Below are positions 1-42,369 of a stretch of 42,369 bases of DNA, one piece after another. The first letter of the stretch is position 1. The number at the start of each line of letters is the position of its first letter. Below the pieces are notes generated by a model. It was given only the letters and a program-made list of their open reading frames with translations, ran no database searches and was not told the origin of the DNA. The position numbers were made by a program, and so were the translations under genes. This DNA comes from a virus: IMG/VR virus record IMGVR_UViG_3300005293_000006, positions 1 through 42,369 of that record. One strand, given 5' to 3'.

Positions 1-40
1 GCTAAAAAAGGTTAAAACATGATATTGAACGAAACATCGG
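1..40. repeat. Terminal direct repeat, copy 1 (contig closure)
   Basis: These 40 bases are identical to positions 42330-42369. They cover the end of the 57-aa gene and the first codons of the portal gene, so they are coding sequence. A short exact overlap at both contig ends is what an assembler leaves on a circular or circularly permuted molecule. It is much shorter than most biological terminal repeats. Inference: circular map of about 42,329 bp. Confidence 0.9.
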
Positions 41-1785
41 CAATGGATGTGATTAAAAATCCAACGTCAAGAAAGCACATTGAAAGCGCGAAAAAACAGG
101 AATCACAGTTAAGAGTTTTTACGGAAGAAATGACGCAAGACGAATTGAAAAGTGAACCCTATTGGACGGAAATGACATCGAAAATGAAATCACGATCGGA
201 TAAAAAGTTTGATCGCGTCATTCAGTTTGCACGTTATCCGTTGCCGGTCGTTCAATTATGTGATTCCGTCTTAAATGATTTTCACAAAGTCTTTGAAGGA
301 AAGAATCGATATTTTCATGTTGAAGGTGATCGCGATATTGAACGATTGAAACAATGGATCGTAAATGAAAAACCCGTCCAATGGATTGAAAAAAACGCGG
401 TCAAGGTTTTCAAGAACAAACCGAACACGTTTGTTGTTGTGGATCGTGACGCGAATGGAAATCCTTATTTGGTGTTAGTGGATTCGAATCGTTTGATCGA
501 TGCGAAATTCAAGGATGATGAAGGGAACATGGAATACATTTGTTTCGTTCATTCACAATCCGAACACGCAACACAAGCCAACGTCATCACGACGTTTTTT
601 TCCGTTTACGATGATTCAAGATACTATGTGTTTTCAAAGGATTCAAATTCGGATGCGATTGTTAAAGTGTCGGACACGGAACACAACATCGGTTATTGTC
701 CCGCGAAATCATTCATCAAGACAACCACAAATTCAAAAAACAAATTCAAACGTCGTGTGGCGTTTTCATCGGCATTGTCGAAATTGGAAGATTGGACAAT
801 GTTTGACATCTTTAGAAACTATGTGGATCATTACGCGCCCTTCCCGGTAACGGAAGCACCGCGCCGAAAATGTCCCAACAACGATTGTCAGGACGGAAAG
901 GTTTCGGAAGAAGTGATCACCGATCCGGGATCCGGAGCAACGAAAACCATTTGGTCGGATTGTCAAGCGTGTGGCGGGGTGGATAACGGTCAACATATTT
1001 TTCCGGGAACACACATCGGAATCAAAGTTAATCCGGACAAATCGTTGAACGACGGATCCGGGATGTTCAAAATGATCTTTCCGGAAACGGACAAACTGAA
1101 ATACATTCCGGAAAAGTTGGATGATTTGGAATTGGAAGTTCGATTCAAAACGGTAGGCGTTAACAACATGAATTCGGAATCGTTTAACGAATTACAAGTC
1201 AAAGGATCGTTTGCATCGATGGAAACAATTTTGTTGCGCACCAAATCGGAACTTGATGAATTATACAGATGGATTATCAAAACCGTTGGCCGTTCGATGT
1301 ATTTGAATTTGACGGTTTCGGTGGATTCGAATTTTGGAACGGAATTCTATTTGGTTTCGGAAGATGACTTACAAAAACGATTCGACACGGCGAAAAAAAT
1401 TGGTTTACCGGTTGAAGAACAATTCAATCTTTACAAACAATTAGTTGAAACAAAGTATAAAGGCAACGCGAACAAGATGGAACGTGTTTTGATGTTGCTC
1501 GATTTGGATCCATACCCGATGCAATCCATCGATGAATGTATCAAATTGAAAGGCGCGTCCGTGTTGGATGATTTCCAATTATCATTTAAAGTGAATTTTA
1601 TCAAATTAATTTCTAAATTTGAAACGGAAAACACAATCATCACGGAATTCGCAAAGAATCTTGAATATTACCAACGAATTGAAATCATTGAAACAACGTT
1701 GACGACATACAATCAAGAAATGATCGATGCGAAAAACAAAAGAAATGAAAAGGCAATCCCACCAACCCCGGAAGTAATTAAGTAA
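19..1785 (+). CDS. Portal protein with a four-cysteine insertion
   Basis: 588 aa. Called as portal from its position after the terminases and before the scaffold and capsid genes, its length, and its mixed alpha/beta character with a long helical region near residues 400-430. The portal would be the dodecameric ring at the capsid vertex through which DNA is packaged and ejected. Residues Cys285, Cys290, Cys315 and Cys318 form a CX4C-X24-CX2C pattern with glycines nearby, resembling a zinc ribbon or DnaJ-type knuckle; zinc binding is inferred. The ATG lies 3 bases after the stop of the 57-aa gene, with an A-rich leader and no Shine-Dalgarno site. I see no protease or kinase motif. Confidence 0.72.
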   Translation: MILNETSAMDVIKNPTSRKHIESAKKQESQLRVFTEEMTQDELKSEPYWTEMTSKMKSRSDKKFDRVIQFARYPLPVVQLCDSVLNDFHKVFEGKNRYFHVEGDRDIERLKQWIVNEKPVQWIEKNAVKVFKNKPNTFVVVDRDANGNPYLVLVDSNRLIDAKFKDDEGNMEYICFVHSQSEHATQANVITTFFSVYDDSRYYVFSKDSNSDAIVKVSDTEHNIGYCPAKSFIKTTTNSKNKFKRRVAFSSALSKLEDWTMFDIFRNYVDHYAPFPVTEAPRRKCPNNDCQDGKVSEEVITDPGSGATKTIWSDCQACGGVDNGQHIFPGTHIGIKVNPDKSLNDGSGMFKMIFPETDKLKYIPEKLDDLELEVRFKTVGVNNMNSESFNELQVKGSFASMETILLRTKSELDELYRWIIKTVGRSMYLNLTVSVDSNFGTEFYLVSEDDLQKRFDTAKKIGLPVEEQFNLYKQLVETKYKGNANKMERVLMLLDLDPYPMQSIDECIKLKGASVLDDFQLSFKVNFIKLISKFETENTIITEFAKNLEYYQRIEIIETTLTTYNQEMIDAKNKRNEKAIPPTPEVIK

Positions 1786-1813
1786 CCAAACAATAATTAA
1801 ATAAACAAAAACA

Positions 1814-2476
1814 ATGAATCAAATCAAATCAAACAGACATTCACAAGCGGTGTCGGAAGTGGAAAAACTTGATGCAAATCAGGTTGGAAAAATGAAAGAA
1901 TTTATCGATCCAAAGGATGCGGATCAATACCATGTCGCCTTGGTGAAGATATTCGACAGACCGGGACAACCGACAAACGATGTGAAAATCGTTGTTCAGC
2001 ATTTCAACGCGCCCGGATTCAAGAAAATTGAATCTAATTTCATGTATCATGGTTACCAAAAAATCATCGTGTTGCATGATCCCACACAACCAATCGAAGG
2101 AATGGCGGTTTCCACAACGATCAACACCGGATCGAACGATCAGTCAGCACCGGCGAAAACGGAAGCGGAAATCGAAGCAATGATCGAAAAGCGCGCACAA
2201 GAAAAAGCGAATCAAATGATCGCCGATAAGAAAGCCAACGAAACCGACACAACCGACACGGATGAAGAAGGTGAAAAAGAAGTTGAACAAGATAAACACG
2301 CGTTGTCACCATTCCATTTTGGGGAAACGGTGAACGAAATGAAAGCATTCGCCGAAAAACATAAGATCGAATTATCCGGTTTGAAGAAATCGGCGGAAAT
2401 TAAAGCCGTTTTGATTACATGGTACAATGAAAACCGTGAAGCGATCGAAAACGGGACATACCAAATCCAAGAATAA
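1814..2476 (+). CDS. Head-region protein with a SAP/HeH-like C-terminus
   Basis: 220 aa, not recognised. Residues 1-100 look globular. Residues 110-160 are an acidic and basic low-complexity helix rich in Glu, Lys, Asp and Thr. Residues 165-215 read like a small helix-extended-helix or SAP-type fold: a helix around MKAFAEKHKIELSGLKK, then a second helix. Such domains bind DNA or RNA in other proteins. It sits between portal and scaffold and is separated from each by about 30 bases of A-rich leader. A role in the capsid interior or DNA binding during packaging is possible but not shown. Confidence 0.6.
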   Translation: MNQIKSNRHSQAVSEVEKLDANQVGKMKEFIDPKDADQYHVALVKIFDRPGQPTNDVKIVVQHFNAPGFKKIESNFMYHGYQKIIVLHDPTQPIEGMAVSTTINTGSNDQSAPAKTEAEIEAMIEKRAQEKANQMIADKKANETDTTDTDEEGEKEVEQDKHALSPFHFGETVNEMKAFAEKHKIELSGLKKSAEIKAVLITWYNENREAIENGTYQIQE

Positions 2477-2510
2477 ACAAAACAAATACTAATCCATAAA
2501 AAGGGAAAAG

Positions 2511-3488
2511 ATGGAAATTACAAAAGAACAAATCCAAGAAGCGATCACGAAAGATCCAACGATCATTGAGGTAATTTTGCCAACGGTCATTGAATCCGAG
2601 GTCGGGAAAAAGTTAGTGGAAAACAAAGCCAATTTGATATTCACCGAAAAGATCGGTGAAGAAATCAAAAAAGTGCATCAACGTTATGATGAAGATCTTT
2701 TCGAAGTTTTGGGCGTTCGCGCCGGTACGGGTGAAGATGGCGCAAAGGAAAAGACGTATGAAGTGGCGCGCAAAATGTACGGCCAATTAAAAGAGTTGCA
2801 AGGCCAAAAAGAATCATTGTCCAAGGATGTAGAGGTTCAAAGACTGACCGGCGAAATTGAAAAACTAAAATTGGAAGGTGGCGGAAAGCACATCCAAGGT
2901 GTTTTTGATCAAGCCAAATTGCAATGGGAAACCGAACGTCAAGGATTCGTGAAGCAAATCGGCGACACGAAAACCGAAACGGAATCATTCCAAAAAAGAA
3001 CGGACATCAAATCAGCATTGAACCAATTGAAGTTCAATCCGGACACACCGGAATCAGTTAAAACGATGATTTTAACAAATGTTGAAGAAAGTTTGATAAA
3101 AAATTCTAAATTTGAAAACGGAAAGTTGGTGTTTGTAGATCCGGAAGGGAAACCGATTATCAACCAAACATCCTACGAACCCAAAAATCCACTTGAAATG
3201 TTGATGTCCTTGGATGCGATCAAAGACATCACGTTGAAAGATGATAAAAAGCCGGGCGGAAACGCACAAGCGGAAATTCACGGATCAATTAAGACCATTT
3301 CGATCGAAGGGAAAGACGAACAAAGTTTGATTTTACCGGAAGGATCATTCAAATCAAGATCAGAATTCAATGAAGTAGCGCAAAAAGCGTTGTTGGATTC
3401 CGGGGTGACGCGAAAAGATCCAAGATGGAACGCCTTGTTGAATAAGGCGTATAAAGAAAACAAAGTTGATACATTACCGGCAAAATAA
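2511..3488 (+). CDS. Putative capsid scaffolding protein
   Basis: 325 aa, charged and strongly helical. A coiled-coil-rich middle (about residues 75-165, many Glu, Lys and Gln) is flanked by more compact ends. The C-terminal ~60 residues are less charged and could bind the capsid protein, as in other scaffolds. It lies immediately upstream of the major capsid gene, the usual place for a scaffold. No Ser-His-Asp or other protease signature is visible, so a protease-scaffold fusion is not supported. The call rests on position and composition. Confidence 0.6.
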   Translation: MEITKEQIQEAITKDPTIIEVILPTVIESEVGKKLVENKANLIFTEKIGEEIKKVHQRYDEDLFEVLGVRAGTGEDGAKEKTYEVARKMYGQLKELQGQKESLSKDVEVQRLTGEIEKLKLEGGGKHIQGVFDQAKLQWETERQGFVKQIGDTKTETESFQKRTDIKSALNQLKFNPDTPESVKTMILTNVEESLIKNSKFENGKLVFVDPEGKPIINQTSYEPKNPLEMLMSLDAIKDITLKDDKKPGGNAQAEIHGSIKTISIEGKDEQSLILPEGSFKSRSEFNEVAQKALLDSGVTRKDPRWNALLNKAYKENKVDTLPAK

Positions 3489-3519
3489 AAATTTTGTTTA
3501 ATCCCTAATTAATTAAAAA

Positions 3520-4569
3520 ATGAGTTTATTAGCTACTTATTTACAGGACATCAGAGTTCAATATCCGTCCAACTTGGATCGTGATGAACTTAGACGCACA
3601 AACACCGGTTTGTTGAATGCCGTGATCGAAATGACCGACGCGCCGAATTCAATTGTTTCACCGGATTTGATCACCAAAGCCGAATCAAGTCAAGCAAGAA
3701 ACCTTGACATCCCGGTAATGACAAAAGGAGCCGTGACCATTTCGAACGCTCGTTCATGTACGATCACCGGAAGTCAAAGTGAATCGGATCTTTATCGTGT
3801 GGTTTGGAAAACGGTTTCGGCAAATATCTTGATGGTTCCATCTCAATATGAGAAAAACGAAATCAAATATTTGTTCGATCTTCAAAAGAAAATGGCGGAT
3901 TTGGTTGAAGCCTTTATGGTTGAAATGGAAAATGATTTGGACACCGCGTTCGATGCGAACAAATCACAAGTGTATGGATCGCCAATCGTGGGAACAAAAT
4001 ATACATTGGCGGGTTCGGCGTTACAAGTGACACCGGCCAACCTTGATTTTTTCTTCAATGATTTGGATCCAATCAATTTCGCGGATGATTTCAACGCGCC
4101 GACAATCCGAGTGATCGCGAATCATGTGGTGATGTCAACGGTGAACAAATACATCAACCAAGGTCAATCGAATTCGGCCAACACAATGTTCCAATATTTC
4201 AACAAGAATTTCACATATTCAAACAGAATTTCGAATGGTGTTGGAAAATTGGCAACGGGTTATTTCATGCCGGATGGATCGGTTGGATTATTAACGCGTG
4301 TTGACGTGGATTCAAGAATGAACCATGTGGCAACCGACGGAACGGAATGGCGTGAAGAAACCATCCCGGGAATGCCGTTCCCGGTTGGGATCCAATACAA
4401 ATCAAAATGTGATGATCAATCCGCGTTGGAAGCGTCCGGCCTTGGACACTTAACATCAACACTTGTGGAGCAATATCAAATATCTTTTGATTTCGCGATT
4501 GTGGTTCCGTTCAACACGGATTTGGCAACCAAACCAAGTTCGATTCGTAAGTTCGAATTTATTCCATAA
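3520..4569 (+). CDS. Major capsid protein (HK97-like fold expected)
   Basis: 349 aa, the size and position expected for the shell protein of a tailed phage. It follows the scaffold and is followed at once by a strong terminator, a common arrangement for a highly expressed capsid gene. The N-terminal ~60 residues are polar and helical. A long helix near residues 115-145 (around KKMADLVEAFMVEMENDLD) fits the HK97 spine helix. The C-terminal half is beta-rich and ends on a hydrophobic/basic strand. There is no obvious N-terminal cleavage site. Family assignment is inferred from context. Confidence 0.75.
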   Translation: MSLLATYLQDIRVQYPSNLDRDELRRTNTGLLNAVIEMTDAPNSIVSPDLITKAESSQARNLDIPVMTKGAVTISNARSCTITGSQSESDLYRVVWKTVSANILMVPSQYEKNEIKYLFDLQKKMADLVEAFMVEMENDLDTAFDANKSQVYGSPIVGTKYTLAGSALQVTPANLDFFFNDLDPINFADDFNAPTIRVIANHVVMSTVNKYINQGQSNSANTMFQYFNKNFTYSNRISNGVGKLATGYFMPDGSVGLLTRVDVDSRMNHVATDGTEWREETIPGMPFPVGIQYKSKCDDQSALEASGLGHLTSTLVEQYQISFDFAIVVPFNTDLATKPSSIRKFEFIP

Positions 4570-4596
4570 GAAGTAAAAAGAATCTTAAAAACAACC

Positions 4597-4638
4597 AACG
4601 CCGTTTTGATCCGATAAGGGGTTGAAACGGCGTTTTTT
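4597..4638 (+). terminator. Intrinsic terminator after the capsid gene
   Basis: Perfect 10-bp stem AACGCCGTTT (4597-4606) pairing with AAACGGCGTT (4625-4634), an 18-base loop and a run of T. It lies 28 bases past the capsid stop and 15 bases before the next gene, so it should lower expression of the neck and tail genes relative to capsid unless read through. Confidence 0.88.
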
Positions 4639-4652
4639 AATTCAGATAAATT

Positions 4653-5786
4653 ATGTTTAAATCAACAGAGGTCGCGCCGGCCTACGAACATTTGATCGGG
4701 TGGCGACAACATTATAATAATTCAATTGTTTTGCCGTCATCGTTAACCACTACGGACACGGGTGAATATTTTCAACAAAAGCACCCGGCCTTAGATCTTG
4801 CGATCATACAAACGTTGATTCCGCCGACAATGGATTTGAATGACTATTTGAAAAACACGGTCACGGATGCCACCAATGAAATGTTCAATGATGTGTTACA
4901 ATACAGACAATTGAACAAACACGGAAAAACGTTATTGGAACAATCGGTTTTATTGAATCGTTACGGATGGACATCGGATGTGATCACCAACCAAAGTCGA
5001 TTCGTTGGGATGCAAATACGCACCAAGGATTTGACCGGGTTGCAATCGGTGATCAATGAAATCGGGTTGCAGTTTGTCGGATCGGAATCGTTCAAATTGT
5101 ATTTGTTCCATTCATCCAAAACCGAACCGCTGAAGGAAATCGATGTGACGACAACCGGAACCGGATGGTCATGGATCAAAGCCGACATCGAATTGTCATC
5201 GTTCAAATCATCGGAATATTACGGCGGTGTTTTCATTTTGGGATATTACCAAGACGACTTGAATTCGAACGCGATCAACTACACTTCATTCAATTGGGAC
5301 ATCGGTGTTTGTTCGGGATGCAATGACAATCACGTTGGCGTTTGGAAATCGATCGGAAAGAATTTCCATGTTTATCCGATTTACGTTCCGATGGGATCTT
5401 ATACGACGGGCGAAATGTTCGACATGAATAAGGCGATTTACACGAATTCACAATCCTTTGGTTTGAACTTTAAATTTTCGGTGCGTTGCGATTTGACGGA
5501 CTTTTTCATCCAAAACAAATTCGTATTCAAAAACTTATTGGCGTTGAAAGTGGTTCATAAGATCTTGAATGACATGAAATTCAGTCAGCAAATAAACGCG
5601 ATTGAAGCAAATATAAAAATGATGATCATCCGGGATTTGGAAGGGGACGTGGACACCAAGTTGACTAACATCCCGACGCAATACACCAAGGAATTGCAAT
5701 CGGTATCGTTCAACATGGCCGGGATCAATTCCCGTTGTTTGGAATGCGAGGATGTAAGTTATTCACCAACGTTCGGAGTGGTTTAA
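4653..5786 (+). CDS. Putative neck/head-tail adaptor protein
   Basis: 377 aa, not recognised by motif. It is the first gene after the capsid terminator and begins a run of closely spaced genes, the place where adaptor, stopper or neck proteins are encoded. The N-terminal ~110 residues are helical. The centre (about 110-290) is beta-rich and jelly-roll-like in composition, with a CSGC pair near residue 223. The C-terminus carries another CLEC pair, so four cysteines could bind metal if brought together. The helical N-terminus resembles connector proteins. Function is inferred from position only. Confidence 0.5.
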   Translation: MFKSTEVAPAYEHLIGWRQHYNNSIVLPSSLTTTDTGEYFQQKHPALDLAIIQTLIPPTMDLNDYLKNTVTDATNEMFNDVLQYRQLNKHGKTLLEQSVLLNRYGWTSDVITNQSRFVGMQIRTKDLTGLQSVINEIGLQFVGSESFKLYLFHSSKTEPLKEIDVTTTGTGWSWIKADIELSSFKSSEYYGGVFILGYYQDDLNSNAINYTSFNWDIGVCSGCNDNHVGVWKSIGKNFHVYPIYVPMGSYTTGEMFDMNKAIYTNSQSFGLNFKFSVRCDLTDFFIQNKFVFKNLLALKVVHKILNDMKFSQQINAIEANIKMMIIRDLEGDVDTKLTNIPTQYTKELQSVSFNMAGINSRCLECEDVSYSPTFGVV

Positions 5787-5789
5787 ATC

Positions 5790-6242
5790 ATGGAAATATT
5801 TAAAAGACAAATCAAGTTCATTGAAGATTTCGAAGTTCAGTTGCACGCGCAATTGGAATTCGCGATCCGTGAATTTGATTTTGTTATTAAAGATTATGTG
5901 ATCAACAAACAGTTGTTCCGTGAAGGAATGGACGGTGACGGTGAAAAACTTCCGGGATATAAACGAACCACGATTCGTTTGAAGATCATCAAAGGTGATC
6001 CCGCCGATCGTATGACGTTACGCGATACCGGTGAATTCTATTCCCATATTCAGATTGACGCGTTCAACGATCGTTTTGAAATCACATCCAATGTCGATCA
6101 CGATGTATTTATCCTATCACGATTAAAAAAACAAGGACATCCGAACATTTTGAAGGTAACGGATGAAAACATCATCGAGTTTTTAAGTAATTATTATTTA
6201 CCAAAATTAAAAGAGTATGTCAATAAGCAATTTGCAAAATAG
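5790..6242 (+). CDS. Putative head-tail joining / tail completion protein
   Basis: 150 aa. A helical N-terminus is followed by a stretch with the sense 'LRDTGEFYSHIQI', then beta strands and a Lys-rich C-terminal helix. The 'D-T/S-G' segment leading into strands is like HK97 gp10-type tail-completion proteins. Position (second gene after the adaptor, before a terminator-like protein and tail tube candidate) agrees. It starts 3 bases after the upstream stop and overlaps the next gene by 26 bases. The assignment is tentative. Confidence 0.5.
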   Translation: MEIFKRQIKFIEDFEVQLHAQLEFAIREFDFVIKDYVINKQLFREGMDGDGEKLPGYKRTTIRLKIIKGDPADRMTLRDTGEFYSHIQIDAFNDRFEITSNVDHDVFILSRLKKQGHPNILKVTDENIIEFLSNYYLPKLKEYVNKQFAK

Positions 6243-6810
6243 AACAATCACCATCGGAACCCCGGTTGAAGTGGAATCCGCCGTGAACGACATCCGAACG
6301 GTGTTGATGAACCTTCCGTGGATTGATCGCCCGTATTTCATCGCGCAACGTTTCTTTAAAACAGAAAATGGACGTTCGTTCATTTATCCGGAAACCTACG
6401 CACCGGACAAACCCGGATCAAGAAATTACCAACGCGTCACCCCGGACAACGATTATTTGGGTTCGTTTTTCTTTTTAGTGGGATCCGGAAAACAAAAAGA
6501 ATTTTCAGCGAATCAATACAATTATTTGAATTATCCGGTTTCGATCATCTTTTCGGTGAACTTGGATTTGATCGATAAGGCCAAATTGAACGACGGGTTG
6601 TTCACACAAGAATTGATCCGTGATGCACGACGTTTATTGACAACCACGATGACGAATCACGAATTCGAATACACGTTACAAAGTGAAACGCGGGATGTGC
6701 GTGAAGTGTACAAAGAATTTTCGATGAATGAGATTGAAAAATTCAACACCGCGCCGATGCAATGTTTCCGCATTGATTTATTATTAACTTTACAAGAAGA
6801 TTGTAATTAA
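6217..6810 (+). CDS. Putative tail terminator protein
   Basis: 197 aa mixed alpha/beta protein. Its start lies inside the end of the upstream gene. It sits just before the tail tube candidate, where tail-terminator or tail-to-head joining proteins normally lie. The N-terminal part contains a helix-strand segment with aromatic residues (PWIDRPYFIAQRFF). No catalytic motif is visible. The functional call rests on gene order. Confidence 0.45.
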   Translation: MSISNLQNRTITIGTPVEVESAVNDIRTVLMNLPWIDRPYFIAQRFFKTENGRSFIYPETYAPDKPGSRNYQRVTPDNDYLGSFFFLVGSGKQKEFSANQYNYLNYPVSIIFSVNLDLIDKAKLNDGLFTQELIRDARRLLTTTMTNHEFEYTLQSETRDVREVYKEFSMNEIEKFNTAPMQCFRIDLLLTLQEDCN

Positions 6811-6834
6811 AATTAACCATTAAAAAACAAGAAA

Positions 6835-7296
6835 ATGTCAACAAAAACAAGAAAAGAAACGATCAAAGATGTTGTAGGAAATGCGGTTTTCACGTCCAAC
6901 ATCGACAAAAAATCATTGGAAGCGTTATTGATCAACATGAAAAATTACGATTCCTTTGAAGCAACCTTGACACAATCCGTGGCGGGTGCATACACATTAA
7001 GCAATGTAAAATCAAGAATCAAAGGATTGTCGCCATCGATTGCGGAAGATCAGGTCGGAATCACTAATTTACAATTCATCAATGAGGAAGTTGGTGAAGA
7101 AGTGATCGCATTCCCGGCCAACAAAGTGAAATGTTTTGTTTCAAGCGCGGACATCGATGGTGAATTCACATCCGGAATTTTTTCGATGGGACGTTTTGAC
7201 AACGACAATGTAAAAATTGGAAACCTTAATTCGATGACGCAAGTTTATCAAAGGGGTTTTAAATTGGATATTGAAATCCGAGTTTACAACGATTAA
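6835..7296 (+). CDS. Tail tube protein candidate
   Basis: 153 aa, mostly beta-strand composition with regular Ile/Val/Phe spacing, no cysteine pair and no membrane segment. Tail tube proteins of small siphoviruses are often this length and are encoded just before the chaperone and tape measure, as here. A second candidate for the main tube subunit is the 205-aa protein at 41525-42142. The sequence alone does not decide between them. Confidence 0.45.
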   Translation: MSTKTRKETIKDVVGNAVFTSNIDKKSLEALLINMKNYDSFEATLTQSVAGAYTLSNVKSRIKGLSPSIAEDQVGITNLQFINEEVGEEVIAFPANKVKCFVSSADIDGEFTSGIFSMGRFDNDNVKIGNLNSMTQVYQRGFKLDIEIRVYND

Positions 7297-7298
7297 TT

Positions 7299-7571
7299 AT
7301 GATGATACAAACAATTTTAGTGGTTTACGGACTCTTATATTTTATCGATTCCTTATTCGATAAATGGAACACATGGGAACGAATCGCGGAATTTGGATCA
7401 ACGGCAAAACATAAGTTTATTTACGACTTATGTTTTTGTCGTTTTTGCTTAATGTTTCACCTTGCGTGGATGATCACAATCCTTTATGGCGCGTTTTCAT
7501 CGTTTTCGTTTGATTTGGTGGCCGTTCCGTTCGTAGTTAGTGGATTAACCCGTTTAATAGAAAAAAGATGA
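7299..7571 (+). CDS. Small membrane protein with a CxxC motif
   Basis: 90 aa. An N-terminal hydrophobic segment (residues 2-18) and a second region around residues 50-82 with one or two further membrane segments. Between them is CFCRFC followed by a hydrophobic stretch and His. The layout (hydrophobic helix, CxxC, hydrophobic hairpin) recalls DUF1360-type small membrane proteins, but I am not certain of the family. ATG at 7299 or 7302 are both possible. It sits inside the tail module, 2 bases after the tube candidate and overlapping the next gene by ATGA. Confidence 0.55.
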   Translation: MMIQTILVVYGLLYFIDSLFDKWNTWERIAEFGSTAKHKFIYDLCFCRFCLMFHLAWMITILYGAFSSFSFDLVAVPFVVSGLTRLIEKR

Positions 7572-8332
7572 TTTACACGCACGGAAAACACGAAATTGAA
7601 TTATTCGATTCAATACACAATTTGCCGATCCTTAGATTCCAACGTTTCAACAAATATCAAATGATCGCTTGCGAGGTGGGAAACACCTTGTCGGATTACG
7701 ATCAAAGGATGTCCAAGGCGTTACAGTTCATGCAAAAAGGAATGAAGGATGAAGCGATTCAAGAACTTGAAAATTGCCGTCAAACGGTATTCAACGCGCT
7801 GAATGAATTCACGCCGTCCGGAAAATCATTCGCCATGTTAGTCAAACGGATTGACGGGAAGGTGTACGATACATTTTCACCGGATGATTTGGATCGTTGT
7901 TTGATCCATTTGGAACAAATCGGATTGGGAACGGCCGACGCAATCGCTAAACTTAGGGAAGTAAAAAAAAAAATCGAAACGGAATTGGTGGTTTATTATC
8001 CCGTCTTTTTTCCAAAAAACGGAAATAAGGAACAAACGATTTTAAGGGTGAAACGGATGAACGTGTTGTTGGATCAGGTGATCGAAAACCGGGAAGATCC
8101 AAGCGATGAACTTTTTGATGTTGAAAAAGAAATATTAGAAAACGATAAACCGAACATTTGGAATGTTTGGAAAACCGGGAACATGGAACGTGTGTTGGAA
8201 GTGGATTTCCAAAAGTTCGCAATTTCCGTAATGAAACACACCGGTCAAGTGTTGGACAACATGACAACATTTACATTTTATGCGTCGGTTGATTTGTTGA
8301 AAGAAGAAACAAAAACAAGTAAAAAAAGATAA
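7568..8332 (+). CDS. Putative tail assembly chaperone
   Basis: 254 aa, helical and charged, directly upstream of the tape measure gene, which is the conserved location of tail assembly chaperones. The start overlaps the preceding stop by ATGA, suggesting translational coupling. I found no slippery site or second-frame extension typical of lambda G/GT frameshift pairs; the reading frame is continuous. The role is positional inference. Confidence 0.5.
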   Translation: MIYTHGKHEIELFDSIHNLPILRFQRFNKYQMIACEVGNTLSDYDQRMSKALQFMQKGMKDEAIQELENCRQTVFNALNEFTPSGKSFAMLVKRIDGKVYDTFSPDDLDRCLIHLEQIGLGTADAIAKLREVKKKIETELVVYYPVFFPKNGNKEQTILRVKRMNVLLDQVIENREDPSDELFDVEKEILENDKPNIWNVWKTGNMERVLEVDFQKFAISVMKHTGQVLDNMTTFTFYASVDLLKEETKTSKKR

Positions 8333-8335
8333 CAC

Positions 8336-11300
8336 ATGGAAAGCGCGGTTTTTAAATACAGTGATTTTTTCGATGATGATGGCGGATTAAAAAAGGTCAA
8401 AGAAGATTTCGAAAAGTTAGGTGAAGAATTGATCGGTGAAGCCAAAAAGATCAAAAAAGAAGTTTCGGCCAATCTGAATTTTGACGACGTTGAAGCGATG
8501 ACGAAAACGGAAGCCAAAGTGGAGGACATCACCAAGGCGTTTCAGGAATACGGAACCGCGAAAAAATCGATCATCAAGATTGAAAAAGAAATGGAAGATG
8601 CGTTGAAATCACAAGCCAAAGTGACCGATAAAAACACAACTTCCGTGGCGGATAATGCAACGGCCATCGAGAAACTTCAAATCGAATTGGAACAATACAA
8701 AGTCGCCGTCAAGGTAACGAACCAATTGGAAAAACAAGGAACGGTGACCATTGAAGAAGCAACGATCGCCCGTGGACGTGCCAAAGAAGAAATGAAACGC
8801 CTTTCAAAAGAAATCGCCTATCAAACCAAATTGGAACAAGCCAAAATCCTAATTGAAAAAAACGAGGTGAAAACCTTGCAAGATGTCCGGGATCGAATGT
8901 CGGCGTTGCGGTTGGTTGTTCAATCCTTGGACTTTGAAAAAGAAGCGGATAAGGTAAAAGCCTACAACGATGAAATCAATGAATTGACGGATGTTCTTTC
9001 CGATAATAGTGATCAGTTCATTCAAAACAAAATCAATATTGGCAACTATGAAGAAAGCATCAAAAAAGCGTTGGACAGTTCGGACTTATTCAAAACGAAC
9101 ATCACCGTCATCGATGGTGCGTTGTCTAAATTTTCCGAAACGTTATTGATCACGAGCAAACAAGCCGAAGAAATGGAAAAAGCGTTGGACAACAATTCAT
9201 CCGCCTTGCAAAAATTCCAAGTGTCATTCGGAAAGATGAACGGCGCGTTGAAAGCGTCGGTGATTGGTGTGGTGATCGTGGCGTTGGCCGCTTTAGCGTC
9301 AATGTTTGGAAGTACGCGTAAAGGCGCGGTGAACATGGAAAAAGTAACACAAACACTATCGACAACCATCACCACTTTTGGTCAAGTTGCCAAAGCGGTT
9401 TTCGTGGACGGATTTAAAGCGTGGTTTTATGCCATGACCTTTCAGTTTGGAAAGGCGAAAGATTCGGCCAAAAAAGCCATGTCGGAAGTTGAAAAAGCAT
9501 TTTTAAACGGGGCGGATGCAATCGTTAAAGGGTTGGAATATATCGATGAAGCGTTCAAGATTGAAGATCAGGTGCGCGCCTTGAATCGGGAATTGGAAAA
9601 GACAAACGGTGTTTTAACCATGATGCAAGCCAAAGCCGATGACGCGACACGATCACTTCAAACACAATATTTCTTTAGTCAACAAGCGCGGAAAGAACAA
9701 GAAAAATCCTTTGCGACACAAAAGCAAATCGCCCAATTACAGTTGGAAGCGGTGAACAACCGGATCCGTCAAAACGCTATCGCCAACAATCAAGAAGCCG
9801 ACTTTGTGCGTAACGCGGGAACCGGACTTGCATTCGCTGAAAAAGTGCAACAATTAGCACAACAAAGAGGTTCGGATTTAGCCATCGACAACGCGTTGAT
9901 TGAAGAACAATCGAATCTAATGATCGAGATCCAACGAATCGAAAACGAAACGGCGGTCGCCCGTTATGAGAATTCAAAACAACAACGTCAAATCAACCAA
10001 GACATTTTCGAACAAAACTTGGATCTTATGATCGATGTGATCGATGTACAAAAGAATTTATCGGAAGCGTTCGTAAATGATACCACTAAAAACGTAAAAA
10101 AGAGAATCCAAGAATTCGAACGTTTCTTGGAACAATTCCGTCAAAATGCTGAAGATGAATTGAAAGAATTCAATATCCTATTTGCCAAACAAGCGAAATC
10201 ACTTGGTGAAAACGCGCCGAAATTCGACATCACATTCGATGAAGCCGGGAACGCGAAAGTGTTTTTGGACGGTGTGGAATTATCCATTGATCAAACCGTT
10301 GGTAAAATCAAGGAGTTAAACAAACAATTACAAAACGCCGGCATTGCGGAAATACCGATCAACCGATTCCGTGAATTCTTGGTGGAACTTCAAAACGGGA
10401 AAAGGGATTTTGACGCGTTGGGTGTATCGGTTGCCAACCTGACAACCAAGTTTATTGAAATGAAAAACAATTTCGCGGTGACAAAGTTGGAAGATTCCAA
10501 CCTGAAACGAATTTCCGATCGGATCCGCGAGATTAGCCAAATGAATTTGGAAGCCATGCCACGACGACAACGATTGAAGTTGATCAAGGAAATGGAAGCG
10601 TTGGAAAAAGACAAAGAAAACATCTTAAAAGACGGTGATTTGCAACGTAAGGAAAACCGGGTTCAAGCCATCACGCGTGAATTGCGCGCCGTGCGTGTTC
10701 AGTATGTGAACGGTGAATTGGTATTGCAACGGGTGATCCAAAAAGGATCGGAAAAAGAAGTGGAATTGCATCAGGAACGCGCCAACCTACAACGCGAAAT
10801 TCAAGAAGGGATCACGGAAGATCGTGTCAAAGCGATCGAAGAAGAAAACCGCCGTGTTGAAGAAGCCTATCAACGTTTTGTCGAAAACGTGCGAACGGTG
10901 ATCAATTTGGTATTGGACAAGGTGTTGGAAATGCAACAAAAATTGGTGGATCAACAACAAGAAATGGTCACCAAACAAGGTGAAATGGTTACCAAACAAG
11001 AAGAAAGGGCGCGTGAAGGATTGACAAACACATTGGCATTCGAACAAAAAGCATTGGCGCAACGGGAAGCGGATTTGATTAAATCGCAAAAGAAACAAGA
11101 ACGATTGGAAAAAATCAAGGCGTTGTGGACATCCTATTCGTCTTATGCGGATAAAGAAGAAGATCCAAATCAAGCATTGTTCAAAGCCTTGCGTGACTTT
11201 GCGATCTTGGAAAGCATTTCCGCGTCGTTCGGTGATGGTGGGGTTGTTGAAGATCGATTGCCATCCAACGGAATTTTCCGTGGACAAAGCCATCAAGGGA

Positions 11301-11659
11301 ACCAAGGCGGGATCCCGATTTTGGTTGAAGGCCGGGAAGGGATATTCAGCGCACAAGAAATGGAAAACCTTGGAAAAGATAATTTCTATAAAATGAAGGA
11401 CATGGCATCGATGGGAAAAGTCGATTCGAATTTCTTTTCATCGCAACGAAAAAAGTTCGTGAAAGCATCGCCGGGAAGATCATCAAGTCCGGAACTGATT
11501 CACGAAATGCGGGAAGTGAAAAGGGCGATCGAATCCAAGCCGGTTCAAAATTGGGAAGTGTCCAAGATTGCCGACGGTGTGATGACTTTGGTAGAAACCA
11601 CGATCACGAAAAACAAGACGACACGGAATCATTTTAAAACACAAAAACCACGATTATAA
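8336..11659 (+). CDS. Tape measure protein
   Basis: 1107 aa, the longest gene. Long Glu/Lys/Gln-rich coiled-coil stretches surround one strongly hydrophobic segment at about residues 303-325 (Val/Ile/Ala-rich, ending ASMFG). After about residue 960 there is a Gly-rich region (GDGGV, NQGG) typical of tape measure C-termini, then a final charged tail. The protein would set tail length and probably takes part in DNA delivery across the host membranes. It follows the chaperone candidate by 3 bases and overlaps the next gene through TAATG. No lytic transglycosylase or peptidase motif is evident. Confidence 0.88.
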   Translation: MESAVFKYSDFFDDDGGLKKVKEDFEKLGEELIGEAKKIKKEVSANLNFDDVEAMTKTEAKVEDITKAFQEYGTAKKSIIKIEKEMEDALKSQAKVTDKNTTSVADNATAIEKLQIELEQYKVAVKVTNQLEKQGTVTIEEATIARGRAKEEMKRLSKEIAYQTKLEQAKILIEKNEVKTLQDVRDRMSALRLVVQSLDFEKEADKVKAYNDEINELTDVLSDNSDQFIQNKINIGNYEESIKKALDSSDLFKTNITVIDGALSKFSETLLITSKQAEEMEKALDNNSSALQKFQVSFGKMNGALKASVIGVVIVALAALASMFGSTRKGAVNMEKVTQTLSTTITTFGQVAKAVFVDGFKAWFYAMTFQFGKAKDSAKKAMSEVEKAFLNGADAIVKGLEYIDEAFKIEDQVRALNRELEKTNGVLTMMQAKADDATRSLQTQYFFSQQARKEQEKSFATQKQIAQLQLEAVNNRIRQNAIANNQEADFVRNAGTGLAFAEKVQQLAQQRGSDLAIDNALIEEQSNLMIEIQRIENETAVARYENSKQQRQINQDIFEQNLDLMIDVIDVQKNLSEAFVNDTTKNVKKRIQEFERFLEQFRQNAEDELKEFNILFAKQAKSLGENAPKFDITFDEAGNAKVFLDGVELSIDQTVGKIKELNKQLQNAGIAEIPINRFREFLVELQNGKRDFDALGVSVANLTTKFIEMKNNFAVTKLEDSNLKRISDRIREISQMNLEAMPRRQRLKLIKEMEALEKDKENILKDGDLQRKENRVQAITRELRAVRVQYVNGELVLQRVIQKGSEKEVELHQERANLQREIQEGITEDRVKAIEEENRRVEEAYQRFVENVRTVINLVLDKVLEMQQKLVDQQQEMVTKQGEMVTKQEERAREGLTNTLAFEQKALAQREADLIKSQKKQERLEKIKALWTSYSSYADKEEDPNQALFKALRDFAILESISASFGDGGVVEDRLPSNGIFRGQSHQGNQGGIPILVEGREGIFSAQEMENLGKDNFYKMKDMASMGKVDSNFFSSQRKKFVKASPGRSSSPELIHEMREVKRAIESKPVQNWEVSKIADGVMTLVETTITKNKTTRNHFKTQKPRL

Positions 11660-13422
11660 TGGCGAATGTTAGACAGTACATAAATAATCAGGATTTCGGC
11701 GAATCGAGGGAATACCGGGATTTAAAGATTTCAATTGATTGGAAGGAAAAGAAAGAATCCGGCACGGTTAACGTGTCGGAATTGTCGTTTGTGGACAAAG
11801 CAAACGAGTATCTACAAAGACGGATCGTGGACGGAATGACCGGTGGCGTTGGAATCTTTGAAGGGGAGCCATTTAAGATCGTGGTATCGGAACAAGGTTC
11901 ACCAAATTACGAGTTCAACGGTTATTTGGATTTTACCACGGATTTGACCGTGATCGGCGGTGAAGAAATAAAATGTCAGGTAAAGAAGGAACACGGTGAA
12001 GATTGGTTGAATGATGTGGCGGATGGTTTTTCATTCGCTTATTTGTATGACCTTGGAACGATCACCAATGGCGATTTCAAAAAGATCCCGTATGTGATCA
12101 ACTACATCCCGGACGGAATGCAATTGATTGTTTTGTCGATGTCTATTTACATGATGACAAAAGAGATCATCGAAAACATTCAGGAAATCGCTGAAGCCAT
12201 CGGCGCAATTGTGGACGCGTCAACCCCGGTGATCGGGGTGTCGGTTGGATTCGGCGCGGGTGTGGTTACGGCGTGGGATTTAGGAAATTTCATTTGGGCA
12301 TCGATTAAGGTTGTTGCGCGTATCGCCTACACAATCGCCATGTTGATCGCCATCAAAAATTTGATCGAAGCCTTATTCGAACAACTATTGCCGAAAAAAA
12401 GAAATCATCTTGCAATGTCATTTCAGCAGTTAACGGAAAAAGCGTGTCAACATTTGGGGTTACAACTACAATCACAGTTATTGCAAGGAAAGCGGAATTG
12501 GTATCACATCCCGCGAAAAGATAAAAAAGGCGGTGAATCAGGTGAACGCGGTTTTCCTTCCCTTAGTGAGCCGATTTACACGTTCGGTGATTTGATCCGG
12601 GTGATGAAAAGAATGTGGAACGCGGATTTCAGGATTCACGACGGCGTTTTTTACTTTGAAAGACGGGATCAATTCCGTGTGGTGGGCGGTTATGTATTGC
12701 CATCGTATTACAACAACCAAGAACGATTGTTGCAACAAGCCAAATTCAACACAAATGAAATCGTTGCGAATTACAACATCTTTTGGAATTTCGACATCCA
12801 AGATCAAAACACCTTGGATGATCAAAACGGACGTGTATTCCAAGCGATCACCACACCGATCACCAAGATCAATGAAAATTTCGTGACCATTAAAAACCTT
12901 GCGCAAATTGACCTTCCGTTTTCACAAGGAAAAGAAAAAACCGAATTGACGCAAGTGGAAAAGATCTTGAAATCACTTGGAAAGATTGCGGATGATTTGA
13001 CCGGGATTTTCGGCGGTGGAACCAACTTTGCAAGTCGGATTGAAAACCGGATCGGATCGTTGTTGTTGTCATCCCATTTCCTGACAATTGGAAAAGTGGT
13101 TGTGATGAATGGCGATAAATTGGCCAACGATCAACGCGGGTTGTTGCGTGCCAAAAAGTTATGGGATGAATACCATTTCATCAATTCATTTGCCGAAATC
13201 AACGGTGAACACAATCAATATTTATTGTATGCGGATCAACGGATCCCGATGACGTATGCAGAATTTAACGAATGTTTGCGGAACAACTTGTTCAACGATG
13301 ATCAAGGGAATGAAATCGAAATCGAATTCGTGGAATATTTACCGTATGACGGAAGCGCGGTTGTTAATTACCGATTAAAAAGAAAGTACACCAACAATTT
13401 AAAAATCGAATATGTCGAATAA
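11659..13422 (+). CDS. Tail hub/baseplate-like protein with hydrophobic membrane-like segments
   Basis: 587 aa. The first ~140 residues are beta-rich and resemble the first domain of tail hub or distal tail proteins. Three hydrophobic stretches follow at about residues 153-168, 190-206 and 211-235, rich in Ile, Val, Ala and Gly, then a basic KKR segment. The remaining ~340 residues return to soluble mixed composition. It lies directly after the tape measure, where hub and baseplate proteins are encoded. Membrane-like segments are unusual for a hub, so a role in inner-membrane penetration during DNA entry is conceivable. Function is inferred. Confidence 0.55.
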   Translation: MANVRQYINNQDFGESREYRDLKISIDWKEKKESGTVNVSELSFVDKANEYLQRRIVDGMTGGVGIFEGEPFKIVVSEQGSPNYEFNGYLDFTTDLTVIGGEEIKCQVKKEHGEDWLNDVADGFSFAYLYDLGTITNGDFKKIPYVINYIPDGMQLIVLSMSIYMMTKEIIENIQEIAEAIGAIVDASTPVIGVSVGFGAGVVTAWDLGNFIWASIKVVARIAYTIAMLIAIKNLIEALFEQLLPKKRNHLAMSFQQLTEKACQHLGLQLQSQLLQGKRNWYHIPRKDKKGGESGERGFPSLSEPIYTFGDLIRVMKRMWNADFRIHDGVFYFERRDQFRVVGGYVLPSYYNNQERLLQQAKFNTNEIVANYNIFWNFDIQDQNTLDDQNGRVFQAITTPITKINENFVTIKNLAQIDLPFSQGKEKTELTQVEKILKSLGKIADDLTGIFGGGTNFASRIENRIGSLLLSSHFLTIGKVVVMNGDKLANDQRGLLRAKKLWDEYHFINSFAEINGEHNQYLLYADQRIPMTYAEFNECLRNNLFNDDQGNEIEIEFVEYLPYDGSAVVNYRLKRKYTNNLKIEYVE

Positions 13423-13681
13423 AAATCAAAACCTTTTGGAGCAAATCACGCAATTGCAAGGACTGTCAAAGACGTTGACCGAAAAAGTAAACGTGGACAT
13501 GAATATAATGAATTTGACCATTTCCGGGGTGATGGATGGTGTCCCGGAAAAAGACCGTGGCGAAATTGAAAAATTAAACGCTAACATCAATAAAATTATA
13601 ACTTTGTCAAAACAAGGGCGACAAACGGAAGTTCAGCAAATCATTAATTCTTTACAAAATGAGTGTAAAAATAAAAAATAG
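13412..13681 (+). CDS. Small helical tail-region protein
   Basis: 89 aa, not recognised. Mostly helical with heptad-like Leu/Ile spacing (residues 5-25 and 50-85), so it may form a short coiled coil. It overlaps the hub gene by 11 bases and the following large tail gene by 23 bases, so its translation is probably coupled to both. It may be a small tail-tip or assembly factor. Confidence 0.6.
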   Translation: MSNKNQNLLEQITQLQGLSKTLTEKVNVDMNIMNLTISGVMDGVPEKDRGEIEKLNANINKIITLSKQGRQTEVQQIINSLQNECKNKK

Positions 13682-16600
13682 GCAATACGAAAACTTGTTC
13701 AAGTTACCGTCCGAAACCATCAACCCGGATTGGTTGATCGGGAACACGGGTGATTGGATCGATGCGGTTTTTGATATGGAAGTCGGGATCGATTTTGTCG
13801 CCACATCGGCGGAACCGTTAATGATCAACTTTGAAGAAAGGACAATCAAGATAATGAACGGGCGAAAGTGGGGCGATTACGGTTTTGATATTAACCGAAC
13901 AATCAAAATGACCTACACACGGACAATCACACCCGTTGACGGTGATCCGGTTGTTGAAACGGAATTGTTTGATGTAGTAATTGAAAACCTTTACAATGAC
14001 ACGTTGGTTTATGAAGATAACGCGAACATTTTATTGATCGGATTCGAGATCATCCCAACGGATCGTGGAACGGAAAAGATTCACGCCGTTAAATTATACG
14101 ATGAACGCGCCACGGAAGGTGTCCGGATGAAATACGGCCATATCAACAACGCGGATGTCACATCGCACAACCCGCAGTCGTTTATTGATGGCACGACAAC
14201 GGAAATGATTTATGCGGGTTTGAATTTGATCACCGATGATTCATTCAAGGACATGGAATTCATCAACTTACAATCGGGAATGTCCATTGAAAGCGCGAAA
14301 ATTAGAAAGGTATCGGCGGGCGGTGATGAAAATGTCGAATATTCGATCGCCGACACGGGTGATATTTATCTGACATTACCGAATAATTGGCAAAGTGTCG
14401 GACAATCCGTTGCAATGACCACACCATCACCGGTTGCGCCATACCAAAACACGATCCGGATGAATTTCGGAAGTTCGGCGGATAGCGATCAAATGTTTTT
14501 GTACAATGCCGACTTTTCAGGACAACGAAATTTGGACATCCGCATCGGTACGATCATAAAAAACAATTACGGTGGCGGTGATTATAAAACACTTAAATTG
14601 TTGTTACATAAATTCAACGGCGGAACGGCGATGAATCATGTTTCTTATGTGGTATTAGATACGTATGTTGTCACCAACGGGATTCGTGGGTATCAATTGA
14701 CGTATGACGACGTGATCACCATGACTATTTTGGAGGGTGAAAGTTACGCCATCGGTTACGCGTGGGAAATATCAAATCCAAGTCCGTTTTTGTCGCCGTC
14801 GGTACAATATCAAACCAACTTTGGAAGTGTTGAAGTGTTGGACATCGTGAATGATTCAAGTTACAAAACGAACTATCAAGTGAAATTGAAATTCATGTTG
14901 TCATCTGTTTTTGAAGATACACAACAAATGATCGATCGGGTGATTCCGCAAAATCTTTTCGATGCCAATTCATTAACCGATATTATTGACGTGTCGTTTT
15001 TCCCGGAATGGAACAACCCGAACACGGTGATAAAAAACGATCTTACTTTGTCGGAACGCCTTGGAAATACCGGTTGGTTTAATGAGAATTACAACGGACT
15101 GACAAATGATTTTGTCGTTAAGGGATTACGATATGAAGATGTTGCGGGATCACCGGTGTCCACCATCAGTTTCGGGAGTGACACCAAAGTAAAAGTCACC
15201 ATCGGGAATGTGTTGAACTTGGTTCCGGATCAAACAAAAATATCTTACGGGTTCATGTGGATTCCAAAAGATGAAGAAGATTTCAAAGAGAAAACAACGC
15301 CGTTTTTCAAGAACACAAAAGTCAGTTCACCCAACACGCAAACATTCGCGCTTGGAACGACAACCGCCACCGTGTTCGATGGTTATTCCATTGACAACGC
15401 AAAGATGAATTCAAAAAATATCATCGTGACGCAATTCGGCGATGATCTGAAAATCGAATTCACATTATCACCAACACCGGATTTCTTGCAGTTTTTCCAA
15501 AACAAGGATGATGATGATCGTTTGTTCGCGTTGTGGGTTTCGGTTTGTGATTCTACCTTAGTGACGAATTTCAGCGATCGTGTGAACATTCTTTTGGACG
15601 TTCAACAAATGGATGTGAACATCCCGGTTCAAGGTTTCTTGGAAGGGGTTGTGAATAAGTTCGTGGAACATCCGCAAGCGAATGACGTGACGGGCGTGGA
15701 TCTTTATGATGGATTCATTGAAGATGACATCTTATCAAGAAGTAATTTCCAATTAAAGCGAACGGAAAAACTAAATGCGATCACCTTTGGTTTTGAGGTG
15801 GAAAACATCACATCCGGTGACACGTATGTTCTTGAAAGGTTTTCAGCGAACACGACGGCGTTCCCGGATCTTAATGGTGTGCGTGAAATCGACTTGAATC
15901 AAACCCGTGGTTTCCTTCTTCCGTTTGACAACAATAAAAATTGGGTGAAAGTGGTTCGCGATCCAGGAGCCGACACGGATGAAAAGATTGGTTACATTTC
16001 TTATTTCGGATCAAAGATTCGTTGGGAAGATTGGTTGCAACGTCAAGGTGTACCGGGTGAATTTTACGATCCGACAAAACCAAACAACGGGTTCAATAAT
16101 AATTGGTTGGATTATTTACGAAACGGAACGAATCACCGCATCAACTTTTTCATTTTGTTTGACATCGATCGAAGCGGAACACCCGCCCGTTTGAAAAATT
16201 CGTTCAACCTTACTTTTTCAGGATATGACGAAAACGAAATCATTGACGTTGAACACAATTATAGAGATCCGGACACCAACACGTTGTTGAACATTGGCAC
16301 GGATGAAGAAACCGGCGATCCGTTGGGTGTTATTTTAAGCAATAAGAAAACGAAAATCGAAATCATTTACACCAAGACGGACGGTGATTTTGACATTGGG
16401 AACGTGTATTGTTCGACATCGATGGAAGTTTATCAAGGCGGTGGCGAAATGCAACACCATCAAATTTCGTCAATTTGGACACATGATCAAGGCGGTTTGT
16501 TGATACCTTTGGAAGATGAAACCCGATTGAAAGTGGAACAAATCGCAACCAATAAGATCCGGGCGACGTGTTTGGTGGACAACGAACAATTGGAACAAGT

Positions 16601-16709
16601 TCAGAAATATAAAATCACCGGTCGCATCGGGTGTTTTTTGAATACCAACGGGATCCCGATCAACACAAGAATTTATGACGCGTCACAATATGAATCTAAT
16701 TATCAGTAA
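13659..16709 (+). CDS. Large tail-tip structural protein
   Basis: 1016 aa, strongly beta-rich with many Asn, Asp, Thr and Gly and few Cys, the composition of baseplate, central fibre or side-fibre proteins. I see no enzymatic motif, collagen-like repeat or intramolecular chaperone signature. The gene begins inside the 89-aa gene and ends 3 bases before the next tail gene. It probably contributes to the tail tip or receptor-binding structure, from size and location. Confidence 0.6.
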   Translation: MSVKIKNRQYENLFKLPSETINPDWLIGNTGDWIDAVFDMEVGIDFVATSAEPLMINFEERTIKIMNGRKWGDYGFDINRTIKMTYTRTITPVDGDPVVETELFDVVIENLYNDTLVYEDNANILLIGFEIIPTDRGTEKIHAVKLYDERATEGVRMKYGHINNADVTSHNPQSFIDGTTTEMIYAGLNLITDDSFKDMEFINLQSGMSIESAKIRKVSAGGDENVEYSIADTGDIYLTLPNNWQSVGQSVAMTTPSPVAPYQNTIRMNFGSSADSDQMFLYNADFSGQRNLDIRIGTIIKNNYGGGDYKTLKLLLHKFNGGTAMNHVSYVVLDTYVVTNGIRGYQLTYDDVITMTILEGESYAIGYAWEISNPSPFLSPSVQYQTNFGSVEVLDIVNDSSYKTNYQVKLKFMLSSVFEDTQQMIDRVIPQNLFDANSLTDIIDVSFFPEWNNPNTVIKNDLTLSERLGNTGWFNENYNGLTNDFVVKGLRYEDVAGSPVSTISFGSDTKVKVTIGNVLNLVPDQTKISYGFMWIPKDEEDFKEKTTPFFKNTKVSSPNTQTFALGTTTATVFDGYSIDNAKMNSKNIIVTQFGDDLKIEFTLSPTPDFLQFFQNKDDDDRLFALWVSVCDSTLVTNFSDRVNILLDVQQMDVNIPVQGFLEGVVNKFVEHPQANDVTGVDLYDGFIEDDILSRSNFQLKRTEKLNAITFGFEVENITSGDTYVLERFSANTTAFPDLNGVREIDLNQTRGFLLPFDNNKNWVKVVRDPGADTDEKIGYISYFGSKIRWEDWLQRQGVPGEFYDPTKPNNGFNNNWLDYLRNGTNHRINFFILFDIDRSGTPARLKNSFNLTFSGYDENEIIDVEHNYRDPDTNTLLNIGTDEETGDPLGVILSNKKTKIEIIYTKTDGDFDIGNVYCSTSMEVYQGGGEMQHHQISSIWTHDQGGLLIPLEDETRLKVEQIATNKIRATCLVDNEQLEQVQKYKITGRIGCFLNTNGIPINTRIYDASQYESNYQ

Positions 16710-16712
16710 AAA

Positions 16713-18176
16713 ATGGACAATTTAAAAGCACTAAAAACACAAGTTGACACCGTGATCCCAATCGGGGGCGGTGTCGCATCGGTAACAACGGCAAACCACA
16801 ACCCGTTTGAAAAAGCAATCATCGACACCGTGGGAAGATATACGGGTTTTCCGTTTTATTCACAACGATCACCCACGGCGGGTGAAATACCTTATGGATC
16901 ATTATATTGGAATGCGAACGCCATGAATCGAAACGATTCGCCGTTTGAAATCTTTGTCAGCAAAAAGACGGTGGATGGAAATGAAATCAGTCGCATTTTG
17001 AGTTTGTTAAGCGTGGGCGACATGATCAAATTCAAAGACTTTTTGGGACGGACAACCACGTTGGAATTCAAAGGATATGAAGAAGCGATGGACGTGACGG
17101 ATTTGGTGTATTATAAAATTTTGGTGATCGGCTATCCTGAAAATACAGATTACGCGTATCAGGTAGGCGAAAACGAACCGTGCATGATTGAGTTTATAAC
17201 CTTGATGAACCAAAACAATAAAATCGTTCATGTGGAAATCGATTCGGAAAGTATCGGAACCATCCAAGAACAATTGGTTTCCATTATAAACACAATAAGC
17301 GGATTCGAACAAAAGCCGGATGAAAATTATGTATTCACAATAACGGACACCGCCACGACTAAAAAAGCACAATTCTTGTTTAACGCCGGAAAGGGTTTTT
17401 GGGGTTTAGACGGAACGCCGGTTGAAGAAGCGAATTTCACACAAATATTGCAAAACGGAATCCCGATGACGGGAACGGAAGCCGGATTTCCCGTGACGGG
17501 AAACATCACCACAAGTTCTTTTACGGCTTTTTCATCGCAATCAACAATGTTAATTGGAACGGGGAACGCTGAAGCGGATTTAGATACTAGTGATGAATGT
17601 AGTTGGATAGGAACCCATATTTCCGAAGTTGTAAACGCATCCACGATTAGTTCAAGGTCACAAGTGACAAATAGTTTTGCATCATTAATAACACGTGTAA
17701 TTAAAGAGGAACCGGATGCGTATGTTGAAGTAAATTCAAACAATAACGGACTTTCCGGGCGTGGTTTGGTTGGCGCGGAGGATTTTACGGAAAATATTCA
17801 ATCTTTAGATTATACGCAAAAAAAATATGTGGACGCAAAGGTTCCATTTAAAGTCTTTTCGGCATTGGTAACACAAACAGGAACATCAGATCCGACGGTT
17901 GTTGAATTGCAAAACACATTAGGCGAAGTTATTTTCACTAGATTCGAAGAAGGGACATACAACATCACATCCGACGGATTGTTCATTGAAAACAAAACAA
18001 CATTCACGATCGAACCTTTAAGTATAATTTACAACATGGTCGGCGGTGTTGCGTATGTGAATAGGGATTCAACGAATGAAGATATGTTCACGTTATACAC
18101 AACGAATTTAAGTTCGGGATTAGGTATTGACGACTATTTGAAAGGAACGTTTGTTGAAATAAGAGTTTACAACTAA
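16713..18176 (+). CDS. Tail fibre or receptor-binding protein candidate
   Basis: 487 aa, beta-rich. About residues 345-385 resemble a trimeric fibre neck: polar residues leading to a conserved-looking 'DYTQKKYVDAKVPFKVFSA' stretch, then compact beta repeats to the C-terminus. The 'YVDA.v' segment followed by a short C-terminal domain is common in phage fibres. The central part changes codon style, with more ATA and AGT, and GATC is absent between 17130 and 17888, which suggests exchange of the fibre tip. It overlaps the next gene by one base (TAATG). Confidence 0.55.
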   Translation: MDNLKALKTQVDTVIPIGGGVASVTTANHNPFEKAIIDTVGRYTGFPFYSQRSPTAGEIPYGSLYWNANAMNRNDSPFEIFVSKKTVDGNEISRILSLLSVGDMIKFKDFLGRTTTLEFKGYEEAMDVTDLVYYKILVIGYPENTDYAYQVGENEPCMIEFITLMNQNNKIVHVEIDSESIGTIQEQLVSIINTISGFEQKPDENYVFTITDTATTKKAQFLFNAGKGFWGLDGTPVEEANFTQILQNGIPMTGTEAGFPVTGNITTSSFTAFSSQSTMLIGTGNAEADLDTSDECSWIGTHISEVVNASTISSRSQVTNSFASLITRVIKEEPDAYVEVNSNNNGLSGRGLVGAEDFTENIQSLDYTQKKYVDAKVPFKVFSALVTQTGTSDPTVVELQNTLGEVIFTRFEEGTYNITSDGLFIENKTTFTIEPLSIIYNMVGGVAYVNRDSTNEDMFTLYTTNLSSGLGIDDYLKGTFVEIRVYN

Positions 18177-19783
18177 TGAAAGCGTATTTCTTATTTACAA
18201 ATGACTTGTTTCAAAACGGGTTTTTTGGCGGATTGACGGCATTACGTTTAAAGTCGTATAAGATCGATAACGTGGAAACATTGACCAATGATTTTTTGAC
18301 GGATACACAAAGTATTTTGTCGATGCCGATCACGGATTTCGATTATTGTCAAGCGGATGAATTTGGGGTGAATATCACCCCAAACACCGATCCGGCACAA
18401 GCCAATTCATTTAATCCGTTCGCGAAAAGTTTCCTATTGGATTACCCGCTAATTTCAGGAATGGCGCGCGGGTTGCCAACGGGAACGACAACCGGGCGTG
18501 ATTACGGATCCGGGGTGTTGAATTTTGGGGTGGATAAACCGATTGTAAAGGCCGGTGAAGGATTAATGGTTGAAGGGGATCCATTCGAGATTGCGCCGTA
18601 TTTCTTGGAAATCGATTTTTCAAAATCATTGTATATCGAATTTGATTTGGTAAACACCATTTTAACCGAGGGCAGTCCCTATGAACAACCTTATGTGATC
18701 CAAACGTATGTGATCAAATGGGATAAGGCAAAATGCAAAAAGGAATATTACATCATCGATCAACGGGCAACGAATCCTGACGGCCAACCCGGTGTTTTAT
18801 TTGACATCACTTATTTGGGTTTCCTTTCCGGGGTGACGAAAACAAATTTTGAAGATGATCCATTTTTAAACATCGAATGCGGAATCGATTCAAGTTCATG
18901 TGACATCCAAGAACGATCACGTTCCTTTGCGATGTTCGTGAACATACCACAAGAACAAGAAGATCCGGACGCGGTGTTCAAAGAATGTTGTTATCACCAT
19001 TATATTTTTGCGGATGTCAACACCACGGAAGATTTCCGAAACGATTATTCCGGGTTTTATCACCAACGCCAATTGTCCAATGAAACGTGTGACTTTGTTT
19101 TGTTGCACATGGAAACAAACACGGAATATGATTTGGATGACAACACGTTCGGCCAATTTTTTGATTTTGGTTTCTTCCCAACCAATCCAATGATGAAAGG
19201 TTTTTTGGTACAATGGAAAAAAGTGTTGACCGATATTGGTGAAGGGAATTTCAAGGTGATCAAACGACAAACGATCGTGGGATTGAATTTTTCATTTCCA
19301 TCGATCACCTTTACATTGCGACAATTTTCATCCATGATGGCCGATAAGACAACCCGGATTGATGTGGTGATGAACGGAAGGTTGGAAAACGGGAATTTGG
19401 ATTTCACCGGTTTGAATTGGAAACATTCGATGCGCGTTCCGGGGTTTTTCGGTCGCCGTGAACCATCGTTGGAAGAAGATAACATCGTGAACCGTAATTT
19501 TGAAAAGCGTCAAATTTCAATGAAACAAGCCAACGAATATAAGTTCCAAACGAATTTGATTCCGGATTGTTTAACCAATGAAATATTTGATTTTATGATT
19601 TACGCCAATGATATTTTTCTAAATGATTACAATTTGAACAATCATTCGTACAAGTTTAGAAAATTTGGTGTTAAATTCGCATCAAACGAAGGAACCGGAT
19701 ATTTGACAACATCAAGAAAGGCGCGTTTGAATTTAACGTTCAATGATAAGTTTGACAATAACCTGAAAAGAAATTTTAAATAA
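18176..19783 (+). CDS. Tail-associated structural protein
   Basis: 535 aa, aromatic-rich and beta-rich with Asp/Asn-rich loops, no recognised motif. It contains scattered cysteines near residues 221-265, including CCYHHY, which could bind metal or form a disulfide. It is the last gene of the tail block, before the holin, a common place for host-recognition or tail-tip proteins. Translation is probably coupled to the upstream gene. Confidence 0.5.
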   Translation: MKAYFLFTNDLFQNGFFGGLTALRLKSYKIDNVETLTNDFLTDTQSILSMPITDFDYCQADEFGVNITPNTDPAQANSFNPFAKSFLLDYPLISGMARGLPTGTTTGRDYGSGVLNFGVDKPIVKAGEGLMVEGDPFEIAPYFLEIDFSKSLYIEFDLVNTILTEGSPYEQPYVIQTYVIKWDKAKCKKEYYIIDQRATNPDGQPGVLFDITYLGFLSGVTKTNFEDDPFLNIECGIDSSSCDIQERSRSFAMFVNIPQEQEDPDAVFKECCYHHYIFADVNTTEDFRNDYSGFYHQRQLSNETCDFVLLHMETNTEYDLDDNTFGQFFDFGFFPTNPMMKGFLVQWKKVLTDIGEGNFKVIKRQTIVGLNFSFPSITFTLRQFSSMMADKTTRIDVVMNGRLENGNLDFTGLNWKHSMRVPGFFGRREPSLEEDNIVNRNFEKRQISMKQANEYKFQTNLIPDCLTNEIFDFMIYANDIFLNDYNLNNHSYKFRKFGVKFASNEGTGYLTTSRKARLNLTFNDKFDNNLKRNFK

Positions 19784-19807
19784 TACTAACCAAAAACCAA
19801 AAACCAC

Positions 19808-20356
19808 ATGAAGCAATTTTTATTCAATTTTACGAATCACCGGGATTTGTACGCCCTTACATTCACGCTTGGGGGCGTGATGGCAACAATCACCAACTTT
19901 TTCACCCACTACACACCACGCGAAATTTGCGGATTGTCAATCGGTTTGTGGTTGGTGGCTTTTTTGATCAACATGATCGACATTCACACCGGGATAAAAG
20001 CCGACACCAAACGAAAGAAGGACAAAGGCGAAAACTTTCAATTTGAATCCAAAAGAGGTTGGCGCGCATTCGAAAAGATCGGCGTATTCACGTTGATCAT
20101 TTACGCCCTTTATCAGTTTGAAAAAGAAGTTGTCCGATTAGAACTTCCGGAAACACTTTCATCAATGTTGATGTGTATCAAGTTGGGCGCGTTTGCTTAT
20201 GTGGTTTTGATCGAATTGCAGTCGATCGGCGAAAACGATGAAGCGCGTTTCGGAAAGAAAGGAAAGATCTTTGTTTTGTTGGATAACGTCATCGGGATTG
20301 TCAATGACGGTGTACTGTCAAAAGTGAAGGGATTGTTTAACGTTAAAAGTGAATAA
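19808..20356 (+). CDS. Holin
   Basis: 182 aa with four hydrophobic segments at about residues 14-33, 40-58, 89-103 and 119-138. The second is followed by DIHTGIKADTKRKKDKG, which matches the 'D-x-x-TG-x-x-A' plus basic loop seen in Bacteroidota phage holins of the toxin-secretion/lysis family. It would form holes in the inner membrane to release or activate the endolysin. The endolysin gene follows at once. The C-terminus is basic and soluble. Confidence 0.75.
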   Translation: MKQFLFNFTNHRDLYALTFTLGGVMATITNFFTHYTPREICGLSIGLWLVAFLINMIDIHTGIKADTKRKKDKGENFQFESKRGWRAFEKIGVFTLIIYALYQFEKEVVRLELPETLSSMLMCIKLGAFAYVVLIELQSIGENDEARFGKKGKIFVLLDNVIGIVNDGVLSKVKGLFNVKSE

Positions 20357-20357
20357 A

Positions 20358-20801
20358 ATGGAAAGCGTCATTGATATTGCGGAAAAGGAAATCGGTTATT
20401 CAGAAACGCCGATGAATAGTAACAAAACGAAATTCGGAAGTTGGTTTGGTTATGATGGTGTTGCATGGTGTGGAATGTTTGTAAGTTGGTGTTATTTCAT
20501 GGCCGGAAAACCGCTTGGAAAAATCGGATTTACAAAAGGATTTGCGGGTTGTCAAACCGCCGTGGCTTATTTCGTTAAAAAGGAAATGATAACATTAAAA
20601 CCGGTGAAAGGCGATATTGTTTTTTTTGATTGGAATTCAGATGGACGTTATGATCACACCGGAATTTTTAGTCATTGGATTGATCAAGAAAATTTCGTTA
20701 CCATTGAAGGGAATACATCATTAAAAAATCAAAGCAATGGCGGTCAAGTGATGAAGCGAAACCGAAACAAAAAAACGGCCATATTTGTCCACATCCCGTA
20801 A
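20358..20801 (+). CDS. CHAP-domain endolysin
   Basis: 147 aa from ATG 20358; an in-frame GTG at 20349 would add three residues but lies within the holin stop region. The fold reads as CHAP/NlpC-P60-like. Cys38 sits in AWCGMF, His100 in YDHTGIF, and Glu117/Asn119 in IEGNTS, giving a Cys-His-Asn/Glu active site. It should cleave peptidoglycan peptide or cross-bridge bonds. The length suits a single-domain lysin without a separate wall-binding domain. No signal peptide, so it depends on the holin one base upstream. Confidence 0.85.
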   Translation: MESVIDIAEKEIGYSETPMNSNKTKFGSWFGYDGVAWCGMFVSWCYFMAGKPLGKIGFTKGFAGCQTAVAYFVKKEMITLKPVKGDIVFFDWNSDGRYDHTGIFSHWIDQENFVTIEGNTSLKNQSNGGQVMKRNRNKKTAIFVHIP

Positions 20802-20813
20802 AGCAAAACGAAC

Positions 20814-21473
20814 ATGAAAAACATCAAAGAAATACTTATTCGGAATTGGTTTGGTTTTGTAATAGCATTAATGATCTTATCACTGATGACTAACTGCAAT
20901 TCTCGCCTCATTAATCAATTGGAAATACAAAAAGACAATATCACATCACTGCAAAAAGAAACGGCCACATATCGCCTTAAAAACGGCCAATTGGTTTCCT
21001 CGGTCAATACGTTACAGTTTGACAAAAGACAGTTGAACGATTTGGTGTTGTCCAAGGATCAACAAATGAAGGAAATCGCCAAACGATTTTCACAAATCAA
21101 AACGATCACCAAGGAAATCACCGTCACCAAGTTCGACACGATACAAATCCGATACGCCGAACCGGTTCCATGTGTATTTCAAAAGACGGACACCATCAAA
21201 AAGAAGTGGTATTCGTTCGCGTATGAATCCAACCAAGCCGGGATCGTGATCAAGGATTTCAAAACGTCGGATTCCCTGATTCATGTCGGCGGGACAAAAC
21301 GAAAATGGTTGTTCGGAAAGACAACCGCCACGATGGACATCACTCACGCGAACCCACACGTTGAAACAAAGGCGGTGGAACATTATGAAGTCCCGGTGGA
21401 AAAAACATTTGTCGAAAAATATTGGATCAAAGAAATAGTGTCTTTTGTATTGGGTGTTTTAATTGCGAAATAA
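20814..21473 (+). CDS. Putative spanin-like lysis accessory protein
   Basis: 219 aa. An N-terminal hydrophobic segment (about 11-27) ends near a Cys (LMTNC, a poor lipobox). A coiled-coil region (about 35-95) follows, then a periplasm-like domain and a second hydrophobic stretch at the extreme C-terminus (about 203-218). It lies directly after holin and endolysin. This topology suits an envelope-spanning lysis factor, although a classic Rz/Rz1 pair is not visible. Function is inferred. Confidence 0.5.
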   Translation: MKNIKEILIRNWFGFVIALMILSLMTNCNSRLINQLEIQKDNITSLQKETATYRLKNGQLVSSVNTLQFDKRQLNDLVLSKDQQMKEIAKRFSQIKTITKEITVTKFDTIQIRYAEPVPCVFQKTDTIKKKWYSFAYESNQAGIVIKDFKTSDSLIHVGGTKRKWLFGKTTATMDITHANPHVETKAVEHYEVPVEKTFVEKYWIKEIVSFVLGVLIAK

Positions 21474-21476
21474 TAC

Positions 21477-21484
21477 TATATTTG
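21477..21484 (+). promoter_or_regulatory. TATATTTG -7 box
   Basis: Exact match to the Bacteroidota -7 consensus TAnnTTTG, 4 bases after the lysis gene stop. The -33 element is weak: the nearest TTG is 24 bases upstream. A transcript would start near 21489, exactly where a perfect hairpin begins. Confidence 0.45.
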
Positions 21485-21488
21485 TTGA

Positions 21489-21570
21489 AGGTTTTCCACA
21501 AAACCTAATCATGTAAATTTTGTTTGTTTGAATTAAGCCGTGTCAACTGATACGGCTTTTTCTTTTTGTT
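21489..21570 (+). ncRNA. Candidate small structured RNA
   Basis: Downstream of the TATATTTG box is a perfect 7-bp hairpin, AGGTTTT (21489-21495) with AAAACCT (21500-21506) and a CCAC loop. About 28 unpaired bases follow, then an intrinsic terminator at 21535-21570. Promoter, 5' hairpin and terminator would give an RNA of about 80 nt with no convincing ORF. It may instead be just the 3' end of the late operon. Confidence 0.35.
21535..21570 (+). terminator. Intrinsic terminator after the lysis genes
   Basis: AAGCCGT (21535-21541) pairs with ACGGCTT (21552-21558), followed by a T-rich tract to 21570. It separates late structural/lysis transcription from the early promoter immediately downstream. 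Confidence 0.85.
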
Positions 21571-21576
21571 AAAATT

Positions 21577-21625
21577 AAAATAAATGAAAAAATGTTTTGC
21601 GGAAATAAAAAAAGATATACATTTG
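21577..21625 (+). promoter_or_regulatory. Early promoter repeat, copy 1
   Basis: TTTG at 21596-21599, an 18-base spacer, and TACATTTG at 21618-21625 match the Bacteroidota -33/-7 promoter pattern. The whole ~48-bp block is nearly identical to blocks at 27135-27183 and 31918-31967. Downstream, AGACAAACAAAC is shared with copy 3. It drives the first early gene at 21648. Confidence 0.85.
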
Positions 21626-21647
21626 CAAGACAAACAAACGAAAACAC

Positions 21648-21812
21648 ATGGCGTTAAAAGACAAATTCAAGGCGTTGGCGGATCCTAAAAGCCAACTAAT
21701 TTTCAAAAAGAAACAAACGGTCACCGTGTTCGGCGTTGACAATGCGTTGTTTCAGTACATGGAATATAAAGACGCGTATTTCAAACACAGATTCATTACA
21801 TCATTAAACTAA
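21648..21812 (+). CDS. Small early protein, 54 aa
   Basis: Not recognised. 54 aa, starting 23 bases after the first early promoter, which makes it the first gene expressed from that unit. Basic N-terminal half (many Lys), then a hydrophobic/aromatic stretch with VTVFGVDNALFQYMEYKDA. Codon use matches the neighbours. First genes of early operons are often host-takeover factors; that is inference. Confidence 0.7.
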   Translation: MALKDKFKALADPKSQLIFKKKQTVTVFGVDNALFQYMEYKDAYFKHRFITSLN

Positions 21813-21821
21813 TTTTAAAAA

Positions 21822-22283
21822 ATGGAAAAACAAAAAGAAAAAAAACCGGAATACATTATCGATGTGGACAAGGTGATTGAAAAGTACAATACCGACAACC
21901 CGGAAAAAAGGGAATTGACGCGGTTGGAATTGGCGCAACAAATCGGATCCAACAAACAAAGTTTCGTGAATTGGAAAACCGGCAAAACGCCAAAATGGGT
22001 TTTTTATGTATTAACGATTTGCGAGATTGGCGGTTTCAGGGCGGATAAAACCCCGATTGACATTGACAATGTAATTGAACGATACAATAAAAACAACCCG
22101 GACAAAAAGATTTCACAAGCCGACATCGCAAAACAAATTGGAGTGGACAAACAAAACGTTTCGGTTTGGAAACCAACAACCAAAAAGACAACGCCAATTT
22201 GGATTCATTGGGTTTCAAAACTTTGCGAGATAGGCAATTGCAACATTGACACCTTCATCATTAAAAACAATTCACATGAATAA
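21822..22283 (+). CDS. Tandem duplicated helix-turn-helix protein
   Basis: 153 aa made of two similar units, residues 14-75 and 80-143. Each begins with D-V/I-D-x-VIE-K/R-YN, continues through an L-A-Q/K-Q-I-G and N-K/D-K-Q turn typical of XRE-family HTH domains, and ends with an L-x-ICEIG or KLCEIG helix. One chain could therefore bind DNA as a pseudo-dimer. It is the second gene of the first early operon, so a role as early transcription regulator is likely. Targets are unknown; the promoter repeats are candidates. Confidence 0.75.
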   Translation: MEKQKEKKPEYIIDVDKVIEKYNTDNPEKRELTRLELAQQIGSNKQSFVNWKTGKTPKWVFYVLTICEIGGFRADKTPIDIDNVIERYNKNNPDKKISQADIAKQIGVDKQNVSVWKPTTKKTTPIWIHWVSKLCEIGNCNIDTFIIKNNSHE

Positions 22284-22482
22284 GGTGTCATACAGTAAGA
22301 ACGGCGGAACATGGTTCGCGTTGTTGGAAGAAAAAGTGATCACATTCAAATCCAAGGTTGGAAGATTGCATGACGAATTTCATTGGCGGATTGTTTCAAG
22401 TGTTGAAGCGGATTCATTTGGTGATTTGTTGATCAAGATGGGCGACAAAGGATGGATTGATTTGATAAATAAAAACGAATAA
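22276..22482 (+). CDS. Small early protein, 68 aa
   Basis: 68 aa from ATG 22276, overlapping the end of the HTH gene by 8 bases. An upstream in-frame start at 22246 is less likely because it lies deeper in that gene. Compact mixed composition with aromatic residues and a central beta-hairpin-like stretch (WFALLEEKVITFKSK). No motif recognised. It precedes recT by one base, so it may be a recombination accessory, by context only. Confidence 0.65.
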   Translation: MNKVSYSKNGGTWFALLEEKVITFKSKVGRLHDEFHWRIVSSVEADSFGDLLIKMGDKGWIDLINKNE

Positions 22483-22483
22483 C

Positions 22484-23422
22484 ATGGCAACACTAACAAA
22501 AGCAACCGCGAAAAAAGTGACGTTCCGGGAGTTGTGCGAACAACCAGAAACAAAAGCCAAATTCAACGAAATGTTGGGTGAAAAAAACGGTGTTTCCTTC
22601 TTGGATTCCGCGATACGAATGGTTCAAAACCGACAAGACTTGGTGGATTGCGAACCGGAATCGGTATTGAATGCGGTTTCGGCCATCGCGTCACTTGATT
22701 TGATGATCGATCCGTCGTTCGGTCAAGCGTTTATCGATACTTATAAATTCAAAATAGGATTGCGTTGGTTTAATTTCGCACAGTTTCAAATCGGATATAA
22801 AGGACTTATTGAATTAGGCCATCGCACGAATTCTTTTTTGATCATCCACACGGACGACGTTCGCGATGGTGAATATAAATCGATCAACCGAATGACCGGC
22901 GAAATCGAATTCGAATGGAACAACGATCAGGACGCGCGAAAAAAACTTCCGGTGATTGGGTTTATTGCTTACTTTCAATTAACCGCCGGGTTTCGCAAAT
23001 CGATGTACATGACCGTAAAGGAAATGCAAGATCATGGAAAAAAATGGTCAAAGAATTTCCGGGATAAAGACAAAGGATGGCAAAAAGATTTTGACGGAAT
23101 GGGACGCAAAACCGTGTTGAAATTATTGTTGGATAAATACGCGCCGAAATCACGCGAAATGAAACGCGCCATTGCATTCGATCAGGCCATCATCAACGAC
23201 ATCCACGGGCAAAGTTTGAACTATATCGACAACCCGAACACAAAAGTCAAAGTCAATTTGGAAGATCAAAACAAAGCAGTCGAACGCCAACGAATTATTG
23301 ATCACATTGAAAATTCAAAAACAATTCCGAGATTGGAACAAGTTTTCGAACACATTCCGGATGAAGAAATTCGGGAATTGTATGATCAGAAAATCATCAA
23401 GTTAACAACCAAAAAGAAATAA
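22484..23422 (+). CDS. recT: RecT-family single-strand annealing recombinase
   Basis: 312 aa, usual for RecT. Characteristic features are the N-terminal helical region with 'DPSFGQAF' near residue 80, the FQIGYKGLIELGHRT segment around residues 100-115, and the MGRKTVLKLLLDKYAP stretch near residues 206-222. It anneals complementary single strands and would act with the exonuclease encoded next, as in Rac RecE/RecT or lambda Exo/Beta. C-terminal residues are charged and variable. Confidence 0.9.
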   Translation: MATLTKATAKKVTFRELCEQPETKAKFNEMLGEKNGVSFLDSAIRMVQNRQDLVDCEPESVLNAVSAIASLDLMIDPSFGQAFIDTYKFKIGLRWFNFAQFQIGYKGLIELGHRTNSFLIIHTDDVRDGEYKSINRMTGEIEFEWNNDQDARKKLPVIGFIAYFQLTAGFRKSMYMTVKEMQDHGKKWSKNFRDKDKGWQKDFDGMGRKTVLKLLLDKYAPKSREMKRAIAFDQAIINDIHGQSLNYIDNPNTKVKVNLEDQNKAVERQRIIDHIENSKTIPRLEQVFEHIPDEEIRELYDQKIIKLTTKKK

Positions 23423-23441
23423 TAATCAAACAAACAAAAGC

Positions 23442-24302
23442 ATGAAACCAAACAACGAAATATTTTTCAGAGCGTCCGGAAACGGTGCATTGATGACCGA
23501 CGGACGTGGAACCGTATTGACGGACAACATGAAAAAAGATTTGGAAGATTTCAAAACCAAGTTAAGAAACGGCGGAAAATTAACCGATCCGCAAAAACTG
23601 AAATTCGATGACTACATCAAACGCGAAAACGCGCCGTTTGAATTATCGGACACGGCCAAATCATTCGTCAAGGAAAATTGGTTGTGGTTGGAAAAAGGGT
23701 TTTATAAGGCATTGAAAACCGATTTCACCGACAAAGGAATCTTTAATGAAGAAGAAGGATTGTCATTGATGTCCCGTGTCCATGGTAACTTTTACAAGAA
23801 AAACACAACGCGAAAATACAAAGGGAATTTGACCGGTGAATGTGACGTGGAATTCAAACAAGGAACAACGAAAATTATTTTGGATGTCAAAAATTGTTGG
23901 GATGCCAAAACGTTCATCAATGCCAAACCGGACAAAATTTATGATTGGCAAGGTGAAACGTACATGGATCTTTATGAAGCCGATGAATTTTGGTTGTGTT
24001 ACACGTTGACCGATTGCCCGGATCATTTATTGAATAAACAAAAAGAAAAGTTGTGGCGACAATATTATGATGAATCGATGTCACCGGAAGAAGCGTCGGC
24101 GATGGAAGAAAGGATGACACCGATGTTTGAGCAAATCGAACGAAACTTGGTTTATTCCAATTCAAAATTGTACACGGAAGAAGAAAGGATCAAGATTTTC
24201 AAATATCAACGTGACGGTGAAAAATTCAAATTGTTATTGGATCGGATCCCGTCGGCCTTGGAATATTACCAAACAATAAAGTTGAACGACATCACTTTGT
24301 AA
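23442..24302 (+). CDS. PD-(D/E)XK exonuclease, RecT partner (YqaJ/RecE/Exo-like)
   Basis: 286 aa. The nuclease core is visible: Asp135 in TGECDVEF, then Asp148 and Lys150 in ILDVKN, matching the D...DxK pattern of lambda exonuclease and YqaJ enzymes. A Trp-rich region with YDWQGETYMDLY follows. It should resect double-stranded ends 5' to 3' to give single strands for RecT. The gene is 19 bases after recT and in the same early operon. Confidence 0.82.
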   Translation: MKPNNEIFFRASGNGALMTDGRGTVLTDNMKKDLEDFKTKLRNGGKLTDPQKLKFDDYIKRENAPFELSDTAKSFVKENWLWLEKGFYKALKTDFTDKGIFNEEEGLSLMSRVHGNFYKKNTTRKYKGNLTGECDVEFKQGTTKIILDVKNCWDAKTFINAKPDKIYDWQGETYMDLYEADEFWLCYTLTDCPDHLLNKQKEKLWRQYYDESMSPEEASAMEERMTPMFEQIERNLVYSNSKLYTEEERIKIFKYQRDGEKFKLLLDRIPSALEYYQTIKLNDITL

Positions 24303-24306
24303 CAAC

Positions 24307-24591
24307 ATGGATAACATCATAAAAAAAGGATTCACCAACGTTCCGGATGCGTTGGTGAATGATGTCAGATTGACACGGGACGCGCGTTTTTTGTATGTGT
24401 ATTTAGCCTATAAAAAACAATCGGAAAAATTCACGAATGCGGATATTGAAAGCGGAATGAATTTCACCAATGAAACCCGGATAAAATACATAAAAGAACT
24501 TGTGAAATATAGGTGGATCAAAGTGATAAAGAAGCGCGATAAATACGGGCGTTTTATTCAAAATGAAATAATGTTAAATACACCGTTATAA
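24307..24591 (+). CDS. Winged-helix protein, possible replication accessory
   Basis: 94 aa. The sequence reads like the N-terminal winged-helix domain of phage replisome organisers: a short strand, then helices around LVNDVRLTRDARFLYVYLAY, TNADIESGMNF and IKYIKELVKYRWI, and a basic wing (KKRDKYGRF). It sits directly before the larger initiator-like gene, so it may be a separate partner or a split N-terminal piece of the same functional unit. Confidence 0.6.
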   Translation: MDNIIKKGFTNVPDALVNDVRLTRDARFLYVYLAYKKQSEKFTNADIESGMNFTNETRIKYIKELVKYRWIKVIKKRDKYGRFIQNEIMLNTPL

Positions 24592-24592
24592 A

Positions 24593-25351
24593 ATGGTTTT
24601 AAGTAAAATTTTAAGTCAATCCGCATTTTGGATAGTGAACAAGGAAATTGCACGGTTGGTTGGTATTGAACCCGCCGTGTTATTATCCGATCTTATCGAC
24701 AAACAAACTTATTTCAGCAATAGAAACGAATTGGATTCGGAAGGTTATTTTTTTAATACGGTTGAATTCATCGAGTTGGCCACATCGTTAAATTACCATG
24801 CGCAAAAAAAAGCGTTAAAGGTTTTATCCGAACACGGATTCATTGAAGAAAAGTTGAAAGGCATTCCCGCAAAACTACATTTCAAAGTTGTTGAATACAA
24901 GATTTTAAATTATTTGAATACTGGTGTTTCGATTAGTGAAAAACTTGATTTGGATAAACCGGAAACAAATAATAATATAATTATTAATAATAAAAAGAAA
25001 GAAGTAATTATCCCGTTGTTCAATGAGATCACACCAATTTCACATGACGTTCTAAAATATTTGAATGAAAAGAAACCGTCAAAAGTCCCGTTCAAATTAG
25101 AAAAAAACAACCTGAAAGAAATCGAAGCGCGGATCAAAGAAAAATTCACGATGGCGGAATTCAAAAAAGTAATTGATTTCAAAATTTCAGAATGGAAGGA
25201 TGATGAAAAAATGAAAAAGTACATTCGCCCGGAAACATTGTTTGGATCCAAGTTCAATTCCTATTTAAGCGACGCGGATGATGATCGGAAAAAAGATGAT
25301 GGATCCGCAAATTTCGAATACAAACCAACACAAAAAGCGCAATTACTATGA
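24593..25351 (+). CDS. Putative replication initiator / replisome organiser
   Basis: 252 aa. N-terminal residues 1-105 resemble a winged-helix DNA-binding domain. A low-complexity Asn/Ile/Lys linker (about residues 120-140) follows, then a helical domain reminiscent of DnaD-like or lambda-O-like C-terminal regions. The next gene encodes a DnaC-type loader, which is the usual pairing. The linker is encoded by an extremely AT-rich tract, as in initiator genes that contain their own origin. It starts one base after the upstream gene. Confidence 0.6.
   Translation: MVLSKILSQSAFWIVNKEIARLVGIEPAVLLSDLIDKQTYFSNRNELDSEGYFFNTVEFIELATSLNYHAQKKALKVLSEHGFIEEKLKGIPAKLHFKVVEYKILNYLNTGVSISEKLDLDKPETNNNIIINNKKKEVIIPLFNEITPISHDVLKYLNEKKPSKVPFKLEKNNLKEIEARIKEKFTMAEFKKVIDFKISEWKDDEKMKKYIRPETLFGSKFNSYLSDADDDRKKDDGSANFEYKPTQKAQLL
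24967..25003 (+). other. AT-rich tract, candidate replication origin
   Basis: About 37 bases of almost pure A/T inside the initiator gene. It includes the palindrome AATAAT-ATA-ATTATT (24971-24985). An AT-rich unwinding element inside the initiator gene is the lambda-O arrangement. I did not find convincing iterons, so this is a suggestion only. Confidence 0.3.
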
Positions 25352-26388
25352 AAGATTTTTATAAAGCATTCATCCAAGAAGCGGAATTGTTTTTCGTGAA
25401 AAAGTTCATCACAAGCGACACGATGGAAAAAGAATATTCAACGTGCCTTGACATTATTTTCAACGTCACCGATTCGTTCGATTATGGCCGTGGGATAATC
25501 GCATTTAATCAACGCTACGGACAAGGAAAATCATTTTTCTTTGAGGTGATCAACCATTTGTATAAACGCACCCACAAAGGCCAAAACATCTATAAAAAAG
25601 TAACTTCAAAAGACTTGGTGCAAATCTATTTGTCCACGGCCAAAGGTGAAGATCCGGAACAACGATTGATCGAAGCGATTTCCGTGAAACGATTGTTCAT
25701 CGATGACATCGGTGATGAAGGTGAAAAAAAAGTATTTAAGAATTACGCCAATGAATTAAACGTGATCCGTTTCGTGTTACTCAAACGATATGAATGGTGG
25801 GTTGAAAAGGGGTGGATCACTTACGGAACCACGAATTTGACCATCGATCAGATCGCGAAAAATTATGATGGACGTGTTTCGGATCGTTTGTTACAAATGT
25901 GTTATTGGCGTGAATTCAATTTCTTAAAAGAAGGATCCTTCCGTCAAGTTGAAGAAACCCGCAAGTTGACACCGGCGGAAATCAAGAAATCATGGAATCA
26001 ATTCAGGTTAAAAAAGCCGGTTGAAAAAGTGGATTTGGAAAAGTATTTCAACGAATTGATTGATGAACCGGATGACTATTTTGAAGGGAAGGACATTTCT
26101 TTTTGGACGTTTGTCAAAACCTATTTAATAGACAAAGGATTGTTGGATGAAAGTGAATTCAAGGCGATCACGGAATTCGATTTGAATGAAGCAAAATCAA
26201 TTGTTCGTTATGATGTCAAGGAATCCAAACGTTCGCAATACAAGAACGCGCCGGCGGATCTAAGAAAAATAAAAGTGGATGAAGCGGTCACGGCCATCAC
26301 CAAAAAAGACGTTTTGAATTTTGCACAAAACGTGGTGGCGCGCAAAAAGTTCATGGAATTACGAACCAACAAACATAAATTCAAATAG
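25348..26388 (+). CDS. DnaC-like helicase loader ATPase
   Basis: 346 aa AAA+ protein. Walker A is GQGKS at residues 58-62; Walker B is LFIDDIG at 116-122. Further motifs are a sensor-like YGTTNL near residue 169 and an arginine-finger-like GRVSDRLLQM near residue 181. These match DnaC/DnaI loaders. Residues beyond ~230 form an additional helical C-terminal domain not usual in short DnaC proteins. It overlaps the initiator gene by 4 bases. Because no phage helicase is visible, it probably loads the host DnaB. Confidence 0.82.
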   Translation: MKDFYKAFIQEAELFFVKKFITSDTMEKEYSTCLDIIFNVTDSFDYGRGIIAFNQRYGQGKSFFFEVINHLYKRTHKGQNIYKKVTSKDLVQIYLSTAKGEDPEQRLIEAISVKRLFIDDIGDEGEKKVFKNYANELNVIRFVLLKRYEWWVEKGWITYGTTNLTIDQIAKNYDGRVSDRLLQMCYWREFNFLKEGSFRQVEETRKLTPAEIKKSWNQFRLKKPVEKVDLEKYFNELIDEPDDYFEGKDISFWTFVKTYLIDKGLLDESEFKAITEFDLNEAKSIVRYDVKESKRSQYKNAPADLRKIKVDEAVTAITKKDVLNFAQNVVARKKFMELRTNKHKFK

Positions 26389-26390
26389 TA

Positions 26391-26597
26391 GTGGGATCGA
26401 AAAAATTCAAATTCTTTTATCAAGGTGTTTCAAATGATCATCGAACAAATGTTTGGCGGGCGCAATGTTTGAAATGTGGCACATCACACAATCCACCGAC
26501 AACAATGATGAATTATCAAACCGTCATGTGTTCGAAAAACAATTGTGGTGAAACTGAAATCGTGAGTTATAATAAAATAATCGACAAATTAAGATGA
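26391..26597 (+). CDS. Small zinc-ribbon protein
   Basis: 68 aa from GTG 26391, two bases after the loader stop; no ATG fits. Cysteines form CLKCGTSH (CxxC) and MCSKNNCGE (CX4C), a likely four-Cys zinc ribbon. Basic N-terminus with many aromatic residues. The end overlaps the resolvase start by 4 bases. Such ribbons bind DNA or proteins; the role here is unknown. Confidence 0.65.
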   Translation: MGSKKFKFFYQGVSNDHRTNVWRAQCLKCGTSHNPPTTMMNYQTVMCSKNNCGETEIVSYNKIIDKLR

Positions 26598-27136
26598 ACG
26601 AAAAACAAACCATCGTGGCAATCGATCCGGGCGCGTCCGGCGGAATCGCCATATTGAACAACGGACGGATCCAAGCGGTGAAGATGCCCGAATCCGTTCA
26701 GGAAATGCAATCGTATTTCAACTACATAAACGACACCTTTCAAAACGTTGTGGTGTTCATCGAAAAAGTACAAGCCTACGGAAGTGATGATGATGACACG
26801 CCGGGAAAAAAATTCGGAATCAATAAGATGTTGGCCAATTACCAACAAGTTTTGACGGTGATCCAATTAACCGGATTCCGTTTCGTTGAAGTTTATCCGA
26901 TTTCATGGCAAACGACATTAGGATTGAAACTTCCCAAAAGTGAAGGAACGGAAACCAAGACACAAAGAAAAAACCGTTATAAAGATTACGCGCAAAAGTT
27001 GTTCCCGGAAGTGTCGGTAAATTTAAAAACGTGTGATGCACTTTGTTTGATTCAATTCGCAAAAGTGAAAATCCAACACGACATCGATTGGATCCGGGAA
27101 CGATTGCAAAATGTGAAAAAAGAAAAATTGTTTTAA
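26594..27136 (+). CDS. RuvC-like Holliday junction resolvase
   Basis: 180 aa. RNase H-like fold with acidic active-site residues Asp11 in AIDPGASGG, Glu57 in FIEKVQ and Asp148 in KTCDALC, in the order and spacing of RuvC family nucleases. It should cleave branched DNA made by recombination or replication before packaging. Last gene of the first early unit; the second promoter repeat follows immediately. Confidence 0.85.
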   Translation: MNEKQTIVAIDPGASGGIAILNNGRIQAVKMPESVQEMQSYFNYINDTFQNVVVFIEKVQAYGSDDDDTPGKKFGINKMLANYQQVLTVIQLTGFRFVEVYPISWQTTLGLKLPKSEGTETKTQRKNRYKDYAQKLFPEVSVNLKTCDALCLIQFAKVKIQHDIDWIRERLQNVKKEKLF

Positions 27137-27183
27137 AATAAATGAAAAAATGTTTTGTTGAAATAAAAAAAGATTTACATTTG
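27135..27183 (+). promoter_or_regulatory. Early promoter repeat, copy 2
   Basis: TTTG at 27154-27157, an 18-base spacer and TACATTTG at 27176-27183. Nearly identical over about 48 bases to copies at 21577 and 31918, with differences at only a few positions. It begins at the stop of the resolvase gene and drives the gene at 27211. Confidence 0.85.
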
Positions 27184-27210
27184 TAGTTCAAACACAAAAC
27201 AATTTACAAG

Positions 27211-27645
27211 ATGAAAATGTCAATTTTTAGGAACGACGCGTTCCGAGCGTTGTCCGACACAACAAAAATGAGTGAACCGGAATTGGAAAAGCGGATCATT
27301 GAAACGATGGAACGGGAATTCACGCCGTTCGGGTTTGAAGATGTGAATTTGTCCGTATGGGAATATTTCAATTCATCGGGATATTCAGTCCAAGAAGCCT
27401 TGGAAGTATTGTTCCCGGAGTTAACCAACACGGATGAAATACCGGAACTTTTGAAAGAAGTCACATTGTTTGGTTGTTCAACATCGAAGGGATGCGAATG
27501 GTGTGGATGTGAAATGATCCGGGAAGTGCAACACCATGGAAAACAATCATGGACAAACTATGAATGTGAAAATCCATATTGCGCGAATACAGACACCAAC
27601 GAACCGGATCACGACACGTTGGCCGGCGGAAAAGATTTCGATTAA
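27211..27645 (+). CDS. Early protein with C-terminal cysteine cluster
   Basis: 144 aa, not recognised. The first 85 residues are helical and acidic. The C-terminal part holds Cys89, Cys95, Cys98, Cys100, Cys119 and Cys124 (CEWCGC ... YECENPYC), a probable zinc-binding module. ATG at 27211 is 27 bases after the second early promoter; ATG 27217 is an alternative. First gene of this unit, so an immediate-early role is plausible. Confidence 0.65.
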   Translation: MKMSIFRNDAFRALSDTTKMSEPELEKRIIETMEREFTPFGFEDVNLSVWEYFNSSGYSVQEALEVLFPELTNTDEIPELLKEVTLFGCSTSKGCEWCGCEMIREVQHHGKQSWTNYECENPYCANTDTNEPDHDTLAGGKDFD

Positions 27646-27646
27646 C

Positions 27647-27979
27647 ATGGAAAAGAAAATATTAATTCTGACGTTGAAAAAAGTTTGGTTCGACATGATG
27701 TTGGCGGGACTTAAAAATAAAGAATTCAGAAAGTCGTCAAAATGGATTCAATCACGATTAGTCGGCAAAGAATACACACACGTCAAATTCATCAACGGAT
27801 ATGGAAAAGACAAACCTTATTTCATTTCGGAATACAAAGGATTTGAAGTTTCGTCAATTGATTATGTCGCCGTTTATGATTCGAAACCAATCATGGTTGA
27901 AAGTGGTGATTTTATTATTAACATCGGGAAAATAACGGAAACAAATGTGGAAAGAAATCAAGAAAATAATAACCATTGA
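27647..27979 (+). CDS. ASCH/PUA-like domain protein
   Basis: 110 aa from ATG 27647, one base after the upstream stop; the longer frame starting at 27536 lies inside the previous gene. The N-terminus reads TLKKVWFDMMLAGLKNKEFR, matching the 'W-x-x-x-x-x-G-K-K-x-x-E-x-R' pattern of ASCH domains, followed by beta strands. ASCH proteins are thought to bind RNA or modified nucleotides. The role in phage is unknown. The end overlaps a 41-aa ORF. Confidence 0.65.
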   Translation: MEKKILILTLKKVWFDMMLAGLKNKEFRKSSKWIQSRLVGKEYTHVKFINGYGKDKPYFISEYKGFEVSSIDYVAVYDSKPIMVESGDFIINIGKITETNVERNQENNNH

Positions 27980-28070
27980 ATTATTATCATGGGCGATGTC
28001 AGTTTGTCCTGATGGTAAATTCAAAAATAAATTGATGTTGTTCGTGGTTGAAAACATCGATGAATTATAA
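27945..28070 (+). CDS. Very small protein, 41 aa
   Basis: A short ORF from ATG 27945 overlapping the end of the ASCH gene. It is mostly hydrophobic helix with a single Cys-Pro, ends in an acidic tail, and its codon use resembles neighbours. It fills what would otherwise be a 110-base gap in a tightly packed operon. No family recognised; existence is moderately supported. Confidence 0.45.
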   Translation: MWKEIKKIITIELLSWAMSVCPDGKFKNKLMLFVVENIDEL

Positions 28071-28089
28071 ATCAACTAAACTTTAAAAA

Positions 28090-28461
28090 ATGAAAAATTT
28101 CACAATTATTTTATTGCTCGTAATTAGTCCACTTTGTTTTGGACAATTGACAAAAAACGTTGGATCGTACAAATTCGAATCCGGGTTTGAAATTAAAGAA
28201 GGAATGAAAATACAATTGATCAAGGGCGGTGACACGTCGGGATTATACCTTTGGTGTTTTGAAGGTGGATCAATGCCGATCCCGGAAGCGCGTTTCGATA
28301 CGTCGTTCGACACCAAAGAATTCATCATCGAAAAAGTGTTATCACTGAAAGGAATCAAAAACAAAGACGAATCAATTATCGTAATGTTCAAAGATGGAAA
28401 GAAAAAGTGTTATTCCTTTGTGACGCAATCCATCCAAACCAATGAAGCAAAATTCCTTTAG
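28090..28461 (+). CDS. Exported early protein with signal peptide
   Basis: 123 aa. Residues 1-18 form a classic signal peptide: MKN, a hydrophobic core IILLLVISPL, then CFG with cleavage expected before Gln19, a common Flavobacteriia pattern. The mature part is a small beta-rich domain with several Lys/Gly turns. An exported protein in the early region could alter the host envelope, for example superinfection exclusion; that is inference. It has its own A-rich leader. Confidence 0.65.
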   Translation: MKNFTIILLLVISPLCFGQLTKNVGSYKFESGFEIKEGMKIQLIKGGDTSGLYLWCFEGGSMPIPEARFDTSFDTKEFIIEKVLSLKGIKNKDESIIVMFKDGKKKCYSFVTQSIQTNEAKFL

Positions 28462-28462
28462 T

Positions 28463-28783
28463 ATGAATGCTAATTATAAAACTGAAACGGCGTTAAATGT
28501 AAAGGATCCGAAATTTGTTTTGGTATTTAATTATCATACTATAAACGAGGTTTCAAATCACACTACAAACAACCGGGACATTTCACAATTCCGAATCCGT
28601 CCGGTTGGGGTTTGGAATGTAAAGCCAAAGGAAAATAAAATGAAAAGTTTCCCAATAGGCGACAAAACATTGATTTTAACCGAATGGCAATTGTCAAAAA
28701 AAAACAACAACGTTGATCTTGAATCGAAACGTGGTGTGATTTTTAAAGGTGAAGTAATAATGGAAAATAATAATAATCAATAA
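28463..28783 (+). CDS. Early protein of unknown function, 106 aa
   Basis: From ATG 28463, one base after the previous stop; an in-frame ATG at 28442 would add seven residues and overlap. Composition is Asn- and Lys-rich with beta-strand patches; the centre (about 45-60) reads SQFRIRPVGVWNVKPKE. No domain recognised. Codon use is less GC-rich than the structural genes. Confidence 0.6.
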   Translation: MNANYKTETALNVKDPKFVLVFNYHTINEVSNHTTNNRDISQFRIRPVGVWNVKPKENKMKSFPIGDKTLILTEWQLSKKNNNVDLESKRGVIFKGEVIMENNNNQ

Positions 28784-28795
28784 ATAGTTTTAAAA

Positions 28796-29440
28796 ATGGA
28801 AGATCAAAAAGAAAGAACAGTTGAAACGCAAAAAACCCGTGTGTTGGAATATCAACATTTTGATTTACGAAAAGTAAAGATGGAAAAGAAAGGCGCGGAT
28901 ATTACGCACCATGAAAGCGGATCCGATGCCGGTATCGTTCACAAAGTTGGTGAAAGCGCACCGCATCCGGAGTTGCAAAAAAAATTAGACGCGCTCAAAC
29001 CGTTGATGGCGAAACGTCTTGGATTGTTGGAAGGGACGGACATGGCGCGACATTATTTGAAAGGTGATTTGAACGCATTACAAACCGCGTTGGATTTGGA
29101 AAAACTAATCATCAGCCGTTGCAACGTGAATGGATTAACATTCACGGGATCGGGTGATAAATATGGCGTTATGATCACCGGTTCGATCTTGGTTCCTGAA
29201 ACCGGATCCGTTGGATTGGCCGTTCCAAAAATCACGTTCAGTCAAACTGTTTTGGGATATGAAGAAGAAGCGGAACAACTTTGTGAAGAAGTAAAAAAAG
29301 AGGTTTACGCTTATCGATTCCAAAACAAGAAAGCACAGTTGGACATTGAATTCGAAGCCAAAAAGGTTGAAGATGAACAAGCCAAAGAGGAAAAGAAAAA
29401 AACCGGTAAAGGCGGAAAGGCAAAAGCCGAATTGGTATAA
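28796..29440 (+). CDS. Early protein of unknown function, 214 aa
   Basis: Not recognised. The N-terminal ~45 residues are highly charged. Residues 60-105 are helical. A beta-rich core follows (about 105-155, with ITGSILVPETGSVG). The C-terminal 55 residues are an acidic/basic helix ending in a Lys/Gly-rich tail (KKTGKGGKAKAE), which could contact nucleic acid. A terminator follows at 29448, so this is probably the last gene of the second early unit. Confidence 0.65.
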   Translation: MEDQKERTVETQKTRVLEYQHFDLRKVKMEKKGADITHHESGSDAGIVHKVGESAPHPELQKKLDALKPLMAKRLGLLEGTDMARHYLKGDLNALQTALDLEKLIISRCNVNGLTFTGSGDKYGVMITGSILVPETGSVGLAVPKITFSQTVLGYEEEAEQLCEEVKKEVYAYRFQNKKAQLDIEFEAKKVEDEQAKEEKKKTGKGGKAKAELV

Positions 29441-29447
29441 TTAAAAC

Positions 29448-29470
29448 AAGGGGTGTCAAAACCCCTTTTT
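29448..29470 (+). terminator. Intrinsic terminator
   Basis: AAGGGGT (29448-29454) pairs with ACCCCTT (29461-29467) around a 6-base loop, followed by a short T run. It ends 3 bases before the HNH gene start, so it could also hide or regulate that start. Confidence 0.75.
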
Positions 29471-29473
29471 CCA

Positions 29474-29926
29474 ATGAAACAAAAGACACACAAAATTTGT
29501 AAGAATCCGGATTGTGGAAAGGAATTCAAGTTGCACCGGACAACGGATCAATTTTGTTCGCCCGGATGTCAAAACCTTTGTAAGCCACCCAAAGAAAAAA
29601 AAGTGTACCAATTGCCACGATCCACCAAGCCGATCAATAAGAAGTCCAAAAAACAAGCCGTGTTGGATTCAAAATATTTGGTTGTCCGGATCCAATTTCT
29701 TTCAAAACCTGAAAATCAGATTTGCCCGGTCACCAAACAACGCGCCACGGAAGTTCATCACAAGAAAGGGCGGAAAGGATTCGCCGATCAATGGGCGCGG
29801 GACAACAACATTTCGTTGATCATCGATGATCGGTTTTTTTTAGGCGTATCGCGGGACGGACATGAAGCGATTGAAAACAACCCGGAATGGGCAAAGGAAA
29901 ACGGTTATTCATTAAACAGAATTTAA
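29474..29926 (+). CDS. HNH-family / NinG-like zinc protein
   Basis: 150 aa from ATG 29474; a GTG at 29453 sits inside the terminator stem and is unlikely. An N-terminal zinc finger (Cys9, Cys14, Cys28, Cys32) is followed by a basic linker. The C-terminal HNH-like core has CPVTKQRATEVHH near residues 84-96 and SRDGHEAIENNPEWA near 127-140. This combination resembles lambda NinG-type recombination endonucleases found next to recombination genes. Confidence 0.75.
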   Translation: MKQKTHKICKNPDCGKEFKLHRTTDQFCSPGCQNLCKPPKEKKVYQLPRSTKPINKKSKKQAVLDSKYLVVRIQFLSKPENQICPVTKQRATEVHHKKGRKGFADQWARDNNISLIIDDRFFLGVSRDGHEAIENNPEWAKENGYSLNRI

Positions 29927-29927
29927 T

Positions 29928-30287
29928 ATGAACCTACAAACCGAAAAAGCAATTGAAAGCGTTCGTGAGGCTAACATGACGTATTATTTGAACGCGTATG
30001 GATTTGCAAAGGAATGGACGCAATTACAGATGAAACCGTTTTCATCGGAAGATTTGAAAGATGCGTTTTATAAAATAAGCGACAAACCAAGTGAACCCCG
30101 TGTTTGGGGCGCGGTTATGGTGGCATTAAGTAAAGATCGATTGATCATCCATCACGGGTTTCAGAAATACAAAAACCCGGTTGGCCATTCCAAGCCGTCA
30201 ACCGTTTGGATTTCGAAACGGTATTCAGAAAAACAAAGTGCGAACCGAAAAGCAAATTCACAAACACAAACAACCTTATTTCTATGA
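29928..30287 (+). CDS. Phage protein with 'PRVWG' motif
   Basis: 119 aa. Residues 35-105 read like a small winged-helix domain: SEDLKDAFYKI, then EPRVWGAVMVALSKDRLIIHHGF, then a wing with NPVGHSKPSTVW. This pattern recurs in phage replication or recombination regions, but I cannot name the family with confidence. It starts one base after the HNH gene and overlaps the methyltransferase start by ATGA. Confidence 0.6.
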   Translation: MNLQTEKAIESVREANMTYYLNAYGFAKEWTQLQMKPFSSEDLKDAFYKISDKPSEPRVWGAVMVALSKDRLIIHHGFQKYKNPVGHSKPSTVWISKRYSEKQSANRKANSQTQTTLFL

Positions 30288-31258
30288 ATCAAAACGATAC
30301 GATTAACACCGTGCATCATAAATGTTTTTTACAAAATAACCTTCCGGATAAATGCGCCGGTTTAATAATAGCAGACCCCCCTTATTTTGAAGTGAAAGGA
30401 AAGTTTGATTTCATTTGGGATTCATTCGAGGATTATTTAAAAGAAGTCGAAAAGTGGGCGGTTGAATGCAAACGGTTGTTAAAAGATAACGGAACTGTTT
30501 TTTGGTATGGACACGCTAAAAATATAGCATACGCACAAATAATATTTGATAAGCATTTCAATCTGATAAATTCCCTTGTGTGGGATAAGGGTTCGTTTAT
30601 GGGGTTAGAAAAAAGCGAATCTTTAAGAAGTTTTGCCCCATGTACCGAAAGAATTTTAATGTATGGAAGTAAAGCACAGGACACAACGGGATTGAAAGAA
30701 GTTGAAAAAGAATATATTGCGCCACGAAATCCGTTTGCATTAGAATTAAGAAAAGCACGCCTTAAAAAAGGGGTTAGTATTAACGAGGTTGCGGAATATG
30801 GTAAATTTTACGGTAATGTAAACCACGGCGGTTCGGTTACAAATTGGGAGCGTGGATATAATATTCCAAATGAGGAACAATGGAAAATACTATGTGATAA
30901 TTTGCCAATAGAACGCACGGAATATGAAAGTTTGCGCACGGAATATGAAAGTTTGCGAAGATATTTTGAAAACCATTTCAATCTTCAGGAAGTTTTAAAG
31001 TTTTCAAATGAAGCACAAAAAACAGGCGCTAAATATGACCATGAAACCGTTAAACCTGAAACATTAACGAGGGCGTTAATTATGACGTGTAGCCGTAAAA
31101 ATGATTTAATCATTATTCCGTTTGCCGGTAGTGGTACAGAATGCGCGATGGCAGTAAGGGAACAACGAAATTTTATTGGATATGAGATTGAAGAAAAACA
31201 CGTTATCATGTCAAACAAAAGAGTAAAGGAAAACAGTGTACAAGAAAGTTTATTTTAA
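30284..31258 (+). CDS. DNA adenine/cytosine-N4 methyltransferase (beta class)
   Basis: 324 aa from ATG 30284, which overlaps the previous stop. Catalytic motif IV DPPY at residues 31-34 precedes the AdoMet-binding FAGSGT at 280-285, the beta-class order. Between them, about residues 151-210 form an XRE-like helix-turn-helix (LRKARLKKGVSINEVAEYG ... SVTNWERG) that probably acts as, or near, the target recognition domain. Residues 212-225 are two identical TEYESLR heptads. Codon style differs from flanking genes and GATC is absent. It probably modifies phage DNA against host restriction; the recognition site cannot be read from sequence. Confidence 0.85.
   Translation: MNQNDTINTVHHKCFLQNNLPDKCAGLIIADPPYFEVKGKFDFIWDSFEDYLKEVEKWAVECKRLLKDNGTVFWYGHAKNIAYAQIIFDKHFNLINSLVWDKGSFMGLEKSESLRSFAPCTERILMYGSKAQDTTGLKEVEKEYIAPRNPFALELRKARLKKGVSINEVAEYGKFYGNVNHGGSVTNWERGYNIPNEEQWKILCDNLPIERTEYESLRTEYESLRRYFENHFNLQEVLKFSNEAQKTGAKYDHETVKPETLTRALIMTCSRKNDLIIIPFAGSGTECAMAVREQRNFIGYEIEEKHVIMSNKRVKENSVQESLF
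30914..30955 (+). repeat. Perfect 21-bp tandem duplication in the methyltransferase gene
   Basis: Two identical 21-bp units (30914-30934 and 30935-30955) in frame, each encoding seven residues, RTEYESL (equivalently TEYESLR in register). The repeat lengthens a helix after the HTH insertion by whole heptads. Slippage could change the copy number without breaking the frame. Confidence 0.9.
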
Positions 31259-31476
31259 TGGCAAAAGAAAAACGGGACATTTTGCCCATCCCGGCGGAAA
31301 CGGAAGTCGATTTGATTTTTTTGAAAGGTGATGTGGTTTGTTCAAAAACGATGCCGTATTCCGAAGCCTTGCAAGTCATCGACAATGAACATCCGGTCAT
31401 CAAAAAAAAGAACGATTGGACATACAAGATTTACCAAGTCGGATTCGCTCAATACAGTAACATTAAAAAAGTATAA
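31258..31476 (+). CDS. Small early protein, 72 aa
   Basis: 72 aa, starting on the last base of the methyltransferase stop (TAATG). Basic N-terminus, then beta-strand-like PAETEVDLIFLKGDVVCSK and a Lys-rich end with YKIYQVGFAQ. Unknown function; possibly co-translated with the methyltransferase. Confidence 0.65.
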   Translation: MAKEKRDILPIPAETEVDLIFLKGDVVCSKTMPYSEALQVIDNEHPVIKKKNDWTYKIYQVGFAQYSNIKKV

Positions 31477-31478
31477 CA

Positions 31479-31844
31479 TTGGAAGTAATAGGAAAAATTA
31501 AAGCAGTAAACGACGCGCAACAAGTTAGCGCGACATTTAAAAAACGGGAATTGGTTGTGACCACAGATGAACAATATCCGCAACACATCATGATTGAGTT
31601 CGCCAACGATAAGTGTGACGCGTTGGACGGTTACCAAGTCGGTGAACCGGTGAAAGTCCAAATCGGATTGCGTGGCAGAGAATGGGTTAACCCGCAAGGC
31701 GAAACGAAATATTTCAATTCCATTCAGGGTTGGAAAATCGAACGCACACAAGCGAAACCGGAATCGGAAAGCGCGGTTGATAAATACATGAACCCGCCCG
31801 GACAATCGGAAGAAATCAACGATTTGCCGTTCGATAAACAATAA
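31479..31844 (+). CDS. DUF3127-like protein, candidate SSB
   Basis: 121 aa from TTG 31479, two bases after the upstream stop, since no ATG fits. The N-terminal ~85 residues (MEVIGKIKAVND ... QGETKYFNSIQGWKIE) resemble DUF3127, an OB-like Bacteroidota family. A disordered polar linker leads to a tail with INDLPF, followed by DKQ, very similar to the acidic-hydrophobic tip of bacterial single-strand binding proteins. It lies among recombination and replication genes. Single-strand DNA binding and recruitment of host repair proteins are inferred. Confidence 0.7.
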   Translation: MEVIGKIKAVNDAQQVSATFKKRELVVTTDEQYPQHIMIEFANDKCDALDGYQVGEPVKVQIGLRGREWVNPQGETKYFNSIQGWKIERTQAKPESESAVDKYMNPPGQSEEINDLPFDKQ

Positions 31845-31874
31845 CATTCAAAATACGTTCGGAACAATAAAAAC

Positions 31875-31905
31875 AAACCACGACAAACATCGTGGTTTTT
31901 CTTTT
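31875..31905 (+). terminator. Intrinsic terminator
   Basis: AAACCACG (31875-31882) pairs with CGTGGTTT (31891-31898) around an 8-base loop, then a T-rich tail. It closes the transcription unit ending with the DUF3127 gene, just before promoter copy 3. Confidence 0.88.
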
Positions 31906-31917
31906 TGAAAATATTTT

Positions 31918-31967
31918 AAAAATAAATGAAAAAATGTTTTGTAGAAATAAAAAAAGATTTACATTTG
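31918..31967 (+). promoter_or_regulatory. Early promoter repeat, copy 3
   Basis: TTTG at 31938-31941, an 18-base spacer and TACATTTG at 31960-31967. The third near-identical copy of the early promoter, followed like copy 1 by AGACAAACAAAC. It drives the gene at 32001. A reading frame through this block in phase with that gene is explained by the repeat and not by coding. Confidence 0.85.
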
Positions 31968-32000
31968 TCAGACAAACAAACAATAAATAAACTTTACATT

Positions 32001-32486
32001 ATGGGATTAGACGTTACGGTGTATCAAAACATTCAAGTTTTGAACCCAACAAACAAAGAAATTGAAGACATGGATTATGATTTCATTGCATTCGTAATCG
32101 ATGACGCTTTCAAACCAAGAATTAAGAATCTTATTGAAGACGCTTTTTATAGTGGGGACAATGTTTATGATGACATAAGTTATGCGTATTCGTATCATTC
32201 ACGCTTTAGAAATATGTTAGGAATTTTGATTGGATTAAAAAACAGTGAATGGACAGACGGTGAAAAATTAAAACCGGAAATGGATTTTTTCGAACTTCTT
32301 TGGTTTGCTGATAATGAGGGGTGCATTGATTGGGAAACATCCGAAAAACTATACAATGATTTTAAACGAAATCAGGAAAAAGCAAATGAACTTTTCGGAT
32401 ATGATGAAGATTTTATATTCAATTATGAAAGATGGACAAAGGCGTTTTATTTAGGGAAGGAAAAAGGAGTTATTAAATTTCATTAA
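32001..32486 (+). CDS. Early protein beginning MGLDV, 161 aa
   Basis: 161 aa from ATG 32001, 33 bases after promoter copy 3. The upstream frame from 31926 is rejected because it reads through the promoter. Sequence features: MGLDVTVY start, an aromatic YAYSYHSRFRNML segment near residue 63, and a C-terminal acidic/aromatic stretch FADNEGCIDWETSEKLY. Similar 'MGLD' proteins occur in phages without known function. Contains no GATC. Confidence 0.7.
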   Translation: MGLDVTVYQNIQVLNPTNKEIEDMDYDFIAFVIDDAFKPRIKNLIEDAFYSGDNVYDDISYAYSYHSRFRNMLGILIGLKNSEWTDGEKLKPEMDFFELLWFADNEGCIDWETSEKLYNDFKRNQEKANELFGYDEDFIFNYERWTKAFYLGKEKGVIKFH

Positions 32487-32497
32487 CAAACAATCAC

Positions 32498-33313
32498 ATG
32501 ATAACATTTACAAAACCAATCGTTTTTTTTGATTTGGAAACCACGGGTGTTTCCGTAGGGACTGACCGCATCGTTCAGATAGCCATCGAAAAACTTTTTC
32601 CCGACGGTTCCACGGAAAGCAAATCGATGTTAATCAATCCGGGAATGCCGATTCCAAAAGAAGCGTCGGACATCCACGGAATCACGGATGACATGGTAAA
32701 GGACGCGCCGACGTTCGCCCGAATCGCGAAATCCTTAAAAGAAAAATTTGATGGAAGCGACATTGCGGGATTTAATTCGGATGAATTCGACATCCCGTTG
32801 TTGCAAACGGAATTTGACCGGTGCGAAATACAATTCCCAAATGAAGGGACGTTCACAGTTGATATGTACACCATCGAAAAATTCGTCAATTCACATAAAC
32901 TTGGTGAAACATTCAAACGTTATGAAGGTAAAGAATTGGTGAACGCCCATGATGCGACGGCGGATGTTTACGCGACACGCGTGGTGTTCGGCCATCAGGT
33001 TCCGAAACTCTTTGAAATGATGAAAGAAGCCATGGAAGATTTTCAGGGCGAAATCAACCCGGAATCCATTAGTAAATTCTTTAAAGGGGATAAAAAACGT
33101 TTTGATTTCGCGGGCAAAATGTACATTAAAGACGGGATTGTGTATTGGAATTTCAGTGACCACATGGACACGCCGGTCATGGAAAAAGCGAATCGCGGTT
33201 TTTTGAATTGGGTGTTAACAAAAGACTTTCCGCCACAGACGAAAAAGAAAATCCGGGAATTGTTATCCGATGAACTTGAAAAAAATAAAAGCAACCAAAT
33301 AGATTTGATATAA
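32498..33313 (+). CDS. DnaQ-like 3'-5' exonuclease
   Basis: 271 aa. DEDDh motifs: Exo I FFDLETTG with Asp12 and Glu14, Exo II FNSDEFDIPLL with Asp98, Exo III HDATADVY with His151 and Asp156. It should remove nucleotides 3' to 5', for proofreading, single-strand trimming or degradation of host DNA. Residues beyond 190 form a C-terminal extension with a beta-rich YIKDGIVYWNFSDH segment. The gene overlaps the next by one base. Confidence 0.87.
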   Translation: MITFTKPIVFFDLETTGVSVGTDRIVQIAIEKLFPDGSTESKSMLINPGMPIPKEASDIHGITDDMVKDAPTFARIAKSLKEKFDGSDIAGFNSDEFDIPLLQTEFDRCEIQFPNEGTFTVDMYTIEKFVNSHKLGETFKRYEGKELVNAHDATADVYATRVVFGHQVPKLFEMMKEAMEDFQGEINPESISKFFKGDKKRFDFAGKMYIKDGIVYWNFSDHMDTPVMEKANRGFLNWVLTKDFPPQTKKKIRELLSDELEKNKSNQIDLI

Positions 33314-33744
33314 TGGAAACACTACAATTAAACCATTTAGCGGGATATTTACCGCACGATTTACAATGTATGTTCCTTAGCGAACCAGATAGTAAAGAAC
33401 CAAATATTAAAACTTTGCACGGAATTGAAAAAGGATTTGAAAGCGATATAGTTATTGGAATGTTTGACGAATTTGATAATTCTGAATTTAATTATTTCAA
33501 ACCAATCTTACGCCCTTTATCCGACCTGACAAAAGAGATTGAAGTGGACGGGGAAAAGTTTGTGCCGATTGATTGGATTGAAAAAAACAACCCGACTAAA
33601 GACGAAATGCCGTGCGCTATAATGTTAAATGGTTTTGTTGAAATGCATTATTACAGAGATTATGAAAAATTATTTGAATGGCACTTCGACGTTTTCGGAT
33701 TGATTGAAAAAGGATTGGCAATTGATATAAATACTTTGAAATAA
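33313..33744 (+). CDS. Early protein of unknown function, 143 aa
   Basis: 143 aa, starting on the last base of the exonuclease stop. The N-terminus LNHLAGYLPHDLQCMF and an aromatic C-terminus (YYRDYEKLFEWHFDVFGLIE) are typical of a group of small Bacteroidota phage proteins of unknown role. Codon style is more AT-rich than in structural genes. Probably translationally coupled to the exonuclease. Confidence 0.65.
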   Translation: METLQLNHLAGYLPHDLQCMFLSEPDSKEPNIKTLHGIEKGFESDIVIGMFDEFDNSEFNYFKPILRPLSDLTKEIEVDGEKFVPIDWIEKNNPTKDEMPCAIMLNGFVEMHYYRDYEKLFEWHFDVFGLIEKGLAIDINTLK

Positions 33745-33990
33745 ATGGCACGATTAGACAAAGAAAAAGAAGCGCGCTTGCAACCGAAACGGATTCAAAC
33801 CGCCATCGATGAACTTCAAAAATTGGGGTTTGAGATTTACAACATCACAACCACGTCCATTCAATTTCAGTTTAAAGGGGAACGCGTGGTGTTCTTTCCT
33901 TATTCGGGATGGCATACGGGCAAAACAATAGTTGATGGGCGCGGATTAGATAAACTTTTAAATCAGATTAGAAATGGCGACAACTTGTAA
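33745..33990 (+). CDS. Small early protein, 81 aa
   Basis: 81 aa, beginning directly after the preceding stop. Basic N-terminal helix, a beta region with IQFQFKGERVVFFPYSGWHTG, and a C-terminal DGRGLDKLLNQI helix. This pattern (strands with 'FFPYSGW', then 'GxGxxxLL') is seen in small phage proteins of unknown function. It overlaps the next gene by 17 bases. Confidence 0.65.
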   Translation: MARLDKEKEARLQPKRIQTAIDELQKLGFEIYNITTTSIQFQFKGERVVFFPYSGWHTGKTIVDGRGLDKLLNQIRNGDNL

Positions 33991-34168
33991 ATGTCCACCG
34001 GTGGAAACGCTTAAAAAAGTAACGTTGAAAAGTTGCCAACCGAATTTAAAGCCGTTAACCAAGGAACAAATTTTGGAACTTCAAAATAAAATGGTTGAAC
34101 CTAAAAAAACGGATTTCGAAAAAGTGTCCGAATTATTAATCAAAAAAGCACATCGAGTAATTTTATAA
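33974..34168 (+). CDS. Small early protein, 64 aa
   Basis: 64 aa, starting inside the end of the previous gene. Three cysteines near the N-terminus (CKCPPVET ... KSCQ), then a Lys/Leu-rich amphipathic helix. Unknown function. It precedes the large coiled-coil gene by 16 bases. Confidence 0.55.
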   Translation: MATTCKCPPVETLKKVTLKSCQPNLKPLTKEQILELQNKMVEPKKTDFEKVSELLIKKAHRVIL

Positions 34169-34184
34169 CAAACAAATAACAAAC

Positions 34185-35675
34185 ATGAAAAATCAAGAAA
34201 ACGAAAAAAAAGAATTCAATTTGATGCAAGTGGACAACACGCAATTGGTTCACGTTTCAGAATGGGAAAAGAAATTGAAAGAATTGGTCAAAGCGAATCC
34301 TTATGTAAAAATCACCGACAAAAAATCGTTGGCATTGGCAAAGGAACGAAAAGCCAATTTGCGGGAAGCGCGGTTGGAATTGCGCACGTCCGGAAAATCG
34401 GAAAGTCAGGAATCCATGTTGTTGAACAAATTGAAAAACATCACGGCATTTGTGAAAGACACCATCGACAAATTGGTTGACATTCCAAAAACCCCGGAAG
34501 ATAAACAAGACATTGAAATCAAACGATTCGAACAAGTGTTGGCGGATCTAAAAGCGGAAGAAGATGAAAAAGAAGAAAAACGAACCAAGGCGATCCGGGA
34601 TGAAATTGATCGTGTGAAATTGGAATTGGCAACCGTTACAGAAAACGCAACATTCAAAACATTGGGTTCCGTTCAAGAAGCATTCGACAAAGTAAAGGTG
34701 ACCGACGTGGAATTGATGGAATTATCGTTCCTATTTGACGAAATGATCATCGAACAACAAAAGATATTGGATGATAAAATTGAAGCCGTTAAACAAGCGG
34801 AAAACGATCGGTTGGAAAAACTGTCAAAAGATCGGGAAGCAATCATCAATCAAATGATCGTGGATGGTCAAGAAGTCGTGGACGGAATTGAAGCCAATCC
34901 GGTTGAAGAAAGATTGATCAAACAAATCATTTCCGGGATCTTTCAAACGTTGACCGGTTATGAAATTGAATTCGATGCGGATTCACTTAAAAAGATTGAT
35001 GAAGAAAAAGAAAAAGCGATCGGAAAGGTCAAAGATAAATTTGAAAAAATCCACAACGATCAAGTTCAGGAAACGAAAAACCGTTTGGTTGAAGTGCGTG
35101 AAGGGTTGTTGGATTTGATCTTTCAAACCAATGTTTCCAACCATGAAGATAATGAAGCGGTGATCAAAAAAGCATTGAACCAAGAAGTCATGGAAGATGT
35201 GTTGGAAGATTTCGAAAAAATGAAAGTGATGGTGGCGAATTCATGGAAACGAAAAATGTCCGAGTTATCCGCCGACATCGAAAAAGAAGAAAAAAGATTG
35301 TCCGATCAATTAAATGACCGAATCAAAACCATTCAGGAATTAGGAATGACAACGGATGATGATCAAGAATGGAACGGTTTCGATTGCAAAGTTTTTGTGG
35401 ATGATCTTTTCAACTATGATGGACATGAATTTGATGGATTGGTTGAAGAAATCAAACAAGCGAAATCCGATGATGAAGCCGAACAAGAACGTCAAACATT
35501 AATCCGCCCGGACAAAATCACAATGGTTGATGCGTTCGTTCAGGTGAAAAACAAAATAAGCGAAATCGAACCGGATGACTTTGTGACGGAAGGAATGTTT
35601 GTTCATTTCGTTGAATTGAAAAAACAACTAATGGAATTATGTGATTCTAATATCGAAACAATTAACAAACTATAA
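34185..35675 (+). CDS. Large coiled-coil protein (DUF1351-like)
   Basis: 496 aa, almost entirely helical and charged, with long Glu/Lys/Asp coiled coils. The first ~120 residues (KITDKKSLALAKERKANL followed by R-x-x-LRTSGK) resemble DUF1351-type phage proteins found beside recombination genes. The remainder is elongated helix without a catalytic motif. The GATC-free block ends inside this gene near residue 121. A recombination-associated or structural role is possible but not shown. Confidence 0.6.
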   Translation: MKNQENEKKEFNLMQVDNTQLVHVSEWEKKLKELVKANPYVKITDKKSLALAKERKANLREARLELRTSGKSESQESMLLNKLKNITAFVKDTIDKLVDIPKTPEDKQDIEIKRFEQVLADLKAEEDEKEEKRTKAIRDEIDRVKLELATVTENATFKTLGSVQEAFDKVKVTDVELMELSFLFDEMIIEQQKILDDKIEAVKQAENDRLEKLSKDREAIINQMIVDGQEVVDGIEANPVEERLIKQIISGIFQTLTGYEIEFDADSLKKIDEEKEKAIGKVKDKFEKIHNDQVQETKNRLVEVREGLLDLIFQTNVSNHEDNEAVIKKALNQEVMEDVLEDFEKMKVMVANSWKRKMSELSADIEKEEKRLSDQLNDRIKTIQELGMTTDDDQEWNGFDCKVFVDDLFNYDGHEFDGLVEEIKQAKSDDEAEQERQTLIRPDKITMVDAFVQVKNKISEIEPDDFVTEGMFVHFVELKKQLMELCDSNIETINKL

Positions 35676-35677
35676 AA

Positions 35678-36025
35678 ATGGCAATTACAGACACACCAAC
35701 AAAATATTTCGTTTATAGAAATATGCAAGCCAAACACGGGATCAAATTAAGTGAAGATCAATTGGACACGATCGAAGAAATTTATGTTCTTGACAAAAAA
35801 CAAAACATCTTCAAAATGGGAATTTATAGATTGATCAACGCGGTGTTTGCGTTTTTCTTTGGAATCATTTTGTTGATCTTCCGAAACAAAGAATTCACTA
35901 AATGGATGTTTATCGGGATGATGTTCATTTTCTTGGTGTACAATATCATTCAGATTTGGAACACCTATTTGGAACATAAAAGCGTAAAAGTAAAGCAACC
36001 GAAAACCGACGTGAATGGAATTTAA
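35678..36025 (+). CDS. Two-segment membrane protein
   Basis: 115 aa. Soluble N-terminal ~45 residues, then two hydrophobic segments around residues 47-65 (INAVFAFFFGIILLIF) and 74-92 (FIGMMFIFLVYNIIQIW), then a basic tail. Unknown role at the inner membrane. It begins 2 bases after the coiled-coil gene. Confidence 0.65.
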   Translation: MAITDTPTKYFVYRNMQAKHGIKLSEDQLDTIEEIYVLDKKQNIFKMGIYRLINAVFAFFFGIILLIFRNKEFTKWMFIGMMFIFLVYNIIQIWNTYLEHKSVKVKQPKTDVNGI

Positions 36026-36224
36026 TGATTCAAGCGAACATCCGGAATTTGTACGTCATGAAGGATCATCACTTTCCGTTGACGTGTTGGTATATTCAAA
36101 AAGAAAAGACGAACACACAATCGGTTGGTATAATTTCGACACACACAATTGGCATTTTCTTTGTCGGGAAGCCGTCGGAAAATTTGAATGGCGTTATTTC
36201 AATAAAAAAACAGATAAAACTTAA
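36015..36224 (+). CDS. DUF551-like small protein
   Basis: 69 aa, overlapping the membrane protein gene by 11 bases. It contains SVDVLVYSKRKDEHTIGWYN and a C-terminal W-R-Y-F, like DUF551 domains that begin 'vLVY...vgyY...W'. Such proteins are frequent in phages; their function is unknown. Confidence 0.6.
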   Translation: MEFNDSSEHPEFVRHEGSSLSVDVLVYSKRKDEHTIGWYNFDTHNWHFLCREAVGKFEWRYFNKKTDKT

Positions 36225-36227
36225 TTT

Positions 36228-36467
36228 ATGGCAATATCAACAAGACCGGATCTTTCATTCATCACCGGGAAAACGTTCGAAACGATGAATCAGTTCGCCC
36301 AATTTTATGAAGATGCGAACGATGAACAAACACAAATCATCGATAACGCGATCATGCGGATCCCGGAATTGATTTCCATCGCCGAACAAACGTTTGATGA
36401 AAAGAAGAACCAACCCGGATTGGTTTTTAAAATTGTTGAAAAAGTATTGAATTCAATAAAAAAATAA
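36228..36467 (+). CDS. Small helical protein, 79 aa
   Basis: 79 aa, acidic and helical (about residues 17-60), with a Lys-rich C-terminus. No family recognised. It starts 3 bases after the DUF551-like gene and is the last gene before the structured gap at 36468-36576. Confidence 0.6.
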   Translation: MAISTRPDLSFITGKTFETMNQFAQFYEDANDEQTQIIDNAIMRIPELISIAEQTFDEKKNQPGLVFKIVEKVLNSIKK

Positions 36468-36471
36468 CATC

Positions 36472-36552
36472 AACGGCGGGACTTGCAAAATCCGTGATTA
36501 GTTTGTTTTTAACAACATACTAAAATTGAATCACACGCATCACCCCGCCGTT
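36472..36552 (+). other. Structured intergenic element (nested inverted repeats)
   Basis: A perfect 9-bp outer stem AACGGCGGG (36472-36480) pairs with CCCGCCGTT (36544-36552) and encloses 63 bases. Inside, GTGATT (36494-36499) pairs with AATCAC (36529-36534). The GC-rich outer stem stands out in AT-rich DNA. No T run follows, so a simple terminator is unlikely. It could be a small RNA, leader element or protein-binding DNA site. Confidence 0.5.
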
Positions 36553-36576
36553 TATTAATCAACTAAAAAAAATAAT

Positions 36577-36819
36577 ATGTTTAATCAAATACCTATTCAT
36601 GTGAAAGATCTATTCACAAAAAAAGAAATAAAAGAATTAAAGACGGTAACCATGCCGGCGGATTTCATTCGATCATCGGTCAATTCTGATTTGTATTCCA
36701 TCCAAGGTGATCCAATTTGGTTCGATAAGAACGACGGGGTGATCTTCAATTCCGGATCCAAGGAAATCGAAATCCCGTTGAAGTTGGCCAAAAAGAAATT
36801 CCCAAACGAAAACTTTTAA
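36577..36819 (+). CDS. Small protein, 80 aa
   Basis: 80 aa, mixed strands and helices; DPIWFDKNDGVIFNSGSKE reads as a beta hairpin. Unknown function. It follows the structured element by 24 bases and has an A-rich leader. Confidence 0.6.
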   Translation: MFNQIPIHVKDLFTKKEIKELKTVTMPADFIRSSVNSDLYSIQGDPIWFDKNDGVIFNSGSKEIEIPLKLAKKKFPNENF

Positions 36820-36839
36820 TAATACTAAAAACAAACAGT

Positions 36840-37100
36840 ATGCACCCAATTACATTTGAAGGCGTAAACACAAGTTTAGCCAAACCAACCGACATGACCG
36901 ATGAACAATGTTCGCCACTACCGGCGGAAAAGAATGTGGATAATGGCGGTTTCGATTATTTTTTGACGGCATGGATGCCAAACAAAGAAGATTTGGAAGC
37001 GTTGAACGCCGGGAAACCGTTGTTCCTGAAAGTGATCGGCCTTGGACATCCGCCGGTTGCATTGTTCACGGTGAACGATGACGGAACCGGAAATTTTTAA
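36840..37100 (+). CDS. Small conserved-type phage protein, 86 aa
   Basis: 86 aa. The centre FDYFLTAWMPNKEDLEALNAG and the end HPPVALFTVND match a pattern common in short phage proteins. Function unknown; no catalytic residues or membrane segments. Confidence 0.65.
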   Translation: MHPITFEGVNTSLAKPTDMTDEQCSPLPAEKNVDNGGFDYFLTAWMPNKEDLEALNAGKPLFLKVIGLGHPPVALFTVNDDGTGNF

Positions 37101-37103
37101 GAC

Positions 37104-37361
37104 ATGGGAATCATTATCACCATCCTTTGTGTTGCGGTCATCGTGTTGATCATTGCAACAATTTGGATCGCCAAACAGATTAAAAAAAACGATGCGTTCT
37201 TTTATCCACATTGTCACGAATGCGGATCACGCACCGAACGCGAATGGATATGTGACCGGTGTGATCAATTTTATTGTGACAGTTGTTCCGCGCCATTTAC
37301 ATACATGAATCAAATTGATTATCCGTGTTGCGAATCATGTTCAAATGTTTATTATGATTAA
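37104..37361 (+). CDS. Membrane-anchored zinc-finger protein
   Basis: 85 aa. Residues 2-23 form a transmembrane segment (IITILCVAVIVLIIATIWIA). The rest has four CxxC-type pairs (CHECG, CDRCD, CDSC, CCESC), enough for two zinc sites. It would display a zinc-binding domain at the membrane. It overlaps the next gene by 8 bases. Confidence 0.65.
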   Translation: MGIIITILCVAVIVLIIATIWIAKQIKKNDAFFYPHCHECGSRTEREWICDRCDQFYCDSCSAPFTYMNQIDYPCCESCSNVYYD

Positions 37362-37716
37362 GCCGGGAACAATAACGCAAAAGACGTTTTTAATAATGTT
37401 GATTGCGGTGATCATTTTAACGATCACAAACGTCGTAAACCTTTACAGATTCAAGAATTTAAAAACCATAAAACAAACAGAAATGGAAAACAAAAAGAAA
37501 CGTCCATGTCATGTGAAAACAAAACGGTTTGAATTAACAGACGAAAAACGCGGTTGGATAAATGTGGAATACAACGGTTTATTCCATGAGTGGGGAAATG
37601 AAGCCGTTGAAGCCGGTGAAACGGGATTCGGGAATTTCACCATTGGAATCGTTGAAGATGAAACCGGACAAATCCACACAATCAATCCGAATCACATCAA
37701 ATTTACGGATCGATGA
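37354..37716 (+). CDS. Membrane-anchored small protein, 120 aa
   Basis: 120 aa from ATG 37354; a longer frame from 37315 lies inside the previous gene. An N-terminal transmembrane segment (FLIMLIAVIILTITNVVNLY) precedes a soluble beta-rich domain (about residues 44-118) with GWINVEYNGLFHEWGNE. An internal ATG at 37483 would give the soluble part alone. Function unknown. Confidence 0.6.
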   Translation: MIKPGTITQKTFLIMLIAVIILTITNVVNLYRFKNLKTIKQTEMENKKKRPCHVKTKRFELTDEKRGWINVEYNGLFHEWGNEAVEAGETGFGNFTIGIVEDETGQIHTINPNHIKFTDR

Positions 37717-37844
37717 CGTGTTGCAATGATTCGAAGCCATTCCGGTTGGTATTCATCCCAAAACCAAATCCGGATTGCGTATCGGTGTCCGGGTTCCGAT
37801 TGCGAAAATATTTTCAGGTGATGGAATTGATCAACAAAAAGTGA
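37713..37844 (+). CDS. Very small protein, 43 aa
   Basis: 43 aa, starting with an ATGA overlap on the preceding stop and ending with a GTGA overlap on the next ORF. This tiling explains an otherwise empty stretch. Contains three Cys (two adjacent near the N-terminus) and a basic C-terminal half. No family. Chosen over a TTG-started frame at 37775 because of the overlaps. Confidence 0.45.
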   Translation: MTCCNDSKPFRLVFIPKPNPDCVSVSGFRLRKYFQVMELINKK

Positions 37845-37972
37845 ATCAAGACAATTCGGAAAAATTAATAAATGATCTTGATCGATATTCAAAACAATGT
37901 CAATTCAAGTTAAGTCGTATAAGGGATAAAATTCAATGTTATCCGTATAAGAAAAAAAGAAAAACCATTTAA
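37841..37972 (+). CDS. Very small basic protein, 43 aa
   Basis: 43 aa from GTG 37841, overlapping the previous stop by 4 bases. Acidic N-terminus, a helical middle and a very basic tail (YKKKRKTI), which could bind nucleic acid. The same frame extends upstream to a TTG at 37775 but overlaps the preceding ORF. Existence is moderately supported. Confidence 0.45.
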   Translation: MNQDNSEKLINDLDRYSKQCQFKLSRIRDKIQCYPYKKKRKTI

Positions 37973-37986
37973 AAACAAGTTATACC

Positions 37987-38223
37987 ATGAAAGGAAAAAA
38001 AGTCAGTCCGGAAGAAAGAAAACAAATTGAAACGGACAAATCCAAAGAAAGGATCAAGCGATTAGCCGACAACGTATTCAAGGCAATCAAAGAAACATCG
38101 GAAGAAACAAGCGATCTTGGTGAATTCACGGTGTATGAAGTCAACGACGTTTTGTTGCGTGTCGCCCACCTTTACAACAAACGATTTTTGGACACCCAAT
38201 TCGATGTGAAAGATGGTAAGTAA
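37987..38223 (+). CDS. Small helical protein, 78 aa
   Basis: 78 aa, charged helical N-terminus then EFTVYEVNDVLLRVAHLYN. Unknown function. It overlaps the MazG-like gene by 11 bases, implying coupled translation. Confidence 0.65.
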   Translation: MKGKKVSPEERKQIETDKSKERIKRLADNVFKAIKETSEETSDLGEFTVYEVNDVLLRVAHLYNKRFLDTQFDVKDGK

Positions 38224-38668
38224 AGAAATAGAAATATTCAAAGAAGCGTCACGGATTTGGGGTGATGAAATGCAAACAATGATGTTGTTTGAAGAAATGG
38301 GCGAATTAATGCAATCCGTTTCGAAATTTGGACGAAAACGGGATTCATTAACGCACATGAATTTGTTGGAAGAAATCGCCGATGTCGAAATCATGTTGGA
38401 TCAATTAAAGTTGCGATTAGGATCCGACACGGCGGAAACGATTTTGATCATAAGGGATCGTAAAATAAACCGTTTGGAATATGCAATATTTGAATTCAAA
38501 CAAAAAAACAACCTTATACCGGAAGAAAAAACAGATCATGAAAAAACCATGGATATTGAAGTAAACGAACCAATTATTCTAACCAAGACAAAATGTGATA
38601 ATTGCGAATACAGAACAACGGAATGTCAAAGTCCGAAAATTTGCGCGATGAATCATAAAAAAACGTAA
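38213..38668 (+). CDS. MazG-like pyrophosphohydrolase with zinc-knuckle tail
   Basis: 151 aa. The MazG-type metal site is visible: Glu27/Glu28 and Glu31 in FEEMGEL, then Glu53/Glu54 and Asp57 in LEEIADVEIM. Such enzymes hydrolyse nucleoside triphosphates and, in phages, may lower alarmone or damaged-nucleotide levels. After about residue 100 a linker leads to Cys128, Cys131, Cys138 and Cys144, a possible zinc knuckle not usual in short MazG proteins. A terminator follows. Confidence 0.75.
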   Translation: MVSKEIEIFKEASRIWGDEMQTMMLFEEMGELMQSVSKFGRKRDSLTHMNLLEEIADVEIMLDQLKLRLGSDTAETILIIRDRKINRLEYAIFEFKQKNNLIPEEKTDHEKTMDIEVNEPIILTKTKCDNCEYRTTECQSPKICAMNHKKT

Positions 38669-38700
38669 GTTTACAAAGCCATATTATTGAATTAAGAGAA

Positions 38701-38738
38701 AAACCCGGAACGTCGTGATTGATGGATTTCGGGTTTTT
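38701..38738 (+). terminator. Intrinsic terminator after the early region
   Basis: AAACCCGGAA (38701-38710) pairs with TTTCGGGTTT (38727-38736), one wobble pair, followed by a T run. It marks the end of the last early unit. Confidence 0.87.
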
Positions 38739-38783
38739 TGTTTACTTTTAACATTATAAGAAACAATTAAAAATCAAATAAAC

Positions 38784-39053
38784 ATGGGAAATTGGATCAT
38801 TGATCACCGCATCGAAAAAATGGAAACGGAAAAGCGTCGTCTTTTAACATTGAAAAAATCACACCGTTACGATCAACTTAAAACAGTAAATGAAACCATC
38901 GCACGATTAAAGCAATGGAACAAAGAATTGGCCGAAAACAAGCAAAGGAAAGTCAACCAAGGGACGGAACAAGACAAAACGGAGTTGATAAAGGAATACA
39001 TCCAATATAAGAATTCCCAACGTTCCGAAATCCAAGCGTTGACAATCAATTGA
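38784..39053 (+). CDS. Small coiled-coil protein before terminase
   Basis: 89 aa, basic and helical, heptad-like spacing through residues 8-50. Unknown function. It lies between the early terminator and terminase genes, with about 110 bases to the next gene. Confidence 0.6.
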   Translation: MGNWIIDHRIEKMETEKRRLLTLKKSHRYDQLKTVNETIARLKQWNKELAENKQRKVNQGTEQDKTELIKEYIQYKNSQRSEIQALTIN

Positions 39054-39120
39054 TTACAACATTAATTTGATTGAAAAGGCCGTGAAAAATAACATAATCT
39101 TACCATAAGAAAAAAAATGT

Positions 39121-39128
39121 GATATTTG
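39121..39128 (+). promoter_or_regulatory. Weak -7-like box before terminase
   Basis: GATATTTG, one mismatch from TAnnTTTG, in the 111-base gap before the small terminase. I see no matching -33 element, so this is a weak candidate for a late promoter. Confidence 0.3.
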
Positions 39129-39164
39129 TTGACGTATTAACCAAGTATAAAAAGAGAAATTATA

Positions 39165-39560
39165 ATGGCAAAAAAACCATCATTAAACAAGTTGTTAGAA
39201 TTGGCGGAAAAGTACGCCGGTTGTGTGAATGACATCGCCGACGCTTGCAAGGTAAAAAGACAAACGGTGTGGCAATGGAAGAAGGATCACCCGGAATTTA
39301 ATGAAGCGATGTCTAAAGGGAATGATTTCATGTTGGATTTGGCCAAACAGGGTTTGCGATACCACTTGGAAAAGAAGTCCGAAAAAACGATCCTTTACAC
39401 CTTGGATCGATTGGGACGCAAAGAAGGATTCGGAATGTTCTTGCAAGTGACGGACAAATCCAAATTGGATGATCAGTTGGACGGAATGACAGATGATCAA
39501 ATCATCGAAGAAATGGAACGATCACGCAAACGAATAGAAAAAGCAAATGGCGGAACGTGA
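39165..39560 (+). CDS. terS: Terminase small subunit
   Basis: 131 aa. An N-terminal helix-turn-helix (NDIADACKVKRQTVWQWKK, about residues 19-37) followed by a helical oligomerisation region and a basic C-terminus. It overlaps the large terminase gene by 14 bases, the usual pairing. It should recognise the phage packaging site and regulate the large subunit. Confidence 0.85.
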   Translation: MAKKPSLNKLLELAEKYAGCVNDIADACKVKRQTVWQWKKDHPEFNEAMSKGNDFMLDLAKQGLRYHLEKKSEKTILYTLDRLGRKEGFGMFLQVTDKSKLDDQLDGMTDDQIIEEMERSRKRIEKANGGT

Positions 39561-41037
39561 TCAATTGATTCAAGAGTTTAAGAAACAAAAGAATCTTCAA
39601 TGTCAGTTGGCAAAACGAACGTTGGCGCAATTCGCAACCTACATGAACCCGGAAGTTGAAATCGAATGGTTTCATAAAATCGTTTATGATGTTTTGGATC
39701 AATGGATCGAAGGGAAGCGGAAAAAAGTGGCAATCTTTATGCCACCGCAACACGGCAAATCAACAATGTCATCCGTTAACACCCCGGCGAAAATCCTTGG
39801 AATGAAGCCAAAAGCGAAAATGGTTGTTGCGTCCTATTCGGATAAGTTAGCGTCAAAATTCAACCGGGCGTGTCAGGACATCATTGATTCACCGGAATAC
39901 CAAAGCATTTATCCAAACACCATTTTGCCGGCCAAAGGGATCGAAACCACAAACGAATTAAGGAATAACACATATTTCGAAGTCGTTAAACACAAAGGAT
40001 TTTTCAAAGCGGTGTCGATCGGCGGGGCGTTGACGGGTGATCCGGTGGACTTTGGAATCATCGATGATCCGATAAAAGACCGTAAACAAGCCAATTCCCT
40101 AACCTATCGCAACGCGTTGTGGGATTGGTATCAAGACGTTTTTTTGCAACGTTTACACAATGATTCATGTCAATTGATGTTGTTCACCCGTTGGAATGAA
40201 GATGATTTGGCCGGGCGTTTATTCAATCCAAAGAATGAAAAATACAATGAAGATGAAGCGAATGAGTGGACGGTGATCGTTTTTCAAGCCTTAAAAGAGG
40301 AAACGTTGCCGATTGCAAACGCGATGGTGTATGATGATCCGCGTGAAATTGGTGATGCGTTATGGCCTGAAAAACACAGTAAGGAAAAGCACGAAAAAAC
40401 CAAACGAAACAACCCGGTGACGTTCGCATCACTACAACAACAACGGCCATCGCCAACCAAAGGAAACATATTGAAGCGGGATTGGTTCCCGATCATAAGC
40501 GAATCCGAATTGCCATTCAACCCAATGAGCGTTGCAAAGGATTTTTGGATCGATGGCGCGTTCACGGAAAGTTCAAAGAACGATGAATCGGCACAATTGG
40601 TTTGTTCGGTGCATAAAGGAAAGATTTATATTTTCAACTGTCATGGTGTTAGAAAGGAACTGAATGAATATTTGAAATATATCAATCCGTTTATGAAGTC
40701 ATCCGGTTATCGATCAACATCAAGTGTGTGGATCGAAATGAAAGCGTCCGGATTTGGTTTCTATTCGATGTTAAAGACACCCGAACACGGGAACTTTAAT
40801 TGTCGCAAGGTGAATTCCAAGACGGTTTCGGAAGGGAAGTTGACACGGGTTCAAACGATTCAACCAATCATCGCATCCGGAAAAGTTATTTTGGTGAAGG
40901 GTGCGTGGAATGAAGCGTTCATCGATCAATGTTCGAACTTCCCGAACGACACACACGATGACATGGTTGATGTGTTGTCCTATTCGGTTTATGAAAATCT
41001 GATTGGTGATAATGATGTCGATGTATCTTACAATTAA
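39547..41037 (+). CDS. terL: Terminase large subunit
   Basis: 496 aa. ATPase Walker A around residues 64-72 (FMPPQHGKS) and Walker B VDFGIIDD near residues 167-174. The C-terminal nuclease half includes FWIDGAFTES near residue 332 and THDDMVDVLSY near residue 471, which supply acidic metal ligands. It is the motor that packages DNA and cuts concatemers. Length is normal. A possible late promoter follows its stop. Confidence 0.93.
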   Translation: MAERDQLIQEFKKQKNLQCQLAKRTLAQFATYMNPEVEIEWFHKIVYDVLDQWIEGKRKKVAIFMPPQHGKSTMSSVNTPAKILGMKPKAKMVVASYSDKLASKFNRACQDIIDSPEYQSIYPNTILPAKGIETTNELRNNTYFEVVKHKGFFKAVSIGGALTGDPVDFGIIDDPIKDRKQANSLTYRNALWDWYQDVFLQRLHNDSCQLMLFTRWNEDDLAGRLFNPKNEKYNEDEANEWTVIVFQALKEETLPIANAMVYDDPREIGDALWPEKHSKEKHEKTKRNNPVTFASLQQQRPSPTKGNILKRDWFPIISESELPFNPMSVAKDFWIDGAFTESSKNDESAQLVCSVHKGKIYIFNCHGVRKELNEYLKYINPFMKSSGYRSTSSVWIEMKASGFGFYSMLKTPEHGNFNCRKVNSKTVSEGKLTRVQTIQPIIASGKVILVKGAWNEAFIDQCSNFPNDTHDDMVDVLSYSVYENLIGDNDVDVSYN

Positions 41038-41047
41038 AATATTTTCC

Positions 41048-41055
41048 TATATTTG
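41048..41055 (+). promoter_or_regulatory. TATATTTG -7 box before the lipoprotein-like gene
   Basis: Exact TAnnTTTG match 11 bases after the terL stop and 35 bases before ATG 41091. The -33 element is not clear. It would allow separate expression of the short gene downstream. Confidence 0.5.
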
Positions 41056-41061
41056 AAATCT

Positions 41062-41085
41062 AATCAAAATCAAAATCAAAATCAA
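41062..41085 (+). repeat. Four tandem AATCAA hexamers in a leader
   Basis: Four perfect copies of AATCAA between the TATATTTG box and ATG 41091. An unstructured A-rich leader of this kind may assist initiation where Shine-Dalgarno sites are not used; the number of copies could vary by slippage. Confidence 0.8.
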
Positions 41086-41090
41086 ACATC

Positions 41091-41219
41091 ATGAAAAGAA
41101 TTGTATTACTTATCGCGCTGACGGTCGGAATGACTTTTGCGTGTTCAGGTTATCCGGAACAAAACACACCAAAGACAAATCAAGCGGATTTGTTTAGTCA
41201 TTCGACAAACTTTCCCTAA
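41091..41219 (+). CDS. Short lipoprotein-like protein, 42 aa, may extend by +1 frameshift
   Basis: 42 aa. A hydrophobic N-terminus (KRIVLLIALTVGMTFAC) ends at a cysteine in a weak lipobox, then a polar tail. The frame stops at CCC-TAA (41214-41219). The +1 frame continues with well-formed codons to 41364. CCC-U is a site where a proline tRNA can slip +1, and a stop codon in the next position favours slippage. Either the gene is recoded, or it has suffered a one-base change. Confidence 0.5.
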   Translation: MKRIVLLIALTVGMTFACSGYPEQNTPKTNQADLFSHSTNFP

Positions 41220-41364
41220 TCACACCAACGCGATCATCATTGATGTTCAGTTTGAAACTGACTTCTTTTATCAAGCTATTGAAAACAAGATCGGTCAACA
41301 CGTTCATCAAGGATCACCGGGTTGGGTTAATGTGAAATTACAAACACCGATTCCGGGACTTTAA
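41137..41364 (+). CDS. Continuation of the lipoprotein-like gene in the +1 frame
   Basis: An open frame whose only early start is TTG 41137, inside the short gene. The part after 41218 encodes about 48 residues (NHTNAIIIDVQFETDFFY, then a polar C-terminus with GSPGWVNVKLQTP) with codon use like the rest of the genome. The upstream part of this frame looks like shadow. It is best read as the C-terminal half of the gene starting at 41091. Confidence 0.4.
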   Translation: MRVQVIRNKTHQRQIKRICLVIRQTFPNHTNAIIIDVQFETDFFYQAIENKIGQHVHQGSPGWVNVKLQTPIPGL

Positions 41365-41392
41365 ATCCCGATAATCAAAAAATTACGATACG

Positions 41393-41423
41393 AAAAAACC
41401 ATGTCAAAAGCATGGTTTTTTTT
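41393..41423 (+). terminator. Intrinsic terminator
   Basis: AAAAAACCATG (41393-41403) pairs with CATGGTTTTTT (41411-41421) around a 7-base loop, ending in a long T run. It separates the lipoprotein-like gene from the promoter of the 205-aa gene. Confidence 0.88.
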
Positions 41424-41424
41424 G

Positions 41425-41459
41425 TTTTTGTAAAATGAATCAAAAAAAATATAACTTTG
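41425..41459 (+). promoter_or_regulatory. Promoter of the 205-aa virion-protein gene
   Basis: TTTTTG at 41425-41430, a 21-base spacer, then TAACTTTG at 41452-41459, matching Bacteroidota -33/-7 elements. A transcript would have a leader of about 60 bases before ATG 41525. Placement directly after a terminator supports an independent unit. Confidence 0.75.
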
Positions 41460-41524
41460 TAAAGACTTCAAAGGGATAGAACGTCCATTTTTTAAAATCA
41501 ATATTAACATTAAATTAGAAAATT

Positions 41525-42142
41525 ATGGATTGTAATTGTCCTGAACCAACCGCATTGACAGAAATCGTTGCGGAAAACTGTGGTGTCGATTTAAAACAGA
41601 TTCAAAGAATCGCCGTTCAACGTTATGGTGATGTATTTGATTCAGCCGGTACACCAACACCAACCGACATTTTGGAACTTGCAACATGGCAAGCGAAAAA
41701 GATTTCGGAAACGGATTTGAAAATCGTATTTACACCAATGATCGGCGGTGATCCGGTTATCGAAGCGGGTGAAGCGATCAGAAACGGCGGTGGCGATAAC
41801 TCAACATTGAATGGCGTTGAAGAAATTGACGGAACAAACCCGTCGGCGTTTTCATGTGTGTTCAAATCGTTACCATCAACAACCGAATCACAATTGAAAT
41901 TGTTGATGTGTGAAAAAAACTTAGTGGTTTACTTATTCTTATCAGGTGGGCGAATCGCGGTTGTGAAAGTAAGCGCAACGCAAAAGAAAGGATTTCCAAT
42001 CCAATCATTCTTTGTGTCCGATCGTTCGAATCAAGGTTTCGGAACCAAAGACACCGTTTCAATGTCTTTCAGTTTACCGGAAGGATGGTCAAATGATTTG
42101 GAAATCGTGAAGCCTAATTTTAACCCGTTCACAGACCTTTAA
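41525..42142 (+). CDS. Putative abundant virion protein (tail tube-like)
   Basis: 205 aa. An N-terminal CNCPE motif, a beta-rich body and an ending with SFFVSDRSNQGFGTK and SFSLPEGWSNDL. This reminds me of a structural protein widely present in Bacteroidota phages, possibly the main tail tube or a decoration protein, but I cannot confirm it. It has its own promoter and lies before the portal, apart from other tail genes. Self-contained expression suggests high amounts. Confidence 0.55.
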   Translation: MDCNCPEPTALTEIVAENCGVDLKQIQRIAVQRYGDVFDSAGTPTPTDILELATWQAKKISETDLKIVFTPMIGGDPVIEAGEAIRNGGGDNSTLNGVEEIDGTNPSAFSCVFKSLPSTTESQLKLLMCEKNLVVYLFLSGGRIAVVKVSATQKKGFPIQSFFVSDRSNQGFGTKDTVSMSFSLPEGWSNDLEIVKPNFNPFTDL

Positions 42143-42170
42143 TGGTTTGTGAACATTTTACTTTTAAGAT

Positions 42171-42344
42171 ATGTCAACAAAGAAAGAAACGGCCAAATTA
42201 AAGGTCAAAGGGAAGAAAGACGCGAAACCGGTGGAGTTTACAATGAGTGAAGCCAACAAACTATTGAAATTACCAAATTGTCAATGGGAATTGGCCGATG
42301 AAAAGTTGGAATGGAACGGAATCGAAATCGCTAAAAAAGGTTAA
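42171..42344 (+). CDS. Small protein upstream of portal, 57 aa
   Basis: 57 aa, complete before the contig end. Basic N-terminal ~20 residues, then VEFTMSEANKLLKLPNCQWELADEKLEW and a final IEIAKKG. Such proteins sit beside the tube-like gene in related layouts and may be an assembly partner; that is inference. The portal ATG follows 3 bases later across the circular junction. Confidence 0.6.
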   Translation: MSTKKETAKLKVKGKKDAKPVEFTMSEANKLLKLPNCQWELADEKLEWNGIEIAKKG

Positions 42345-42369
42345 AACATGATATTGAACGAAACATCGG
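42330..42369. repeat. Terminal direct repeat, copy 2 (contig closure)
   Basis: Exact copy of positions 1-40. It contains the last five codons of the 57-aa gene (stop at 42342-42344) and a second copy of the portal start codon at 42348. Joining the ends gives a continuous gene order with a 3-base gap between the two genes, which supports circular closure. Confidence 0.9.

Follow-up and report, generated by a model that had tools for sequence, protein, structure and literature searches.

Phages that are kept free of GATC by host restriction are an established phenomenon. In the haloviruses HF1/HF2 and PH1, GATC is absent or nearly so (PMC7230728, PMC3622292), and its lack in such phages has been read as restriction avoidance (PMC6286503). 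A GATC methyltransferase that lacks a partner nuclease, M.FpsJIV, is prevalent among strains of F. psychrophilum (PMC11837570). Our search of the literature on GATC avoidance turned up genome-wide cases but none confined to one block within a phage otherwise rich in GATC, which is the situation described here. Near-GATC-free phages were common among the relatives of the genes in this block. Phage contigs fully or nearly free of GATC had 0 GATC observed (29 expected) in contig L028, 2 (70) in phage hemulen6-1, 1 (29) in G005, and 0 (37) in L065. The Lillamyvirus phages (hemulen6-1 and lillamy9-1) and the IMG/VR contigs L028 and G005 lack GATC completely or nearly so, as the block does, and several of the GATC-free phages carry N6 methyltransferases, again like the block. 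In contrast, their avoidance is genome-wide and usually covers several palindromes (CGCG, CTAG, and CCGG in Lillamyvirus), whereas only GATC is affected here.

The window, i.e. the whole stretch of 42,369 nucleotides that was analyzed, is by its sequence complete and circular and represents a phage of the Tantvirus/Fpv5 family. It was collinear with the Flavobacterium phage vB_FspS_tant8-1 (Tantvirus), with identities of 67% for the portal protein, 76% for the 205-aa major head protein, and 71% for the terminase, as for a Tantvirus-like siphovirus. A RecT-like gene at 22484–23422 was 65% identical to tant8-1 RecT. No closer relatives were found by a terminase scan or by a capsid scan of GTDB genomes. 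Outside the block the window is a GATC-rich, Flavobacterium-type phage. The family as a whole is split in this respect. On the GATC-rich side are tant8-1 and the IMG/VR relatives G001 and G006–G009, all of which share gene order and mostly 40–79% protein identity with the window and in which GATC is over-represented as in the window (5.2–13.5 per kb). However, these phages have no GATC-free block and no N6/N4 methyltransferase; G008 and G009 carry a C5 methyltransferase instead. On the GATC-poor side (0.6–1.4 per kb) are the Fpv5/FPSV group, G010, G011, and L033. They have the same capsid family as the window, but most of their proteins are further from it, and their depletion extends over all available sequence, unlike the single block.

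The window contained 367 GATC by exact count, compared with 145 expected from base composition. The excess is 2.5-fold. An earlier, sequence-only reading had claimed a block without any GATC, and exact counting confirmed that there is none between the sites at 30143 and 34545. The GATC-free block (30147–34544; no strand assigned), as defined by exact count, codon shuffle, and gap statistics, thus corresponds to a gap of 4402 bp or 38.5 mean GATC spacings, with spacing counted over the whole window. After this one, the longest gaps were 763, 663, and 556 bp. With a rate of 9.67 per kb outside the block, ∼43 sites would be expected inside, instead of the 49 suggested previously. The probability of the gap was ∼8e-17 (exponential model, corrected for the number of gaps), and it was the most extreme of 1108 palindrome-by-locus tests over all fetched phages (log10 p of −15.9, next −7.5). 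The GATC-free part makes up 10% of the genome, with GATC alone missing; the other palindromes were at normal levels in the block.

Chance or codon usage could in principle account for the gap if the block were poor in Asp, Ile, and Ser contexts, and ATC and GAT codons are indeed somewhat scarcer in it. However, when codons in the block genes were shuffled synonymously, the count was 12.3 ± 2.7 GATC with a minimum of 3 in 2000 shuffles, so the absence was not reproduced, and this explanation is ruled out for practical purposes. The refuting outcome named in the sequence-only reading, a similar absence in shuffled genes, thus did not occur. Recoding of the genes with the codon usage of the outside gave 20.4 ± 3.7 GATC, and the Markov expectation was 15.3; GATC is under-represented relative to both the Markov and the codon expectation. 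Dipeptide sites that permit GATC were used in 0 of 120 cases inside the block compared with 343 of 1127 (30%) outside, where the count of 343 exceeded the codon expectation of 236 ± 10. The proposed synonymous choice at Asp-Arg (CGN) also held, although the numbers are tiny: inside the block both cases (2 of 2) used GAC, and outside it 29 of 34 used GAT.

The change in GATC content was sharp on both sides, from 9.67 per kb to 0 and back to the full rate, with edges defined to within ∼100 bp. The borders followed neither genes nor transcription units and, as had been noticed from the sequence, both lie inside genes; these and all block features described below are on the plus strand. The left border is in a 119-aa gene (29928–30287; last GATC at 30143) with 53% identity to tant8-1 over 118 aa (tblastn), 47% before the border and 63% after it. 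Because the gene is homologous over its full length to tant8-1 and G001, the border does not coincide with a foreign gene end. The right border is 120 codons into a 496-aa gene (34185–35675), termed a coiled-coil gene in the sequence-only reading. The remainder of this gene contains 16 GATC, i.e. the full rate is resumed, and a scan found no closer relatives of it. Identity mapping along both border genes and trees gave mixed results, with no clean phylogenetic breakpoint at 30.15 or 34.54 kb. Within the block, the 5′ portion of the 496-aa gene was G006-like, whereas the exonuclease in the block was tant-like, so the border signal is weak and mixed.

A rival explanation is a strain-chimeric contig, where the assembler would have switched between GATC-rich and GATC-poor sisters in the metagenome at two shared stretches. 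The source is an IMG/VR contig with a 41-bp end overlap that suggests k-mer assembly, and a donor that must be a close sister is just what might co-assemble. L028 (GATC-free) and G006 (GATC-rich) bear the same sample number, which indicates that GATC-free and GATC-rich phages co-occur. However, a chimera would require two clean switches, both border genes are intact and homologous over their full length, and the whole assembles into one circle. We regard a chimera as unlikely.

The sequence-only reading had placed a methyltransferase, a DUF3127 protein, an exonuclease, and a promoter copy in the block, and all of them were recovered there. The N6/N4 DNA methyltransferase (30308–31258; PF01555, E = 1e-34) has the beta-class order, with DPPY before FAGSGTE, and a variable middle region with an HTH-like segment (the HTH_3 match is weak). 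Its gene contains 0 GATC, but it is not GATC-free by nature, because the relatives L031, L032, L033, and L034 contain 2, 3, 1, and 1 GATC, respectively. The nearest relative (80% identity) is in a contig with 0 GATC over 15.6 kb; no closer one was found in GTDB genomes. Among the compared genomes, none of the GATC-rich relatives had a PF01555 methyltransferase, and those that did (G011, L033, and L028) were each GATC-poor or GATC-free. In comparison with solved structures, CcrM and MboIIA were closest, and DpnA matched only weakly. The enzyme of L028 has the same variable region and is encoded in a contig without GATC, so judged from sequence GATC is unlikely to be the target of the block methyltransferase. 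Family scans, which covered the block and some of the genes outside it, found no second methyltransferase in the window, and PF00145 had no match in any part of the window.

The DUF3127 protein (31479–31844; PF11325, E = 4e-29) is of single-strand-binding type. In the same place, the GATC-rich phages in which the locus is covered (tant8-1, G001, G006, G007, and G008) encode a PF00436 SSB, which is of an unrelated family; none was seen in the G009 fragment. Among the compared genomes, DUF3127 occurred only in the GATC-poor Fpv5, L033, hemulen6-1, and L028. Relative to its close relatives, the window has therefore replaced the PF00436 SSB and gained a methyltransferase, and the two genes point to a GATC-poor source for the block.

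Alternatively, the block could be native, with selection excluding GATC from a region that encodes the methyltransferase and early replication functions. Such a region might, for example, have to escape cleavage or methylation until the phage is able to act. The location of the only methyltransferase found and the block's other word usage and promoter, which are the phage's own, would fit with such purging in place. The GATC-rich G008 has its C5 methyltransferase in the same slot, within its largest GATC gap (993 bp). On the other hand, borders that disregard genes and transcription units speak against it, as do GATC-containing methyltransferase relatives and an enzyme that is unlikely to target GATC. 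One-step neighbors of GATC numbered 213 in the block, which is no excess, compared with ∼243–260 expected if point mutations had removed ∼40 sites in place. Moreover, the exchange of the SSB family requires import regardless. We consider purging in place unlikely. A selected GATC-free island, in which the methyltransferase and the genes of early replication would be shielded from cleavage at GATC, is less probable still. If it were true, one long fragment would survive restriction and modify or rescue incoming or co-infecting genomes. A parallel to such an island would be the GATC gap of G008, which spans the C5 methyltransferase in this slot.

The DnaQ-like 3′-5′ exonuclease (RNase_T; 32498–33313; PF00929, E = 1e-20) contains 0 GATC compared with 4–18 in the homologues of GATC-rich relatives. 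Conserved dipeptides that are written as GATC in the relatives are all synonymously spelled in the window. In the tree, the exonuclease grouped with tant8-1 and G001 (support 82), and an Fpv5-like donor is not supported, as the block copy is nearer tant8-1. The rusA and 131-aa gene trees placed the window with G006 and G007, and several flanking genes were G006-like. The other block genes differed in their affinities. A 72-aa gene (31258–31476) is common to GATC-rich relatives (39–48%), and an 81-aa gene (33745–33990) has homologues in tant8-1 (55%) and G001 (61%), where it precedes the exonuclease instead of following it. A 143-aa gene (33313–33744) is missing from close relatives, and its family is widespread among phages of Bacteroidota, including those of Cellulophaga. 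For a 64-aa ORF (33974–34168), a search found no relative, and an ORF of up to 186 aa (31926–32486) has no Pfam family. Thus, the nearest known phage differs between block genes, and none is nearest for all of them. No RNA family was found in the region.

The promoter copy is genuine: the third copy of a promoter repeat private to the phage (TTTTG ... TACATTTG; 31916–31967) matches the copy at 27132, which is outside the block, with 96% identity over 46 nt, and a search of 2.9 million viral contigs found no match to the repeat. The listed start of the 186-aa ORF overlaps it, so the real start is probably further downstream. A hairpin with a T run seen by eye ahead of the promoter (ACCACGACAAACATCGTGGTTTTT; 31876–31902) is a probable intrinsic terminator. 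Apart from GATC, the 3-mer and 4-mer signature of the block was closest to its own phage and fell inside the spread of control segments. With this signature and the private promoter, the donor of the block must be a close sister and not a distant phage. Import of the block as a whole from an L028- or Lillamyvirus-like phage was rejected, since those avoid CGCG and CTAG, whereas CGCG is normal in the block and the signature differs.

Taken together, the block is probably a ∼4.4-kb recombination tract acquired from a GATC-depleted sister phage by homologous (or homeologous) exchange. This is favored by a gap that is synonymous and far beyond chance, by edges within genes, by an SSB and a methyltransferase of families that, among the compared genomes, otherwise occur only in GATC-poor or GATC-free phages, by the different tree groupings of the exonuclease and of rusA and the 131-aa gene, and by the lack of excess one-step neighbors. 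Non-GATC codon usage also deviates, with the largest deviation of the whole window at 29.8–34.2 kb. Against it count the weak and mixed border phylogeny, the absence of a single nearest phage, and the own-phage signature and promoter, for which a GATC-depleted close sister has to be assumed. Furthermore, no donor or closer block was found in IMG/VR, INPHARED, or GTDB genomes. The recombination proposed in the sequence-only reading is therefore the best-supported explanation, but its donor did not emerge and cannot have been distant. The chance of a 4.4-kb GATC-free tract was 0.015–0.07 for a donor at the level of G011 (0.61 per kb) and ∼0.75 for a Lillamyvirus-like donor.

We infer a single exchange event. 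The recipient would have been a Tantvirus/Fpv5-family phage rich in GATC, from a lineage that tolerates and even over-represents the word, and the donor a phage with few or no GATC, probably since its hosts cut or otherwise targeted the word. The ends of the exchange would have fallen within two conserved genes, with both reading frames preserved, and the tract would have delivered the N6/N4 methyltransferase and the DUF3127 protein that displaced the usual PF00436 SSB. Phage recombinases are known to generate mosaic phages by homeologous recombination (e.g. PMC2327257, PMC3945230). Such mosaics have within-gene junctions between diverged relatives, as at the block, and the window has its RecT-like gene; unlike mosaics recognized by a donor match, this tract is recognized by a missing word. 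Most likely the swap is ordinary, if unusually clean, phage mosaicism made visible by one missing four-letter word.

Restriction-site avoidance is usually measured per genome, whereas here it serves as a local marker that makes a recombination tract visible and places its borders to ∼100 bp with no need for the donor. Recent exchanges between phages of hosts with different restriction systems could be detected cheaply by scanning phage genomes for single-word deserts. The results suggest that close relatives within one phage family can differ in their tolerance of GATC and that this trait can be exchanged together with a methyltransferase and an SSB.

The exact count of GATC in the window was 367, with none between the sites at 30143 and 34545, which confirmed the GATC-free block (30147-34544) of the sequence-only reading. 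This gap of 4402 bp compares with 763 bp for the second largest in the window. Gaps elsewhere were exponentially distributed (mean 102.5, SD 102.0), which gives the large gap a corrected probability of ~8e-17, and ~43 sites would be expected in the block at the outside density of 9.67/kb. Codon choice did not account for the absence: gene-by-gene shuffling of synonymous codons gave 12.3 ± 2.7 GATC in the block genes (minimum 3 in 2000 trials), and recoding with the codon usage of the remaining genome gave 20.4 ± 3.7. GATC-permitting dipeptides used the word in 343 of 1127 cases outside the block (codon-shuffled expectation exceeded, 236 ± 10) and in 0 of 120 inside; the product of the unused dipeptide fractions is ~1e-19, assuming independent sites. 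When the 16 palindromic tetramers were compared with expectation, GATC was the sole one missing from the block, and its gap was the most extreme of 1108 palindrome-by-locus tests across all fetched loci (log10 p −15.9, next −7.5). A possible second single-word desert was seen in the related contig G006 (locus L052, 222-2628), where TCGA, frequent in the remaining genome, is absent over 2.4 kb (log10 p −6.5 to −7.5). TTTT and TTTA are missing from ~1.2-1.5 kb at window 34161-35712, fitting the A-rich coding strand of a 496-aa gene, and this absence probably reflects composition only.

The first 41 bases of the window are identical to 42329-42369, so the contig closes as a complete circle of 42,328 bp. 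By gene order and proteins it was grouped with Flavobacterium phage vB_FspS_tant8-1 (identity 67% for the portal, 76% for the 205-aa major head protein, and 71% for the terminase) and more distantly with Flavobacterium phage Fpv5; scans of IMG/VR added contigs G001, G006 to G011, and L033. These relatives split sharply by GATC density into a rich group (per kb: tant8-1 5.2, G001 5.3, G006 9.0, G007 8.7, G008 13.5, G009 9.8) and a poor group (Fpv5 1.1, G010 1.4, G011 0.6, L033 0.8). Outside the family, Lillamyvirus genomes carry 2 GATC each (Markov expectation 70), and contigs L028 and L065 carry none (expectations 29 and 37). In G006 to G009 GATC lies above Markov expectation, as the window outside the block exceeds its codon-shuffled expectation; despite this over-representation, no GATC methyltransferase was recognized in the window or these four contigs.

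The left edge of the block cuts through a 119-aa gene, so that only its end lies inside. Rightward follow genes for an N6/N4 methyltransferase (PF01555), a 72-aa protein, and a DUF3127 protein, then a probable terminator and copy three of a private promoter. Next come an ORF of at most 186 aa, the gene of a DnaQ-like exonuclease, and three further genes (143, 81, and 64 aa); at the right edge the 496-aa gene contributes its first 120 codons. Counterparts in the GATC-rich relatives were found for the 119-, 72-, 81-, and 496-aa genes and the exonuclease, and none for the methyltransferase, DUF3127, 186-, 143-, and 64-aa genes. A PF00436 single-strand-binding protein (SSB) is present in tant8-1, G001, G006, G007, and G008 and was not found in G009, a fragment of only 13 kb; the window has none and encodes the DUF3127 protein instead. 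Besides the window, DUF3127 occurs among the compared phages only in the GATC-poor Fpv5, L033, L028, and hemulen6-1 (a Lillamyvirus). PF01555 methyltransferases occur in G011, L033, and L028 and in none of the GATC-rich relatives.

L028 encodes the closest relative of the block methyltransferase (80%), and the two enzymes share the same variable region. Because L028 has no GATC over its 15.6 kb, GATC is an unlikely target of the block enzyme, judging from these sequences; an equivalent argument was made for HF1-group viruses (PMC7230728). The hinge of the enzyme contains a perfect 21-bp tandem duplication (30914-30955), and homologues differ in copy number of the 7-aa unit (like RTEYESL), with about five in contig L034. 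In the GATC-rich G008 (locus L058), the same slot, immediately upstream of the counterpart to the 72-aa gene, holds a C5-cytosine methyltransferase gene (10603-11596) that forms the largest GATC gap of that genome (993 bp). This slot seems to accept methyltransferases of different kinds.

Together with this SSB exchange and methyltransferase distribution, gene trees and codon usage make recombination with a close GATC-depleted sister phage the best explanation of the block, and we regard it as likely. The sequence-only reading had proposed recombination with a GATC-free phage; the exchange is retained, with the donor narrowed to a close sister, which would also have brought the methyltransferase and the different SSB. 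The exonuclease tree placed the window with tant8-1/G001 (support 82), and the trees of rusA and a 131-aa gene placed it with G006/G007. With Asp and Ile left out, synonymous codon usage deviated most strongly, among all 4.4-kb window segments, at 29.8-34.2 kb. In the exonuclease, all 20 GATC occurrences of relatives on dipeptides conserved in the window are spelled synonymously there. Purging a GATC-rich block by point mutation would predict ~243-260 one-step GATC neighbors; the block has 213, as outside (217 ± 18). The shortfall from that prediction, about two standard deviations, is mild evidence. We consider selection in place quite improbable.

Three near-identical promoter-like repeats lie at 21574, 27132, and 31916. 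They consist of TTTTG followed by TACATTTG and have a private spacer; a listed ORF start (31926) falls within one of them. Across 46 nt, the block copy shares 96% identity with that at 27132, and it had no match among 2.9 million viral contigs. The GATC-masked word signature of the block was nearest to the remaining window and within the range of control segments. The window's own signature and private promoter imply a donor that was a near relative with these traits but GATC-depleted, or later homogenization of the promoter. No such relative was found in IMG/VR, INPHARED, or GTDB genomes. Identity along the two border genes shifts about where expected, but in mixed directions that give no single story. 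Co-assembly of sister strains into a chimeric contig would give an identical picture; we hold this to be unlikely.

Restriction by its hosts would probably account for a donor depleted of GATC. Avoidance of GATC under restriction is documented in other phages: where the host encodes a GATC-cutting Type IIM enzyme, the word is under-represented in every one of 46 phages (PMC6286503), and it is entirely missing from several haloviruses (PMC7230728, PMC3622292). Strains of F. psychrophilum often have a GATC methyltransferase that lacks a partner nuclease (PMC11837570). Mosaic phage genomes and restriction-site avoidance are both known, and the block is an unusually clean instance of this kind.
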